Assembly: GCF_004348665.1 (NCBI RefSeq)
Contig: NZ_SMKM01000007.1
Coordinates: forward strand, 1-64,000
Length of the DNA stretch: 64,000 bases
Direction: 5' to 3'
Source: Actinomadura sp. GC306
GTDB lineage: Bacteria; Actinomycetota; Actinomycetes; Streptosporangiales; Streptosporangiaceae
The notes under the pieces are model-generated. The model saw only the letters and a list, made by a program, of their open reading frames with translations. It had not been told where the DNA came from and searched no databases. Position numbers and translations under genes: made by a program. Positions 1-64,000 of the stretch are shown here, piece by piece (position 1 is the stretch's first letter; each line of letters opens with the position of its first letter).

Positions 1-1
1 G

Positions 2-2566
2 ACGGGGGCGGGCGGCGGGGTCCTGATCCTGCGCGGGGAGGCCGGCATCGGCAAGACCGCGCTGCTCGACCACGCGGAGGCGTGCGCGGCCGGGATGCAC
101 GTCCTGCGCGGCGGCGGCATCGAGGCGGAGGCCGAGGTCCCGTTCGCGGCCCTGCATCTGCTGCTCGGCGAGCACGCGGGCCGGCTCGGGGAACTGCCCG
201 TCCCGCAGGCCGCGGCGCTGCGGGCCGCGCTCGGGCTCAGCCGCCCGCGGCCGGAGGACAGGCTGCTGGTCGGCCTGGCGCTGCTGACGCTGCTGTCCGG
301 TCCGCCAGAGCGGGCACCGGTGCGGGGGCCGGTGCTCGTCCTGGTCGACGACGCGCAGTGGCTCGACCGGGAGTCGGCGGACGCGCTGCTGTTCGCCGCC
401 CGCCGAGTGGCCGCCCGCGACGCCGCGTTCCTGTTCGCGGCCCGTGAGGACGCCGCGTGGCCCCGCACGGGCCTTCCCGAACTGCACCTGACCGGCCTCG
501 CCGACGAGGAGGCGCGGCTGCTGCTGGACGAGCGCGCACCGGACACGCCCGCCGCGCGCCGCGACCGCGCGGTGGAGCAGGCGCGCGGCAACCCCCTCGC
601 GCTGCTCGCGTTCGCGGCGGCCGAGTCGGGGCTGCTCGCGCACGTCCCGGCGGAGTTCGCACGGGCCGTCCGCGGCCTGCCGGAGTCCGCGCGGACGCTG
701 CTCGCCGTCGTGGCCGCCGACGACACCGGCGAGCCGGGCGTGGCGGTCCGCGCGGCCGAGAGCCTCGGCGTGCCGTTCGGCGCGCTGGAACCGGCCGAGG
801 ACGCCGGGCTGGTCGCCGTCACCCGCACCGCGATCGGCTTCCGGCATCCGCTCGCCCGCGCCGCCGCGTACCAGGGCGTCCCGGTCACCCGGCGGATCGC
901 CGTGCACCGCGCGCTCGCCGCCGCGCACGCGCGGACCGGGGACGCGGGCCCGCGGGTGCGCCACCTGTCCGCCGCCGCCCTCGGGACGGACGAGTCCGTC
1001 GCCGCGGAGCTGGAGGCGGCGGCGCACGGCAGCGGCCCGTCCGCCGCGGCCTTCGCCTACGAGCGCGCCGCCCGGCTCGCCGGGGAGCCGGAGGTGCGCG
1101 CCCGGCGGCTGGCGGCGGCGGCCGAGGCGGAGCTGGCCGGCGGGCGGCCCGAGCGGGCGCGGGCCCTGGCCGACGAGGCGGCGCGGGCGACGCGCGCGCC
1201 CGGTACGCGGGCGCGGGTGGACGTGGTGCGGGCGGGTCTCGAACTGGAGCACGGCGTCCCGGAGACCGCCGGGCGGCTGCTGCTGGAACGGGCCGTGGGC
1301 TGCGACGATCCGGAGACCCGTGATCGGCTGGTCCAGGAGGCCGCGTTCCATGCGTGGTCGTGCGGGGACGCGGAGACGGCGGCCCAGGCCGTCGAACGGC
1401 ACCCCGGCGGGTCGGTCATGGTGCGTGCGTTGTCGGCGCTGCTCGGCGACGACTTCGCGACCGCCCGGAAGGTCCTGGCCGAAGAGCCGGACGGCGTCCC
1501 CGACGAGCGGCTGCCGCTGCTCGCCGCCGAGATCGCGCTGCTGGGCGGCGACGACCCGGCCGCCGCCGAGCTGTCCGGGCGGCTCGCCGCGCGCTGCCGC
1601 GACGGCGGGCTGCGGGCCCTGCTGCCGCGCGCCCTCGGCGTCCAGGCGTGGGCGCGGCTGTTCCACGGCGCGCACGACGACGCCCGCGCGCTGGCCGACG
1701 AGGCGCTGCGGGTCGCGGAGGAGACCGGGCAGCGGCGGCAGGCCGCGGCGCTGCGCGAGATCCAGGCGCGGCAGGCGGCGATGGAGGGCGACGAGGTCCG
1801 CTGCCGTGCGCTGTCCGCCGGCGGGCGGGCCGGTACCGCGCTCGGCCTGCTCGCCCTCGGCCTCGGCCGACCGGAGGACGCCTTGGAGCACCTCCAGGAC
1901 GCGCATCGCGCGCCGGCCGCGCACGCCCCGCCCGCGCTGCTCGCGCTCGCCGACACCGTGGAGGCCGCCGTCGCGGCGGGCCGCCCCGGCGCGGGCGCCG
2001 AGCCGATGGCGCGGCTGGAGGCGCTCGCCCGTGCCGCCGCGCGGCCGTGGGCGGACGGGGTCGCCGCGCGCTGCCAGGCGCTGCTGGCCGCCGACGACGC
2101 CGAGGCGGACCGGCACTTCACACTGGCGCTCGCCGCCCACCGCGACGGCGGGCGGCCGTTCGAGCGGGCGCGCACCGAGCTGCTGTACGGAGAGTGGCTG
2201 CGCCGGTCGCGGCGCCGCGCGCGGGCCAGGTCGCGGCTCGGCGCCGCGCTGGAGGCGTTCGAGCGGCTGGGCGCGGTGCCGTGGGCGGAGCGGGCCCGCG
2301 GCGAGCTGCGCGCCGCCGGCCAGGCCGTGCGGCCCTGCGGCCCGCCGGGGCGGCTCACCGCGCAGGAGATGCAGGTGGTGCGGCTGGCGATGACCGGCGC
2401 GACCAACCGGCAGATCGCGGCGCGGCTGCGGCTGAGCCACCGCACGGTCGCCTACCACCTCTACAAGGCGTTCCCGAAGCTCGGCGTCGCCTCGCGGGCC
2501 GAGCTGCACCGGCACGTCCCGGCCGCCGAGACGGCCGCCGAGACGGGCGCCGAACGCCCCGCGTGA
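2..2566 (+). CDS. LAL-family LuxR transcriptional regulator with AAA-type ATPase (5' end outside window)
   Basis: The reading frame is open from base 2, so the true start lies before the window; 854 residues are visible. A Walker A motif (GEAGIGKT, about nt 38-61) and a Walker B-like VLVLVDDAQWLD (about nt 334-369) mark an STAND/AAA ATPase. A long Ala/Arg-rich helical middle section fits TPR-like repeats. The last 60 residues hold a LuxR/GerE helix-turn-helix (LTAQEMQVVRLAMTG, then TNRQIAARLRLSHRTVAYHL). This order is the LAL (large ATP-binding LuxR) layout. Members usually activate nearby catabolic or secondary-metabolite genes; the target here is not evident. The histidine kinase gene follows on the same strand. 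Confidence 0.9.
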   Translation, partial: TGAGGGVLILRGEAGIGKTALLDHAEACAAGMHVLRGGGIEAEAEVPFAALHLLLGEHAGRLGELPVPQAAALRAALGLSRPRPEDRLLVGLALLTLLSGPPERAPVRGPVLVLVDDAQWLDRESADALLFAARRVAARDAAFLFAAREDAAWPRTGLPELHLTGLADEEARLLLDERAPDTPAARRDRAVEQARGNPLALLAFAAAESGLLAHVPAEFARAVRGLPESARTLLAVVAADDTGEPGVAVRAAESLGVPFGALEPAEDAGLVAVTRTAIGFRHPLARAAAYQGVPVTRRIAVHRALAAAHARTGDAGPRVRHLSAAALGTDESVAAELEAAAHGSGPSAAAFAYERAARLAGEPEVRARRLAAAAEAELAGGRPERARALADEAARATRAPGTRARVDVVRAGLELEHGVPETAGRLLLERAVGCDDPETRDRLVQEAAFHAWSCGDAETAAQAVERHPGGSVMVRALSALLGDDFATARKVLAEEPDGVPDERLPLLAAEIALLGGDDPAAAELSGRLAARCRDGGLRALLPRALGVQAWARLFHGAHDDARALADEALRVAEETGQRRQAAALREIQARQAAMEGDEVRCRALSAGGRAGTALGLLALGLGRPEDALEHLQDAHRAPAAHAPPALLALADTVEAAVAAGRPGAGAEPMARLEALARAAARPWADGVAARCQALLAADDAEADRHFTLALAAHRDGGRPFERARTELLYGEWLRRSRRRARARSRLGAALEAFERLGAVPWAERARGELRAAGQAVRPCGPPGRLTAQEMQVVRLAMTGATNRQIAARLRLSHRTVAYHLYKAFPKLGVASRAELHRHVPAAETAAETGAERPA

Positions 2567-2667
2567 CCGCCCCTGACGCCCCGGCCACATAAGTGTTCGG
2601 CCCGGTACATCCCTTGATCGGAGGCTCCCGCCGTTTCATCATCCGAGGGGACGGCGTTGGGGGGCCC

Positions 2668-4683
2668 GTGGACGTGGCGCGATCGGACGGATCCGCTCGC
2701 CGGCCGGCGGATTTCGCGGTGCGCGCGGCCGGCCGGGAGGAGGGCTGCCGCACCTGCCGGACCCCGCTGCTCGCCCGGGTGATCACCGGCCTGTACCTCG
2801 TGCTGATGCTGCAGACCCGGCTGGTCAAGCAGGCCGAGACCGGGCCGTCCCACATGCTGCTGTCCGCGACCGTCGTCATCACCGGGATCTTCGGCGTGCA
2901 GTGGCTCCTCGTCCTGTACGGGCCGCGCTCGCAGCGCCCCCGCCGCTGGGTGATCACGACGCACCTGGCGGTGCAGACCGCGCTGGCCCTGCTGCCACTG
3001 GCGGTGTTCGGCACCCACTGGTACCCGGTCGCCGGCGGGTTCCTCGCCGGGGCGATGCTGCTCCTGCTGCGCCCGCCGCTGTCGTGGTTCATGGTCGGGC
3101 TCGTCGCCGCCGCCGAGGGCCTGCTGCGGTACTACCAGGGCTGGTCCGCGCAGAACGTGTCGTTCTGCGTAATGGCGACGGTCATGGTCGGGCTGTCGAT
3201 GTACGCGCTCACCCGGCTGTCGGGGTTCGTCCGGGAGCTGCACGCCACCCGGGAGCGGTTCGCGGCGGCCGCGGCGGCGCGGGAGCGGCTGGAGGCGTCC
3301 GGCAGCCTGCGCGCGGTGCTGGGCGCGGCGCTCACCCGGATCGAGGCGGTGAGCCGGCGCGCCCGCGACCGGCTGCCCGCCGACCCCGCCGCCGTCCGCG
3401 CCGACCTGGACGAGGTGGCCCGCACCGCGCGCCGCGCCGCGACCGATGTCCGGTCGATCGTCGGCGCCCTGCAGGGCCCCTCCCCCCGACGCGACCGGCC
3501 CGGCCGCGTCACGCAGTCGCGGCTGGCATGGACGATCCTCGTGTTCCTCACCGTGGGCTTCGGCTGGCAGCAGGTCGTCTACGTGCACACCGAACCGGGC
3601 GGGTCCTGGCGCACGACCGGGGTTGCGGCCGTGGTGGCGGCCGCCATCGGGGCGCTGCAGCTCCGGCACTCCTCGACGGTGCTGCGCGGGACGCGGCCCA
3701 GGTTCGGGGCGTGGACGCTGTCCGCGCAGGTCCTGCTGGTCTTCGTGCCGTACGCGCTGCTCGGCCCCGCCTGGGCGACGATGGCGTGCCTGGCCACCGG
3801 CTCGGTGCTGCTGGTCTCGCGGGGACCCCGGGCGTGGGTGCTGTTCTCGCTGACCATCGCCATGTGGTGCGTGCCCGCGCTGTGGGCCTCCTACGGCACG
3901 CTGTTCTACCTCTACACCGTCGCGATCTCGGTGCAGATCGGCGTGGTCGTGTTCGCCCTCCACCGGCTGCCGCAGCTCGCCCGCGAGGTCGACGTCGCCC
4001 GCGAGCGGCTGGCGCGGATGGCGGCGCTGCACGAGCGGCTGCGCATCTCCCGCGACGTCCACGACCTGCTCGGCCTGGGCCTGTCGACGATCACCGTGAA
4101 GGCGGAGCTGGCGCGGCGGCTCGTCACCGCCGACCCCGCCCGCGCGGCGGCCGAACTCGACGAGCTCGCCGCGCTCGCCCGGCGGTCGCGGGCGGAGGCC
4201 AGCGCCGTCGCCGAGGAGGACAGCGCCCTGTCGCTGCGGGACGAGGCGGTCTCGGCACGCGCCGCGCTGGCCGCCGCGGGCGCCGACGTCCACCTCGACC
4301 TGCCGGACGCCGCGGACCTGCCCCCGTCCTCTCCGGTGGACGGCGTGCTGGCGGCCGTCCTGCGCGAATCCGTCACCAACGTCCTGCGGCACGCGCACCC
4401 GGAGCACTGCGCCATCACCGTCACCGTCCGCGATGGGATCGTGCGCCTCACGGTGCGCAACGACGGCGTCATCCCCCCGGCGTACACGGGTTCGGCGCCC
4501 GGCACCGGCAAGGGACTGGCGAACCTGACCGCGCGGACCCGCGCCCTGGGCGGCCGGCTGTCCGCCGGGACCGACGGGAACGGCGGGTTCGCCCTCGTCG
4601 CGGAGATCCCCCTGCACCTGGAGGTCCCGGGGGGCGAAGAGCCCCGTCACATGACGGATTCGCTGCTCCCCTTCCGTGCCTAG
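2668..4683 (+). CDS. DesK/NarL-type sensor histidine kinase with a duplicated membrane-DHp module
   Basis: Membrane histidine kinase, about 671 residues from the GTG at 2668, which has a G-rich Shine-Dalgarno-like run just upstream; the frame also allows GTG 2593 or 2719. The protein contains two copies of one unit: several membrane helices, a coiled linker, then a HisKA_3-like helix pair. In the second copy RDVHDLLGLGLS carries the phospho-acceptor His (codon at 4060). In the first copy the aligned GSLRAVLGAALT has Arg there (codon at 3310). Only the second copy is followed by a HATPase domain (ESVTNVLRHAH, then GTGKGLANLTAR). No response regulator is adjacent, so it is an orphan kinase unless it signals to a distant partner. 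The kinase assignment is secure; the role of the dead half is unknown. Confidence 0.85.
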   Translation: MDVARSDGSARRPADFAVRAAGREEGCRTCRTPLLARVITGLYLVLMLQTRLVKQAETGPSHMLLSATVVITGIFGVQWLLVLYGPRSQRPRRWVITTHLAVQTALALLPLAVFGTHWYPVAGGFLAGAMLLLLRPPLSWFMVGLVAAAEGLLRYYQGWSAQNVSFCVMATVMVGLSMYALTRLSGFVRELHATRERFAAAAAARERLEASGSLRAVLGAALTRIEAVSRRARDRLPADPAAVRADLDEVARTARRAATDVRSIVGALQGPSPRRDRPGRVTQSRLAWTILVFLTVGFGWQQVVYVHTEPGGSWRTTGVAAVVAAAIGALQLRHSSTVLRGTRPRFGAWTLSAQVLLVFVPYALLGPAWATMACLATGSVLLVSRGPRAWVLFSLTIAMWCVPALWASYGTLFYLYTVAISVQIGVVVFALHRLPQLAREVDVARERLARMAALHERLRISRDVHDLLGLGLSTITVKAELARRLVTADPARAAAELDELAALARRSRAEASAVAEEDSALSLRDEAVSARAALAAAGADVHLDLPDAADLPPSSPVDGVLAAVLRESVTNVLRHAHPEHCAITVTVRDGIVRLTVRNDGVIPPAYTGSAPGTGKGLANLTARTRALGGRLSAGTDGNGGFALVAEIPLHLEVPGGEEPRHMTDSLLPFRA

Positions 4684-4758
4684 CGTCCCTGGCATGACGC
4701 AGGACTTCGATCTCCACCGCCGTGCCCGCGTTTCCCCCGTCCCGAGGGGGCCGGCCTC

Positions 4759-7059
4759 ATGAGCGGGAGCGGGCGCGACGGGCTCGCCGGGCGCACCGTC
4801 CTGCTGACCGGCGTCACCGGCTTCATCGGGCAGGCGCTGCTGGAGCGGCTGTTGTCCGGGCATCCCGAGACCCGCGTCGTGACGCTGCTGCGGGAGCGGC
4901 CCGGCGTCCCCGCGGAGCAGCGACTGGACGAGCTGGTCGCCAAGCCCGTGTTCGCGCCGTGGCGGGAGCGGGTCGGCGAGGACGCGGCCCGCGAGATCGT
5001 CCGGGACCGGGTGCGGGTCGTCCCGGCCGACATCACCGAGTCCGTCCCCGAGCTGCCGGACGACGTCGACGCGGTGATCCACGGCGCGTCCATCGTGTCG
5101 TTCGACCCGCCGATCGACGAGGCGTTCGCGACGAACGTCGTCGGCACGGTCGACCTGTACGAGGCGGTCCGCCGCGCCGGGGAGCGGTCCGGGCGGACCC
5201 CGCACATCGTGCACGTCTCCACCGCCTACGTCGCGGGGTCCCGCAAGGGCATCGTCCCGGAGACGACCCTCGACCACGAGGTCGACTGGCCCACCGAGCT
5301 GGAGTACGCCGTCGAGGCGCGCCGGACCGTCGAACGCGACTCGCGGCGCCCCGAGGTCCTCGGGCGGCTGCGCGCCGCCGCGCTCGGCGAGCAGGGCAAG
5401 GCCGGCCCGACCGCCGTCGCCGCCGACACCGAGCGCCGCCGCCGCGAGGAGGTCGACGCCCGGCTCACCGACTACGGGCGGGAGCGGGCCCGCAGCCTCG
5501 GCTGGCCCGACGTGTACACCTTCACCAAAGCGCTCGGGGAACGCGCCGCCGAGGAGACCGCCCGCGAGCTGCCGCTGTCGATCGTGCGGCCCGCGATCGT
5601 GGAGAGCGCGCTGCGGCACCCGTACCCCGGCTGGATCGACGGGTTCAAGATGGCCGACCCGCTGATCCTCGCCTACGGGCAGGGGATGCTGCGCGCCCTC
5701 GCCGGCATCCCGGACGGCATCGTCGACATCATCCCGGTCGACATGGTGGTGAACGCGCTGATCGGCGCCGCCGCCCGGGTGCCGGAGCCCGGCGTCCCCG
5801 CCTACTACCACGTGGGGTCGGGCGCCCGGAACCCGCTGACGCTGCAGCGGCTCGTCGAACTCGTCCAGGGCTACTTCGCCGAGCATCCGCTGCCCGGCAC
5901 CGACGGGCGCGGCGCGATCCGGCCCCGCGACGTGACGCTGCTCAGCGACGGCCGCGCCGAGAAGGTGCTCGGCACCGCCGAACGCGCGATGGACCTCGCC
6001 GAGCGCGCGCTGCTGATGCTGCCCAGCGGGGAGCGCACCCGCGGCTGGCAGCGCACCCTGCACAAGCAGGGCCGCGAGGTGCGGGCGCTGCGCCGCTTCC
6101 GGGACCTGTACGGGGCCTACGGCGCCGCCGAGGTCGTCTACGCCGACACCGCCACCCTCGCGCTCGACCGGGAGCTGCCGGACGGCGCGGGCTGCGACTC
6201 GGCGGTCATCGACTGGGACCACTACCTCCGCGAGGTGCACTGCCCCGCCGTGACGGGCGCGTTCCGCCTCGCGCCGCCGCACCGGCCGGAGCCGCGCCCG
6301 GCGCTGGCCGTCCGCCCGGCGGCGCCCGCCGTGCGGTTCGAGGAGCGCCGCGACGTCGCGGCCGTGTTCGACCTGGACGGCACGATCGTCGCGTCCGACG
6401 TCGTGGAGGCGCACCTGTGGGCGCGGCTGCTGGACGTGCCCGTCCGGTCCTGGCCGGGGACGCTGCTGCCCGTGCTGCGGTCCGCGCCGCGCTACCTGCG
6501 CATGGAGCACCGCGACCGCGGCGAGTTCCTGCGCGAGTTCGTCCGCCGCTACGAGGGCGCGAACGAGGCGCGGCTGCGGGCGCTGGCCCGCGAACGGCTC
6601 GCGGACGTGCTGCTGCGGCGGGCGTGGCCGCAGGCGATCCGCCGCATCCGGAGCCACCGCGCGGCCGGGCACCGCACCGTTCTGCTCACCGGCACCGTGG
6701 ACGTCTTCGTGGAGCCGCTGCGGACCCTGTTCGACGACGTGCTGGCGGCGCGGCTCCGCGTCGTCGACGGGCACTTCACCGGGCACTTCGAGCATCCCCC
6801 GCTGATCGGGGAGGCCCGCGCGGCGTGGCTGCGCGCCTGGGCCCGCGAGGAGGGCGTCGACCTGGCCGGGAGCTGGGCGTACGGGGACCACTACTCGGAC
6901 CGTCCCGTCCTGGAGCAGGTCGGCAACCCGGTCGCCGTCAACCCGGACCCGCGCCTGTACCGGCACGCCAAACGGGAGCGCTGGACGATCGCGGACTGGG
7001 ACGGCGACACCGGAGCCGTGGCCACCCTCCTCGACACCGCTCTGGAGGAGGCCCGATGA
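4759..7059 (+). CDS. Fatty acyl-CoA/ACP reductase fused to a HAD-IB phosphatase
   Basis: A 766-residue fusion. Residues about 1-500 are an extended SDR of the fatty-acyl/thioester-reductase (male-sterility) type: NAD(P)-binding TGVTGFIG at residues 17-24 and YTFTK with Tyr253 and Lys257. Such enzymes reduce acyl thioesters to aldehyde or alcohol. Residues about 530-766 are a HAD-superfamily phosphatase (DLDGT at 538-542, nucleophile Asp538; later LLTGTVD and a GDHYSD acid motif). It is the first of four genes joined by ATGA overlaps, so its product probably acts with the dehydrogenase, LarA-like protein and acyltransferase downstream. The substrate is not predictable; long-chain acyl-CoA or acyl-ACP is inferred from the neighbouring PlsC. 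Confidence 0.85.
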   Translation: MSGSGRDGLAGRTVLLTGVTGFIGQALLERLLSGHPETRVVTLLRERPGVPAEQRLDELVAKPVFAPWRERVGEDAAREIVRDRVRVVPADITESVPELPDDVDAVIHGASIVSFDPPIDEAFATNVVGTVDLYEAVRRAGERSGRTPHIVHVSTAYVAGSRKGIVPETTLDHEVDWPTELEYAVEARRTVERDSRRPEVLGRLRAAALGEQGKAGPTAVAADTERRRREEVDARLTDYGRERARSLGWPDVYTFTKALGERAAEETARELPLSIVRPAIVESALRHPYPGWIDGFKMADPLILAYGQGMLRALAGIPDGIVDIIPVDMVVNALIGAAARVPEPGVPAYYHVGSGARNPLTLQRLVELVQGYFAEHPLPGTDGRGAIRPRDVTLLSDGRAEKVLGTAERAMDLAERALLMLPSGERTRGWQRTLHKQGREVRALRRFRDLYGAYGAAEVVYADTATLALDRELPDGAGCDSAVIDWDHYLREVHCPAVTGAFRLAPPHRPEPRPALAVRPAAPAVRFEERRDVAAVFDLDGTIVASDVVEAHLWARLLDVPVRSWPGTLLPVLRSAPRYLRMEHRDRGEFLREFVRRYEGANEARLRALARERLADVLLRRAWPQAIRRIRSHRAAGHRTVLLTGTVDVFVEPLRTLFDDVLAARLRVVDGHFTGHFEHPPLIGEARAAWLRAWAREEGVDLAGSWAYGDHYSDRPVLEQVGNPVAVNPDPRLYRHAKRERWTIADWDGDTGAVATLLDTALEEAR

Positions 7060-8309
7060 TCCTGGCGCTGGAGTACCACCGCTCGCCCGCCCGCTACCTC
7101 GCCGCGGCGCGGCTGCCCGGCCGGCTCCGCCCGGCGGCCGTGCCCTCGCTGGCGCCGCTGCGGCTGTCGCACCGGCAGCCGCCCGGCCCGCCGGGACCCG
7201 GCTGGGTGCGGCTGCGGACCGTCCTGTCCGGCATCTGCGGGTCGGACCTGGCGATGGCGGCCGGGAAGGTGTCGCCCTACCTGGGGCCGCTCACGTCGAT
7301 GCCGTTCGTGCCGGGCCACGAGGTGCTCGCCGAGCTGCTGGACGACGCCGAAGACATGCCGGCGGGCACGCGGGTCGTCCTCGATCCGGTGCTGCCGTGC
7401 CGGGCGCGCGGCACCGGCCCGTGCCCGTCCTGCGCGGACGGCCACGAGAACAGGTGCGACCACGTCAACGCGGGCCGGATCTCCTCGGGGCTGCAGACCG
7501 GGTTCTGCGCCGACACGGGCGGCGGCTGGTCGGAGCGGCTGGTCGCGCACCGCAGCCAGCTGCACCGGGTGCCGGAGTCGCTGCCGTCCGAGCGGGCCGT
7601 GCTCGCCGAGCCGCTCGCGTGCGCGGTGCGGTCGGTGCGCCGCATCGACGTCCCGCGCGGCACGACGATCGTCGTGGTCGGCGCCGGGACGGTCGGGCTG
7701 CTGACCGTCCTCGCGCTGCGCGAGCTGACCGCCGCCGGGCCGATCATCGTCATCGCCCGGCACGCCGGGCAGCGGCGGCGCGCCCGCGCGCTCGGCGCGA
7801 CCGAGACCATCGACCCGTCGGCGGCGCTGCGCGGGCTGCGCCGCGTCACCGGCGGCTCGCTGGTGCGTCCCGAGCTCGGCCCCGGCTACCTGCTCGGCGG
7901 CGCCGACATCGTCGTCGACTGCACCGGCGGGGAGGGGCTCGACACCGCGCTGCGCATCGTCCGGGCGGGCGGGACGGTGCTGCTGTCGGGAATGCCGTCC
8001 AAGCCGACCGACCTGACGCCCGCCTGGTACCGGGAGCTGAACGTCGTCGGCTCCTACGCCAGCCGCGGCGCGGACGACTTCCGGGCCGCGCTCGACCTGG
8101 CCTCGCACGACGCGCTCGACGGGTTCGTCGACAGCGTCTACCCGCTCACCCGCTGGCGGGACGCGCTGTCGCACGCGCTGTCCGCCGGCCGCTCGGGCAG
8201 CGTCAAGATCGCGTTCGCCCCGCAGAACGGCGGCCCGCCCGCGCCGCACGGCGCGGCGTCCGCCGGCGCCGACGGCCCCGACCGTCTCGATCGCGAAGGA
8301 GCTTTTTGA
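7056..8309 (+). CDS. Zinc-dependent alcohol dehydrogenase (MDR superfamily)
   Basis: A 417-residue medium-chain dehydrogenase. GICGSD (zinc ligand Cys61) and GHE (residues 87-89) form the catalytic zinc site, and a Cys-rich loop (CPSCADGHENRC) gives the structural zinc. The Rossmann motif is GAGTVGLLT. Its start overlaps the reductase stop (ATGA). It should oxidise or reduce a secondary alcohol or polyol phosphate in the same pathway. It could supply the hydroxy- or keto-substrate for the LarA-like protein or process the aldehyde from the reductase; the sequence does not decide between these. Confidence 0.85.
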   Translation: MILALEYHRSPARYLAAARLPGRLRPAAVPSLAPLRLSHRQPPGPPGPGWVRLRTVLSGICGSDLAMAAGKVSPYLGPLTSMPFVPGHEVLAELLDDAEDMPAGTRVVLDPVLPCRARGTGPCPSCADGHENRCDHVNAGRISSGLQTGFCADTGGGWSERLVAHRSQLHRVPESLPSERAVLAEPLACAVRSVRRIDVPRGTTIVVVGAGTVGLLTVLALRELTAAGPIIVIARHAGQRRRARALGATETIDPSAALRGLRRVTGGSLVRPELGPGYLLGGADIVVDCTGGEGLDTALRIVRAGGTVLLSGMPSKPTDLTPAWYRELNVVGSYASRGADDFRAALDLASHDALDGFVDSVYPLTRWRDALSHALSAGRSGSVKIAFAPQNGGPPAPHGAASAGADGPDRLDREGAF

Positions 8310-9886
8310 TGAGCAGACCGGGACTCGTGCTGGAGGTGGACGAGCGGACGCCGCCGATCCTGGTGCACGAGGGAGAGGGGTTCCGGCTGGAGCGCTTCCC
8401 CCTCGGCACCCGGGTGATCTACCCGCCGGACTCGCTGCCCGGCCTGCGCGACCTCACCGGCCGGATCCGCGAGGCGCTGCTGAACCCGCTCGGCAGCGAG
8501 CCGCTGCCGGAGCTGCTGCGCCCGGGGATGCGGCTGACGATCGTGTTCGACGACCTGTCGCTGCCGCTGCCGCCGATGCGGGCGCCCGACGTCCGGCAGC
8601 GGGTGATCGAGCAGGTCCTGGAGCTGGCGGCGGCGGCCGGGGTGGACGACGTCGAGCTGATCGCCGGGAACGCGCTGCACCGCCGGATGACGCCCGCGGA
8701 GATCAAGCACATCGTCGGCGAGCGCGTGTTCAACTCGTTCTGGCCGGACCGGCTCCGCAACCACGACGCCGAGGACCGCGACGACCTGAAGTCCCTCGGG
8801 CAGACCCGGCACGGCGAGGAGGTCGAGATCAACCGCCGGGCCGCCGAGAGCGACCTCATCGTCTACGTGAACATCAACCTGGTGGCGATGAACGGCGGCG
8901 CGAAGTCCGTCGCGGTGGGGCTGGCGTCGTACAAGAGCCTGCGGCACCACCACAACGTCCACACGCTGCGGCACTCCCGCTCGTTCAACGACCCGCCGAA
9001 CTCGGCGATGCACCACTCCTACGACCGGATGCACGAGCTGCTGTCGGAGTCGGTGCGCGTCTTCCACATCGAGTGCACCCTCAACAACGACCAGTTCCCG
9101 TCGCCGTTCGAGTTCCTGAACAAGCGCGAGTGGGAGTGGACGCTGAAGGACCAGGCGAAGTTCCTGGCCGCCAAGCGCGCCAACGACCTCGCCCCGGCGG
9201 GTGCGCGGCACCGGGTGTGGCAGGGGATGCGGGCGCCGTACGGGGTGACGGGCGTGCACGCGGGCGCCACCGACGAGGTCCACGAGCGGACCCTCGCGGC
9301 CGTCCACCGGCAGCAGCTGACCGAGGTGCACGGCCAGTCGGACGTGCTGATGCTGGGCCTGCCGTACCTGTGCCCCTACAACGTCAACTCGGTGATGAAC
9401 CCGATCCTCGTGTTCAGCCTGGGGCTCGGCTACTACTTCAACATGTACCGGAACAAGCCGCTCGTCCGGGAGGGCGGCGCCCTGATCATGTACCACCCGA
9501 TGAGGTCGGAGTTCCACCCGCTGCACCACCCCTCCTACATCGACTTCTACGAGGAGGTGCTGACGCAGACGACGGACCCGGCGACCATCGAGACGAAGTA
9601 CGAGGAGCAGTACGCCACCGACCCCTGGTACGTCCACCTGTACCGGAACTCCTACGCCTACCACGGCGTCCACCCGTTCTACATGTGGTACTGGGGCGCG
9701 CACGCGCTGTCCCACCTGGGCGACGTCATCTGCGTCGGCGCGGACCGCAAGGTCGCGTCCCGGCTCGGGTTCCGCGCGGCGAGCACCCTCGCCGACGCCC
9801 TGGAGATGGCGGGCGAGACGGTCGGCCGCAGCCCCAGCCTCGCCTACCTGCACACCCCGCCGATGACGCTGGCGGACGTCCGATGA
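8309..9886 (+). CDS. Divergent LarA-family (DUF2088) nickel-pincer enzyme
   Basis: A 525-residue member of the lactate racemase (LarA) family, about 100 residues longer than Lactiplantibacillus LarA. By hand alignment, GGAKS supplies Lys199 (equivalent to pincer-binding Lys184), HHHN supplies His215 (equivalent to Ni ligand His200, with the same 16-residue spacing), and NALHRRMT supplies His124 (equivalent to His108). The region of the second catalytic His174 reads YVNINLVAMN with no His, and the usual D-x-T-R-P motif reads DDLSLPLP. This is therefore a remote subfamily, possibly with altered chemistry. The C-terminal 230 residues are rich in Tyr, His and Trp. ATGA overlaps couple it to the genes on both sides. 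The cofactor genes larE, larB and larC lie just downstream on the other strand, supporting real use of the nickel-pincer nucleotide. It is probably not a lactate racemase. Confidence 0.82.
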   Translation: MSRPGLVLEVDERTPPILVHEGEGFRLERFPLGTRVIYPPDSLPGLRDLTGRIREALLNPLGSEPLPELLRPGMRLTIVFDDLSLPLPPMRAPDVRQRVIEQVLELAAAAGVDDVELIAGNALHRRMTPAEIKHIVGERVFNSFWPDRLRNHDAEDRDDLKSLGQTRHGEEVEINRRAAESDLIVYVNINLVAMNGGAKSVAVGLASYKSLRHHHNVHTLRHSRSFNDPPNSAMHHSYDRMHELLSESVRVFHIECTLNNDQFPSPFEFLNKREWEWTLKDQAKFLAAKRANDLAPAGARHRVWQGMRAPYGVTGVHAGATDEVHERTLAAVHRQQLTEVHGQSDVLMLGLPYLCPYNVNSVMNPILVFSLGLGYYFNMYRNKPLVREGGALIMYHPMRSEFHPLHHPSYIDFYEEVLTQTTDPATIETKYEEQYATDPWYVHLYRNSYAYHGVHPFYMWYWGAHALSHLGDVICVGADRKVASRLGFRAASTLADALEMAGETVGRSPSLAYLHTPPMTLADVR

Positions 9887-10806
9887 GCGGGGGGCGGATG
9901 AAGCTGGCCGAGGAGATCCGGCTGCTGCGGCGCGGGCGCGACTGGCGCGGCCGGGCGCCGGCGCCGCGGTCGGCGCAGCCCTGGACGGAGGGCCCGCGCG
10001 CGCGGCCGTTCCCCACCGAGTGGGCGCGGACGCCCCTCGCCGCGGCGACCCGGACGGTCGCGTTCGACGGCATCCTGCGCACGGTCACCTGGAGCCAGAC
10101 GCGACCCGAGGTCCACGGCCTCGACCTGCTGGAGGGCGTGCAGGGCCCGGTCGTGTTCGTCGCCAACCACGCCAGCCACCTCGACACGCCGCTGATCCTC
10201 GGCTCGATGCCGGCCGCGGTGCGCCGGCGGGTCGCGGTCGCCGCGGCCGCGGACTACTTCTTCGACGCCCGCTGGCGCGCGGTCGCGACCGCGCTGACCT
10301 TCAACGCGTTCCCGATCGAGCGGCGCGGCGTCGAACGCTCCCTGGACCTCGCGGCCGAGCTGATCGAGGACGGGTGGAGTCTGCTCCTCTACCCGGAGGG
10401 CACCCGCTCGCCGGACGGCTGGGCGCGCCGGTTCCGGATGGGCGCGGCGCTGCTGTGCCGCGAGCACGGGATCCCGGCCGTCCCGCTGGTGCTGCGCGGC
10501 ACGTACCAGGCGATGCCGCGCGGCGGGTTCTGGCCGAAGCCCGGCCGTCCCGTCGTGTCGGTGCGCTACGGCCGCCCGATCGCCTGCGAGCCGGACGAGT
10601 CCACGGGCGCGTTCAACGGGCGGCTGGAGGACGAGGTCGGCCGCCTGTGGGTCGAGCACGACGAGGGCTGGTGGGCGTCGCTGCACGCGCCGGACCGCCG
10701 CCGCACCCCGCGCGGCCCGGAGGCGGCGGAGTGGCGCCGCAAATGGGAGGCGACCCGCCCCCAACCCCCCTCAGAGCGCCACCACCGAATCTGGCGCCGC
10801 CGCTGA
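9883..10806 (+). CDS. PlsC-type 1-acylglycerol-3-phosphate acyltransferase
   Basis: A 307-residue glycerolipid acyltransferase. Motif I is NHASHLD (HX4D with His96 and Asp101) and motif III is EGTRS (Glu172). It would transfer an acyl chain to a lysophospholipid or related alcohol at the membrane. The start overlaps the LarA-like stop (ATGA); an in-frame ATG at 9898 is an alternative. As the last gene of the four-gene operon it is the strongest hint that the pathway product is a lipid. The N-terminal 50 residues are basic and Pro-rich, without an obvious signal peptide. Confidence 0.87.
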   Translation: MSGGRMKLAEEIRLLRRGRDWRGRAPAPRSAQPWTEGPRARPFPTEWARTPLAAATRTVAFDGILRTVTWSQTRPEVHGLDLLEGVQGPVVFVANHASHLDTPLILGSMPAAVRRRVAVAAAADYFFDARWRAVATALTFNAFPIERRGVERSLDLAAELIEDGWSLLLYPEGTRSPDGWARRFRMGAALLCREHGIPAVPLVLRGTYQAMPRGGFWPKPGRPVVSVRYGRPIACEPDESTGAFNGRLEDEVGRLWVEHDEGWWASLHAPDRRRTPRGPEAAEWRRKWEATRPQPPSERHHRIWRRR

Positions 10807-10811
10807 CCACT

Positions 10812-10877
10812 CCGTTGACTTGCGGCGTGTTGTTGTTATGGGACGCCGGATAACAACAACACGCCGCAAGTGAACGG
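10812..10877. repeat. Long inverted repeat, copy 1 (bidirectional terminator-like)
   Basis: The left arm 10812-10839 and right arm 10850-10877 are inverted copies, 28 bp each with one mismatch, around a 10-nt loop. The arms include CTTGCGGCGTGTTGTTGTTA. The element fills the gap between the convergent plsC-like gene and larC. A near-identical element lies at 54352-54415, also between convergent genes. The stem would fold in RNA from either strand, so it can act as a bidirectional terminator, but there is no typical U tract. Confidence 0.85.
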
Positions 10878-10881
10878 TGGT

Positions 10882-11619
10882 TCAGCGGGGGGTGGGGGTC
10901 TCGCCCAGGACTACCTGGGTCACGTTCGGGAAGTCGCCGAAGATCTTCGTGCCGGCGCCGTAGCCGTTGGACGTGACGGTCATCGTCGGCATGGGGCCGA
11001 AGCCGTCCGCCAGCGCTACCAGCAGCGCAGTGCCCGTGGGGGTGGCCATCTCGGCGTCGATGTCGTGGCCCCGCATCGGCGCGCGGGCGCGGGCCAGCAG
11101 CTCCACGACCGCCGGGCCCGGGTTCGGGATCAGGCCGTGCCGGCACCGGATGAACCCGTGCCCGACTGGGATCGGCGCGGCCCGTACCTCGTCCACACCG
11201 AGGGTCTCCAGCGCGGCGCACGACCCGACGATGTCGACGATCGCGTCGTGGCCGCCGACCTCGTGGAAGTGGACGTCCGCGGGGGGCGTGCCGTGCACGG
11301 CGCCTTCGGCCTCGGCGAGCGACCGGAACACGGCGAGGGCCCGGTCGCGCACGCGGCCCGGCAGGGGCGCGGAGCCGACGAGATCCTCGATGACGGCGTG
11401 GGTGCGGGAGACCGCGTCGTCCTCGACGCCGACGATCGCGCGGGTCGCCGCGATGCCGCGCCGCATGACCCGCTCGGTGTCCAGGGACCAGCCGGGGACG
11501 CCGAGGCCCTTGAGCATGGCGCGGACCTCGCCGAGGTCGGCGCCCGCGTCCAGCAGGGCGCCGAGGGCCATGTCGCCGGCGACCCCGGCGAAGCAGTTGA
11601 CGTAGGCGATGCGCTTCAT
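10882..11619 (-). CDS. larC: LarC N-terminal domain only: nickel insertion protein for the pincer cofactor
   Basis: A 245-residue protein beginning MKRIAYVNCFAGVAGDM, the LarC (DUF111) signature, with HFHEVGGHDAIVDIVG and GYGAGTKIFG further on. LarC inserts Ni(II) into the thiocarboxylated pyridinium cofactor. Full-length LarC has about 420 residues, in Lactiplantibacillus as LarC1 and LarC2 joined by a frameshift. Here translation stops about where LarC1 ends, and only 4 bp later the inverted repeat begins, so there is no room for LarC2. The start overlaps the larB2 stop (ATGA). It is the last gene of the larE-larB1-larB2-larC operon. Family assignment is firm; function without the second domain is uncertain. 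Confidence 0.85.
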   Translation of the reverse strand: MKRIAYVNCFAGVAGDMALGALLDAGADLGEVRAMLKGLGVPGWSLDTERVMRRGIAATRAIVGVEDDAVSRTHAVIEDLVGSAPLPGRVRDRALAVFRSLAEAEGAVHGTPPADVHFHEVGGHDAIVDIVGSCAALETLGVDEVRAAPIPVGHGFIRCRHGLIPNPGPAVVELLARARAPMRGHDIDAEMATPTGTALLVALADGFGPMPTMTVTSNGYGAGTKIFGDFPNVTQVVLGETPTPR

Positions 11620-12233
11620 GCGAGCAGCCTCCAGGCGAGTACCGCGGCCCCGAGGCCGTCGTCGATTCCGGTGGCGGCGAGGCCCGGCGCACCGGAGGTG
11701 AGCAGCGCCGCCAGCGCGGCGAGGCCGCCGTCCGCGCTGCCGTAGCCGACGCTCGTCGGCACCGCCACCACGGGGCGGGACGTCAGCCTGGCCACGGCGG
11801 ACGGCAGCGCACCGTCCATGCCCGCCACGACGATGAGGAGCCGCGCCTCGTCCAGGTCGTCCCGCACCGCGAGGAGGCGGTGCAGGCCCGCCACCCCGAC
11901 GTCGGCGGTCAGCGTCGCCGGGAGGCCGAGCGCGGTCGCCGCGGCCTTCGCCTCCTCCGCCACCGGCAGGTCGGCCGTGCCTGCGGAGACGATCGCGACC
12001 GGCCGCGGCACCCATGAGCAGGGCCGGGGCCGCGGGCGGGTCAGCACCACGAGCCCGGACCGCGGGTGGTGGACGGCGTCGGGTGCGGCCTCGCGGGCCG
12101 CCTCGTACTGCTCCCGCGAAGCACGCCGGAGGAACGCGGCCTCCGCGTCGCGGGCGAGCAGGTCCTTGACGCATTCGCGCACCCGGTCCAGGTCGAGGCC
12201 GCCGGCGTCGGCGTAGGCGATCGGGTGGTTCAC
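11616..12233 (-). CDS. larB: LarB paralogue 2: keeps the AIR-carboxylase-like motifs, lacks the catalytic Cys
   Basis: A 205-residue LarB-like protein starting at GTG 12233, which overlaps the larB1 stop. LarB carboxylates nicotinate adenine dinucleotide in pincer-cofactor synthesis. This copy retains SAGTADLPVAEEA, VAGMDGALPSAV and VPTSVGYG, the canonical PurE-like core. It has lost the N-terminal GFxxVD and EGKT motifs. The C-terminal region reads TSGAPGLAATGIDDGLGAA, where normal LarB has NSCAxGVxVVNIDNGFGAG, so the Cys is Gly. These losses are the reverse of those in the adjacent larB1, suggesting a heteromeric enzyme with composite active sites. Confidence 0.8.
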   Translation of the reverse strand: MNHPIAYADAGGLDLDRVRECVKDLLARDAEAAFLRRASREQYEAAREAAPDAVHHPRSGLVVLTRPRPRPCSWVPRPVAIVSAGTADLPVAEEAKAAATALGLPATLTADVGVAGLHRLLAVRDDLDEARLLIVVAGMDGALPSAVARLTSRPVVAVPTSVGYGSADGGLAALAALLTSGAPGLAATGIDDGLGAAVLAWRLLA

Positions 12234-12904
12234 ACGGCCCCCCGCGTGTTGACGAGGTGGGCGGCGTATCCGGCGCCGTACCCGTTGTCGATGTTGACCA
12301 CGACGACTCCCGGTGAGCACGCGTTCAGCGCGGACAGCAGGGCGGCCTTGCCGGGCAGGTGCCCGCCCGCTGAGGTCGGCAGGGCGATGACCATGCGGTC
12401 CACCAGCCCGGACACCAGCGTCGGCAGTGCGCCGCCGGTCCCGTCCGCGACGACGAACACCGCCGGGCCGTCCTGCTCGCCGAGCCAGCCCGGCAGCGCG
12501 GCGGGGTCGTGTACGGGCGCGTCGTACCGGCGCACGACGCGGCTGCCCATCGCCTCGGCGACCAGCGCCGCCTCCTCGGCGGCGGGCTCGTCGGCGGGCC
12601 GGCCGCAGACGACCTCGACGCGTCCGGTGCCGCGCCGCGCGACCGGAGCCAGGACGGCCAGCCGCGCCCGCTCGTGTACGACCGCCCCCGGGAAGGCCGT
12701 GCGCAGTGCGTGCAGGGTCTCGTCCGGCGCGCGGGTCGCCAGCACGTTGACGGCGCCCGCGCCGGTCAGGCTCTCCGCGATCGCGACGACCTCCGCGGTC
12801 GTCTTGCCCTCGCAGAACACCGCCTCCGGATGCCCGCGGCGCCGCCCCCGGCCGATGTCGACGCGGGCGAACCCCAGCTCGGCGACGGCGTCCGGCGCGG
12901 TCAC
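12230..12904 (-). CDS. larB: LarB paralogue 1: keeps the N-terminal motif and catalytic Cys, degenerate core
   Basis: A 224-residue LarB-like protein, starting at GTG 12904 and overlapping the larE stop (GTGA). The N-terminal GFARVDIGRGRRRGHPEAVF and EGKT are typical LarB. The C-terminal LNACSPGVVVVNIDNGYGAG is also typical and carries Cys196, equivalent to the Cys that adds to the nicotinate ring in characterised LarB. In between, the normally invariant motifs are altered: SAGTSD is CGRPAD, VAGMEGALP is VADGTGGALP, and VPTSVGYG is LPTSAGGH. With larB2 next to it, the two copies together preserve a full motif set. Confidence 0.82.
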   Translation of the reverse strand: MTAPDAVAELGFARVDIGRGRRRGHPEAVFCEGKTTAEVVAIAESLTGAGAVNVLATRAPDETLHALRTAFPGAVVHERARLAVLAPVARRGTGRVEVVCGRPADEPAAEEAALVAEAMGSRVVRRYDAPVHDPAALPGWLGEQDGPAVFVVADGTGGALPTLVSGLVDRMVIALPTSAGGHLPGKAALLSALNACSPGVVVVNIDNGYGAGYAAHLVNTRGAV

Positions 12905-13758
12905 GAGGCGGCCGCCCGCAGGCGGGGCAGGCCGAGGACGGCGTTGTGGCTGCCCTGCCGGTACGGCTCCAGGTCAAGGGTCACGTAGCGGAAGCCGGCG
13001 TCCTTGAGCAGGGCGGCGATCTCCGGGGCCCGCTCGGCGACGCGTCCGATGTCGGCCGCCTCCACCTCGATGCGGGCGAGGTCGCCGCCCTGGTCGCGGA
13101 CGCGGAACCGGCCGCCGAACCCGGCGCGGCGCAGCGCGTCCTCGGCGTCCTCGACGCGGCGCAGGGCCGCTCGGGTGACCGGTACCCCGTACGCGAGGCG
13201 CGACGACAGGCACGCCGAAGCGGGTTTGTCGGACGTCGGCAAACCCAGCACGCGGGCGGCGTCCCGGACGTCGGCCTTGCTCAGCCCCGCGTCCACCATC
13301 GGGAACCGGGCGCCCATCCGGCGGGCGGCGCTCTGCCCGGGACGGTGGTCCCCGAGGTCGTCGGTGTTCACGCCGAGCAGGACCGGCCAGTCCCCCGCCT
13401 CCGCCGCGACCGCCGACAGCACCGAGACGAGCGCCTCCTTGCAGAACCGGCACCGGTCGGCGCCGTTGGCCGCGTACCGCTCGTCGTCCAGCTCGGCGGT
13501 CGTCACCACGCGGTGCCGCATCCCCAGCCGGGCCGCCTGGGCGCGGGCGTCCGCCAGCTCCGACCGGGCCAGCGACGGCGAGTCGGCCGTGACGGCGAGG
13601 GCGCGGTCGCCGAGCTCCCGGTGGGCCAGGTAGGCGAGCAGCGAGCTGTCCACCCCGCCCGAGTAGGCGACGACGGCGCCCGGCAGCGCGGCCAGCGACC
13701 TGCGCAGGGCGGAGATGTCGGGCGTGTCCGGCGGCCGCGGAACGGGCCTGTCGGCCAT
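12901..13758 (-). CDS. larE: LarE: ATP-dependent sacrificial sulfur transferase
   Basis: A 285-residue PP-loop protein with SGGVDSSLLAYLAHRELG near the N-terminus, RCRFCKEAL, and PASACLSSRLAYG containing Cys183, which matches the sacrificial Cys176 of Lactiplantibacillus LarE. LarE adenylylates the dicarboxypyridine precursor and donates sulfur from its own cysteine. The start ATG has a strong Shine-Dalgarno AAGGAGAT just upstream. It is the first gene of a four-gene operon whose members all overlap by 4 bp, and it faces the operon with the LarA-like enzyme. Confidence 0.9.
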   Translation of the reverse strand: MADRPVPRPPDTPDISALRRSLAALPGAVVAYSGGVDSSLLAYLAHRELGDRALAVTADSPSLARSELADARAQAARLGMRHRVVTTAELDDERYAANGADRCRFCKEALVSVLSAVAAEAGDWPVLLGVNTDDLGDHRPGQSAARRMGARFPMVDAGLSKADVRDAARVLGLPTSDKPASACLSSRLAYGVPVTRAALRRVEDAEDALRRAGFGGRFRVRDQGGDLARIEVEAADIGRVAERAPEIAALLKDAGFRYVTLDLEPYRQGSHNAVLGLPRLRAAAS

Positions 13759-14093
13759 GGGGCATCTCCTTCGGCGTAGTCCTCCGGGAGCGACGCTAGG
13801 TGCGTGAGGGGAACGCCGAATCCGTCATCCGACGGGCGGCCTGCGGGGAACGCGGCACGGCGCCCGCCGGGCCGCGAGGAAAGGTTCTGAGCACGATCCC
13901 GGCCTGGCGGACGCCGCCCTTCCAGGCATACCCACTATTGCAAGGAAGTCGCAGTTGGGTCCAGCGTGCATTTAAGGCCGCAGATCAGCACGGAAACCGG
14001 GCATGGAGGGGGTGGCGGCGGGCAGGTGTGCCCGCAGACCGCAGAGGAGCGGCCGGGCCCGCGTGGGCCGGGGCCGCCCGAGGAGGGAGAGGT
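13759..14093. other. Intergenic region between divergent larE and the HD-domain gene
   Basis: A 335-bp region that must hold the promoter of the lar maturation operon (reverse) and that of the HD gene (forward). The stretch 13926-13975 is locally AT-richer than its surroundings and is the likeliest promoter area, but I cannot assign -35 and -10 boxes. Shine-Dalgarno sequences lie at both ends. I see no further gene in it. Confidence 0.5.
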
Positions 14094-14732
14094 ATGAGCG
14101 AGTCGATCGCGGGCGTGTCCGTGCCGGACAGCGCGCTGGCGCGGGAGGCGACCGAACTGGTGCGCGAGGCGGCCTCGCCGCTGCTGTTCGACCACTCCCG
14201 CCGGGTGTTCGTCTGGGGGGCGCTGCGCGGCCGGGAGCAGGGGATCGAATTCGATCCGGAGCTGCTGTACGTCGGGGCGATGTTCCACGACCTGGGGCTG
14301 ACCGAGCGGTACCGCCGCACCGACCAGCGCTTCGAGATCGACGGCGCCGACGAGGCGCGGCGGTTCCTGCACGCGCACGGGGTGACCGGCGAGGCGGCCG
14401 ACCGGGTCTGGACGGCGATCGCCCTGCACACCACGCCGGAGATTCCGCTGCACATGGCCCCCGAGATCGCGCTGGTCACCCGGGGGGTCGAACTGGACGT
14501 GCTGGGCATCGGCTACCAGGCGGTCTCCGCCGAGCAGCGCGCGGCGGTCGTCGAGGCGCACCCGCGGCCGGACTTCAAGAACCGGATCCTGGCCGCGTTC
14601 ACCGAGGGCATCAAGGACCGGCCCGGCACGACGTTCGGCAACGTCAAGGCGGACGTCCTCGCCCACTTCGTGCCGGGGTTCGTCCGCGGCGACTTCGTCG
14701 AGGTGGTCCGCGACTCGCCCTGGCCCGAGTGA
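14094..14732 (+). CDS. HD-domain metal-dependent phosphohydrolase (cyanamide-hydratase-like)
   Basis: A 212-residue HD protein. SPLLFDHSRRVFVWGALRG supplies the first His, and GAMFHDLGL supplies the HD doublet. ALHTTPEIPLHMAPEIALV follows. This layout is typical of small actinobacterial HD proteins annotated as cyanamide-hydratase-like or phosphohydrolases. The ATG at 14094 has GAGGAGGGAGAGG upstream. The substrate is unknown, and it shows no clear tie to the neighbouring lar genes. Confidence 0.78.
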   Translation: MSESIAGVSVPDSALAREATELVREAASPLLFDHSRRVFVWGALRGREQGIEFDPELLYVGAMFHDLGLTERYRRTDQRFEIDGADEARRFLHAHGVTGEAADRVWTAIALHTTPEIPLHMAPEIALVTRGVELDVLGIGYQAVSAEQRAAVVEAHPRPDFKNRILAAFTEGIKDRPGTTFGNVKADVLAHFVPGFVRGDFVEVVRDSPWPE

Positions 14733-14751
14733 GCCCGGGGACCGGGACCGG

Positions 14752-14916
14752 TCAGTAGCGGCGGCGGCCCGCGCCGCCGCCGCCGCGGAACCTGGACAGG
14801 AGCCGGCGGGCCTTGGCCTGGGTGCGCGGGTCGCGGGCCATCCGCTGCGCCTTCATCCTCGTCCGCTGCCCCGACGGGCTCTGCAGGTACCTTCTGATCT
14901 TGTTCATGACGGGCAT
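14752..14916 (-). CDS. Small basic protein (54 aa), hypothetical
   Basis: A short reverse gene, MPVMNKIRRYLQSPSGQR to the C-terminal AGRRRY, with about 16 Arg/Lys-type residues concentrated in the second half and a Gly-Arg-rich tail. The ATG at 14916 is preceded by CAGGAGCGGAAC, a good Shine-Dalgarno, and codon bias matches real genes (GC at third positions). I recall similar small Arg-rich proteins starting MNKIRRxL in actinomycetes. The charge suggests nucleic-acid or membrane-surface binding, which is inference. An in-frame ATG at 14907 is an alternative start. Confidence 0.65.
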   Translation of the reverse strand: MPVMNKIRRYLQSPSGQRTRMKAQRMARDPRTQAKARRLLSRFRGGGGAGRRRY

Positions 14917-15018
14917 GTTCCGCTCCTGGCTCGGCGTTGACTGTTCAACGTCTGCCCACTGAGAAGAGTTCGGAACCTGTCGGGGCGGCGCCGCTTCGGT
15001 GGTCGGCGCGGTCGCGGA

Positions 15019-16209
15019 TCACGCCTTCCGGGCGGCTCGGACGGTCAGCAGGGTCAGCGCGGTCAGGCCCGCCGCGAACCACAGGGCGGCCGTGGTGGAC
15101 GCGCCGTCCACGATGAGGCCGCCGAACAGCGCGCCGAGGGCGATGGCGAGATTGAACACGACGGTGTTCAGCGCCGTGACGGCCTCGGTGTGCCCGGGAG
15201 CCGCCTTGAAGATCCACATCTGGACGGCGACGGGGTAGCTGCCGAACGCCAGCCCCCACAGGACCAGGAGCGCGATACCGGTCCCCTGCGTCACGCCGAC
15301 GACCGGGAACAGCGCCAGGACCGAGGTGATCAGCACGGCGACGGCGACGAGGGTCGCGCGGACGTTGCGTCCCGCGGCGCTGCCGCCGGCGAAGGTGCCG
15401 ATGATGCCCGCCACGCCGAACACGAGCAGCAGCGGCCCGATGAGCTTCTCGTCGACGCCGGAGATCTCCTGGAGGATCGGGCTGACGAAGGTGTACGCCG
15501 CCAGGTGCCCGGTGATCAGCAGGAACGTGGTGACGATGAGCGCGCGGACGGCGGGGATGCGGAACAGCCCGAACATGCCGGCGAGCCGGATCGGGTCGTC
15601 CCCGGGGATCCGCGGCAGGAGGACGAACAGCGCGGAGAGCGCCAGCAGGCCGAGGCCGGCGAAGGTGAGGAACGCGATGCGCCAGTCGGTGAGCCCGCCG
15701 ATCAGCGTCCCGGCCGGGACGCCGAAGACGTTGGCCGCGGTCGCGCCGCCGAACGCGAGCGAGGTGGCGCGGCCGACGTGCCCTTCCGGGACGAGCCGGA
15801 CGGCTATCCCGGCGGCGAGCGCCCAGAACCCGCCGATGCTGATGCCGATCAGGAACCGCGCGGCCAGCAGCGTCGGGAAGTCCGGGGCGAAGTACGAGAG
15901 GGCGTTGGCCACCACCATCAGCGTGATCAGGCCGATGAGGACGGCGCGGCGGTCCAGCCGTCCGATCACGACCGGGACCAGCAGCGCGCTGAGTGCGGCG
16001 ACCAGGCCGGGGACCGTGACCATCAGGCCGGCGGTGCCCTTGGAGATCCCGAAGTCGCCGCTGACGGAGGTGAGCAGGCCGACGGGGAGCTGCTCGGCGG
16101 TGACGACGAGGAACGTCCCGACCGCGACCGCCACCACGGCCAGCCAGCGCTTGAGGGACACGTGCTCGGGGACGGGCCCGGTGGTCGCGGGGGTTTCGGT
16201 GCGGGTCAT
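15019..16209 (-). CDS. MFS transporter (DHA1 family, drug/sugar efflux type)
   Basis: A 396-residue protein with about 12 hydrophobic segments. GTFLVVTAEQLPVGLLTSVS in the first helix and LDRRAVLIGLITLMVVANAL in the 2-3 loop region are typical of DHA1 exporters of the AraJ/NepI type. The start ATG at 16209 overlaps the stop of the upstream EamA gene, so the two are co-translated. Both are probably controlled by the palindrome at 17159-17182. The substrate is unknown. Confidence 0.87.
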   Translation of the reverse strand: MTRTETPATTGPVPEHVSLKRWLAVVAVAVGTFLVVTAEQLPVGLLTSVSGDFGISKGTAGLMVTVPGLVAALSALLVPVVIGRLDRRAVLIGLITLMVVANALSYFAPDFPTLLAARFLIGISIGGFWALAAGIAVRLVPEGHVGRATSLAFGGATAANVFGVPAGTLIGGLTDWRIAFLTFAGLGLLALSALFVLLPRIPGDDPIRLAGMFGLFRIPAVRALIVTTFLLITGHLAAYTFVSPILQEISGVDEKLIGPLLLVFGVAGIIGTFAGGSAAGRNVRATLVAVAVLITSVLALFPVVGVTQGTGIALLVLWGLAFGSYPVAVQMWIFKAAPGHTEAVTALNTVVFNLAIALGALFGGLIVDGASTTAALWFAAGLTALTLLTVRAARKA

Positions 16210-17141
16210 GGTGCGGGACTCCGTGCTGGCAGGGGGCCGGGCGTGCTGAGGACCGCGGGCCCCGGCGGGGCGGCGGCGGGCTTCTTCGTCTTCGGAGGGA
16301 TCTGGCCGAGCAGCATCCCGGCGAAGGCGATGACCATGCCGAGGAGCTGCAGCGGGGTGAGCGCCTGGCCGAGCGCGGCCCAGCCGATGACGGCGGCGGA
16401 GAGCGGGCTCAGCAGGACGAGGAACGCGACCGAGGTGGCGGGGAGGCGGGAGATGCCGCGGAACCAGATCCAGTAGCCGATGGCGGTGCCGAAGACCGCG
16501 AGGTAGAGGTAGCCGGAGACCGCGGCGCCGTCGAGCGCGGGCGGCGCGCCCTCCACCAGCAGCGCCACGGGGACGAGCAGCAGGCCGCCGGCGGTGAGCT
16601 GCCAGCCGGTGAACGGCAGCGCGCCCACGCCCTCCGGGTGGCCCCAGCGCTTGGTGAGGACGGTCCCGGCGGCCATGGAAGCGGTCCCGGCGAGCCCGGC
16701 GACGATCCCGGTGGTGTCGAGGATCGCGTCGGAGCGCAGCACCACCAGGCTCACTCCGAACACGCCGATGACGCCCGCCAGGAGCTTGTGCGCCGTGGGC
16801 CGCTCGGACAGCAGGAGGCCGGCGAGGGCGAGCGTGAACAGCGGGCTCGCCGCGCCGAGGATGGCGGCGACGCCGCCGGGCAGCCGGTAGGCGGCCAGGA
16901 ACAGCAGCGGGAAGAACACGCCGATGTTCAGCGCGCCGAGCACCGCGGCCCGCCAGACCCACACGCCGCGCGGCAGCAGGCGGCTGATGAGCAGCAGCGC
17001 CAGCCCGGCCGGCAGCGCGCGCAGCAGCGCGGTCAGCAGCGGGCGGTCGGGCGGGAGGAACTCCGTGGTCACGGCATAGGTCGATCCCCAGACGATGGGG
17101 GTGAGGGCGGTGAACGCGACCGTCCTGGAGGTGCCCGACAT
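16206..17141 (-). CDS. EamA/DMT-family permease
   Basis: A 311-residue protein with about ten membrane segments arranged as two EamA repeats (VWGSTYAVTTEFLPPDRPLL near the N-terminus; GTASMAAGTVLTKRWGHPEG opens the second). EamA permeases export metabolites or amino acids. The start ATG has an AAGG Shine-Dalgarno and lies 17 bp from a perfect palindrome, the likely operator. It forms a two-gene exporter operon with the MFS gene. Confidence 0.87.
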   Translation of the reverse strand: MSGTSRTVAFTALTPIVWGSTYAVTTEFLPPDRPLLTALLRALPAGLALLLISRLLPRGVWVWRAAVLGALNIGVFFPLLFLAAYRLPGGVAAILGAASPLFTLALAGLLLSERPTAHKLLAGVIGVFGVSLVVLRSDAILDTTGIVAGLAGTASMAAGTVLTKRWGHPEGVGALPFTGWQLTAGGLLLVPVALLVEGAPPALDGAAVSGYLYLAVFGTAIGYWIWFRGISRLPATSVAFLVLLSPLSAAVIGWAALGQALTPLQLLGMVIAFAGMLLGQIPPKTKKPAAAPPGPAVLSTPGPLPARSPAP

Positions 17142-17158
17142 CTCGATACCTTCTTGTT

Positions 17159-17182
17159 GATTATCTTAATGCTAAGATAATC
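17159..17182. promoter_or_regulatory. Palindromic operator upstream of the EamA-MFS operon
   Basis: GATTATCTTA, then ATGC, then TAAGATAATC is a perfect 10-bp inverted repeat in an otherwise GC-rich area. It overlaps the probable -10 of the reverse promoter, and its AT-rich arms suit a MarR- or PadR-type repressor. No such regulator gene is adjacent, so the repressor would act from elsewhere. Confidence 0.7.
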
Positions 17183-17281
17183 GCCGCCATGAACGCTAGC
17201 GTCAAGTAGGTCAACGTTGAGATTTATTCCGGCGGGCACCTCCGGGACGAGCCGACGGCCGGCGGCCCGAGGGTCAGCAGG

Positions 17282-18277
17282 TCAGAACGCCTCGTCGAGC
17301 GCGACCGTCCCCGCCACCCCGATCTGGTAGGCCGAGACCCGGCGCTCGAAGAAGTTGGACAGCTCCTGCACGTCCTGCAGCTCCATGAACGAGAACGGGT
17401 TCTGCGCGCCGTACCGGGCCGGAAGCCCGAGCCGGACGAGGCGCTGGTCGGCCACGTACTCCAGGTAGGTGCGCATGTCGCCCGCGCTCATGCCGGACAG
17501 GCCGTCCCCGCACAGGTCGCGGGCGAAGCCGGACTCCGCCTCGACGGCCTCCTCCATCATGCGGGTGACCTGCTCCGTCAGCTCCGCGTCGAACAGGCCG
17601 GGCTCCTCGGCCCGGACGGTGTCCACCACGGAGAACGCGAACTCCATGTGCATGCTTTCGTCCCGAAAGACCCAGTTCGTCCCGGACGCGAGCCCGTTCA
17701 GCAGGCCGCGCGACCGCAGCCAGTAGACGTAGGCGAACGCGCCGTAGAAGAACAGGCCCTCGATGCACGCGGCGAAGCAGATGAGGTTCAGCAGGAAGGT
17801 CCGGCGGTCAGCGGCGGTGCGGAGCTCGTCCAGCGCGCCGAGCGAGTCGATCCAGCGGAAGCAGAACTCCGCCTTCGCCCGGATGGACGGGATGTGCTCG
17901 ACCGCCGCGAACGCCTTGGCGCGCTCGTCCTGGTCGGGCAGGTAGGTGTCCAGGAGCGTCAGATAGAACTGCACATGGACGGCCTCCTCGAAGAGCTGCC
18001 GCGACAGGTACAGCCGGGCCTCGGGGGCGTTCACGTGCTTGTAGAGGTTGAGCACCAGGTTGTTCGCCACGATCGAGTCGCCGGTCGCGAAGAACGCGAC
18101 CAGGCGGTTCACCAGGTGCAGCTCGGCGGGCGTGAGGCGCGCCAGGTCGACGAGGTCGGACGCCAGGTCCACCTCCTCCACCGTCCACGTGTTGCGGATC
18201 GCGGCGCGGTACCGCTCGTAGAAGTCGGGATAGCGCATCGGCCGCAGGGTCAGGTCCATACCGGGATCGAGCAGCAT
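17282..18277 (-). CDS. nrdB: Class I ribonucleotide reductase beta (radical) subunit
   Basis: A 331-residue R2 protein. Metal ligands appear in FFATGDSIVANN, LFEEAVHVQFY, CIEGLFFY and DESMHMEF. The EAVHVQFY segment keeps the radical Tyr at the His+4 position. The C-terminus ends TVALDEAF, an acidic/aromatic tail of the kind that docks to the large subunit. The ATG has a GGAAGGAAAC Shine-Dalgarno. The gene follows nrdA by 38 bp and shares its riboswitch leader. With NrdA it reduces ribonucleotides for DNA synthesis under aerobic conditions. Confidence 0.94.
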   Translation of the reverse strand: MLLDPGMDLTLRPMRYPDFYERYRAAIRNTWTVEEVDLASDLVDLARLTPAELHLVNRLVAFFATGDSIVANNLVLNLYKHVNAPEARLYLSRQLFEEAVHVQFYLTLLDTYLPDQDERAKAFAAVEHIPSIRAKAEFCFRWIDSLGALDELRTAADRRTFLLNLICFAACIEGLFFYGAFAYVYWLRSRGLLNGLASGTNWVFRDESMHMEFAFSVVDTVRAEEPGLFDAELTEQVTRMMEEAVEAESGFARDLCGDGLSGMSAGDMRTYLEYVADQRLVRLGLPARYGAQNPFSFMELQDVQELSNFFERRVSAYQIGVAGTVALDEAF

Positions 18278-18315
18278 GCCGTTTCCTTCCGTCCGCGGTC
18301 CTTCGGTCCGCGCGC

Positions 18316-20610
18316 TCACTGGCACGCCTCGCAGGTCTCGGGGTTCTCCAGGGAGCAGGCCGCGGCCGACTCGGCGGCGACCGTCGTCTGCGCGATCCGG
18401 GTCGCCGGACGGGAGCGCAGGTAATAGGTGGTCTTCAGGCCGCGCCGCCAGGCGTAGGCGTACATCGAGGACAGCTTCCCGATCGTCGGCGTCTCCATGA
18501 ACAGGTTCAGCGAGTGCGACTGGTCGATGTACGGGGTGCGGGCGGCGGCGAGGTCGATCAGCGCCTTCTGCGGCAGCTCCCAGGCCGTCCGGTAGCGGGC
18601 CCGCAGTTCCTCCGGGAGGTCCACGAGGCCCTGGACGGACCCGTTCGCCCTCTTGATCGCCTCGCGGACGGCCGGCGTCCAGAGGCCGAGCGACTTCAGG
18701 TCGTCCACCAGGTAGTGGTTGATCTGCAGGAACTCGCCGGAGAGCGTCTCGCGCTTGAACAGGTTGGACACCTGCGGCTCGATGCACTCGTAGCAGCCCG
18801 CGATGGACGCGATCGTGGCGGTCGGCGCGATCGCGACGAGCAGCGAGTTGCGGAGCCCGACCTCGGCGATGCGCTCGCGGAGCCGCCTCCACTCGGCGGG
18901 GTGCACGGGCTTCGCGTCCGGGAAGTGGTCCAGGTGGAGCTGCCCGCGTGCCGTGCGCGTCTTGGCGTAGGCGGGCAGCGGGCCGTGCACCTCGGCCAGG
19001 TCGGCGGACGCGGCGTAGGCGGCCAGCGCGATCTCCTCGGAGATGCGGGTGGACAGGTCGCGGGCCTCCGGTGAATCGAAGGCCAGGCGAAGCGTGAAGA
19101 ACACGTCGGCAAGCCCCATCACGCCGAGCCCGACGGGCCGCCACTTGCGGTTCGCCTTCTCCGCCTCGGGCGTCGGGTAGAAGCCGCGGTCGATGGTGCG
19201 GTCCAGGAACCGGACGGCGGTGCGGACGGTGGCGCGGAGCCGGTCCCAGTCCATCCCGGACGGCGTGACGTGCGCGGCCAGGTTCACCGAACCGAGGTTG
19301 CACACGGCCGTCTCGCCGTCGGCGGTCACCTCCAGGATCTCCGTGCAGAGGTTGGACAGGTGGACGGTCTCCCCGGCTTCGGCGGTCTGGTTGCAGGCCC
19401 GGTTGGCGGCGTCCTTGAACGTCATCCACCCGTTGCCCGTCTCGGCAAGGGTGCGCATCATCCGCCCGTACAGCCTCCGCGCCGGGACCTGCCGGACGTA
19501 CCGGCCCGCCTTCTCCGCGTCCCGGTACGCGGCGTCGAACGCGTCGCCCCACAGGTCCGCCAGCTCGGGGACCTCCTTCGGGTCGAACAGCGACCACGTC
19601 GCGTCCTGCTCGACGCGGCGCATGAACTCGTCCGGAATCCAGTTCGCGAGGTTGAGGTTGTGGGTGCGGCGCGCCTCTTCGCCGGTGTTGTCGCGCAGTT
19701 CGAGGAACTCCTCGACGTCGGCGTGCCACGGCTCCAGGTACACGCACGCCGCGCCCTTGCGGCGCCCGCCCTGGTTGACGGCCGCGACCGACGCGTCGAG
19801 CGTGCGCAGCCACGGGACGATCCCGTTGGAGTGCCCGTTCGTGCCGCGGATCAGCGAGCCCCGCGACCGGACCTTCGTCCAGGAGATCCCGATGCCGCCC
19901 GCGTACTTGCTGAGCCGCGCCACCTGCGTGTACCGCTCGTAGATCGACTCCAGCTCGTCCCGCGGCGAGTCGAGCAGGAAACAGGACGACAGCTGGGGAC
20001 GGCGCGCGGCGGAGTTGAACAGCGTCGGCGAGCTGGGCAGGTACGACAACGTGCTGAGCAGCCCGTACAGCTCGCCCGCCTCCTCGACTGTGTCGGCGAG
20101 GCCACACGCGACGCGCAGCAGGAAGTGCTGCGGGCGCTCCAGGACGAGCCGCGTTCGCGGATGCCTCAGCAGATACCGGTCGTAGAGGGTGCGGAGCCCG
20201 AAGTACTCGAACCGGTCATCGGCCGCCTCGTCGACGAGCGCGTCCAGCGCGGGCGCGTTACCGGCGACGAACGCGGCGGGCGCGTCCGCCAGCAGGCCCG
20301 CCCGGTGCGCCGCGGCGACCGACTCGGCGAACGTCCGCACGCCCGCGGCCGCCGCCTCCTCCCGGATGCGGACGCCGAGCAACCGCGCGGCGACCCGGGA
20401 GTACCCGGGTTCGGCGGGGACCAGCGCGCCCGCCTCGCCGATCGCGAGGTCCCGCAGCGCCGCCGCGTCCGTACCGTCCCCGGCCCGGACCGCGGCCAGC
20501 ACCCGGCCCGCCGCGACGCCGGGTATCCCTTCGCAGGCGGCCTCGACCTCGGCGGCGACCCCCGCGAACGCCGCGGATACCGCAGGCGGCGCGGCCAGAT
20601 CCTGTGTCAC
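18316..20610 (-). CDS. nrdA: Class Ia ribonucleotide reductase alpha subunit
   Basis: A 764-residue R1 protein. The active-site cysteines appear in QLSSCFLLDS, LSNLCTEIL and AVCNLGSVNL, and the C-terminal redox pair is CEAC. The start is GTG 20610, with GGGAGAAG upstream. The gene lies downstream of a cobalamin riboswitch. In Streptomyces the class Ia nrdAB operon is repressed by B12 through such a riboswitch, so that the B12-dependent class II enzyme is used when cobalamin is available; the same logic is likely here. No nrdS-like regulator gene follows nrdB. Confidence 0.95.
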   Translation of the reverse strand: MTQDLAAPPAVSAAFAGVAAEVEAACEGIPGVAAGRVLAAVRAGDGTDAAALRDLAIGEAGALVPAEPGYSRVAARLLGVRIREEAAAAGVRTFAESVAAAHRAGLLADAPAAFVAGNAPALDALVDEAADDRFEYFGLRTLYDRYLLRHPRTRLVLERPQHFLLRVACGLADTVEEAGELYGLLSTLSYLPSSPTLFNSAARRPQLSSCFLLDSPRDELESIYERYTQVARLSKYAGGIGISWTKVRSRGSLIRGTNGHSNGIVPWLRTLDASVAAVNQGGRRKGAACVYLEPWHADVEEFLELRDNTGEEARRTHNLNLANWIPDEFMRRVEQDATWSLFDPKEVPELADLWGDAFDAAYRDAEKAGRYVRQVPARRLYGRMMRTLAETGNGWMTFKDAANRACNQTAEAGETVHLSNLCTEILEVTADGETAVCNLGSVNLAAHVTPSGMDWDRLRATVRTAVRFLDRTIDRGFYPTPEAEKANRKWRPVGLGVMGLADVFFTLRLAFDSPEARDLSTRISEEIALAAYAASADLAEVHGPLPAYAKTRTARGQLHLDHFPDAKPVHPAEWRRLRERIAEVGLRNSLLVAIAPTATIASIAGCYECIEPQVSNLFKRETLSGEFLQINHYLVDDLKSLGLWTPAVREAIKRANGSVQGLVDLPEELRARYRTAWELPQKALIDLAAARTPYIDQSHSLNLFMETPTIGKLSSMYAYAWRRGLKTTYYLRSRPATRIAQTTVAAESAAACSLENPETCEACQ

Positions 20611-20653
20611 GTGCTCTTCTCCCCTCGCAGGCCGCCTCGCGGAGGCATGCGAA

Positions 20654-20695
20654 CGGGACGCGAACCGCCCCCGGGGCGCACCGCGCTCCGTCCCG
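20654..20695 (-). promoter_or_regulatory. Hairpin between riboswitch aptamer and nrdA (expression platform candidate)
   Basis: CGGGACG (20654-20660) and CGTCCCG (20689-20695) form a GC stem around a very GC-rich loop in the nrdA leader, between the aptamer and the GTG start. It lacks a clear U tract, so it may block translation or signal Rho-type termination rather than form an intrinsic terminator. Confidence 0.45.
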
Positions 20696-20728
20696 ACCCA
20701 CCCGCGAGGCCCTCGGACGAACAACGCA

Positions 20729-20922
20729 CTGGCAGGTCTTCGGACTCGCGGGCGCCGCCTGCTCGCACAGGCGTCCTACTGGCCGTCGCTTCCCGGGCCC
20801 GGATGGCCCAGTGCTTCATGACGGCGGTCGTTCCCGCTCACCGCTGCGGGGCAGTCCCGGATTCGCACCGGGTTCCCTCTCACGTCGCCCCCGCCGCGGA
20901 CGGCGGGGGCGAACCAGCACGG
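20729..20922 (-). promoter_or_regulatory. Cobalamin (B12) riboswitch
   Basis: Read on the reverse strand, the region has the hallmark order of the B12 aptamer: GGGAACCCGGTGCGAATCCG, then GACTGCCCCGCAGCGGTGAG, then a variable arm, ending CGAGTCCGAAGACCTGCCAG. These match the conserved segments of adenosylcobalamin riboswitches. It lies 5' of nrdA-nrdB on the same strand, so it should lower class Ia reductase expression when B12 is plentiful. It is not oriented towards the copper genes on the other side. Confidence 0.93.
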
Positions 20923-21027
20923 GATTGAACCCTACATCTAGTTGGCGATCTTTGTGCAACCCCAAGATGTTGGGCGTGTCGAAAGATATGGAAGGGCGGC
21001 TGCACGCACGGCGAACCGGGTGGCAGG

Positions 21028-21639
21028 ATGGTGGCCGCCATGTCCCCGCATGCCCCGAACCCGGTGTTCCGGACCGCTCGCGCGGTGGTGTTCGCCACCG
21101 TGTGCGTCACCCTTGCCATCGTCGGGCACGTGGTGGCCGCGGGGACGGTCACGGCCGGGCCGGCGGCGACGGGCTTCATCCTCGTCCTCGGCGTGACACG
21201 GCTGCTGGCGGGGCACGAGCGCTCGCTGGCGACGATTCTGGGCGGGCTCCTCGGCGGGCAGTTCGCGCTGCACACGCTGTTCTCGGCCGCGTCCGGTCCC
21301 GTCCACCACGCGACGCACGGCGCGGACGTCATGGTCCCGGTCGCGCACGGCACCGGCGGCCCGGCGATGACGCTCGCGCACACCGTGGCCGCGCTGATCG
21401 CGGCGTGGTGGCTGCGGCGCGGCGAGCGGGCCGCGTGGTCGCTGGCCCGGCGCGTCGCCGCCGCGGCGGACCGCCCGATCCGGCTGCTGCTCGCCCTCCT
21501 CACCGTCGAACCCGTCGCACCGCCGCGACGCACCCCGCCGGCACCGGCGGACGCCGCACTCCCAGCCACCGGCCGGGTGCTGCGGCACCAGGTCGTCCGG
21601 CGGGGCCCACCGTCCCGTTCGAGGGCGCTCGCCGTCTGA
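21028..21639 (+). CDS. Small integral membrane protein next to YcnI and CopC-like genes
   Basis: A 203-residue protein with about four hydrophobic segments (AVVFATVCVTLAIVGHVVAA is the first) and a His-rich loop, SGPVHHATHGADVMVPVAHG, of the kind that can bind copper. The C-terminal 50 residues are Pro/Arg-rich. An in-frame ATG at 21040 is an alternative start. It precedes a YcnI and a CopC-like gene by 80 bp, so a part in copper uptake or handling is inferred from context and the His loop only. Confidence 0.72.
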   Translation: MVAAMSPHAPNPVFRTARAVVFATVCVTLAIVGHVVAAGTVTAGPAATGFILVLGVTRLLAGHERSLATILGGLLGGQFALHTLFSAASGPVHHATHGADVMVPVAHGTGGPAMTLAHTVAALIAAWWLRRGERAAWSLARRVAAAADRPIRLLLALLTVEPVAPPRRTPPAPADAALPATGRVLRHQVVRRGPPSRSRALAV

Positions 21640-21719
21640 GCCGAGCGCCGTACGTCCCGGGACGCCGGACCTCGGCGCTCCCGTGTCTCCCCCTCGTACG
21701 ACTCGAACGGAGTTCCGTC

Positions 21720-22430
21720 ATGTCCTTCATTCCGCATGCCCGCCGGGCGGGTGCGGTCGCGTCCCTCGCCGCCATATCCGTCACCGGCTTCGCGACGGCC
21801 GCGTCCGCGCACATCACCGCCAACCCGAAGACCGCCGAGCAGGGCTCGTACGCGAAGGTCGCGTTCCGCGTGCCGAACGAGCGGGACAACGCGTCCACGA
21901 CGAAGGTCGTGGTGCACCTCCCGGCCGAGCACCCGCTGTCGTCGGTGTCGGTCCGGCCCGTCCCCGGCTGGAAGGTGAAGGTGGAGAAGGCGAAGCTCGC
22001 CGAGCCCATCGAGGCGCACGGCGGCAAGCTCACCGAGGCCGTCAGCACGATCACCTGGTCGGGCGGGAGGATCGAGCCCGGTGAATTCCAGGAGTTCGAC
22101 GTGTCCATGGGCCGGCTGCCCACGGACACCGACCGGATGGTCTTCAAGGCCGACCAGACGTACTCGAACGGCGAGGTGGTCAAGTGGGCGGAGGAGCCGC
22201 CGGCGGAGGGCGGGGAGGAGCCCGAGCACCCCGCCCCGGTTCTTAAGCTGCTCCCGGAGGGCGGTACGGAGACGGCAGGGCTGACCGCCCAGACGAAGCC
22301 CGAGGAGCCCGCCGCCGCGTCCGCCGAGGACGGGACCGCCCGCCTCCTCGGCGGCATCGGAATCGCCGTCGGAGTGATCGGCATCGGAGTCGGCGGCATC
22401 GGAATGGCGCGCGCTAGGAGCAAGGCATGA
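21720..22430 (+). CDS. YcnI-family (DUF1775) copper-binding exported protein
   Basis: A 236-residue protein with a signal peptide ending ASAHITANP, leaving an N-terminal His on the mature chain, the copper site in characterised YcnI. The DUF1775 domain follows (VAFRVPNERDNASTTKVVVH, VRPVPGWKVKVEKAKLAE). An acidic Pro-rich linker leads to a Gly/Ile-rich C-terminal membrane helix and the basic end RARSKA, so it is membrane-anchored and faces outward. The stop overlaps the start of the CopC-like gene. It probably delivers or buffers periplasmic copper. Confidence 0.88.
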   Translation: MSFIPHARRAGAVASLAAISVTGFATAASAHITANPKTAEQGSYAKVAFRVPNERDNASTTKVVVHLPAEHPLSSVSVRPVPGWKVKVEKAKLAEPIEAHGGKLTEAVSTITWSGGRIEPGEFQEFDVSMGRLPTDTDRMVFKADQTYSNGEVVKWAEEPPAEGGEEPEHPAPVLKLLPEGGTETAGLTAQTKPEEPAAASAEDGTARLLGGIGIAVGVIGIGVGGIGMARARSKA

Positions 22431-22984
22431 TCCGCATGATGAGGATCGCCGCGGCGATGGCCGTGGCGATGGTGTTGGCGGTGCCGTTCGCGGCACCGGC
22501 GTCGGCGCACGACACGCTGACCGGTTCGAGTCCGAAGAAGGACGCGACGGTCGAGGCTCCGTCGGAGATCGAACTGACGTTCTCGGCCGCCGTCAGGCTG
22601 CCGCGCGTGGTCGTCACGGACGCTTCGGAGAAGCCGTATCAGGCGGCAGATCCCGAGGCGGTCGACAACAAGGTCACGGTGCCGCTCAACGGGCCCATGC
22701 CCAACGGCGAGTACACCGTCGCGTGGCGCGTCGTGTCGTCGGATGGGCACCCCATCCAGGGCACGTACAAGTTCACCGTGGAGGGCTCGCCCGCCGAGTC
22801 GGCCGCGCCGTCCAGCGCCGCGGCCGAGCCCCCGGCGCCTGAGCCGACCGCGACGAACGCCGCGTCCTCGGAGGAATCGGGCGGCTCGTCGGGCTGGCTG
22901 TGGATCGGCCTGATCGCGCTCGTCATCGGCGCGGCGGCCGGCGCGGTCGCCTGGTTCCGCCGCTCCACACCGTCCGAGAACTGA
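22427..22984 (+). CDS. CopC-like copper resistance/uptake protein
   Basis: A 185-residue protein with a signal peptide (AVPFAAPASAHDTL), an N-terminal His after cleavage, and the CopC beta-sandwich ending SSDGHPIQGTYKFTVEG with the second His. A Ser/Pro/Ala linker and a C-terminal helix (WLWIGLIALVIGAAAGAVAW) anchor it to the membrane. This is the usual domain order of actinobacterial CopC proteins that pair with YcnI. No fused or adjacent CopD is present, although the membrane protein upstream may take a similar place. Confidence 0.88.
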   Translation: MIRMMRIAAAMAVAMVLAVPFAAPASAHDTLTGSSPKKDATVEAPSEIELTFSAAVRLPRVVVTDASEKPYQAADPEAVDNKVTVPLNGPMPNGEYTVAWRVVSSDGHPIQGTYKFTVEGSPAESAAPSSAAAEPPAPEPTATNAASSEESGGSSGWLWIGLIALVIGAAAGAVAWFRRSTPSEN

Positions 22985-22991
22985 CCGATCC

Positions 22992-23041
22992 GGCCACCGG
23001 TCGGGTGATCACAGCACCACAGTGATCATCCGGCCGGTTGG
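22992..23041. terminator. Stem-loop between the CopC-like gene and the convergent TetR gene
   Basis: GGTCGGGTGATCAC (ending 23012) pairs imperfectly with GTGATCATCCGGCC (starting 23022) around a short loop. The structure can form on either strand between two convergent genes, so a bidirectional terminator is the simplest reading. Confidence 0.55.
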
Positions 23042-23106
23042 CGCGAACAGCTCCGGCCCTCCGCGCCGCCCTCGATGCCAGCGGCGAAAGCGCCCCAGGC
23101 CAGGCT

Positions 23107-23700
23107 TCAGGGGGTGAAGGCGCGGAGGGTTGCTTCTACCAGTGCGTCGGCGTACTCGGGAGTGAGTGGTCCTGAGCGGTGGAGCCAGCGCTGGTGGAGC
23201 GGGGCGTACAGCACTTCCAGGACGAGGTCCAGGTCGGCGTCCTCGGACAGTTGACCGGCCTGCTGGGCGGCGCGGAGGCGCTCCTTCTTAGCGTCGTCCA
23301 CCGGGGCGGCCAGCTTCTCGCGGTACTGGGCCGCGAGGGCGGGATCGCCGATGATCTCGATGTTGAGCGCCCGGATCGGCGCCTCGAACGCGGGGTCGGC
23401 GAACTCGGCGACGGTGGCGCGCATGACGGTCTTGAGGTCGGCTTCTAGGTCGCCGGTGTCGGGGAGCCGGACGCCCTCGCCGGCATCGCTGAGCTCCAGG
23501 AACGCGTCGAAGATCACCGCGCCCTTGGCCGGCCACCAGCGGTAGATCGTCTGCTTGCCCACGCCCGCGCGGGCGGCGATGCCCTCGATCGTCACCTTGG
23601 CGTATCCGACTTCGGAGACGAGTTCGCGCGCGGCGGCGAGGACGGCCCGGCGGGACCGCTCGCTGCGCCGGGCCGGGTTCGGCTTCCCAGATTGCGACAC
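23107..23700 (-). CDS. TetR-family repressor of the divergent SDR gene
   Basis: A 197-residue TetR protein. The HTH is IEGIAARAGVGKQTIYRWW, followed by an AcrR-type ligand-binding C-terminal domain. It starts at GTG 23700, only 6 nt from a reverse-strand TAGGAT -10, so its mRNA is probably leaderless. Two GAGACG/CGTCTC palindromes lie between it and the divergent short-chain dehydrogenase, the usual arrangement for autorepression plus repression of the neighbour. Confidence 0.9.
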   Translation of the reverse strand: MSQSGKPNPARRSERSRRAVLAAARELVSEVGYAKVTIEGIAARAGVGKQTIYRWWPAKGAVIFDAFLELSDAGEGVRLPDTGDLEADLKTVMRATVAEFADPAFEAPIRALNIEIIGDPALAAQYREKLAAPVDDAKKERLRAAQQAGQLSEDADLDLVLEVLYAPLHQRWLHRSGPLTPEYADALVEATLRAFTP

Positions 23701-23727
23701 GCCCGGATCCTAGCATCTTGGCGAGAC

Positions 23728-23742
23728 GAGACGTTCCGTCTT
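23728..23742. promoter_or_regulatory. TetR operator site 1
   Basis: GAGACG-TTC-CGTCTT is an imperfect inverted repeat (one mismatch) sharing half-sites with the perfect palindrome at 23780-23794. It overlaps the forward -35 (TTGACA at 23741) and the expected reverse -35 of the TetR gene. Confidence 0.65.
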
Positions 23743-23770
23743 GACAATGCCGCGGGCACGGTTTCATACT
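23741..23770 (+). promoter_or_regulatory. Promoter of the SDR gene
   Basis: TTGACA at 23741-23746 and CATACT at 23765-23770 are separated by 18 bp, a sigma-70-type promoter for the SDR gene. The two TetR sites flank it, one overlapping the -35 and one starting 10 bp after the -10. Confidence 0.6.
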
Positions 23771-23779
23771 CCTCATAAC

Positions 23780-23794
23780 GAGACGGACCGTCTC
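23780..23794. promoter_or_regulatory. TetR operator site 2 (perfect palindrome)
   Basis: GAGACGG-A-CCGTCTC is a perfect 7-bp inverted repeat placed downstream of the forward -10 of the SDR promoter, where a bound repressor would block transcription. Adjacent extra half-site sequence (GTCTC at 23795-23799) may widen the site. Confidence 0.75.
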
Positions 23795-23816
23795 GTCTCA
23801 TATGAACGGAGAGCCC

Positions 23817-24638
23817 ATGACAACCGGAAGAGTCTGGTTCATCACCGGCGCGTCGCGGGGCCTCGGCAGGGCGTTCGCCGAGGCGGCGCTCAGTGCGGGA
23901 GACCGCGTCGTGGGAGCGGCGCGCGACCTCAGCCCGCTCGCGGACCTGGCCGCCGCGCATCCGGACGACCTCGTGCTCCTGACGCTGGACGTCACCGACC
24001 GGGCGGCCGTCCAGAAGGCGGTCGACGAGGCCGTGGCGGCGTTCGGCCGGCTCGACGTCGTGGTCAACAACGCGGGCGCGATGCTGCTCGGCATGGTCGA
24101 GGAGGCCACCGAGGAGGAGATCCGCGCCCAGTTCGACGTCAACTTCTTCGGCGCGGTCTGGGTGACGCAGGCCGTCGTACCGCACCTGCGCGCCCAGGGG
24201 TCCGGGCACATCATGCAGGTCACCACGATGGGGACCGGCGGCGGCGTCGCGTCCACCGGCTTCTACGTGGCGAGCAAGTCGGCGCTCGACGCGCTCGGCC
24301 AAGCGCTCGCGATGGAGCTGGCGCCGTTCGGGATCAAGGTGACGATCGTCCAGCCGGGCGGCTACGGCACGGACCTTTTCACGCTGGGGACCACGATGGC
24401 GGAGCCACGTTCCGAGTACGGGGAGCTCCGCGCCCGGCTGGCCGAGATGTGGGGCGAGGACGCGGGTCCCGACCCGCGCACCGCCGCTCCGGTGGTCATG
24501 GAACTGGCCGACCTGGCGGAACCGCCGCTGCGCCTGATCGTCGGCGGCGCGTCCTACGACATGGTGCGCCAAATGGAGGAGGCCCGCGCCGCCGAGTACC
24601 GCGCCTGGGAGCACCTGAGCCGCAAGGCTCCCGGCTGA
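23817..24638 (+). CDS. Classical short-chain dehydrogenase/reductase
   Basis: A 273-residue NAD(P)-dependent SDR. TGASRGLG is the cofactor motif, NNAG the structural motif, and YVASK the catalytic Tyr-Lys pair. The ATG at 23817 has GGAG at proper spacing; an in-frame ATG at 23802 is less likely. The gene is divergent from a TetR gene and behind two operators, so it is probably induced by the TetR ligand, perhaps its substrate. The substrate is unknown; this class is common in redox detoxification. Confidence 0.88.
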   Translation: MTTGRVWFITGASRGLGRAFAEAALSAGDRVVGAARDLSPLADLAAAHPDDLVLLTLDVTDRAAVQKAVDEAVAAFGRLDVVVNNAGAMLLGMVEEATEEEIRAQFDVNFFGAVWVTQAVVPHLRAQGSGHIMQVTTMGTGGGVASTGFYVASKSALDALGQALAMELAPFGIKVTIVQPGGYGTDLFTLGTTMAEPRSEYGELRARLAEMWGEDAGPDPRTAAPVVMELADLAEPPLRLIVGGASYDMVRQMEEARAAEYRAWEHLSRKAPG

Positions 24639-24666
24639 CTTAGCTGGTGTTCCCGGTGGGGGAGAT

Positions 24667-24681
24667 TGTTCCTGGGGAACA
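24667..24681. promoter_or_regulatory. Short palindrome before the asparagine-synthetase-like gene
   Basis: TGTTCC-TGG-GGAACA is a perfect 6-bp inverted repeat lying 51 bp before the ATG at 24733. It could be an operator; no adjacent regulator points to a binding protein. Confidence 0.4.
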
Positions 24682-24732
24682 TGTCGGTTCGCGTTCATCG
24701 GCTGTTCGTGCGGTGGTGGTTGGGTGCCGCGT

Positions 24733-26547
24733 ATGCGCGCTTGCCTGGCCGTCTCCGCACGGGAACCCGATCGGCCGATCCTCCACGAGGTACTGGCGGC
24801 TGCCCGGTGGGCCATCGCCGAGGCGGTGCCCGCGCCCGCCGACGGGTGGCGGACCGCCGAATGGATCTCCCCGGACGGCGGAACCGCGCTGCTCGCCTGG
24901 TCGAACGAGCCCCGGGAGGACCCCTTCCCGGAGCCGATCCTCACGTCCGGGGGCCGGGTCCTGGCCTACTGCGGCTACCTGGGCGCCAAGGGCGACAGCG
25001 ACCTGCTGCTGGACGCCGCGGCCCTCGGCGACGACCTCGACGGCATCGGCGGGTGCTTCTCGGTTTTCCGCGCCGGGCCGGACGGCTTCGAGGCCGCGAC
25101 GTCCGTCACGCGCGCCTGCCCCGTCTACCACGCCGAGGCGGGCGGCCTGCGGTTCGCGGCGTCCCGCGCCCTGCTGGCGCACCTGGCGGCGCGCGCCGCG
25201 GCGACCGGGCTGAGCCGCCCGGCGCCCGCCTACGACGTGCCGGCGCTGCAGTCGATGGTGCGGCACGGGTTCTTCGTCACCGACGAGACGCCGTTCGAGG
25301 GCGTGCGGGCCGTGCCGAACGCGGCCACGCTCGTCGCGCGGCGCGGCCGGGCCGTCGACGTCGTCCAGCGCCCGCTGCCCGAGCAGGGACCCGTCCCGCG
25401 CGGCCGGAAGGAGGCGCGCGAGCGGGTGGAGCCGCTGGCGGAGGCGCTGCTGGCGGCCGTGGAGCCGTTCAAGCGGCACGACCGGCCGATGCGGCTGGCG
25501 CTGTCCGGCGGGCGCGACAGCCGGTTGATCGCCGCCGCCTGCCACGCCGCCGGGGTGCCGTTCTTCGGGGCGACCCACGGCCTGGCCGGCAGCCCCGACG
25601 TGGTGCTGGCGCAGCGGGTCGCCGAGGTCCTGGGCGTGGAGTGCGAGGTGACGATCGACAAGCAGCGGTCCGGCGCGGTCGTCGTCCGGCACCCGCTGCG
25701 GCGCGCCCACGCCCTCGTCCGCATGTGCGAGGGCATGAACTCGGCCTACGAGGGCGTCAACCGGTGGGCGCCCTTCGACCCCGAGCCGCGCAGCTCGGGG
25801 TCCGGCGGGGAGCGGCTGCGCGGCGGTTTCCTGTCAGACCAGAAGGACCTGAGCCGCGACGGCGTCCACCGCCGCCTCAAGACCGTCTTCCTGGCACAGA
25901 GCGAGTTCCTCAACGCGGACGCCAATGCGTGCGCACAGCGTCTCTACGACCAGTGGGTCGCCCGCTACGACCGGGACGGCGTCGACATCCTCGACAAGCT
26001 CCACATGTTCTACAAGACCGGCCGCTGGCTCGCGGGCTCCCACACGGCGACGCTCATGAACTGGGCCTACTACCACCCGTTCCTCGACAACCGCGTGGCC
26101 CGCGCCGCGCTGGCGCTGCCCGTGGAGTGGCGGCTGAGCGAGGAACCGCTCGCGCTGGTCATGCACATGCTCGCGCCGCGGCTGCGGGACGTCCCGTTCG
26201 ACGGCAAGCGGTGGCGGTTCGAGGAGCGGCGGCCCCGCTCGCTGCGCGAATGGCCGGCCTGGCGGCGCCGCGCCACCCCGCCCGCCACGTCGGCCGGCGG
26301 GTTCAACTGGCGCAAGTCCTACGGCCCGGAGCTGGCGGACGTGTTCCGCGAGCACATCCTGAACGGGCCGCCCGAGCTGTTCGCCATCCTCGACCGCGCC
26401 GCCGTGGAGCGGCGGCTGGCGGAGGTGCCGCCGCGCCGCCCCGGGCAGAGCTGGCACCTGCTCTCGCTGGCCGTCCTGCTCTCGGACGCGTGGCGCGAAC
26501 CCGAACCGGCCGACCTCCCGGACATCGAGGTCCCCGTCCCAAGATGA
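24733..26547 (+). CDS. Asparagine synthetase-like amidoligase without the Ntn glutaminase Cys
   Basis: About 604 residues; ATG 24733 is chosen, GTG 24724 is possible, and neither has a strong Shine-Dalgarno. The N-terminal half is a degenerate class-II glutaminase fold (ACPVYHAEAGGLRFAASRAL) that lacks the initial Met-Cys needed for glutaminase activity. The C-terminal half has the AMP-forming PPi-loop MRLALSGGRDSRLIAAACHA and later domain-typical HPFLDNRVARAAL. Such proteins form amides or lactams from carboxylates (beta-lactam synthetase, lasso-peptide cyclases). No precursor peptide or biosynthetic partner is next to it, so its reaction is open. Confidence 0.78.
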   Translation: MRACLAVSAREPDRPILHEVLAAARWAIAEAVPAPADGWRTAEWISPDGGTALLAWSNEPREDPFPEPILTSGGRVLAYCGYLGAKGDSDLLLDAAALGDDLDGIGGCFSVFRAGPDGFEAATSVTRACPVYHAEAGGLRFAASRALLAHLAARAAATGLSRPAPAYDVPALQSMVRHGFFVTDETPFEGVRAVPNAATLVARRGRAVDVVQRPLPEQGPVPRGRKEARERVEPLAEALLAAVEPFKRHDRPMRLALSGGRDSRLIAAACHAAGVPFFGATHGLAGSPDVVLAQRVAEVLGVECEVTIDKQRSGAVVVRHPLRRAHALVRMCEGMNSAYEGVNRWAPFDPEPRSSGSGGERLRGGFLSDQKDLSRDGVHRRLKTVFLAQSEFLNADANACAQRLYDQWVARYDRDGVDILDKLHMFYKTGRWLAGSHTATLMNWAYYHPFLDNRVARAALALPVEWRLSEEPLALVMHMLAPRLRDVPFDGKRWRFEERRPRSLREWPAWRRRATPPATSAGGFNWRKSYGPELADVFREHILNGPPELFAILDRAAVERRLAEVPPRRPGQSWHLLSLAVLLSDAWREPEPADLPDIEVPVPR

Positions 26548-26644
26548 CCCACCGCCCAGCGCCCCACTGGGACACCCGCACGCTGGACGCTCCGAGCACC
26601 CAATAAGATCATCGCGATCTTGGTCGGGCGACGGAACGGTCTAC

Positions 26645-27151
26645 ATGCGAGTGCGGTCTTTGCTGGTCTTGCTGCCGTTGGTGACCCTCCTTGGATGCGG
26701 GGGCGGCGAGAAGACGGAGGCGGCCGATCCCGGCACGTCGGCGAGCCCGGCGGCGACGCCGGCGAGCCCGGTTGTGGAGAGCACCTCTGCGGCTCCCGTG
26801 CCGACGACGTCCAGCCCGGCCCCCACACGCACGGCGGAGCGGACGAGGCCCGCCGCTCCGGTCAGTCACCCGGCCGCGGGCTTCTGGGAGGGCCCCAAGC
26901 CGTCCAGCGGCAGCAAGCCGACCATGATGATCGGCAACGACGGCGCCCTGCAGATGCGATCCGACGGATTCCTCTGCAAGGGGAAGGCCACCCCGAGCAG
27001 CCGCACGTTCGAGCTCAGATTCACCCAGTGCGTCGTGCCTCTCCCGGTGGTCGTGGCCACCCTCTCCGCCGACGCCCAGAAGATGACGGTCGTCGAGACC
27101 AAGAGGGACGGCACGAAGAAGAGCTCGACTTGGCGCCGCTTCAGCGCATGA
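26645..27151 (+). CDS. Secreted lipoprotein of unknown function
   Basis: A 168-residue protein. The N-terminus MRVRSLLVLLPLVTLLGCGG is a lipoprotein signal with lipobox LLGC. It is followed by about 50 residues of Ser/Thr/Pro/Ala-rich linker and a small domain with a Cys pair (GFLCKGKA and FTQCVVP) that may form a disulfide. It should sit on the outer face of the membrane. I do not recognise the domain. The transcription unit appears to be its own. Confidence 0.75.
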   Translation: MRVRSLLVLLPLVTLLGCGGGEKTEAADPGTSASPAATPASPVVESTSAAPVPTTSSPAPTRTAERTRPAAPVSHPAAGFWEGPKPSSGSKPTMMIGNDGALQMRSDGFLCKGKATPSSRTFELRFTQCVVPLPVVVATLSADAQKMTVVETKRDGTKKSSTWRRFSA

Positions 27152-27198
27152 CCGGGCGCCGTTCGCAGGCGTGAAGGGAACGCAAATATTGCGCCGAT

Positions 27199-27214
27199 AC
27201 CCCCGTTCGGGGGT
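27199..27214. terminator. GC palindrome after the lipoprotein gene
   Basis: ACCCCCGTTCGGGGGT is a perfect 16-bp palindrome 48 bp after the lipoprotein stop and 66 bp before the acyl-CoA ligase start. It may be a terminator stem or an operator for the ligase operon; there is no U tract. Confidence 0.45.
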
Positions 27215-27279
27215 GGCGTGTGTCACGCGGTATGGCGACGATCCTCGTACGGGTGTCCGTGCGGCTTCGAGGAGAGACC

Positions 27280-29007
27280 ATGCCCGCAGTCGAGTTCCGT
27301 GCGGCGCGCGACTTCCTGCTCGCGCATCGCGATGACTACGCGACCGCGTACGAGAAGTTCCGGTGGCCGGTGCTGACCGGCTTCAACTGGGCGCTGGACT
27401 GGTTCGACGAGCTCGCGAAGAACAACGACTCCCCCGCGCTGTGGATCGTGGAGGAGGACGGGTCCGAGGCCAGGTACACCTTCGGGGAGCTGTCGCGGCG
27501 GTCCAGCCAGGCGGCGAACCTGCTGCGGCGCAGCGGGGTGCGGCGCGGCGACCGGATCATCCTGATGCTCGGCAACCAGGTCGAGCTGTGGGAGACCGTG
27601 CTCGCGGCGATGAAGATCGGCGCGGTGCTGATCCCGTCCACGCCGCTGCTGGGCACCGCGGACCTTCAGGACCGGCTGACCCGCGGCGGCGCCCGGCACG
27701 TGGTCGTCGGCTCCGACCACACCGGCAAGTTCGACGGCGTCCAGGGCGAGTACACGCGGATCGCCGTGGGCGACCCGGTGGACGGGTGGGTGGACTACGC
27801 CGGCGCGTACGAGGAGGCGGAGTCGTTCACCCCCTACGGCATCACCATGTCGCAGGACACGCTGCTGCTGTACTTCACGTCCGGGACGACCGCGAAGCCG
27901 AAGCTCGTCGAGCACACGCACGCGACGTACCCGGCCGGGCACCTGTCCACGATGTACTGGCTCGGGCTGCGGCCCGGGGACGTCCACCTGAACATCTCGT
28001 CGCCCGGCTGGGCCAAGCACGCGTGGAGCAACGTCTTCGCGCCGTGGAACGCCGAGGCGTGCGTGTTCATCTTCAACTACACGCGGTTCGACGCCGAGCG
28101 GCTGCTCGACACGATCGAGCGGTGCGGCATCACGAGCTTCTGCGCGCCGCCGACCGTGTGGCGGATGCTGATCCAGGCCGACCTCGGCCGGCTCGCCACG
28201 CCGCCGCGGGAGGTCGTCGCGGCCGGTGAGCCGCTGAACCCCGAGGTCATCGAGCGGGTCAAGGACGCGTGGGGCAAGACGATCCGCGACGGGTTCGGGC
28301 AGACCGAGACCACGGTGCAGATCGCGAACACGCCGGGGCAGCCCGTGAAACCGGGGTCGATGGGACGCGCCGCGCCCGGCTACAAGGTTGCGCTGATCGA
28401 CCCGCTGACCGGGCGGCCCGGGGACGAGGGCGAGATCTGCCTTGAGCTGGAGGACCGTCCACTCGGGCTGATGGTCGGCTACCACGGCGACGAGGCGCGC
28501 ACCGAGGAGGCGATGGCGGGCGGTTACTACCACACGGGCGACATCGGCTCCCGCGACGAGGACGGGTACATCACCTACGTCGGGCGCGCCGACGACGTGT
28601 TCAAGGCGTCCGACTACAAGATCTCGCCGTTCGAGCTGGAGAGCGTGCTGATCGAGCACGAGGCGGTGGCGGAGGCCGCGGTGGTGCCGTCGCCCGACCC
28701 GGTGCGGGCGGCCGTGCCGAAGGCGTACGTGACGCTCGCGAACGGCTGGGAACCCGGCGCGGAGACCGCGAAGGCGATCTTCGAGCACAGCCGGGCCCAG
28801 CTGTCGCCGTACAAGCGGATCCGGCGGCTGGAGTTCGCCGAGCTGCCCAAGACGATCTCCGGCAAGATCCGCCGCGTGGAGCTGCGGACGAGCGAGTTCG
28901 ACAAGCACCCCGGGTCGGACCCCGGTGGGGGGACGACCCCCCACACCCCCCGGAACGACATCGGTGATCGCCCGGAGAACGAGTACCGGGAGGAGGACCT
29001 GCGATGA
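27280..29007 (+). CDS. AMP-dependent acyl-CoA synthetase (medium-chain type)
   Basis: A 575-residue adenylate-forming ligase. The phosphate loop is [17 protein letters not shown], the adenylate motif is DGFGQTETT, the hinge region is [19 protein letters not shown], and the catalytic Lys lies in [10 protein letters not shown]. It activates a carboxylic acid to its CoA thioester. The start ATG 27280 is chosen for its GAGGAGAGACC Shine-Dalgarno. The C-terminal 30 residues are a disordered Gly/Thr/Pro tail. The stop overlaps the start of a second ligase, suggesting a shared degradation or activation pathway. Confidence 0.9.
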
Positions 29008-30647
29008 CGCCGTCCTACGCGTCGGGCGTCTCGGCCGTCCCGCTGCTGGGCGACACGATCGGCGCGAACCTGGACCGGGCGGTCGCCGCGTTCCCCGAAC
29101 GCGACGCGCTCGTCGAGATGGCCACCGGCCGCCGCTGGACCTACGAGCGGTTCGCCGACGACGTCGAGGCCGTCGCGCTCGGCCTGCGCGGCCGCGGCGT
29201 CGCCAAGGGCGACCGCGTCGGGATCTGGGCGCCGAACTGCGCGGAGTGGATGCTCGTCCAGTACGCCACCGCCAAGCTCGGCGCGATCCTCGTCAACATC
29301 AACCCCGCGTACCGCGTACACGAGCTGGAGTTCGTCCTCGACCAGGCGGGCATCAGGACGCTGGTCGCGGCGAAGGCGTTCAAGACGTCGGACTACGCGG
29401 CGATGATCGAGGAGGTCCGGCCGAAGTGCCCCGCGCTCCAGGACGTCGTGCTGATCGGCGGCCCGGAGTGGGACGAGCTCGTGGAGTCGGGCCGCGCGGA
29501 CGACCCGTCCGCACTCACGGGGATCGGCCTGACGCTCGGCGCCGACGACCCCATCAACATCCAGTACACGTCCGGGACGACGGGCTTCCCCAAGGGCGCG
29601 ACGCTCTCGCACCACAACATCCTGAACAACGGCTACTTCGTCGGTGAGCTCTGCGGCTACGACGAGGAGGACCGCGTGTGCGTCCCGGTTCCCTTCTACC
29701 ACTGCTTCGGCATGGTCATGGGGAACCTGGCGGCCACCAGCCACGGCGCCTGCGTCGTGATCCCCGCGCCGGCGTTCGACCCGAAGGCGACGCTGGACGC
29801 GGTCGCCGCCGAGCGGTGCACGTCGCTGTACGGGGTGCCGACGATGTTCATCGCCGTCCTGGCCGAGCCGTCGCTGGCCGACCTGGACCTGTCCGCGCTG
29901 CGCACCGGCATCATGGCCGGGTCGCCGTGCCCGGTCGAGGTGATGAAGCAGGTCATCGAGCGGCTCGGGATGGCCGAGGTCGCGATCTGCTACGGCATGA
30001 CTGAGACGTCGCCGGTGTCGACGCAGACCCGCGCGGGCGACTCCCTCGACCGCCGCGTGTCCACGGTCGGGACCGTGCACCCGCATCTGGAGGTCAAGAT
30101 CGTCGACCCGGCGTCCGGGACGACGGTGCCGCGCGGCGAGCCGGGGGAGTTCTGCACGCGCGGCTACTCGGTGATGCTGGGCTACTGGGAGGAACCGGAG
30201 CGGACGGCGGAGGCCGTCGACGCGGCGCGCTGGATGCACACCGGCGACCTCGCGGTGATGGACGACGACGGCTACGTCACCATCACCGGCCGCATCAAGG
30301 ACATGGTCATCCGGGGTGGCGAGAACATCTACCCGCGCGAGATCGAGGAGTTCCTCTACACCCACCCCGACATCGTGGACGCGCAGGTCATCGGCGTCCC
30401 GGACGAGAAGTACGGCGAGGAGCTGATGGCGTGGGTGCGGCTTCGCGAGGGCGCGCCGGGCCTCACCGCCGGGGAGCTGCGCGCGTTCTGCGAGGGCAGG
30501 CTCGCCCACTTCAAGATCCCGCGCTACGTCCACGTCGTGGACGAGTTCCCGATGACGGTCACCGGCAAGGTCCGCAAGGTGCAGATGCGCGACGAGGCCG
30601 CCGCGATCCTCGGGCTGGCCGAGCGGCCCGAGACCGGCGACACCTGA
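29004..30647 (+). CDS. AMP-dependent fatty-acid-type acyl-CoA ligase
   Basis: A 547-residue ligase of the FadD type. Motifs are [47 protein letters not shown] and the catalytic Lys in [14 protein letters not shown]. It is co-translated with the ligase upstream (ATGA). Chain-length preference cannot be read from the sequence. A GAF-LuxR regulator gene follows on the same strand and may control the pair. Confidence 0.9.
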
Positions 30648-30712
30648 CAAGAGCGGAGTTTCCGGGCTCCCGGCCCTTTCGTGCCGGGTCCCGGGCGCGG
30701 CATCCTCGGGTC

Positions 30713-31594
30713 ATGGGTGCGCCTACGGCGAGCGGCCGTCCCCCCAGGATGTCGCGCGACGACGCGGGTTCCGTCCGGTCTGCGGTGCTGTCGCTGCAGC
30801 GCGCGACCGGCCTTCCCGTGGTGTTCGGCGGCGCGGTGCTCGGGGGCGCCGTGCCCGGCGGCGGGCAGGACCGCCTGCGCATCACCGAACTGGTCGGCAA
30901 CACCACCGACTCGCTGGACGGCCTCGTCGTGCACAGCGGCAGCGGCCTCGGCGGCAAGGCGATGGCGATGGGGCGCCCCCTGTGGGTGAGCAACTATCCG
31001 TGCTCGGCGTCGATCAGCCACGACTACGACAAGCCGGTCGGGCGGGAGGGGCTGCTGTCGATCGTCGCGGTGCCGGTCGTCGTCCGGCGGCGGGTCCGCG
31101 GCGTCCTGTACGGGGCGCTGCGCGAGCCGCTGTCGCTCGCCGACCGCGTCGTGGGCGCGGCCGTCGACGCCGCCCGCGACCTCGAACAGGACCTCGCGGT
31201 CCGGGACCGGGCGGACGAGGCGCTGGCCCGCGCGCGGCCGGGCACGTCCACGTCGCGGTGGGAGGAGGTCAGGGCCGTCCACGCGGAACTGCGGGCCCTG
31301 GCGGAGGAGGTCGAGGACCTGCCGACGCGCGACCGGCTGCGGGAGGCGTCACTGCGGCTGGCCGCCGCCGGGCTGGACGAGCCGGACCCCGCCCCGCGCC
31401 CCGCGCTGTCGCCCCGGGAGCTGGACGTCCTGTCGTACGTCGCGATGGGCTGCACCAACGCGGAGGCCGCCGGACGCCTCGGGCTGCTCCCCGAGACGGT
31501 GAAGAGCTACCTGCGCTCGGCGATGCGCAAGCTCGACAGCCACACCCGCCTGGAGGCGGTCACCACCGCCCGCCGGGCGGGCCTCCTGCCTTGA
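30713..31594 (+). CDS. GAF-domain LuxR-family transcriptional regulator
   Basis: About 293 residues from ATG 30713; ATG 30749 (MSRDDAGS) with an AGG just upstream is a credible alternative. The N-terminal 170 residues form a GAF-like sensor (LVVHSGSGLGGKAMAMGRPL and SIVAVPVVVRRRVRGVLYGA). A coiled linker follows, and the C-terminal LuxR HTH is LSPRELDVLSYVAMG and LLPETVKSYLRSAMRKL. This GAF-LuxR type is common in actinomycetes and often neighbours acyl-CoA or short-chain acid genes, consistent with the ligase pair upstream. Confidence 0.85.
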   Translation: MGAPTASGRPPRMSRDDAGSVRSAVLSLQRATGLPVVFGGAVLGGAVPGGGQDRLRITELVGNTTDSLDGLVVHSGSGLGGKAMAMGRPLWVSNYPCSASISHDYDKPVGREGLLSIVAVPVVVRRRVRGVLYGALREPLSLADRVVGAAVDAARDLEQDLAVRDRADEALARARPGTSTSRWEEVRAVHAELRALAEEVEDLPTRDRLREASLRLAAAGLDEPDPAPRPALSPRELDVLSYVAMGCTNAEAAGRLGLLPETVKSYLRSAMRKLDSHTRLEAVTTARRAGLLP

Positions 31595-31896
31595 GGGCCG
31601 GAAGGAACCGCGGGGCCGCGCGGCTTCTCGGCACGGACCACGGCCGGCGACGGGGTCAGCGTGGCGTCGGGTGGACGGTGTCCAGCACAGATCGGCCCCC
31701 GTGGCGCACTGCCTGGACGGATCGTTCACCAAGCGCCGGCTGCGCCGGGCCTTGGTCGCACGGGCGTCCCGCCTCGTCCGGGTCGGGGACGTCCGGCCCT
31801 CGATCTTGCAGTGGAAACCGTAACACCTCTGCGAACAGAGTCGTTCATGTAATTGATTTCCTCGCGGTACCGGCTACCCGTTGGTAGCTTGGCGGC
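31595..31896. other. Intergenic region before the TetR gene
   Basis: A 302-bp gap. The first half is GC-rich with small GC hairpins (CCGCGGGGCCGCGCGG around 31610) that may end the LuxR transcript. From about 31800 the sequence becomes AT-richer and carries the promoter and operator of the following TetR gene. No convincing coding sequence was found. Confidence 0.55.
31873..31890 (+). promoter_or_regulatory. TetR self-operator overlapping a leaderless -10
   Basis: GCTACC-CGTT-GGTAGC (31873-31888) is a perfect 6-bp inverted repeat, with a further half-site GGTACC at 31866. It overlaps a -10-like TAGCTT (31885-31890) that ends 6 nt before the GTG start at 31897. The gene is therefore probably leaderless and autorepressed. 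Confidence 0.6.
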
Positions 31897-32538
31897 GTGG
31901 ACTCCGACGGCCTCCCCTCCCTGCCGCGCGGGCGCCATAAGCTGACCCGCGAACAGGTCGCGGCATCGCAGCGGGAGCGCCTGCTCCAGGGCATGACGCA
32001 CGCGGCCGGGGAGAAGGGGTACGCCCGTACCTCCGTCGCCGACGTGCTGAAGCGGGCGCGCGTGTCCCGCGAGACGTTCTACGAGAACTTCGCCGACAAG
32101 CAGGCGTGCTTCCTCGCGGCCTACGAGGCTTCGGCGGAGCGGTACCTGCGCACCGTGGACGAGGCGCTCGCCGCCGACGGGCCGGTGATGGCCAGGCTGG
32201 AGCGCGCGCTGCGCGGCTTCCTGCGGGAGCTGGCCGCCGACGCGAGCGCGGCCCGCACGTTCCTGGTGGAGATCTACGCGGTGGGGCCGGCGGCGACGGT
32301 GCCCCGGTACCGGGTGCTGGACGGCTTCATCGAGACCATCGACGGGCTGCTGGCGGAGGACGAGCGGTTCCGCGCGCTGCCCGATCCCGAGTTCGCGGTG
32401 CGGATGCTCGTCGGCGGGATCGCGTCGCTGGTGACCGCGCAGGTCGCGATGGGCCGGCACGCGTCGCTGCCCAAGCTCAGCGCGCCGATCCTCACGCACG
32501 TCAAGTCGCTGCTGGGTCAGAACCACGTCCGGACGTAG
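31897..32538 (+). CDS. TetR/AcrR-family transcriptional regulator
   Basis: A 213-residue protein. The HTH is SVADVLKRARVSRETFYENF, followed by DKQACFLAAYEASAERYL, the usual TetR continuation, and a ligand-binding domain. GTG start with no Shine-Dalgarno and an operator/-10 immediately upstream, so the message is probably leaderless. Its 3' end overlaps the end of the convergent PLP-enzyme gene by 22 bp, which may allow antisense coupling. The target genes are unknown apart from itself. Confidence 0.88.
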   Translation: MDSDGLPSLPRGRHKLTREQVAASQRERLLQGMTHAAGEKGYARTSVADVLKRARVSRETFYENFADKQACFLAAYEASAERYLRTVDEALAADGPVMARLERALRGFLRELAADASAARTFLVEIYAVGPAATVPRYRVLDGFIETIDGLLAEDERFRALPDPEFAVRMLVGGIASLVTAQVAMGRHASLPKLSAPILTHVKSLLGQNHVRT

Positions 32539-33803
32539 TCCACGACGGCGGGGTTCCCGGCGTCGGCGTCGTCCACGACCGGTATCAGCGTCCACTTGTC
32601 GAGGGCGGTGCACGGGTGCGAGAGCCCGAGCCGCACCACGTCGCCGACCTCGGCCGAGCCGTCCACCAGGTAGGCGTGCTGGTCGTTGAGCGCGGTCACC
32701 CGGGCGCCTTCGAGGGGTTCGGTGCCCCTGCCCCGGACGAACTGCGGCTCCGGCATGCCCGAGTCGAAGGGCAGGTCGCGGCGGCCCGCGTCCAGGATCG
32801 CCAGCGCCGGCTCCGGGCGGGACACGACCCGCGTCCACGCGTGCATCGCCGAGCGCAGCCGCGGCCCGCCGCCGTCCGAGCCCCGCGCGAACGGCGAGAT
32901 GCCCCGGTAGAACCCGTCGTCGTGGACGATGTACGCGCCCGATCGCAGCACGACCCGGCCGTCGAGCCCGCCGAGCACCTCCGCGACCTGGTCGAAGAAC
33001 GCGCTGCCGCCCGCCGAAACGACGGGCTCGTCGACCTCGTAGTCCAGCCCGCCGTGCAGGTTCGCGAGCCTGCGCAGGTAGGCGTGCACGGTGCGGCGGC
33101 CGTCCTCGGACGCGTCCCGCGCGAGGACGCCCTCGTACCCGGCGATCCCCGCGAGCCGGAGGGTAAGGGCGCCGCGGACGGCGTCGGCGACCCGCCGCGC
33201 GTCGCCGTCATCGCGGACACCCGCGCGCCCGTTCGGGCCGCCGAGTTCGACGCACACGTGGACCGGGCGCTGCGCGCGAGCCATGCGCAGCGCCTCGTCC
33301 ATCAGCTCGACCGCGCGCACGGAGTCGACCCAGCAGAAAAACTCGAACCCGGGGTGCAGGTCCTGCTCGGCGGCCAGCCACGCGAGGCCGGCCGGGTCGA
33401 GGAGGGCGTTGGCGAGGACGACGCGGCGGACGCCGAACGCGCGGGCGACGCGGAGCTGCGGCAGGTTCGCGAGCGTGATGCCCCAGGCGCCGGCGTCGAG
33501 CTGCGCCCGCCACAGCGCCGGGGCCATCGTGGTCTTGCCGTGCGGGGCGAGGTCCAGCCCGGCCTCCGCCGCCCACTCGGCCATCACCCGGACGTTGTGG
33601 CCGAGGGCGCCCGCGTCGAGGGTGAGGAGCGGCGTCCCGAAATCGGCCAGGGGCAGCCGCGCCCGGCGGGCCTCGGCGACCGTCATGCCGTGCGCCGACA
33701 CGGGGATCGCCTTGAACCGCCAGTCGAGCCGCTCCGCATCGAGCGCGTCCACCGCCGTACCGTCGATGCCCACCCGTGACCTCCCGCCGGATCGAGATCC
33801 CAT
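32517..33803 (-). CDS. D-serine/D-threonine-type ammonia-lyase or aldolase (PLP, alanine-racemase fold)
   Basis: A 428-residue fold-type III PLP enzyme. The PLP-binding Lys lies in LAPHGKTTMAP. The C-terminal LGLSHPCTALDKW supplies the His and Cys that bind the metal in D-serine dehydratase and D-threonine aldolase relatives. The ATG at 33803 has TAGGAGG at good spacing. It probably degrades a D-hydroxy-amino acid. It is divergent from the polysaccharide deacetylase with only 42 bp between, so their promoters overlap, and a cell-wall-turnover link is possible but inferred. Confidence 0.85.
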   Translation of the reverse strand: MGSRSGGRSRVGIDGTAVDALDAERLDWRFKAIPVSAHGMTVAEARRARLPLADFGTPLLTLDAGALGHNVRVMAEWAAEAGLDLAPHGKTTMAPALWRAQLDAGAWGITLANLPQLRVARAFGVRRVVLANALLDPAGLAWLAAEQDLHPGFEFFCWVDSVRAVELMDEALRMARAQRPVHVCVELGGPNGRAGVRDDGDARRVADAVRGALTLRLAGIAGYEGVLARDASEDGRRTVHAYLRRLANLHGGLDYEVDEPVVSAGGSAFFDQVAEVLGGLDGRVVLRSGAYIVHDDGFYRGISPFARGSDGGGPRLRSAMHAWTRVVSRPEPALAILDAGRRDLPFDSGMPEPQFVRGRGTEPLEGARVTALNDQHAYLVDGSAEVGDVVRLGLSHPCTALDKWTLIPVVDDADAGNPAVVDYVRTWF

Positions 33804-33832
33804 AGCAACCTCCTACCCGCGCAAAACACCGA

Positions 33833-33838
33833 TAGCGT
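33833..33838 (+). promoter_or_regulatory. -10 element for a probable leaderless mRNA (deacetylase gene)
   Basis: TAGCGT ends 7 nt before the GTG at 33846, the spacing expected if transcription begins at the start codon. No Shine-Dalgarno precedes GTG 33846, which supports a leaderless message. Confidence 0.5.
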
Positions 33839-33845
33839 TGGCCTT

Positions 33846-34679
33846 GTGGAGGTTGATGTGGCAGGTGGGACATCCCGCCGCAAAGCTCTATGGCTGCTGG
33901 GCGCGTGCGCCGGGCTGACCGCCCTCGGCGCGGACGCCGCCCGCCCGCGGGCCGAAGCCGGGACGGCCGCGGCGAAGACCACCGCCCGCGCCCGGCCGGC
34001 GGTCACGCCGACACCGACCCCGACGCCGACGCCGACCCCCCGGCCGGCCCCGTGGACGCCGGCGAAGCTCACCGCGCTGGACAAGCCCGTCAAGGAGCTG
34101 TCGCAGCTGTCCCCGGCGCCGCCGCCGAAGTCGATCGCGCTGACCCTCGACGACGGGCCGCACCCGGAGTGGACGCCGCGCATCCTCGACCTGCTGGCCG
34201 AGCACGACGTCCGCGCGACGTTCTTCATCGTCGGCGGGCAGGTGAAGGAGCACCCGAAGCTGACCCGCCGCATCGCCGACGCCGGGCACCAGATCTGCAA
34301 CCACACCGAGACGCATCCGATGTCGATCGCGAGCATGTCCCGCAAGCGGGTGCGCGGGGAGATCGGCGACGCGCACGACCGGATCGCCGACGCGACCGGT
34401 GTCGTCCCGCAGTTCTTCCGGTCGCCGGGCGGCGCCTGGTCGAAGACCGTGCTGGACGTGACCGCCGAGCACGGCATGCTGCCGATCGACTGGGCCGTCG
34501 ATCCGCGCGACTGGGCGCGGCCGGGCGTCCGGCGCATCCGCAAGGCGCTGCTCAAGGGCAAGGACGGCGAGATCCTCCTGTGCCACGACGGCGGCGGTGA
34601 CCGGTCCCAGACGCTGAAGGCGCTGGCGGACGTCATCCCGAAGCTGAAGAAGCGCGGACTGACCTTCGTCGCCCTCTGA
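33846..34679 (+). CDS. Secreted polysaccharide deacetylase (NodB family)
   Basis: A 277-residue protein. TSRRKALWLLGACAGLTALG resembles a twin-arginine signal. A linker with a Thr-Pro repeat (TPTPTPTPTPRP) follows, and then a NodB domain from about residue 95: TLDDGPHPEW (Asp pair), HTETHPMS (HxxxH metal site), RSPGGAW and LLCHDGGG. It would remove N- or O-acetyl groups from peptidoglycan or another surface glycan. GTG 33846 fits a leaderless transcript; GTG 33858 has GGAGGTTGAT in front and is the alternative. Confidence 0.88.
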   Translation: MEVDVAGGTSRRKALWLLGACAGLTALGADAARPRAEAGTAAAKTTARARPAVTPTPTPTPTPTPRPAPWTPAKLTALDKPVKELSQLSPAPPPKSIALTLDDGPHPEWTPRILDLLAEHDVRATFFIVGGQVKEHPKLTRRIADAGHQICNHTETHPMSIASMSRKRVRGEIGDAHDRIADATGVVPQFFRSPGGAWSKTVLDVTAEHGMLPIDWAVDPRDWARPGVRRIRKALLKGKDGEILLCHDGGGDRSQTLKALADVIPKLKKRGLTFVAL

Positions 34680-34744
34680 TCCCCCGTGGCGGCACGGGCC
34701 GGGGTGCACTTAAGTACACCCCTGGTCCGGGTCGGGGGCACACT

Positions 34745-36121
34745 GTGCTCGTGGGTTCACGCCAGAAGACTGGGACTCCAGACGGCAAGAGACCCGCGGA
34801 GGACCCGGTGGACGCTGAACTGTTGAGAGAGACCCGGCTGCAACGGCACATCAGGACGCCGTGGCGCGGCGCCAAGCTCGGGCTGCTCGCCTTCCCCGCG
34901 ATGTTCGTCGGCGTCTGGCTGCTCACCGTCTTCTCCATGATCACGAGCCTGATCGGGGTGCTGCTCTTCCCGTCCGCGGTGACGCTGCTGCGCAACCAGG
35001 CGGACGTGTACCGCGACCTGATCGGCCGCTGGACCGGCGTCCGGATCGAGCGCCCCTACCTCCCCGAACCCGAGTACGAGCCCGGCGCCCACGGCGTGCT
35101 CAAGCGCTTCCTCGTGCGGTTCACCGACCCCGCGACCTGGCGCGACTGCCTGTGGATGCTGGCCGACCCGATCGTGGTGATGTTCACCGCGGCACTGCCC
35201 GCGATCCTCATCGTGTACGGGCTGTGGGGCTTCGCCCTCGCGGCGTTCGCCGGCGGGGTGATCACCGGTTACGGCGGCAACGAGTGGTACGGGTGGGTCC
35301 ACGTCCAGCCCGGCTACGAGAGCGACGGCGGCCTCCTGCTGACCACGGTCGTCCTCGCGACGGCCTTCACCGCCACCGGGTTCGCCATCGGGCCGAAGAT
35401 GATGGCCGTGTACGGGCGCTGGGGCGGGCTGCTGCTCGGCCCGACCAGGAAGTCGGAGCTGGCGCTGCGCGTCCAGCACCTCACCGAGACCCGGTCGGAG
35501 GCCGTGGACGCGTCCGCCGCCGAGCTGCGCCGCATCGAGCGCGACCTGCACGACGGGGCGCAGGCGCGGCTCGTCGCGATGGGCATGAGCCTCGGCGCGA
35601 TCGAGCACCTGCTCGACAAGGACCCGGAGAAGGCCCGGATCCTGCTGGCCGAGACCCGCGCGTCGTCGGCGAAGGCGCTGCACGAGCTGCGCGACCTCGT
35701 CCGCGGCATCCACCCGCCGGTCCTCGCCGACCGCGGGATCGGCGACGCGGTCAAGGCGCTGGCGCTCGACCACCCGCTGCGGGTGGAGGTGCGGGCCGAC
35801 CTGCCGGGCCGGCCGGACGCGCCGGTCGAGTCGGCCGCCTACTTCGCGGTCTCGGAGATCCTCACCAACGCCGCCAAGCACTCCGGCGCGTCCCGCGTCT
35901 GGATCGACATGCGGTACGAGGACGGCATGCTGCGGATCTCCGTCACCGACGACGGCCGGGGCGGCGCGACGCTGGACGGCGGCACGGGCCTGCGCGGGAT
36001 CGAGCGCCGGATCGGTACATTCGACGGGGTCCTCGCCCTGAGCTCCCCGCCGGGCGGCCCGACGATCGTGACCATGGAGCTGCCTTGCGCGTTGTCCTCG
36101 CCGAAGACCTCGCCCTCCTGA
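34745..36121 (+). CDS. Sensor histidine kinase (NarL/DesK type, four-helix sensor)
   Basis: A 458-residue membrane kinase. The N-terminal half has two hydrophobic pairs (GLLAFPAMFVGVWLLTVFSM and IVVMFTAALPAILIVYGLWG) and an exposed loop, matching the actinobacterial putative-sensor domain. The HisKA_3 motif IERDLHDGAQARLVAMGMSL has His269, and HATPase motifs (EILTNAAKHSG, TDDGRGG, GTGLRGIERRI) follow. Its 3' end overlaps the response regulator by 37 bp, so the two form a two-component pair. The signal is unknown; the membrane-embedded sensor suggests envelope stress. Confidence 0.92.
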   Translation: MLVGSRQKTGTPDGKRPAEDPVDAELLRETRLQRHIRTPWRGAKLGLLAFPAMFVGVWLLTVFSMITSLIGVLLFPSAVTLLRNQADVYRDLIGRWTGVRIERPYLPEPEYEPGAHGVLKRFLVRFTDPATWRDCLWMLADPIVVMFTAALPAILIVYGLWGFALAAFAGGVITGYGGNEWYGWVHVQPGYESDGGLLLTTVVLATAFTATGFAIGPKMMAVYGRWGGLLLGPTRKSELALRVQHLTETRSEAVDASAAELRRIERDLHDGAQARLVAMGMSLGAIEHLLDKDPEKARILLAETRASSAKALHELRDLVRGIHPPVLADRGIGDAVKALALDHPLRVEVRADLPGRPDAPVESAAYFAVSEILTNAAKHSGASRVWIDMRYEDGMLRISVTDDGRGGATLDGGTGLRGIERRIGTFDGVLALSSPPGGPTIVTMELPCALSSPKTSPS

Positions 36122-36729
36122 GGGAGGGGCTGGTCAGCCTCCTCGAATCGCACGACTTCGAGATCGCGGCCGCCGTCGACAACGGCCCCTCGCTCCTGAA
36201 GGCGCTGCTCGACCACCGCCCGGACGTGGCGGTGGTCGACGTGCGCCTGCCGCCGTCCTTCACCGACGAGGGGCTGCAGGCGGCGCTGGAGGCGCGCCGG
36301 CAGGTCCCGGGCCTGCCGGTCCTCGTGCTGTCGCAGTACGTGGAGCAGCTCTACGCGCGGGAGCTGCTCGCCGACGGCAGCGGCGCCATCGGCTACCTGC
36401 TGAAGGACCGCGTGTTCGACGCGGCGCAGTTCGTGGACGCGGTGCGCCGGGTCGCGGCGGGCGGCACCGCGATGGACCCCGAGGTGATCTCCCGGCTGGT
36501 GGCCAGCGGCACCCGCGGCACCCCGCTGGGCCGGCTCACGCCGCGCGAGACGGAGGTACTGGAGCTGATGGCGCAGGGCCGCTCCAACGCCGCGATCGCG
36601 GAGCGGCTCGTCGTGACCGAGCGGGCGGTGACCAAGCACACCGCGAACATCTTCGCCAAGCTCGACCTGCCGGTCACCGGCGACGACAACCGCCGCGTGC
36701 TGGCCGTTCTCGCCTACCTCAACCGCTGA
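36085..36729 (+). CDS. NarL-type response regulator (TTG start)
   Basis: A 214-residue partner of the kinase upstream. Receiver residues are LAED, phospho-acceptor Asp in VAVVDVRLPP, and the LLKDR Lys. The HTH is LTPRETEVLELMAQG and VVTERAVTKHTANIFAKL. The only workable start is TTG 36085 (LRVVLAED), with GGAG 9 bp upstream, inside the kinase reading frame. A rare start with a 37-bp overlap suggests strict translational coupling. Confidence 0.9.
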   Translation: MRVVLAEDLALLREGLVSLLESHDFEIAAAVDNGPSLLKALLDHRPDVAVVDVRLPPSFTDEGLQAALEARRQVPGLPVLVLSQYVEQLYARELLADGSGAIGYLLKDRVFDAAQFVDAVRRVAAGGTAMDPEVISRLVASGTRGTPLGRLTPRETEVLELMAQGRSNAAIAERLVVTERAVTKHTANIFAKLDLPVTGDDNRRVLAVLAYLNR

Positions 36730-36823
36730 CCCGCCCCCGCCGCCTTGCCATTCCGACATATCGGTCTATCCGGTCGGTGCCGGGTGGATTATGTTTGCTC
36801 GGCGATGGCGCCGGGAGGGCACG

Positions 36824-37735
36824 ATGACGGTGGTTCTGGTCCTGCTCTGCTTGGCGATCGCCGGGCGGGAGCTGTATCTGGCGTTCGAGCGCAAGCGCAC
36901 GCCGGGCGCGCTCGAGATCGCCGACATCCGCATCCAGCTCCGCGCATTGAGGGGCACGCGGGACGAGCTGGAGGGCTTCCGCACGTCCCAGCGGGAGCGG
37001 CTGGACGCGCTCGCCCGCGAGCAGGACCGCGACCGCGAGGCGCTCGCCGAGACCGACGCCCGGATCCGGTCGCTGATCGCGCAGATCAACGACCGGATGG
37101 TGCCCGACGTCAACGACCGGCTGAACCGCCAGCGGGAGACCGCCGACCTGCAGCGCGCGGCGGCGGAGCGGCTGGCCGCCGAGGTCGCCGCGATCCGCGC
37201 GCACCTGGTGGCGCGGCTCGACCAGGCCGTCGCGGCGTCCCTCGGCGCCGGGCCCGCCGACGTGGTCGCCGGGTCCGTCACCGCCGAGCCGCCCGCCCGC
37301 CGGCACGGGCTGACCGGCCCCTACGAGCGGTTCGCCGAGCGGCACGGGCTGCGCGTGGAGCTGACCGACGGGGACCGCTACTACCTGTCGGGCCGCAGCC
37401 CGCGCGCCCTCGAACACGACTTCCTCGAACTCGTGCGGGACCTGCGCGCGGACCCCGCCGCCTCGGCCTCGGCCGACACGGTCCGGCCGCTGCTGGACGC
37501 CCTCCGCGACACCGGCCGGGGCGCGGCGCGGCTCGGGCCCCTCGTGCTCGCCCGGACCCCGGAGTCGCTGGTGTGCGGGGTCCTGCCGCTCGCCGACCTG
37601 CTCCGCTCCGAGAACGGCCGCCTCCTGGACGACCCGGAGAGCGGCACGCGCCGCCTGCGCCGGCTCCCCGCGGGCCGCGTCTGCGACCTGACCGCCTTCG
37701 CCGGCCGTCCCCCGTCCGACGGGGAACGCTCTTAG
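36824..37735 (+). CDS. Membrane-anchored coiled-coil protein, unknown function
   Basis: A 303-residue protein from ATG 36824, which has GGGAGGG upstream; ATG 36791 is also possible. One N-terminal membrane helix (VVLVLLCLAIAGRELYLAF) leads into about 100 residues of charged coiled coil (RDELEGFRTSQRERLDALAR and onward). A C-terminal globular part contains LTGPYERFAERHGLRVELTD. I do not recognise the domain. The shape suggests a scaffold or envelope-associated protein. Its stop overlaps that of the convergent enoyl-CoA hydratase gene by 4 bp. Confidence 0.72.
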   Translation: MTVVLVLLCLAIAGRELYLAFERKRTPGALEIADIRIQLRALRGTRDELEGFRTSQRERLDALAREQDRDREALAETDARIRSLIAQINDRMVPDVNDRLNRQRETADLQRAAAERLAAEVAAIRAHLVARLDQAVAASLGAGPADVVAGSVTAEPPARRHGLTGPYERFAERHGLRVELTDGDRYYLSGRSPRALEHDFLELVRDLRADPAASASADTVRPLLDALRDTGRGAARLGPLVLARTPESLVCGVLPLADLLRSENGRLLDDPESGTRRLRRLPAGRVCDLTAFAGRPPSDGERS

Positions 37736-38508
37736 GGACGGGGGGTGCCGGTCCAGGGGAAGGCGGGGGCGCGGCGTTCGACGAACGCGGAGATGCCCTC
37801 CACGTGCTCGCCGCAGGCCGTCATCTCGCCGAGCCACCGGCGGGCCTCGTCCTCGACCGGGCCGCCGGCGGTGATGGCGTCCACGATGCCCTTGGTCGCC
37901 TGCTGGGTGAGCAGGGAGCGGGACGCGAGCGTCCCGGTGAACTCGGCGACCCGCCCGCGCAGGCCGCCCGCCGGGACGACCTCGTCCAGCAGCCCGATGC
38001 GCAGCGCGTGCGCGGCGCCGACGAGGTCCGCCGAGTACAGCAGGTACTTCGCCGCGGCCGGGCCGACCAGGCGGACCAGGCGGGTCGTCGCGCCCGCCGG
38101 GTAGACCAGGCCGAGCTTGGCCGGGGTGATCCCGAACCGGGCGCCCTCCGCCGCGAACCGCAGGTCGCAGGCCGCCGCGAGCTGGCAGCCGCCGCCCACG
38201 CAGTACCCCTCGATCGCCGCGATGGTCGGCTTCGGGAACGCGGCGAGCGCCCGCTCGGCGACCGTCGACAGGTGCGACTCGTCGTCGCGGTGGATGTCGG
38301 CGAGCTCGGTGATGTCGGCGCCCGCGCAGAAGTTCCCGCCCGCGCCCGTCAGCACCACGACCCGCACCGCCCGGTCCGCGGCGAGATCGTCCAGCAGGCC
38401 GGGCAGCGCGCGCCACATGTCCGCGGACATGGCGTTGCGCTTGGCCGGCCGGTCGATCGTGATCGTGCCGACACCGTCGGCGGCCTCGGCGTGCAGCCCG
38501 GCGACCAT
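37732..38508 (-). CDS. Enoyl-CoA hydratase/isomerase (crotonase family)
   Basis: A 258-residue crotonase. The oxyanion-hole and active-site region is NFCAGADITELAD, and the second is AIEGYCVGGGCQLAAACDLR. The usual Glu pair of true hydratases is not both evident (KLGLVYPAGATTRL is the equivalent second region), so isomerase or another crotonase activity is possible. It is a single gene, convergent with the coiled-coil gene. A role in acyl-CoA degradation is likely; the substrate is unknown. Confidence 0.87.
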   Translation of the reverse strand: MVAGLHAEAADGVGTITIDRPAKRNAMSADMWRALPGLLDDLAADRAVRVVVLTGAGGNFCAGADITELADIHRDDESHLSTVAERALAAFPKPTIAAIEGYCVGGGCQLAAACDLRFAAEGARFGITPAKLGLVYPAGATTRLVRLVGPAAAKYLLYSADLVGAAHALRIGLLDEVVPAGGLRGRVAEFTGTLASRSLLTQQATKGIVDAITAGGPVEDEARRWLGEMTACGEHVEGISAFVERRAPAFPWTGTPRP

Positions 38509-39025
38509 CGTCCGTCCCCCCTATGCTTCGACGCGGCTCATCGTACGAAGCCGCGGCCCCGGACGGACCGCGGGGTGCCGCCGCGGGATCCGAACCCGGC
38601 GGCCGGACGGGGAGTCACACCACTCGACACCGTTGCACCGAACCATGATCGTCGGGGACGGGCCGCGCCGGGGGATGCGCGCCGTGCCCGCGGGGGGACC
38701 GCCCGCATGAACTTTCCGTTGACCTCCGGGAATGCGAAACCGGCCCGGAGTGCTGTACTGTCGAGACAGCGCCTTCGAGTTGCCGCGCTTCGCGGAGATG
38801 GCGTTTCTTCCCCGCCCGGGTCATCTGAGAGCCCGGTGATCTCCCGGTTCGGTGCGCACTGAACGGCGTTCTGGACCGCCGCACGAGGGAGTCGACGTCA
38901 GCCCGGTGAACGGAGCTGCATTTCTCACATCTCACTCGCGTACACGACGCGGATTCCGCCGCCGTACGCGGGATTCGACCCCGGGCCGCGCGGAGCTCTC
39001 CGTACCGGCCTGAGAAGGGACCCAC
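38509..39025 (+). promoter_or_regulatory. Long leader region of the rho gene
   Basis: Over 500 bp without an established gene separates the reverse crotonase gene from rho. A short open frame at 38707-38862 and GC hairpins lie inside it, including CCGCG-CTT-CGCGG (38783-38795) and CCGGG/CCCGG around 38820-38840. Long, structured leaders precede rho genes in several bacteria, where Rho terminates its own message; the same is inferred here. A TTGACC at 38719 has no convincing -10 at normal spacing. Confidence 0.5.
38707..38862 (+). CDS. Possible leader peptide upstream of rho (51 aa)
   Basis: ATG 38707 opens a 51-residue frame, MNFPLTSGNAKPARSAVLSR continuing to SRFGAH, with a G-rich run about 10 nt upstream. 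It is rich in Ser, Arg and Ala and ends 163 bp before rho. A translated leader could tune Rho-dependent attenuation. Coding evidence is weak because GC-rich DNA gives such frames by chance. Confidence 0.3.
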   Translation: MNFPLTSGNAKPARSAVLSRQRLRVAALRGDGVSSPPGSSESPVISRFGAH

Positions 39026-40267
39026 ATGTCCGCTTCCACCCTCACCACCGAACGACCCGCCGGCGAGCGCCGCGGTGCACGCAAGCAGCAGGCGCACGGC
39101 GTGTCCGCGCAGGGCGCCCGCAAAGGCGGCCGCCAGGGCCGGCGGCCCGCGGCCGACGAGGGGCCGGTGGTCCCCTTCCACGGCATCCTCGCCGTCCAGG
39201 ACAAGCACGCGTTCGTCCGCACCTCCGGCTACCACCCCGGCCCGGACGACGTCCACGTCTCGCTGACCCAGGTCAAGGCGAACAACCTGCGTCCGGGCGA
39301 CGCCGTCGCCGGCACCGCGCGGCCGCCGAAGAGCAGCCGCGACAAGTTCTCCGCCCTCGCCCACGTCGAGACCGTGAACGGGGTGCCGCCCGCCGAGGCC
39401 GCGCACCGCCCCGAGTTCGCCAAGCTGACCCCCCTGTTCCCCGACGAGCGGCTGCGCCTGGACACCGGCCCGCTCGCCACCCGCGTCATCGACCTGGTCG
39501 CGCCGCTCGGCAAGGGCCAGCGCGGGCTCATCGTGTCGCCGCCCAAGGTCGGCAAGACGATGGTCATGCAGGCCGTCGCCAACGCCATCGCGCAGAACAA
39601 CCCCGAAGTGCACCTCATGGTCGTGCTCGTCGACGAGCGCCCCGAGGAGGTCACCGACATGGAGCGGTCGATCGACGGCGAGGTCATCCACTCGACGTTC
39701 GACCGGCCGGCGCTGGAGCACACCGCCCTCGCCGAACTGGCCGTCGAGCGCGCCAAGCGCCTCGTCGAGCAGGGCCACGACGTGGTCATGCTGCTCGACT
39801 CGATCACCCGGCTCGGGCGCGCCTACAACCTCGCAGCCCCGTCCAGCAGCCGCATCCTCGCGGGCGGTGTCGCGACGACCGCGATCTACCCGCCGAAGAA
39901 GTTCTTCGGCGCCGCCCGCAACATCGAGAACGGCGGCTCCCTGACGATCCTCGCCACCGCGCTGGTGGAGACCGGCTCGCGCATGGACGACGTGTTCTTC
40001 GAGGAGTACAAGGGCACCGGCAACATGGAGCTGAAGCTCGACCGCGGCCTCGCCGACCGCCGCGTCTTCCCGGCCGTCGACATCGAGGCGTCCGGCACCC
40101 GCCGCGACGAGCTGCTCATGTCGCCCGAGGAGCTCGCGCTCTCCTGGCGGCTGCGCCGCGCCCTCCAGGGGCTGGACAAGCAGCAGGCCGTCGAGCAGCT
40201 CCTGGAGAAGATGAAGGGCACCTCGTCCAACGCCGAGTTCCTGCTGCGGCTCCAGCAGTCCACCTGA
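39026..40267 (+). CDS. rho: Transcription termination factor Rho, short form
   Basis: A 413-residue Rho. An Arg/Lys-rich 45-residue head leads to an RNA-binding OB fold ([20 protein letters not shown]). The ATPase core has P-loop PPKVGKT (Lys177), [25 protein letters not shown], the GTGNMEL region and the arginine-finger region [17 protein letters not shown]. Actinobacterial Rho proteins are usually 600-700 residues with a long insertion in the N-terminal domain. This one has neither the insertion nor the N-terminal helical domain, so it may be a second Rho. It is preceded by a 517-bp leader and followed by a 16-bp tandem repeat. Confidence 0.92.
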
Positions 40268-40340
40268 CGCTCGGGGCACCCGACGCCCAGCTCACCTGAC
40301 GCTCAGACCACCTGACGCTCAGCTCACCTGACGCCGGCGC
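40261..40340. repeat. Five tandem 16-bp units at the rho 3' end
   Basis: Five head-to-tail units follow the consensus CACCTGACGCTCAGCT, at 40261, 40277, 40293, 40309 and 40325, with 0-5 changes each. The first unit contains the rho stop codon (TGA), and the last abuts the stop of the convergent kinase gene. The period is not a multiple of three and the units carry repeated TGA. It fills the whole gap between the two genes. Confidence 0.85.
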
Positions 40341-42083
40341 TCAGCCGGTCTCCGGGCGGAACGACTCCAGGATCTGCGCGTAGAGGCGCTGGCCCGGCGT
40401 CCACCGCCGGTCGGGGGCGTGGAAGCAGAACTCGTATCCCGCGGCCCGGCTGCACAGCACGTGCCGCACGCCGTCCGCGAACGCGGGACCGGGCTTGCCC
40501 GTCCAGGTGAACTCCCATTCGGCGGCGCCCGCGATGATCTGCGGCACGCGTTCGAGCCGCAGCCTCTGGTAGCCGGGGTAGCGCCGCTCCGCCACGGCCG
40601 CACGCTCCGCGGCGCGGAGCCCGGCGAGGGAGTCCCCGGGCGCCGCGGTGATCCGCAGCCCGTGGCCCGCCTCGGCGTCCTTCCAGTGCATGACGGCGCC
40701 GCTCCGCTCGGCCTGCCAGCCCACCGGCACGCGCACCGAGTAGGCGCCCGCCTCCCGGTACTTCGCCATCTTGGCGGTCACGCCCGCCGCCGGGCGCAGC
40801 GCGACCGAGTCGCTCTTGCCGACCGCCGTCCAGCGCGCCGTCCAGGTGCCGGCGGTCGCCGCGAGGACCGCCAGCACGGCCACGCCCGCGACCGTGCCCG
40901 GCCGCACCCGCCGCACCGCCGCGAACCGCCCCGCCGCCTCCGGGTGCCGCGGAGCCCGCGTGCCGGGGGCGCGCCACCGGTCGCGGAGCCGCCGCGAACC
41001 GCACGGGGGTTTCGCCCGGTCGTCGCCGGGCGGCCGTCCGCCGCGCAGCGCCCACGGGACGCGCGGCCCCCGCAGCACGCGCGACCGCGGAGCGCCTCCC
41101 GCGTCCGGCCGGCCGGGACGGGTCAGCGGAAGCCGCGCCGCCATCCCGCGGACGCGGTTGGGGGCGGCCGGGCCCGCCACCGTCGCGCCCGGCTCCGGGA
41201 CGGTTCCGAGCACGTCCCGCAGCAGTTCCGCCGCGTCGCCGGCCGTCAGCCGCTCCTCGGGACGCTGGCGCAGCAGCCCCTCGATGAGGGGGGTCAGCGG
41301 CCCCGCCCGCTCCGGCGGCGCGTAGTCGCCCAGCACGACCGCCATCATCGACGCCAGCGCGTGGCAGCGCAGGAACGGCGAGAAGCCCTCGACGGCCATG
41401 TACAGCGTCGCGCCGAGCGACCACAGGTCGGACGCCTCCATCCCCGGCTGGCCGTTCACGCGCTCCGGGGAGAGGTAGGCGGGCGAGCCCTCGATCCCGG
41501 CGGGCATCGTGTCCACGCCCTCGCGGCCGCCGGCCATGTGCACGGCCAGGCCGAAGTCGGTGAGCAGGATCCGCCCGTCGTCGCAGACCAGGACGTTGCT
41601 GGGCTTGACGTCGCGGTGCAGTATCCCGGCGGTGTGCGAGGCGCGGAGCACCGACAGGACCGCCGAGCCGATCTCCGCCGTGCGGCGCACACCGAGCGGG
41701 CCGTCCTCGGCGACGAGCCGGTTCAGCGAGCACGCCTCGACGAACTCCATGACGATCCAGGGGCGGCCGTCCTCGATGATGAAGTCGTGGACGGCCACCA
41801 CTCCGGGGTGCCGCAGCGCGGCGGTGGCGCGCGCCTCCGTGAGCAGGCGCCGCGACATCACCCGGCGCTCGCCCCGGGTGATGCGTTCGGGAAGGCGCAC
41901 CTCCTTGACGGCGACGTCCCGGTCGAGCATTTCGTCGTACGCCCGCCAGACGGTTCCCATGCCGCCCCTGCCCGCGACAGAGAGCAGGCGATACCGTCGC
42001 GCGAGCGGTATCCGCCGATCTCCTTTCATGCAGAAGTTACTCGCCGGTCCGCGCTCAAGGGACGCCCCTTCGCCATCCATCAT
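40341..42083 (-). CDS. Membrane Ser/Thr protein kinase with an extracellular sensor domain
   Basis: A 580-residue kinase from ATG 42083; ATG 42029 (MKGDRRIPLARRYRLL) is an alternative, and neither has a clear Shine-Dalgarno. Kinase motifs are GRGGMGTVWRA, the VAVKEV Lys, LHRDVKPSNVLV, DFGLAV and GSPAYLSPERV. A basic Pro/Arg-rich linker leads to one membrane helix (VAGVAVLAVLAATAGTW) and a 150-residue outer domain with a Cys pair (VLCSRAAGYEFCFHAP). It is not a PASTA kinase, so the ligand is not obvious. It is a monocistronic gene convergent with rho. Confidence 0.9.
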   Translation of the reverse strand: MMDGEGASLERGPASNFCMKGDRRIPLARRYRLLSVAGRGGMGTVWRAYDEMLDRDVAVKEVRLPERITRGERRVMSRRLLTEARATAALRHPGVVAVHDFIIEDGRPWIVMEFVEACSLNRLVAEDGPLGVRRTAEIGSAVLSVLRASHTAGILHRDVKPSNVLVCDDGRILLTDFGLAVHMAGGREGVDTMPAGIEGSPAYLSPERVNGQPGMEASDLWSLGATLYMAVEGFSPFLRCHALASMMAVVLGDYAPPERAGPLTPLIEGLLRQRPEERLTAGDAAELLRDVLGTVPEPGATVAGPAAPNRVRGMAARLPLTRPGRPDAGGAPRSRVLRGPRVPWALRGGRPPGDDRAKPPCGSRRLRDRWRAPGTRAPRHPEAAGRFAAVRRVRPGTVAGVAVLAVLAATAGTWTARWTAVGKSDSVALRPAAGVTAKMAKYREAGAYSVRVPVGWQAERSGAVMHWKDAEAGHGLRITAAPGDSLAGLRAAERAAVAERRYPGYQRLRLERVPQIIAGAAEWEFTWTGKPGPAFADGVRHVLCSRAAGYEFCFHAPDRRWTPGQRLYAQILESFRPETG

Positions 42084-42156
42084 TTCTTGACCGGTGGCCG
42101 CGACGGAAAAACGGCCGGCGCGTGGTATAAGCGCGGGGGGCGTGGTGAATGCGCGG

Positions 42157-43731
42157 TTAGGCCAGCACGCTCCTGGCCCATTTGTAGTCGGATTTGCCGA
42201 CGGCCGTGCGCTGGACCTCGTCCACCACCGTGAGCTGGCGCGGCAGCTTGTATCCGGCCAGGCGGCCTCTGCAGTGATCGGTGAGTTCCGCGAGCGTGAT
42301 CCCGGCGCCGGGACGGGGCGCGACGACGGCCGCGACGCGCTCCCCGAACCGCTCGTCCGGCAGGCCCACCACGACCGCGTCGTACACGTCCGGGTGGTCC
42401 TTCAGCGCGACCTCGACCTCCTCCGGGTACACCTTCTCCCCGCCCGTGTTGATGACCAGGGAGCCGCGGCCGAGCAGCACGATCGTCCCGTCCTCCTCCA
42501 GCGAGGCGTAGTCGCCGGGAATCGACCAGCGGGTGCCGTCCGGGCCGGTGAAGAACGTCGACGCCGTCTTCTCCGGGTCGTTGTAGTAGCCGAGCGGGAT
42601 GTGGCCGCTGCGGGCGAGCCGGCCGATCTCGCCGGGTGCGACGGGGGTCAGGTCGTCGTCCAGGACGGTGATCCCCGGCTTCATCGCGAACCGGGCCGTG
42701 CCCTCCTTGCCGCCCACGGACGGACCGCACGCGCCCGTCTCCGAGGCGCCGTAGTTGTCGAGGAACATGATGTTCGGCAGGTGGTCGAGCAGCTGCCTTT
42801 TCGCGCCCTCCGTGAGCGGGGCGCCGCCGGACGCGATCGCGAACAGCGAGGACGTGTCGTACTCGCCGCCGGCCAGCGCCTTCGCCACCGGCCGCGCCAT
42901 TACGTCCCCGACGAGCATCAGCACATTCGCCTGCTCTTCGGCGAGCAGCCGCAGCGCCTTGCCGGCGTCGAATGCGCGGTCGGTGTAAAGGACGACTTTG
43001 GCGCCGCTGAACAGCCCCATGAACGCGACCCATTGCCCGGCGCCGTGCATGACGGGCGCGCAGTCGAGCACGGCCATCGGCGGCTGCTCGGCGTTGGCGG
43101 CGATCTCCTCGGGGCTTCCGATCGGGTCGCCGAGGACGTTTCCGCCGCCGAGGGCGCCGAAGAAGATGTCCTCGCAGCGCCATTCGACGCCCTTCGGGTA
43201 ACCGGTCGTGCCGCCCGTGTACATGATGTAGCGGTCGTCGTTGGAGCGCGGCGGGAAATCGTCGTCCGCGGCGGCGCCGGCGAGCGCCTCCTCGTACTCG
43301 ACCGCGCCCGGGATGTCGTCGGACGCCCCGTCCTCCAGCACGACGACGTGCCGCAGTTTCGGCAGCTCGCCGCGGATCTCCTCCGCCTTCGCCAGCAGCG
43401 ACCGCTCGCCGATGAGCGCGACCGAGTCGGAGTCGGCCAGCACGTGCCGCAGCTCGGCCGCGACGTACCGGAAGTTCACCGGGATCGGCACGGCGCGGAT
43501 CTTGTACGCGCCGAGCATCGCCTCGATCCACTCGGCGCGGTTGTGGGCGAGGATCGCGACGTGCTCGCCCGGCCGCACGCCCGCCGCCGCCAGGTGGTGC
43601 CCGACCCTGCTCGCCCGCTCGTTGAGCCGCGCGTACGTGCGCCGTTCGGCGCCCGCGACCAGCGCGGTCCGCTCCGGCCCGGCCGCGGCCAGGATCTCCA
43701 GCAGGTCCGCCGGGTTGTAGCTTCGCACCAT
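42157..43731 (-). CDS. FadD-type acyl-CoA synthetase (FadD19/FadD17-like)
   Basis: A 524-residue adenylate-forming ligase. MYTGGTTGYPKGVEWRCEDI with FFGALGGG resembles the mycobacterial FadD19/17 group, which activates steroid side-chain acids; other motifs are DNYGASETGA, STFFTGPDGTRWSIPGDYA and the catalytic Lys in TAVGKSDYKW. The start ATG 43731 has GAGGA upstream. No other steroid-catabolism genes are near, so the substrate stays open. It is divergent from sigE. Confidence 0.88.
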   Translation of the reverse strand: MVRSYNPADLLEILAAAGPERTALVAGAERRTYARLNERASRVGHHLAAAGVRPGEHVAILAHNRAEWIEAMLGAYKIRAVPIPVNFRYVAAELRHVLADSDSVALIGERSLLAKAEEIRGELPKLRHVVVLEDGASDDIPGAVEYEEALAGAAADDDFPPRSNDDRYIMYTGGTTGYPKGVEWRCEDIFFGALGGGNVLGDPIGSPEEIAANAEQPPMAVLDCAPVMHGAGQWVAFMGLFSGAKVVLYTDRAFDAGKALRLLAEEQANVLMLVGDVMARPVAKALAGGEYDTSSLFAIASGGAPLTEGAKRQLLDHLPNIMFLDNYGASETGACGPSVGGKEGTARFAMKPGITVLDDDLTPVAPGEIGRLARSGHIPLGYYNDPEKTASTFFTGPDGTRWSIPGDYASLEEDGTIVLLGRGSLVINTGGEKVYPEEVEVALKDHPDVYDAVVVGLPDERFGERVAAVVAPRPGAGITLAELTDHCRGRLAGYKLPRQLTVVDEVQRTAVGKSDYKWARSVLA

Positions 43732-43930
43732 GCACGTCCTCACACGTCGGGATGGGTCCGGGCCGGGGACGCTTATTGTAAGGACGTCCAATGATGTCGG
43801 GTGCGGCGGCGTCCCCCGTCCGGCCGCCTGAACCCGCCGCCGGATCCGGCCACCCCGGCGGCCTTACACGGCTCTTATCCGGGTACCGGCATGCTTGGCC
43901 GTAACGATTAAGTATCAGACGGGGGTAGTG

Positions 43931-44476
43931 GTGAGCGCAGGCGCGATGGCGTGGACCCCGCCGAGCTGGGAGGAGATCGTCACCGAGCACTCGGGCAGGG
44001 TGTTCCGGCTGGCGTACCGCCTGACCGGCAACCGGCACGACGCCGAGGACCTGACCCAGGACGTCTTCATCCGGGTCTTCCGCTCGCTGTCCTCCTACAG
44101 CCCCGGCACGTTCGAGGGCTGGCTGCACCGCATCACGACGAACCTGTTCCTCGACCGCGCCCGCCGCAAGCAGCGCATCCGCTTCGACTCCCTCGGCGAC
44201 GACGCCGCCGAGCGCCTGCAGGGCCGCGAGCCGACGCCGCAGCAGGTCTACGACGACCGCCACCTCGACGCCGACATCCAGCAGGCGCTGGACGGCCTGG
44301 CCCCCGAGTACCGCGCGGCCGTCGTCCTGTGCGACATCGAGGGCCTGTCCTACGAGGAGATCGCCGCGACGCTGAACGTCAAGCTCGGCACCGTGCGCTC
44401 CCGTATCCACCGGGGCCGCGCCCAGCTCCGCGCCGAGCTGGAGCACCGCCGGCCCGCCGAGGTGACGCAGGGCTGA
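43931..44476 (+). CDS. sigE: ECF sigma factor of the SigE type
   Basis: A 181-residue ECF sigma factor. Region 2 is [20 protein letters not shown], then [20 protein letters not shown]; region 4 is [20 protein letters not shown], then [17 protein letters not shown]. This is nearly the mycobacterial SigE pattern. GTG 43931 is chosen; GTG 43928 and ATG 43946 are alternatives. In mycobacteria sigE is followed by the zinc anti-sigma gene rseA; here the next gene is a yceI homologue, and no anti-sigma gene lies in the neighbourhood. It responds to envelope stress in relatives. Confidence 0.9.
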
Positions 44477-44541
44477 CCGTGGGGCCGGCCGTGGGCCGAC
44501 CGCTCCCGCGGTGCCGTTCCCGGGGCGGGAACAAGCCGGGA

Positions 44542-44580
44542 TTGACAAGTGTTTGAACCCTCAACTACTGTTGCAGTAGT
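44542..44580 (+). promoter_or_regulatory. Promoter and operator of the yceI-like gene
   Basis: TTGACA (44542-44547) and TACTGT (44566-44571) are 18 bp apart, a good sigma-70-type promoter. ACTACTG-TTG-CAGTAGT (44564-44580) is a perfect 7-bp inverted repeat covering the -10 and start site, as expected for a repressor operator, perhaps MarR type. The surrounding GTTTGAAC and TTGAAGTTTCAA add symmetry. Confidence 0.7.
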
Positions 44581-44617
44581 CGTTGAAGTTTCAAGCACAT
44601 CTGCCACAGGAGACATC

Positions 44618-45166
44618 ATGAGCATCGCCGCCGTCGCCCCCGAGCTGACCACCGGAACCTGGAACATCGACCCCGGGCACTCCGAGGTCACCTTCGTCAT
44701 CCGCCACCTGATGACCAAGGTGCGCGGCACGTTCACCGAGTTCACCGGCTCGGTGCAGATCGCCGAGGAGCTGAGCGAGTCGACCGCCACGGCGGAGATC
44801 AAGATGGCCTCGCTGGACACCCGCAACCCCGACCGCGACGCCCACGTGCGGACGGCCGACGTCCTCGACGTCGAGAAGTACCCCACCATGACCTTCAACA
44901 CCACGGGCGTGCGCGCCGAGGACGGCGAGTACTACCTGGACGGCGACCTGACCATCAAGGACGTCACCCGCCCCGTGAGCCTCCGGCTGGAGTACAACGG
45001 CGTCGGCGAGGACCCCTGGGGCCAGACCCGCGCCGGGTTCTCCGCCGAGACCACGATCAACCGCAAGGACTGGGGCATCGAGTTCAACATCCCGCTGAAG
45101 GGCGAGAAGGCCCTGCTCAGCGACAAGGTGGACATCCAGCTTGAGGTCCAGGCGGTCCGCGCCTGA
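44618..45166 (+). CDS. YceI-family lipid/isoprenoid-binding protein
   Basis: A 182-residue YceI protein without a signal peptide. Typical motifs are WNIDPGHSEVTFVIRHLMTK, then VRGTFTEFTGSV, NPDRDAHVRTADVLDVEKYP and INRKDWGIEFN. The lipocalin-like barrel binds long polyisoprenoid lipids in characterised members. The start ATG has ACAGGAG upstream. Promoter and palindromic operator lie just before. It follows sigE by 141 bp but has its own promoter. Confidence 0.9.
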   Translation: MSIAAVAPELTTGTWNIDPGHSEVTFVIRHLMTKVRGTFTEFTGSVQIAEELSESTATAEIKMASLDTRNPDRDAHVRTADVLDVEKYPTMTFNTTGVRAEDGEYYLDGDLTIKDVTRPVSLRLEYNGVGEDPWGQTRAGFSAETTINRKDWGIEFNIPLKGEKALLSDKVDIQLEVQAVRA

Positions 45167-45232
45167 CCCGTCCCTCCCCGCTCGCCCGAGGGCCGTCCGC
45201 GTCACCGCGGGCGGCCCTCGCGCATGCCCGGC

Positions 45233-46597
45233 TCAGGTCCCGTCCGGCCGGTCCGCGGCGAGGGGCAGCCGCAGGGCGAAGCGGGCGCCCGGGGCGTGGT
45301 CCTCGATGCGCAGCGTGCCGCCGTGCGCGTGCGCGATCTCGCGGGCGATCGCCAGGCCGAGCCCGGTGCCGCCCGCGCCGCGGCTGCGGGCGGTGTCGAG
45401 GCGGGTGAACCGCTCGAAGACCCGCTCGCGGTCGGCGGGCGCGATGCCGGGGCCGTCGTCGGTGACGGTGAGCAGCGCGTCACCGCCGTCCCGCGACACC
45501 GCGACCGCGACGGCCGACTCGGCGTGCCCCTCGGCGTTGTCGAGGAGGTTGCCCAGCAGCCGGACGAGCTGCATCCGGACGCCGTGCACCGGCACGTCGC
45601 GCTCCAGGTCCAGGGTGACCCGCCAGGTGAACGGATGGCGCCCGGTCTCCGCCTCCGCGAGCGCGGCCAGGTCGAGCCGCTCCTGCACGCTGGTCCCGGT
45701 GGTGCCGAGGCGGGCGAGCAGCAGCAGGTCGGTGACGATCGACTCCAGCCGGTCGGTGTCGCGCAGCGCCGACGCGACGACGGCCCGCAGGTCGTTGTCC
45801 TCCGGGTGCATCGACGCGTCCTCCAGGTTGGCGCGCAGGCCCGCGATGGGCGTGCGCAGCTCGTGGGACGCGTCGGAGGCGAACTGCCGCTGCCGGCCCA
45901 CCGCGCGCTCCAGCCGGTCGAGCGTGGCGTTCGCGGTGCGGGCGAGCTGGGCGATCTCGTCCTCGCCGGACGGCTGCGGCACCCGGCGGCTCAGGTCCGT
46001 GGCGCTGATCTCGGCGAGCTGCGCGCGGATCGCCTCGACCGGGCCGAGGGTGCGGCCGACGACCCGCCAGGTGATCCACGCGGCCATGGCCACCAGGACC
46101 AGGACGATCACGGCGAGCAGCGCCTCCAGCAGCCCGTTCACCAGGTGGGGCGGCAGCGGGGACGCCGCGTACACGACGACGGAGTCCGGCGCGGTCGTCG
46201 CGCGGATCGCCTCGATGACGAAGCACTCGCGGTCCGGCCAGCGGCCCCGGCACTCGGTGAAGTCCTGCACCCGCAGGTTGCTCGGCGGCCAGAGTCTGCT
46301 CACCGGCGGCTCGTCCCGCGCGGCCGGTGTCGCGTTCGTCACACGGCCGCCCGGCTCGACGACCTGGATCCGGACGCGGCCGTCGGTGTCGTCCGGGATG
46401 GGGGCGGGCAGCGTGCCGTCCCGCACGCCGCCGCTGGCGCGCCGCCCCTCGACCTGGGTCTGCTGGAGGATCTCCGACTCGACCGCGCTGCGCACGGCCA
46501 GATCTACGCCCACCGCGGTGATGCCGAAGACGATCGCGGCGATCACCGCGGCGACGAGCGTGTCCCTGGCCCGGATGGACCGTGGGCGCAGGCGCAT
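45233..46597 (-). CDS. Orphan EnvZ/OmpR-type sensor histidine kinase
   Basis: A 454-residue kinase with two membrane helices (VAAVIAAIVFGITAVGVDLA and EALLAVIVLVLVAMAAWITW) around a 130-residue outer domain with two Cys. A HAMP domain follows, then DASHELRTPIAGLRANLE with the phospho-acceptor His and HATPase motifs (LLGNLLDNAEGHAE, DDGPGIAPADRERVFERF, GGTGLGLAIAREIA). The ATG at 46597 has GGGAGGGG upstream. No response regulator is adjacent on its strand; the nearest OmpR-type regulator, at 48350, has its own kinase. Confidence 0.88.
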   Translation of the reverse strand: MRLRPRSIRARDTLVAAVIAAIVFGITAVGVDLAVRSAVESEILQQTQVEGRRASGGVRDGTLPAPIPDDTDGRVRIQVVEPGGRVTNATPAARDEPPVSRLWPPSNLRVQDFTECRGRWPDRECFVIEAIRATTAPDSVVVYAASPLPPHLVNGLLEALLAVIVLVLVAMAAWITWRVVGRTLGPVEAIRAQLAEISATDLSRRVPQPSGEDEIAQLARTANATLDRLERAVGRQRQFASDASHELRTPIAGLRANLEDASMHPEDNDLRAVVASALRDTDRLESIVTDLLLLARLGTTGTSVQERLDLAALAEAETGRHPFTWRVTLDLERDVPVHGVRMQLVRLLGNLLDNAEGHAESAVAVAVSRDGGDALLTVTDDGPGIAPADRERVFERFTRLDTARSRGAGGTGLGLAIAREIAHAHGGTLRIEDHAPGARFALRLPLAADRPDGT

Positions 46598-46753
46598 GGC
46601 CCCTCCCGGTCGGGGGTAACCGGTTTCCGGACGGGCCCCACGCTACCGCTCGGTCACCCCGGGGTGAGCCCCGATTACGGCGCCTGGTTTTCACCTCCCC
46701 TTGCCGGGACATCCCGTTTTATGACGGTTCTCTCGGAGCACAGGGACGGACAC

Positions 46754-48232
46754 ATGGGCAGGGACGTGGCTTCGGTCACCATCAGCGGCGAGGACCGCCG
46801 TCGGTACCGCGACAAGGTGCGCAGGTGCCTCGACGTGCTGGCCCGCATGCTGGGCGAATCCCAGTTCGACTTCGAGCACCCCCACATCGGCTTGGAGATC
46901 GAGCTGAACCTCATCGACGCGATCGGCGATCCGCTGATGCGCAACGCGGACGTGCTCAAGGCCATCGCCGACCCGGCCTGGGCCACCGAGCTCGGCCAGT
47001 TCAACCTGGAGATCAACATCCCGCCCCGGGAGCTCGGCGGCGAGAGCACCGGCGAGCTGGAGGCGGAGGTCCGCGACCACCTGCGGCACGCCGACGAGCG
47101 GGCCCAGGAGGTCGGCGGCCGGCTCGCCATGATCGGCATCCTGCCCACGCTGCGCAAGAGCGACATCGGCGAGGAGACGCTCTCCGCCAACAGCCGCTAC
47201 AAGATGCTGAACGACCAGATCTTCGCCGCCCGCGGCGAGGAGATGCGCATCGCCATCGACGGCCACGAGCCGCTGCACATGCACGCCGACACGATCATCC
47301 CCGAGGCCGCGTGCACCAGCGTCCAGTTCCACCTCCAGGTCAGCCCCGACGAGTTCGGCGCCTACTGGAACGCCGCCCAGGCCATCGCCGGCCCGCAGGT
47401 CGCCATGGGCGCCAACTCCCCCTACCTGTTCGGGCACCGCCTCTTCCACGAGACCCGCATCAGCCTGTTCGAGCAGGCCACCGACACCCGTCCCGACGAG
47501 CTCAAGGCCCAGGGCGTCCGGCCCCGCGTATGGTTCGGCGAGCGCTGGATCACGTCCGTGTTCGACCTGTTCGAGGAGAACACGCGCTACTTCCCGGCGC
47601 TGCTCCCGCTCTGCGAGGACGAGGACCCGCGCGCCGTCCTCGACGAGGGCGGAATCCCCGAGCTGGGCGAACTCACCCTGCACAACGGGACGATCTACCG
47701 CTGGAACCGCCCCATCTACGCCGTCGTGAAAGGCCGCCCCCACCTCCGCGTGGAGAACCGCGTCCTGCCCGCCGGCCCGTCCGTCGCCGACGTCGTCGCG
47801 AACGGCGCCTTCTACTACGGCATCGTCCGCATGCTCGCCGAGGAGGAACGCCCGGTCTGGACCCGCATGTCCTTCGCCACCGCCGAGGAGAACCTGCACC
47901 GCGCGGCCCGCGACGGCCTGGAGTCCACGCTCTACTGGCCGGGCCTGGGCGAGGTCCCCGCGCCCGAGCTCATCCTCCGCAAGCTCCTGCCCCTGGCCCA
48001 CGAGGGCCTCCGGCGCTGGGGCGTCGACCCGTCCCGCCGGGACCGGCTCCTCGGCATCATCGAGCGCCGCTGCGTCACCGGCCGGACCGGTGCCGCCTGG
48101 CAGATCGCCACCGTCGACGCCATCGAGGAGCACGGCACCTCCAGGCAGGAGGCGCTGCGCATGATGATCCGCTCCTACGTGGACAAGATGCAGGACAACG
48201 CCCCCGTCCACACCTGGCCGATCGGCCCCTGA
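46754..48232 (+). CDS. Glutamate-cysteine ligase-family protein (GCS2)
   Basis: About 492 residues from ATG 46754, with AGGGACGG upstream; ATG 46721 is an in-frame alternative. The GCS2 ATP-dependent ligase signature is HIGLEIELNLIDA, FNLEINIPPREL, TSVQFHLQV and VAMGANSPYLFGHRLFHETR. It should join glutamate or a similar acid to an amine with ATP. This actinobacterial branch is not the EgtA of ergothioneine synthesis, and its substrate is not established. The kinase gene on the other side is divergent. Confidence 0.82.
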   Translation: MGRDVASVTISGEDRRRYRDKVRRCLDVLARMLGESQFDFEHPHIGLEIELNLIDAIGDPLMRNADVLKAIADPAWATELGQFNLEINIPPRELGGESTGELEAEVRDHLRHADERAQEVGGRLAMIGILPTLRKSDIGEETLSANSRYKMLNDQIFAARGEEMRIAIDGHEPLHMHADTIIPEAACTSVQFHLQVSPDEFGAYWNAAQAIAGPQVAMGANSPYLFGHRLFHETRISLFEQATDTRPDELKAQGVRPRVWFGERWITSVFDLFEENTRYFPALLPLCEDEDPRAVLDEGGIPELGELTLHNGTIYRWNRPIYAVVKGRPHLRVENRVLPAGPSVADVVANGAFYYGIVRMLAEEERPVWTRMSFATAEENLHRAARDGLESTLYWPGLGEVPAPELILRKLLPLAHEGLRRWGVDPSRRDRLLGIIERRCVTGRTGAAWQIATVDAIEEHGTSRQEALRMMIRSYVDKMQDNAPVHTWPIGP

Positions 48233-48336
48233 CCGCCCGTGGGGTGAGGACGCGGGCGGCGGTGCGCCCGGAGAACCGCTCCGCGAGCTTCACAAGTTCT
48301 CCACAATTCATGCTCGTCGCCTACAAAGCGGACTCC

Positions 48337-48342
48337 TAGAGT
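48337..48342 (+). promoter_or_regulatory. -10 element for a probable leaderless mRNA (OmpR-type regulator)
   Basis: TAGAGT ends 7 nt before the GTG at 48350. No Shine-Dalgarno is visible, so the response-regulator message probably starts at its first codon. Confidence 0.5.
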
Positions 48343-48349
48343 CTGGGGC

Positions 48350-49066
48350 GTGAGCGAGAACGAGACGCGGATCCTCGTGGTCGAGGACGAACCCACGATC
48401 GCGCGGGCCGTGGCCGACCGGCTGGCGGCGGAGGGGTTCGGCGTCGCGACCGCGGCGGACGGGCCCACCGCGGTCGAGCGCGCCCGCGAGTACCGGCCGC
48501 ACCTCATCGTGCTGGACGTGATGCTCCCCGGCTTCGACGGCCTGGAGGTCTGCCGCCGCGTCCAGGCGGAACGGCCCGTCCCGGTGCTGATGCTGACCGC
48601 CCGCGACGACGAGACCGACCTCATCGTCGGCCTCGGCGTCGGCGCCGACGACTACGTGACCAAGCCGTTCAGCATGCGCGAGCTCGTCGCCCGGATCCGC
48701 GCGGTGCTGCGGCGGGCCGACCGGCCCCCGGTCGGCGCCGCCACCGACGCCGCCCTGTCCGGGGCGCCGGTGCGACTGGGCGAACTGGAGGTCGACCACC
48801 GGGCCCGCAGGGTCCGCCGCGGCGGCCGCGAGGTGCACCTCACGCCCACCGAGTTCGACCTGCTCGCCTGCCTCATGCGCAACCAGGGTGCTGTTCTGAC
48901 CCGCGCCGTCCTGCTCGAACAGGTGTGGGACTGGTCCGACGCGTCGTCCGGCACCCGCGTCGTCGACAGCCACGTCAAGGCGCTGCGGCGCAAGCTCGGG
49001 CAGGAACTGATCCGGACCGTCCACGGCGTCGGGTACAGCCTGGAGAGCCTGGAGGGCGCACCGTGA
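48350..49066 (+). CDS. OmpR-family response regulator
   Basis: A 238-residue regulator. ILVVEDEPTIARA is the acidic pocket, LIVLDVMLPGFDG carries the phospho-acceptor Asp, and YVTKPFSMRELVARIRAVL carries the Lys. The winged helix is HLTPTEFDLLACLMRNQGAV, then RVVDSHVKALRRKL and VHGVGYSLE. It starts at GTG 48350. The kinase gene overlaps its stop (GTGA), forming a two-component operon that continues into a membrane-protein gene. Confidence 0.93.
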   Translation: MSENETRILVVEDEPTIARAVADRLAAEGFGVATAADGPTAVERAREYRPHLIVLDVMLPGFDGLEVCRRVQAERPVPVLMLTARDDETDLIVGLGVGADDYVTKPFSMRELVARIRAVLRRADRPPVGAATDAALSGAPVRLGELEVDHRARRVRRGGREVHLTPTEFDLLACLMRNQGAVLTRAVLLEQVWDWSDASSGTRVVDSHVKALRRKLGQELIRTVHGVGYSLESLEGAP

Positions 49067-50124
49067 CGGCCGCCGGGCGCGGGGCCGCCCACCGGCTGTG
49101 GGCGCGGCTGCCCCGCCCGCTGGACCCGCTGCGGTCGATCAAGGTGAAGTTCGGCGTCGTCGTGGTCGTCACCGCGTGCGTCGCCGTCCTGATCGTCCTG
49201 TGGGGGTACCCGCTGGGGTTCCGGGCGCGGGAGACGATGCCGCTCGGCCTGCTCATCGCGGTCGCCGTCATCCAGCTCGTCGCGCACGGCATGACCGCGC
49301 CGCTGCGGGAGATGACGGCGGCGGCGCGGGAGATGGCGCGCGGCGACTACAGCCGCCGGGTGCGGGCCACCTCGCGGGACGAGGTCGGCGAGCTCGCGCA
49401 GGCGTTCAACCGGATGGCCGCCGACCTCGCCGAGGTCGACCGGCAGCGGCGCGAGTTCGTCGCGAACGTCTCGCACGAGCTGCGCACCCCGATCAGCGCG
49501 CTGCGGGCCGTCCTGGAGAACGTCGCGGACGGCGTCACGCCCGCGACGCCCGACGTCCTGGAATCCGCGCTGGACCAGACCGAGCGGCTCGGGCGCCTCG
49601 TCACGCAGCTGCTCGACCTGTCGCGGGTCGAGGCGGGCGCGGCGGCCCTGGACGCCGCCGACATCGACGTGGCCGCGTTCGTCGCCGACGTCACCGCGGA
49701 GGCCGCCGCGAGCCACCCGGACGCGGTGTTCGAGTCCGAAGTCGCGCCCGGCCTGCGCGCCGTCGCCGACCGCGACCGGCTCCACCAGATCGTCGCGAAC
49801 CTGCTCGACAACGCGGCCCGGCACGGCCCGGACGGGCGGCCCGTCACCGTCACCGCGCGGCCCGGCAACGCCCCGGGCGGGCTCGTCATCGAGGTCGCCG
49901 ACGAGGGGCCCGGCATCCCCGCCGAGGAACGCGCCCGCGTCTTCGAGCGCTTCTCCCGCGGCGCGGCGACCGGCCCCCGCGCGGCGGGCGGCGGCACCGG
50001 CCTCGGCCTGGCCATCGCGAGCTGGGCGACCGACCTGCACGGCGGCGACATCACCGTCCTGGACACCCCGACCGGCTGCCGCATCCGCGTCGTCCTCCCA
50101 CCGAACACCGGAGAATCCGCATGA
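49063..50124 (+). CDS. Sensor histidine kinase, partner of the OmpR-type regulator
   Basis: A 353-residue kinase. It has two membrane helices with almost no loop between them (FGVVVVVTACVAVLIVLWGY and TMPLGLLIAVAVIQLVAHGM), so the sensor is intramembrane. HAMP, FVANVSHELRTPISALRAVL and HATPase motifs (ANLLDNAARHGPDG, DEGPGIPAEERARVFERFSR, GGTGLGLAIASW) follow. GTG start at 49063. ATGA overlap joins it to the multi-spanning membrane protein downstream, which may be a co-sensor or target. Confidence 0.92.
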   Translation: MTAAGRGAAHRLWARLPRPLDPLRSIKVKFGVVVVVTACVAVLIVLWGYPLGFRARETMPLGLLIAVAVIQLVAHGMTAPLREMTAAAREMARGDYSRRVRATSRDEVGELAQAFNRMAADLAEVDRQRREFVANVSHELRTPISALRAVLENVADGVTPATPDVLESALDQTERLGRLVTQLLDLSRVEAGAAALDAADIDVAAFVADVTAEAAASHPDAVFESEVAPGLRAVADRDRLHQIVANLLDNAARHGPDGRPVTVTARPGNAPGGLVIEVADEGPGIPAEERARVFERFSRGAATGPRAAGGGTGLGLAIASWATDLHGGDITVLDTPTGCRIRVVLPPNTGESA

Positions 50125-51782
50125 CGAACCCTCCGCAGGACCCGTCAGCACCGCCGGGAAAGGCCCCCGCCGAGCGGGCGTGGAGCGCGCCGGGCCCGGC
50201 GCCCCGCCCCGGCCCGCGGGGGTACCCGCCGCCGCCCCCGGTCGGCTACACGCCCACCAAGCTGGACAAGGCCATCGCGGCCTGGAAGCGGCCGCCGCTG
50301 CCGATGGCGCCCGCGCTGGCCGCCGGCGCGGCGATCGCCGGGCTGATCGGCGCCGTCGCGGTCGGGCCGTCGCTGCGCAGCGGGCGGCTCGGCGTCGGGG
50401 TCGTCATCACGGCCGCGGCCGTCGCGTACGTGGCGGGGGCCTCGGCCTGGTCCGCGGGGCGGCTCGTCCGGCGCTCCCCCCGCAAGGGCGGCGGCTCCCG
50501 GTTCAACCGGACCGGGGCGCTGTTCACGCTGCTCGCCCTGGGTCTGGCGGCGACCGCGGCCGTCCGCGACGCGGAATGGCTCGTCGTCCCGGCGCTGCTG
50601 CTCGCCGTCGCCACCGGCTCGTACGCGGTGTGCGGAGGACGCTCCTGGGCGGAGGTCCTCGGCGGCGGGCTCGCGGTGGCGCCGGCGGCCGGCTACACGC
50701 TGCCGTGGTCGGCGCGCGGCCTCCACCGCGCGGCGTCGCCGCGCCAGGGCAACGCCTGGCCGGTCATCCGGACCGGATTGATCGTCGTCGTGCTGGTGGC
50801 GGTGTTCGGCGGCCTGTTCGCCGGGGCCGACGCGGCGTTCGGCGACCTCGTCGCCGGGCTCGTCCCCGACATCTCGCCCGCCTCCGTCTTCCTGTACGCG
50901 TTCGCGGGTGCCGCGACGCTGCTGCTGGCCTGCGCCGCCGCGTACCTCGGGCAGGCGCCGCCGCCGCTGCGGCTGCTGACCCCCGAACCCGGCAAGCCCG
51001 CCGGACGCTGGTCCTGGGCCGTGCCGATCGCCGCGCTCGACCTGCTGTTCCTCGTGTTCAGCGCGATCCAGGCGCGGGTGTTCCTCGCCGACGACAAGGA
51101 CGCGCTGCTCCGCTCGACCGGCCTCACCTACGCCGAGTACGCGCGGCAGGGCTTCTTCCAGCTCGTCGTCGTGACGGTCCTCGTCCTCGCGGTCGTCGCC
51201 GTCGCCCACCGGTACGCGCCGGCGGCGGGGCGCGCCGACCGGGTCGCCGTCCGCGCCCTGCTCGGGCTGCTGTGCGCGCTGACCCTCGTCGTCGTCGCGG
51301 TCGCGCTGCGGCGCCTCTACCTGTACGAGGAGACGTTCGGCTGGACGCGGCTGCGGCTGTGGGTGCACGCGTTCGAGCTGTGGCTCGGCGCCGTGGTGGT
51401 GCTGGTCGCGGTGGCGGGCGTCGTGCGGGGACGGGTGAACTGGCTGCCGCGGGCGGTCGCGGCCACCGGCGCCGCCGCGATGATCGCCCTCGTGGCCGTC
51501 GACCCGGACGGGTTCATCGCCGGCCGCAACGTCGACCGCTACGCCGAGACGGGCAAGCTCGACATCGAGTACCTGCGGAACCTGTCGGCCGACGCCGTCC
51601 CGGCGCTGGACCGGCTGCCCGAGCCGCAGCGGTCCTGCGCGCTGCGCGCCATCGCCGGGGAACTGGCGGACGACGAGCCGGCCATGGCCGCCAATCACGG
51701 GCGGAGCAGGGCCCGCGCCGTCCTGGAGCGCCGTCCCGTCGACGACGGCGCGATGTGCGTCAACTCGTCCTATCCCCAGTGA
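50121..51782 (+). CDS. Polytopic membrane protein (DUF4153/DUF4173-like)
   Basis: A 553-residue protein with a Pro-rich cytosolic head (PPPPPVGYTPTKLDKAIAAW) and about 12 hydrophobic helices. LTYAEYARQGFFQLVVVTVL is typical of the DUF4173/DUF4153 group. The C-terminal about 70 residues form an outer or soluble tail ending NSSYPQ. It is translationally coupled to the OmpR-type kinase, an arrangement seen in other actinomycetes. Function is unknown. Its 3' end overlaps the convergent Nudix gene by 23 bp. Confidence 0.8.
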   Translation: MTNPPQDPSAPPGKAPAERAWSAPGPAPRPGPRGYPPPPPVGYTPTKLDKAIAAWKRPPLPMAPALAAGAAIAGLIGAVAVGPSLRSGRLGVGVVITAAAVAYVAGASAWSAGRLVRRSPRKGGGSRFNRTGALFTLLALGLAATAAVRDAEWLVVPALLLAVATGSYAVCGGRSWAEVLGGGLAVAPAAGYTLPWSARGLHRAASPRQGNAWPVIRTGLIVVVLVAVFGGLFAGADAAFGDLVAGLVPDISPASVFLYAFAGAATLLLACAAAYLGQAPPPLRLLTPEPGKPAGRWSWAVPIAALDLLFLVFSAIQARVFLADDKDALLRSTGLTYAEYARQGFFQLVVVTVLVLAVVAVAHRYAPAAGRADRVAVRALLGLLCALTLVVVAVALRRLYLYEETFGWTRLRLWVHAFELWLGAVVVLVAVAGVVRGRVNWLPRAVAATGAAAMIALVAVDPDGFIAGRNVDRYAETGKLDIEYLRNLSADAVPALDRLPEPQRSCALRAIAGELADDEPAMAANHGRSRARAVLERRPVDDGAMCVNSSYPQ

Positions 51783-52347
51783 TCGGGGCCTCCCCGGCGG
51801 CGGCGTCCATCAGAAGCAGGGCGTAGGCGGCGAGGGTCGAGTCGTCGGTGATCCGGCCCTCCCGCACCAGCGCCCTGAACTCCGCCCCGGACACCCACTT
51901 CTGCCGCATGTCCTGCTCCTCGGGCTCCCGGTCGGGCTCCCCCGCCGTCAGGTCGGACGCGACGAAGATGTTGAAGCCCTGCCCGCTCGTCCCGTGCGAG
52001 CAGTTCAGGTAGCCGAGGTGGCGCAGCGCCCCGGCGCGCAGGCCGGTCTCCTGCGCGAGTTCGAGGCGGGCGAGCTCCTCGGGGTCGGCGTCCTGCCGTC
52101 CGGGGAGGGAGCCCTGCGGGAAGCTCCAGGTGCGCCTCCCGATCGGGTACCGGTACTCCTCCACCAGGTGGAAGCCGTCCCGCTCGACCGGGATGACCAG
52201 GACGAAGTCGGGTTTGTCGACGACGCCGTAGATGCCGCGCGAGCCGTCCGGCCGCTCGACCGCGTCCTCCCGGACGATCATCCACGGGTTCTCGTAGACG
52301 ACCCGCGTGCCGACCCGGCGGACCGCGGGCTCCTCACGTTCCGGCAT
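51760..52347 (-). CDS. Nudix-fold protein with a degenerate Nudix box
   Basis: A 195-residue protein from ATG 52347; GTG 52383 is an alternative. The ADP-ribose-pyrophosphatase-like frame is present (WSFPQGSLPGRQ, then ARLELAQETGLRAGALRHLG, LNCSHGTSGQGFNIFVA). In the Nudix box the usual REL-x-EE-x-G reads LEL-A-QE-T-G, and the upstream Glu is absent, so metal binding may be reduced or shifted. It may still hydrolyse nucleotide-sugar-like substrates or may only bind them. Confidence 0.8.
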   Translation of the reverse strand: MPEREEPAVRRVGTRVVYENPWMIVREDAVERPDGSRGIYGVVDKPDFVLVIPVERDGFHLVEEYRYPIGRRTWSFPQGSLPGRQDADPEELARLELAQETGLRAGALRHLGYLNCSHGTSGQGFNIFVASDLTAGEPDREPEEQDMRQKWVSGAEFRALVREGRITDDSTLAAYALLLMDAAAGEAPITGDRTS

Positions 52348-52411
52348 GCCAGACCCCGCCTCCGATCGTTCCGTCGGCCTCACACCGTACCGGGGCGTTC
52401 CCGGCGGCGGC

Positions 52412-53689
52412 TCAGCCGCGGCGGAAGGTGACGACCTCGCCGGAGTCGCCGACGGCCTCGCGGCGCGGCTGGATCATGCGCTCGCCCGCGTTGTCGGCCA
52501 GCAGCGCGCGGGCGCGCAGCACGATCTCCAGGTCGAACCGCAGGTCCGGGTCGAGGAGCTGGTCGCCGAACAGCTCCTCCAGCTGGCGCAGCCGGTAGCG
52601 GACCGTCTGCGGGTGGACGTGCAGCCGCATCGCGACCTCGTTGGCGTTGCGGCCCGACTGCAGCCACGCCAGCAGCGTCTCGGCGAGCCGGTCCTGCTGG
52701 CTGGGCCGCAAATGCGCCAGCGGGGCGAGCCGCAGGTCCGCGAGCGAGGTGATGAGCCCCTCGTCCTGGAAGAGGATCAGCGTGGACATGTGCTCCACGC
52801 TGCGGATCACGCCGCCGTCCGCCTCGATCACGCCGCGCTGGACGAGGCAGAGCGTCTTGCGGGCCCACTGGATCGAGCGCGCCGCCTCCATCAGCGGGAC
52901 GGTCGGGCCGACGACGGCGAGCGTCCCGGCGAGGGCGCGGTCGACGAGCTTCGCGCGGCCGGGCCCGTCCGGGTCGGGGATGATCAGGCTCGGGGTGCGG
53001 CGGGTGAGGTCGGCCAGGACGTCGGGCGGGAACGCGGGCTGCCGGGCGTCCTGGTTGTGCCCCCCGAGGGCCACCGCGGCGACCGTCCGGGGGATCGGCC
53101 AGTGCGCGGCGGCGGCGAGGTCGGCGATGGCCTCCTGCGCGGCGGGCGGGTCGGCGAACAGCAGGTCCAGCAGGCGCTTGCGGCGGCGCTGCATCTCGCC
53201 GGCGACCGCGGCCTTGGCCTGGGAGAACCCCTCGGCCGCCGCGTGCGCCAGCTCGTTCTGGAACTCCATCATGACCTCGCCGACGGCGCCGAGCGTGCGC
53301 GGCGAGACGTCCAGGGCGTCGGCGCCCTCGGTGAGCCGCCGCCACGCGATCATGCCGCCGACGCGCATCGCGCTCTGCATGGCGTCGAGGCTGCGTCCCT
53401 CGCCGGCCTCGCCGCGGCCGATCGCGCGGAAGAAGTCCACCACCGAGGCGGGGTCGTGGCCGGGGTCGGCGACCCGGTCCACGAAGTAGTGGAGCACCCG
53501 CTCGACGGCGAGGCGCAGTGTCCCCGAGTAGGAGCCGTCGCCCGGACGGTCGTACTCCCTGACGCGCGTCTGGATCTCCTGGATCATGTCGTCCGCCACC
53601 TCGTCGAGGTGCGGCCGCATGTGCTCGGCCAGTTCCCTCGGCAGATCGGGCCACGGGCGCCCAGTCGTGGTGGAGCCTTCGTCCGCCAC
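52412..53689 (-). CDS. PucR/CdaR-type transcriptional regulator
   Basis: A 425-residue regulator from GTG 53689, preceded by GGGAGGTTCT; GTG 53734 is less likely. The N-terminal half resembles the RsbR-like/helical domain of actinobacterial PucR proteins (HLDEVADDMIQEIQTRVREY). The middle is a GGDEF-like CdaR domain, and the end has the HTH_30 helix-turn-helix (NEVAMRLHVHPQTVRYRLRQ). Such proteins respond to small metabolites. Targets are not evident; the divergent PRC-barrel gene is a candidate. Confidence 0.85.
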   Translation of the reverse strand: MADEGSTTTGRPWPDLPRELAEHMRPHLDEVADDMIQEIQTRVREYDRPGDGSYSGTLRLAVERVLHYFVDRVADPGHDPASVVDFFRAIGRGEAGEGRSLDAMQSAMRVGGMIAWRRLTEGADALDVSPRTLGAVGEVMMEFQNELAHAAAEGFSQAKAAVAGEMQRRRKRLLDLLFADPPAAQEAIADLAAAAHWPIPRTVAAVALGGHNQDARQPAFPPDVLADLTRRTPSLIIPDPDGPGRAKLVDRALAGTLAVVGPTVPLMEAARSIQWARKTLCLVQRGVIEADGGVIRSVEHMSTLILFQDEGLITSLADLRLAPLAHLRPSQQDRLAETLLAWLQSGRNANEVAMRLHVHPQTVRYRLRQLEELFGDQLLDPDLRFDLEIVLRARALLADNAGERMIQPRREAVGDSGEVVTFRRG

Positions 53690-53983
53690 AGAACCTCCCA
53701 GCACTCGTTCCCCAGTGTCGCGCGCCATCCACACGGGGTAATTGCTTACTTATGAGTCTAGTGTGGGGCAAATCATGACCCGTGGCATGCCCGGGGGCAA
53801 AGTCTAGGTCGAGTTTCGACCGACTTCGGCCGGGTTCATGGCGAGTTGTACCGCGGGTCACCCGGCCGGCCCCGTACCGGCCGCGGCAGCGCCGCCGCCG
53901 GTCGGCGCGCGGCATGAGACATATCTGGCGTGAGGCGGGTACCTCCCAGCCGACCGGAGTGCTGACGAACGGCTGGAAGAGAC
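53690..53983. other. Intergenic region between the PucR-type regulator and the PRC-barrel gene
   Basis: A 294-bp divergent spacer. It contains an AT-richer segment (ATTGCTTACTTATGAGTCTA, 53741-53760) likely to be promoter DNA and a perfect inverted repeat GGTCGA-GTT-TCGACC at 53807-53821 that may be an operator. I see no credible gene inside. Confidence 0.5.
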
Positions 53984-54337
53984 ATGTTCGAGATCGAGGA
54001 CATCCGGGACTGGCGCGGCCGCGAGGTGATCGACGAGGCCGGGAGCAGGATCGGGCACCTGGAGGCGATCTACGTCGACACGGCGACCGACGTGCCGTCC
54101 TTTGCCACCATCAAGACCGGCATGCCGACCAGGCAGCGGCTCGTGTTCGCCCCCCTGGAGGGCGCCACGGTCGGGCCGGAGCACCTGCGGATCGCGCACG
54201 CGAAGAAGCAGATCAAGAACGCCCCCGCCATCGGGACGGACGGGCAGCTCCTCGCGGGCGACGAGCAGGAGGTCTTCGCCTACTACGACCTCCCCTACGA
54301 CGCGGCCCCGGACGAGCGCCGCCTCGCCCGCCGCTGA
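53984..54337 (+). CDS. PRC-barrel domain protein
   Basis: A 117-residue soluble protein. FEIEDIRDWRGREVIDEAGS, then IGHLEAIYVDTATDVPSFAT is the PRC-barrel fold (photosynthetic reaction centre H-subunit-like). EEVFAYYDLPYD-type C-terminal sequence is common in actinobacterial stress-associated PRC proteins. The ATG has GGAAGAG upstream. It ends 14 bp before the second long inverted repeat. Confidence 0.85.
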   Translation: MFEIEDIRDWRGREVIDEAGSRIGHLEAIYVDTATDVPSFATIKTGMPTRQRLVFAPLEGATVGPEHLRIAHAKKQIKNAPAIGTDGQLLAGDEQEVFAYYDLPYDAAPDERRLARR

Positions 54338-54351
54338 CCGCCCGCCCAATG

Positions 54352-54415
54352 CGTTGACTTGCGGCGTGTTGTTGTTATGGCGAGCCGGATAACAACAACA
54401 CGCCGCAAGTCAACG
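54352..54415. repeat. Long inverted repeat, copy 2 (bidirectional terminator-like)
   Basis: Left arm 54352-54378 and right arm 54389-54415 are perfect 27-bp inverted copies around a 10-nt loop. The arms are nearly identical to those at 10812-10877; the loops differ in several bases. It sits between the convergent PRC-barrel and crotonyl-CoA reductase genes. Repeated use at convergent ends suggests a genome-wide terminator or protein-binding element. Confidence 0.87.
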
Positions 54416-54432
54416 GCTTGGCGTTTGCGGGG

Positions 54433-55767
54433 TCAGTGGCGGTAGAGGTTCAGCTTGTCCTCGCCGATGCGCTCGCGGAGGGCCGGGTCGTCCACGCCCT
54501 GCCCCTCGCCCGTGGCGCCGCAGAGGACCGCGACCTTGCCGACGTGCTGGTTGGTCTGCACCGCGCGGGTCGCCTCGCCCGCCTCGTCCAGCGGGAAGAC
54601 CTTCGACAGCGTCGGGTGGACCATGCCGAGGCTCACCAGGCGGTTGACCTCCACGGCCTCGTGGTAGTTGAACCCGTGCGAGCCGATGATGCTCTTGAGC
54701 CGCATCCACAGGAAGCGGTTGTCGTACTCGTGCTTGTAGCCCGTGGACGAGCCGCACGTGACGACCTTGCCGCCGCGCTTGGCGACGTACACCGACGCGC
54801 CGAACGTCTCCCGGCCGAGGTACTCGAAGACGATGCCCGGGTCCTCGCCGACGAGGCTGCGGATCGCCTCGCCCAGCATGCGGCCGGCCTTGGGGTGGCG
54901 CAGGCCCTGCTCGCCGAGGTTCAGGTCGTTTCGGTTGATGACGTGCTCGCAGCCCTGCGCGCGGACGAGCTCGGCCTTCTCCTCCGACGACACGACGCCG
55001 ACCGGGATGCCGCCGCCGTTCTTCACGAGCTGCGTCGCGAACGAGCCGAGGCCGCCGGTCGCGCCCCACACCAGGACGACGTCGCCCTGCTTCATGCGGG
55101 CGCCGTGCTTCCCGACGAGCATCCGGTAGGCGGTGCCGCCGCAGAGGGTGACCGAACCGGCCTCTTCCCAGGTGAGGTGGGCGGGCTTCGGGATGAGCTG
55201 GTTCGCCTTCACGATGCAGTACTCGCCGAGCGACCCGAAGTTCGTCTCGAAGCCCCACGCGAGCTGCGTCTCGCTCATCATGCCGTCGTCGTAGGAGCCG
55301 TGGTCCTCCTCGTCGACGTACGACGGTGACAGCACGACCTTGTCGCCGACCTTCCAGCTCTTCACGCCGCTGCCGGTCCGGACGATGACGCCGGAGCCGT
55401 CCGAGCCGAGGATGTGGTACGGCAGGTCGTGCCGGGCGCCGTACCAGCCCTGCCGGCCGAACTTCTCCAGGAACGCGAACGTCGGCACCGGCTCGAAGAT
55501 CGCCGACCAGACGGTGTTGAAGTTGATCGCGGCCGACATCACCGCGACGACGACCTCGTCGGGGGCGAGCTCGGGCATCTCGACCTCGCCGACGTGCATC
55601 GAGCGGCGCACGTCCTTGTCGGTCTCGCCCTCGAAGATCCCGACCTCTTCCTTGCGGGTGAACGCCGCGCGGAAGCGGGTCGGCAGGTCGATCTCCTGCA
55701 GCTCAGGGCCGCTCGCGCCGGATCGTACGGCGTCGAGCAGGGCGTGGGACGGGCCGGGCTGGGCCAT
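54433..55767 (-). CDS. ccr: Crotonyl-CoA carboxylase/reductase
   Basis: A 444-residue MDR enzyme that reductively carboxylates 2-enoyl-CoA to alkylmalonyl-CoA using NADPH and CO2. Family features include DLPYHILGSDGSGVIVRTG, WGFETNFGSLGEYC with the Phe-Glu pair of the CO2 site, and SIIGSHGFNYHEA with the CO2-site His. So it should carboxylate rather than only reduce. It lies 45 bp downstream of the PKS gene, on the same strand, with CGGAGGA as Shine-Dalgarno. This strongly suggests it supplies the PKS extender unit, ethylmalonyl-CoA or a longer homologue. Confidence 0.93.
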   Translation of the reverse strand: MAQPGPSHALLDAVRSGASGPELQEIDLPTRFRAAFTRKEEVGIFEGETDKDVRRSMHVGEVEMPELAPDEVVVAVMSAAINFNTVWSAIFEPVPTFAFLEKFGRQGWYGARHDLPYHILGSDGSGVIVRTGSGVKSWKVGDKVVLSPSYVDEEDHGSYDDGMMSETQLAWGFETNFGSLGEYCIVKANQLIPKPAHLTWEEAGSVTLCGGTAYRMLVGKHGARMKQGDVVLVWGATGGLGSFATQLVKNGGGIPVGVVSSEEKAELVRAQGCEHVINRNDLNLGEQGLRHPKAGRMLGEAIRSLVGEDPGIVFEYLGRETFGASVYVAKRGGKVVTCGSSTGYKHEYDNRFLWMRLKSIIGSHGFNYHEAVEVNRLVSLGMVHPTLSKVFPLDEAGEATRAVQTNQHVGKVAVLCGATGEGQGVDDPALRERIGEDKLNLYRH

Positions 55768-55812
55768 GGGGGTGTCCTCCGTGGAACGACGGGGTTCGTT
55801 TCGGGCCGGCCT

Positions 55813-62298
<6,486 letters not shown>

Positions 62299-62586
62299 GC
62301 GGTGGGTTCCCCCCAAAACCGAGATCGTTCAGCGAAGCGGAGGGACCCACTTTGTCCTACGATGACCAACTCATGATGCGCATCCAGACCACTTTTCTCA
62401 TCCGCTACTTGTCACGGTGATGACAAGACTCGGGAGTAACCATTGTGGCCAGATGGGAGAGTTGCGGCACCTTGGCCCACAGTCAGGGCTGAGTAACGAA
62501 GTGCGGACCAAAAGTAACAATAGCGACGAGCGCTTTAGGGGGTAGCGGCGATTTCCTGACTGTGGGGAATTCACGCCGTACGCACA
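62299..62586. other. Divergent regulatory region between PKS and MFS exporter genes
   Basis: A 288-bp spacer, AT-richer than its surroundings. It contains a perfect inverted repeat CTTGTCA-CGGTGA-TGACAAG (62408-62427), a likely operator, and three copies of a (A/G)AGTAAC-type word at 62434, 62491 and 62512, the last two 21 bp apart. These may be binding sites of a shared regulator. No gene is evident within it. Confidence 0.55.
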
Positions 62587-64000
62587 GTGACCCGGGGCCG
62601 GTACCGATGGGCGCTGGCGGTCGTGGCCGTCAGCGCGTTCATGACCACCATGGACAACACGGTGGTCTTCACCGCGCTGCCCACGATCATGGCGGACCTG
62701 GACATGTCGTCGTCCGCCAAGGACTGGGTCGCCACCGGCTACATCCTGATGTTCTCCTGCCTGATGATCATGGGCGGGCGGCTCGCGGACGTCTACGGCT
62801 GCCGGATGACGTTCACCTTCGGCATGGTCGTCTTCACCGCCTCCTCGGCGGTCTGCGGCCTCGCGCAGAGCTCCGAGGTCCTCATCCTCGCCCGCATCGT
62901 GCAGGGCGCCGGCGCCGCACTGGTGCTGCCGGCCACGCAGGTGATGGTCACCGTCGGCCGCAACGACAAGCAGCGCTCCATCGGCAACATCGCCTTCATC
63001 GGCGCCGCGTCCAGCGCCACCGCGCTCGGCCCCACGATCGGCGGCGTGATCGTCCAGCACTGGCACTGGGGCTGGATCTTCCTGATCAACATCGTGCCCG
63101 GCATCCTGGTGACGGTCCTCGGGCTGTTCGTCCTCACCTCGAAGGGCGAGAACAAGCACGCCCGCATCGACCTGCCCGGCGTGCTGATCTCCGCGACGAT
63201 GCTGTTCGCGTTCATCTACGGCCTGGAGTCGGGCAACCGGCACGGCTGGGGCAACCCGTCCGTCCTCAGCGTCTTCGCCCTCGGCGTGATCGCCCTCGTC
63301 TGCTTCATCCTGGTGGAGAGCTGGGCCCCCGACCCCATGATCGACCTGCGGTTCTTCCGCAACCGGGTGTTCACGGGCGGGCTGATGTCGCAGATGCTGT
63401 ACGGCATCGGCTTCAACGGCATGATGTTCTACTCGCAGCCGTTCCTGCAGCGCTTCCTGGGCTTCTCGCCCCCCGAGGCCGGCCTGGTGATGCTGCCCCC
63501 CGCCATCGCGATCATGTTGCTGACCCCGATCGCGTTCCTGCTCGCCACCAAGATCGGCCCGCGCCCCGCGATCGGCTTCGGCATGGCCCTGATGGGCCTC
63601 GGCATGTTCCTGTTCTCCACCCTCCAGACCGGCGACGGCTACGCCGAACTCATGCCGGGCGTCATGCTCGTCGGCATCGGCGCCGCACTCGGCATGCCCC
63701 TGGTGATGTACGTGCTGAAGGCCGTCCCGGAGCGGCGCGCCGGGGTCGCGAGCGGCGTCATCAACGTCATCCGCGAGGCGTCCGGCGCGTTCGGCATCGC
63801 GATCGTCGGCCTGCTCATCCACGCCGTCCCCGACGAGGGCGCGGACGCGGCGGAACTGGAGACGTTCCGCGACGGCACGTCCTCGGGCCTCATCCTCGGC
63901 GCCGCCCTGGTCCTCATCGGCGGCGTGATCAGCGCCCTCACCCTCCCCAGCCGCCGCGGCTGGCTGGGCCCCAAGCACGGCAAGAAGCCCCCCGTCATCC
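62587..64000 (+). CDS. MFS exporter of the DHA2 (EmrB/QacA) family (3' end outside window)
   Basis: The frame from GTG 62587 stays open to the window end: 471 residues visible, close to the usual 480-530. An in-frame stop at 62557 limits upstream starts. MTTMDNTVVFTALPTIMADL is the DHA2 helix-1 signature with motif D1-like residues. GGRLADVYGCRMTF is motif A, and ALGPTIGGVIVQHWHWGWIF is motif C. About 14 membrane helices are expected. It is divergent from the PKS gene and a likely exporter of its product; general drug efflux is the alternative. Confidence 0.9.
   Translation, partial: MTRGRYRWALAVVAVSAFMTTMDNTVVFTALPTIMADLDMSSSAKDWVATGYILMFSCLMIMGGRLADVYGCRMTFTFGMVVFTASSAVCGLAQSSEVLILARIVQGAGAALVLPATQVMVTVGRNDKQRSIGNIAFIGAASSATALGPTIGGVIVQHWHWGWIFLINIVPGILVTVLGLFVLTSKGENKHARIDLPGVLISATMLFAFIYGLESGNRHGWGNPSVLSVFALGVIALVCFILVESWAPDPMIDLRFFRNRVFTGGLMSQMLYGIGFNGMMFYSQPFLQRFLGFSPPEAGLVMLPPAIAIMLLTPIAFLLATKIGPRPAIGFGMALMGLGMFLFSTLQTGDGYAELMPGVMLVGIGAALGMPLVMYVLKAVPERRAGVASGVINVIREASGAFGIAIVGLLIHAVPDEGADAAELETFRDGTSSGLILGAALVLIGGVISALTLPSRRGWLGPKHGKKPPVI

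Follow-up and report, generated by a model that had tools for sequence, protein, structure and literature searches.

What does a LarA-like protein do in an actinobacterial operon between a fatty acyl-CoA reductase, a dehydrogenase and an acyltransferase, opposite genes for the nickel-pincer nucleotide (NPN) cofactor? The operon lies in Actinomadura sp. GC306, in the window analysed here (the first 64,000 nucleotides of contig NZ_SMKM01000007.1). A preliminary description, made from the sequence alone, had taken the set for a lipid pathway coupled to this cofactor, in which the LarA relative would, for example, set the stereochemistry of a hydroxy group before acylation. The identities and coordinates of its four forward and four convergent reverse genes are confirmed by profile matches:

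4759-7059, forward strand: FAR-HAD, a fatty acyl-CoA reductase (NAD_binding_4) fused to a HAD-IB phosphatase domain (Pfam PF07993, E 5.7e-48; PF12710, E 1.3e-34; motif check)
7056-8309, forward strand: MDR, a zinc medium-chain dehydrogenase (PF08240/PF00107)
8309-9886, forward strand: LarA-like protein (NCBIfam NF052592, LarAH14/15/16, 922.4 bits against a curated cut-off of 740; Lar_N, E 2.8e-42)
9883-10806, forward strand: PlsC-type acyltransferase (PF01553, E 1.2e-17; alignment)
10812-10839 and 10850-10877: inverted repeat with 28-nt arms, 96% complementary, and a 10-nt loop
10882-11619, reverse strand: larC, LarC1 part only, 245 aa (PF01969; TIGR00299)
11616-12233, reverse strand: larB paralog (NF033503, 183.8 bits, cut-off 175)
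12230-12904, reverse strand: larB paralog (NF033503, 173.8 bits, slightly below the cut-off of 175)
12901-13758, reverse strand: larE, sulfur transferase of NPN synthesis (TIGR00268, 277.6 bits, cut-off 150)

The coupling of the reverse genes by 4-bp overlaps is found as described at all three junctions (ATGA, GTGA and GTGA); that of the forward genes by ATGA holds for FAR-HAD/MDR and LarA/PlsC, but MDR and LarA are joined by TGATG, a 1-bp overlap. The 28-nt inverted repeat sits between the converging operons and is possibly a two-way terminator. The reverse genes had been called a full cofactor operon, and LarE, two LarB and LarC are indeed present, but LarC consists of the N-terminal half only: it covers positions 1-236 of the 375-position Ni_insertion profile, and a search of its own genome for a second PF01969 match found none, so that the LarC2 part is missing there and the NPN set of the genome comprises LarB, LarE and a LarC with the LarC1 part alone. 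A larC of similar length (239-245 aa) occurs in 10 of the 11 Actinomadura-named loci, the window counted, and one locus (L084) has a full-length LarC. By alignment, the larB product of 11616-12233 keeps AGTADLPV, DVGVAG and VPTSVGYG and lacks the C-terminal cysteine; that of 12230-12904 keeps the cysteine of a C-terminal NACS and an N-terminal EGKT, and has lost AGTSDLPV, DVGVAG and VPTSVGYG.

FAR-HAD has YxxxK in the reductase and DxDGT in the phosphatase, and its closest solved structure is a fatty acyl-CoA reductase (7eoz, E 1.1e-45). MDR carries CGSD, GHE and EPLA motifs, which are taken here to be the zinc ligands; its closest solved relatives are a putative zinc dehydrogenase, a ketose reductase and a sorbitol dehydrogenase (4ej6, E 1.4e-30; 1e3j, ketose reductase, E 2e-24), and it is a candidate C2-ketone reductase. 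PlsC keeps HX4D and PEGT. The structure model of the LarA-like protein (pLDDT 89.9) has 9q3k as its top match (Z 37.7, rmsd 2.7 over 450 residues), LarA, Mar and Thermotoga relatives giving Z 21.8-37.7 and the other matches listed Z of 6.1 or less, which were disregarded. D82, H124, K199 and H215 are kept, of which H124 is the first catalytic histidine (H108 in L. plantarum LarA); Asn188 lies near the place of the second (H174), where the alignment has a one-residue gap, and the place of Arg75 is taken by Leu85.

The four-gene set is a tight operon, widespread in Actinomycetota. Of 135 loci fetched, nine are duplicates, and the counts refer to the remaining 126. FAR-HAD, MDR, LarA and PlsC follow one another in 96 of them, and a version led by PlsY (PlsY, FAR-HAD, MDR, LarA) is found in 13 more, a recurrence far beyond chance. 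Among the other 17, 14 are partial, ending at a contig end or at the edge of the fetched stretch; L098 has 1.6 kb downstream of LarA without a recognised PlsC, L140 has no recognised MDR, and L222, from Rubrobacter, has a solitary LarA without partners. The PlsY-led order belongs to all 15 Rubrobacter loci that reach upstream of FAR-HAD. In several Rubrobacter loci, MDR is separated from LarA by intervening genes that span as much as about 6.5 kb; in L223, also from Rubrobacter, the MDR match is split in three. A plasmid collection searched with LarA of one Rubrobacter genome gave two partial larA matches only. A related LarA (43-44% identical) in another family (f58) lies near a CoA transferase, outside the cassette.

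The set largely follows the lar genes. The class sample of 236 genomes contains 32 with the LarA-like protein outside the genus g44, which is provisionally called Frankia-like here from its tree position, seven within g44 and 197 without LarA. LarE exceeds its cut-off in 31 of the 32 and LarC is found in 31 (both in 30, at least one in all 32), as against 35 of 197 for each in the genomes without LarA. In the phylum sample, LarC is found in 88 of 99 genomes with LarA (a count that takes in distant homologs) versus 105 of 197 others, and at least one lar gene lies in the fetched flank of 26 of the 80 named loci closest to the window. The seven exceptions in g44 lack LarE and LarC, and all six LarA proteins aligned from them are without the cofactor lysine. 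On the other hand, among the genomes of the phylum sample, which were searched for LarC alone, nine gave no LarC match although the cofactor residues of their cassette are intact; their completeness is 81-98%, three of them being at 95-98%. The view that the set is a lipid-type pathway tied to the nickel-pincer cofactor is supported by the co-occurrence with LarE and LarC, with these nine genomes as exceptions.

A hint of function comes from a second cassette. In cassette A (FAR-HAD/MDR/LarA/PlsC) and cassette B (FAR-HAD/SDR/PlsC/AGPS), FAR-HAD and PlsC are common and only the middle genes differ; the AGPS of cassette B matches a solved AGPS (2uuu, E 1.2e-101). FAR-HAD is present in 59 of the 236 genomes, namely 31 with LarA outside g44, 22 without LarA and six with a degenerate g44 LarA. 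When strong AGPS is defined as at least 587 bits, the next best score being 351, all 32 LarA genomes outside g44 lack it (G152 among them, which has no FAR-HAD match), while it occurs in all 22 FAR-HAD genomes without LarA and in all seven g44 LarA genomes, and every one of the 59 FAR-HAD genomes has LarA or strong AGPS. In the FAR-HAD tree, cassette B arises within A twice, in separate parts, and the Frankia-like set falls in yet another part, which suggests at least three independent swaps. Four of the 22 cassette B genomes retain LarC and LarE. The SDR of cassette B is a poor marker: of 18 genomes searched, four with cassette A, including that of the window (48%), contain relatives at 48-53% identity.

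In the seven g44 LarA genomes, the cofactor lysine and the asparagine at the second histidine place are gone from all six LarA proteins aligned, and the MDRs have lost the zinc cysteine and histidine, while the YxxxK of FAR and the PlsC motifs are intact. The loss of cofactor genes together with the decay of LarA counts as one event, because g44 is one clade. Degenerate LarA and MDR persist there as long open frames, a fact not accounted for by simple replacement; a search of eight Frankia-like genomes for a cassette B-type SDR gave no strong relative, the sole one at E 1e-35 being 41% identical. Interchangeability of A and B is nevertheless suggested by the repeated mutual exclusion and by the joint decay of LarA and MDR where AGPS is present.

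Rubrobacter may link cassette A to a lipid phenotype. About 46% of the phospholipids of Rubrobacterales are reported to be ether-linked (PMC10821996). Among 26 Rubrobacter-family genomes searched at E 1e-30, no full-length AGPS was found, and there was one partial match. A 2023 paper by Sinninghe Damste on Rubrobacterales lipids reportedly mentions a likely ether-lipid operon in aerobic bacteria in its abstract; the cassette may therefore already have been pointed to, and the link between Rubrobacterales and ether lipids may already be in print.

Taken together, the identities of the genes, their conserved order, their co-occurrence with cofactor genes, the exchange between cassettes A and B, the joint decay of LarA and MDR in genomes with AGPS and the presence in Rubrobacter indicate that the four forward genes probably form a nickel-pincer branch of ether-glycerophospholipid biosynthesis. 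In such a branch, FAR-HAD would convert fatty acyl-CoA or acyl-ACP to a fatty aldehyde or alcohol; the LarA-like protein, loaded with cofactor from the facing larEBBC genes, would form the ether with glycerol-phosphate or dihydroxyacetone-phosphate (DHAP) as backbone; MDR would then reduce the resulting C2 ketone, and PlsC (PlsY in Rubrobacter) would add the ester chain. The reaction might be an exchange on acyl-DHAP like that of AGPS; alternatively, fatty aldehyde and glycerol 3-phosphate might be joined by hidden-hydride chemistry, in which the cofactor borrows the C2 hydride and the product would be alkyl-DHAP, to be reduced by MDR. By these steps, LarA and MDR would do the job of AGPS and the SDR reductase in animals, myxobacteria and related actinobacteria. 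Both the nature of the product, an alkyl glycerol ether, and the assignment of bond formation to LarA are inferred. The more specific proposal, that the LarA-like protein is a non-racemizing nickel-pincer ether synthase working by hidden hydride transfer or cofactor-bound exchange and, with MDR, a further independent bacterial solution to ether lipids that is widespread in Actinomycetota, is offered tentatively and is somewhat less likely than not.

The role proposed by the preliminary description, a racemase or epimerase fixing the configuration of a hydroxy intermediate ahead of acylation by PlsC, draws on membership in the LarA superfamily and on the adjoining cofactor genes. However, the second catalytic histidine is replaced by asparagine and the carboxylate/phosphate arginine is not kept; outside g44, not one of the 126 distinct loci retains the His174 or the Arg75 residue, the Arg75 place being Leu in 94, Ile in 25, Cys in six and Val in one. 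A racemase acting on a hydroxy acid was for this reason given up as the leading idea. With one catalytic histidine and the carboxylate arginine lost, the protein is, judged by its residues, unlikely to be an ordinary 2-hydroxyacid racemase. Moreover, seven hydroxyacid assays showed no activity of a LarAH14 from Frankia (PMC7583248), and the cassette that replaces MDR and LarA has AGPS and a reductase and no epimerase. Stereochemical control therefore seems distinctly improbable. It is less probable still that the protein works without NPN, as a structural or binding protein of a lipid operon with the lar genes as chance neighbours. The degenerate copies kept in Frankia-like genomes without LarC and LarE, the nine further cassette genomes without a LarC match and the absence of LarC2 from most Actinomadura loci examined would fit such a role, but the NPN-binding lysine and the nickel-ligand histidine (K199 and H215 in the window) are kept in all 126 distinct loci outside the Frankia-like clade, the lysine always together with the asparagine, and LarE, LarC or both accompany LarA in every such genome of the class sample, with lar genes in about a third of the nearest flanks. 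A chance neighbourhood was set aside as unlikely from the co-occurrence and residue data, the nine LarC-less cassette genomes notwithstanding.

The cassettes might also make different lipids: LarA and MDR would then make or modify some other polar backbone, or a hydroxylated chain, while ether formation by AGPS would be confined to B genomes. That they differ in their middle genes only is compatible with this, as are the similarity of MDR to polyol and ketose dehydrogenases and the link of related LarA structures to phosphorylated sugars by context and a 316.5-Da ligand (PMC12611868). The recurrent mutual exclusion, the joint decay of LarA and MDR beside AGPS, and the ether lipids of Rubrobacterales, whose Rubrobacter members have cassette A and no full-length AGPS, argue against different products, which we consider rather unlikely. 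Finally, the ethers might come from a weaker AGPS-like paralog (34-39% identical), with LarA and MDR in a side step such as the supply of a DHAP-type or glycerol 3-phosphate-type substrate. This paralog is present in 21 of the 32 LarA genomes outside g44, and the one protein tested has the HHH motif and matches 2uuu (E 3.8e-86), so that it may be active; yet it also occurs in 31 of 177 genomes without FAR-HAD, no AGPS was found at E 1e-60 in the genome of the window or in 10 other LarA genomes outside g44, and none at E 1e-30 in 25 of the 26 Rubrobacter-family genomes, which makes this source improbable.

If the ether-lipid branch is real, NPN would have a second type of chemistry, and this cofactor, discovered only recently, a new role, the reactions in the literature examined being racemizations or epimerizations of 2-hydroxy acids. 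The branch would also point to a definite class of substrates for LarA proteins of a group that assays have so far failed to explain, and provide a candidate ether-lipid gene set for actinobacteria such as Rubrobacter and a case of one step solved by unrelated enzymes, LarA with MDR and AGPS with SDR. Searches of an open-access library showed, among the papers listed, none joining NPN and ether lipids; they gave nothing on DUF2088 with FAR and an acyltransferase or on glycerol ethers with Frankia, and no lipid data for Actinomadura.

Among known systems, another bacterial route to the ether bond, by PlsA/PlsR and glycerol ester reductase (Ger), proceeds via reduction of ester lipids. PF09989, presumably a component of the PlsA/PlsR and Ger proteins, was found in none of 32 genomes tested, that of the window included; for Rubrobacter the count is 0 of 26. 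The single-histidine LarA proteins of Streptococcus plurextorum and Blautia wexlerae (9q3k and 9q3j) share with the LarA-like protein the fold, the cofactor residues, an alignable C-terminal domain and an asparagine in place of the second catalytic histidine. They are, however, only about 25% identical to it, have Arg/Lys at the phosphate/carboxylate place where it has leucine, have His306 where it has proline, and stand in a sugar context, not in a lipid operon. The M. xanthus elb operon (ElbB, HAD; ElbD, FAR-ACS-ACP-acyltransferase; ElbE) likewise employs FAR, HAD and an acyltransferase for alkyl ether lipids and, as described there, has no LarA (PMC9131029); by description, FAR is fused to HAD in cassette A and to ACS-ACP in ElbD. 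The aerobic AGPS pathway of mammals and Myxococcus xanthus (MXAN_1676-1674) shares the FAR, acyltransferase and NAD(P)-dependent reductase steps, and cassette B of related actinobacteria resembles its gene set (PMC9131029). The window operon, too, has both a FAR and a glycerolipid acyltransferase, and differs from the AGPS pathway in that LarA and MDR occupy the place of AGPS and SDR.

The window is a 64-kb contig within a 7.08-Mb genome, and gene calling agreed with the preliminary description in the position of all eight genes. By profile, the forward operon encodes a FAR (NAD_binding_4)+HAD protein (FAR-HAD), a zinc MDR, a Lar_N protein (LarA) and an acyltransferase (PlsC), and the facing reverse operon encodes LarC1, two LarB, one of them slightly below the cut-off (173.8 bits vs 175), and LarE. 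The ATGA coupling described for the forward genes does not hold at the MDR/LarA junction, which is TGATG. A 28-nt inverted repeat lies between the two converging operons. The reverse operon had been called full for synthesis of the nickel-pincer nucleotide (NPN); both LarB and LarE are indeed present, but LarC has 245 aa and covers profile positions 1-236 of 375 alone, and a whole-genome profile search found no second match to the LarC profile in the same genome. The cofactor genes concerned are:

10882-11619, reverse strand: LarC, consisting of LarC1 only
11616-12904, reverse strand: adjacent LarB pair

LarC is likewise LarC1 only (239-245 aa) in 10/11 Actinomadura-named loci examined (the window and L073-L081), the exception being L084 (396 aa); elsewhere among the loci examined it has 366-413 aa, apart from two loci of family f52, L201 and L202 (286 and 248 aa). 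The LarB pair has complementary losses in Actinomadura (the window, L073-L079, L081), one protein retaining the C-terminal Cys and its partner the AGTADLPV/DVGVAG/VPTSVGYG motifs. The paired paralogs may form an obligate heteromeric LarB.

The window LarA, 98% identical to those of Actinomadura livida and Actinomadura sp. 6K520, belongs to NCBIfam LarAH14/15/16 (922 bits; cut-off 740). Its closest solved structures are the single-histidine LarA proteins 9q2u/9q3k (E 1e-37) and 9q3j (E 7e-33), and its AlphaFold model (pLDDT 89.9) matches 9q3k with a Z of 37.7 and an rmsd of 2.7 over 450 residues at 25% identity. When aligned to 9q3k, with the residue roles described for single-histidine LarA (PMC12611868), D82 falls at the cofactor Asp, H124 at the catalytic His, K199 at the NPN Lys and H215 at the Ni His. 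The invariant Asn188 lies close to where the second catalytic His would be, the alignment requiring a one-residue gap, and the place of Arg75 is taken by Leu85. Outside the clade of the Frankia-like genus g44, D82, H124, N188, K199 and H215 are retained in 126/126 distinct loci, where position 85 is L in 94, I in 25, C in 6 and V in 1. Desguin et al. report a Frankia LarAH14 without activity in seven hydroxyacid assays, and suggest that a different hydride reaction might be catalysed by LarA groups in which residues of this kind are missing (PMC7583248). Given the conserved cofactor residues, the altered catalytic places and the negative assays, LarA of the window type very likely uses NPN and is unlikely to racemize hydroxyacids.

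The forward set, cassette A, is conserved in order. Among 126 distinct loci (135 fetched: 80 named loci closest to the window, 20 from the class sample, 34 from the phylum sample and the window), 96 have FAR-HAD, MDR, LarA and PlsC in this order, and 13 have PlsY, FAR-HAD, MDR and LarA. The remaining 17 have FAR-HAD–MDR–LarA (9), MDR–LarA–PlsC (4), LarA–PlsC (2), FAR-HAD–LarA–PlsC (L140) or LarA alone (L222), and 14 of them end at a contig end or at the limit of the fetched stretch; at L098 no PlsC was recognised in the 1.6 kb beyond LarA. At least one lar gene lies inside the fetched flank in 26/80 named loci closest to the window, and in few of the Kribbella and Nocardioides loci. Two loci of family f58, L213 and L214, lack the cassette and were excluded from these counts; their LarA is 43-44% identical to that of the window, retains the K and H, and has a CoA transferase family III gene nearby.

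The expectation that the set follows the lar genes was borne out for LarE and LarC in the class sample outside g44, but with exceptions for LarC in the phylum sample. LarA (E 1e-20) is present in 39/236 class-sample genomes, seven of them in g44; LarE was scored only above its curated cut-off because weak matches arise in 236/236 genomes. In the 32 LarA genomes outside g44, LarE is found in 31, LarC in 31 and at least one of them in 32/32, and the 197 genomes without LarA include 35 with LarE and 35 with LarC. The cofactor Lys was verified in 31/32, the fragments of genome G170 ending short of that position. In the phylum sample (296 genomes), LarA, distant homologs included, is present in 99, and LarC accompanies it in 88/99 vs 105/197 of the others. 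Of the 11 genomes with LarA and no LarC match, 10 were inspected and nine have cassette genes with all cofactor residues; G396 carries a distant LarA homolog. The nine are counted against the cofactor link; they are 81-98% complete (G333, G476 and G504 at least 95%), and missing sequence may account for some of them.

FAR-HAD (E 1e-60) occurs in 59/236 class-sample genomes, 22 of them without LarA. In 11 of the 12 such loci fetched, SDR, PlsC and alkylglycerone-phosphate synthase (AGPS) are close to FAR-HAD (cassette B); in the twelfth, of G211, AGPS-PlsC-SDR is located elsewhere. By coordinates, AGPS adjoins FAR-HAD on one contig in 20/22, the two being on different contigs in G209 and far apart in G211. 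AGPS matches in the class sample form a strong (at least 587 bits, 30 genomes) and a weak class (at most 351 bits), the boundary having been set after the scores were known. Strong AGPS is found in 22/22 FAR-HAD genomes without LarA, in 7/7 g44 LarA genomes and in 0/32 LarA genomes outside g44, and also in G181 of g44, which has neither a LarA nor a FAR-HAD match; weak AGPS-like paralogs occur in 21/32 LarA genomes outside g44. In all, this weak class (31-43% identity to cassette-B AGPS) occurs in 52/236 genomes, including 31 of the 177 that have no FAR-HAD. In a tree of 78 FAR-HAD rows, built by a quick method (support by SH-aLRT only, midpoint root; L047 of G211 and L048 flagged as long branches), 11 cassette-B rows are nested in A, adjoining Haloactinopolyspora rows, G211 is separate among Nocardioides/Kribbella rows, and Frankia-like rows lie inside type-A rows of family f17. 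The starred branches of this tree require two B origins, which with the Frankia-like case make three replacements.

In the Frankia-like case, neither LarE nor LarC was found in 7/7 g44 LarA genomes. NPN Lys (G or A) and Asn (G or E) are lost in all six aligned g44 LarA proteins (the seventh, of G207, is a fragment only), the Ni His also in two and the catalytic His in three. Five Frankia-like MDRs were aligned, L038 in part; all four spanning the zinc region have lost the CGSD Cys and GHE His, and the structural-zinc lobe is without any Cys. The FAR YxxxK and PlsC HX4D/PEGT motifs are intact, and thus the genes that differ between the cassettes decayed together and the common genes did not. 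No other cassette gene was found near the Frankia-like strong AGPS in the fetched flanks (8 loci, some flanks short). The decayed LarA and MDR genes persist as long open frames; at L032, L033, L034, L036, L038 and L039, LarA genes of full length, and MDR genes, are kept without cofactor or metal ligands, and are apparently maintained pseudoenzymes.

That family f54 is Rubrobacter follows from 100% matches of 15-kb stretches, taken from four of its genomes, to R. radiotolerans, R. indicoceani, R. tropicus and R. marinus plasmids. LarA is present in 24 f54 genomes of the phylum sample, and among the 21 loci fetched PlsY (PF02660, E 3.7e-49 in one) lies upstream of FAR-HAD in 15/15 reaching there; five stop short, and L222 has LarA alone. 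At several loci other genes, up to ~6.5 kb, separate MDR from LarA, and at L223 the MDR match is split into three pieces. AGPS (E 1e-30) was matched in 1/26 f54 genomes, partially and at 39%, and PF09989 in 0/26. Core lipids of Rubrobacterales are described as ~46% ether-linked phospholipids (PMC10821996, citing Sinninghe Damste et al. 2023).

In a nickel-pincer branch of ether-glycerophospholipid synthesis, FAR would supply a fatty aldehyde or alcohol, and PlsY or PlsC would put the acyl chain on glycerol phosphate. AGPS acts on acyl-DHAP (PMC9131029), so that cassette B would require a keto backbone and a reductase. In cassette A, MDR, whose relatives by solved-structure comparison are ketose and sorbitol dehydrogenases, would take the reductase place and LarA that of AGPS. 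Since NPN takes up a hydride and then gives it back, a hidden-hydride ether synthesis by LarA is chemically imaginable. The HAD DxD motif is present in 84/117 cassette-A FAR-HAD rows (some loci in twice) vs 2/12 cassette-B rows, and the phosphatase role is therefore probably not central. The weak AGPS-like paralogs, the nine LarC-negative cassette genomes, the absent LarC2 and the single-event cofactor decay temper our confidence, and we regard a nickel-pincer ether-lipid pathway as moderately probable and the ether-forming chemistry itself as less so.

A protein of ferritin-like/diiron type, with weak matches to Rubrerythrin and FA_desaturase_2, adjoins cassette B in 5/12 loci (L044, L045, L046, L050, L051) and lies near cassette A in 11/80 named loci closest to the window (L079-L081, L087, L089-L092, L094, L102, L128) and at L053; it could be a desaturase of a lipid common to both cassettes. 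Cassette-B AGPS matches solved AGPS from two sources (2uuu, E 1.2e-101; 4bby, E 4e-84), and cassette B thus looks like the classical ether-lipid set, similar to the MXAN_1676-1674 set described for M. xanthus (PMC9131029).
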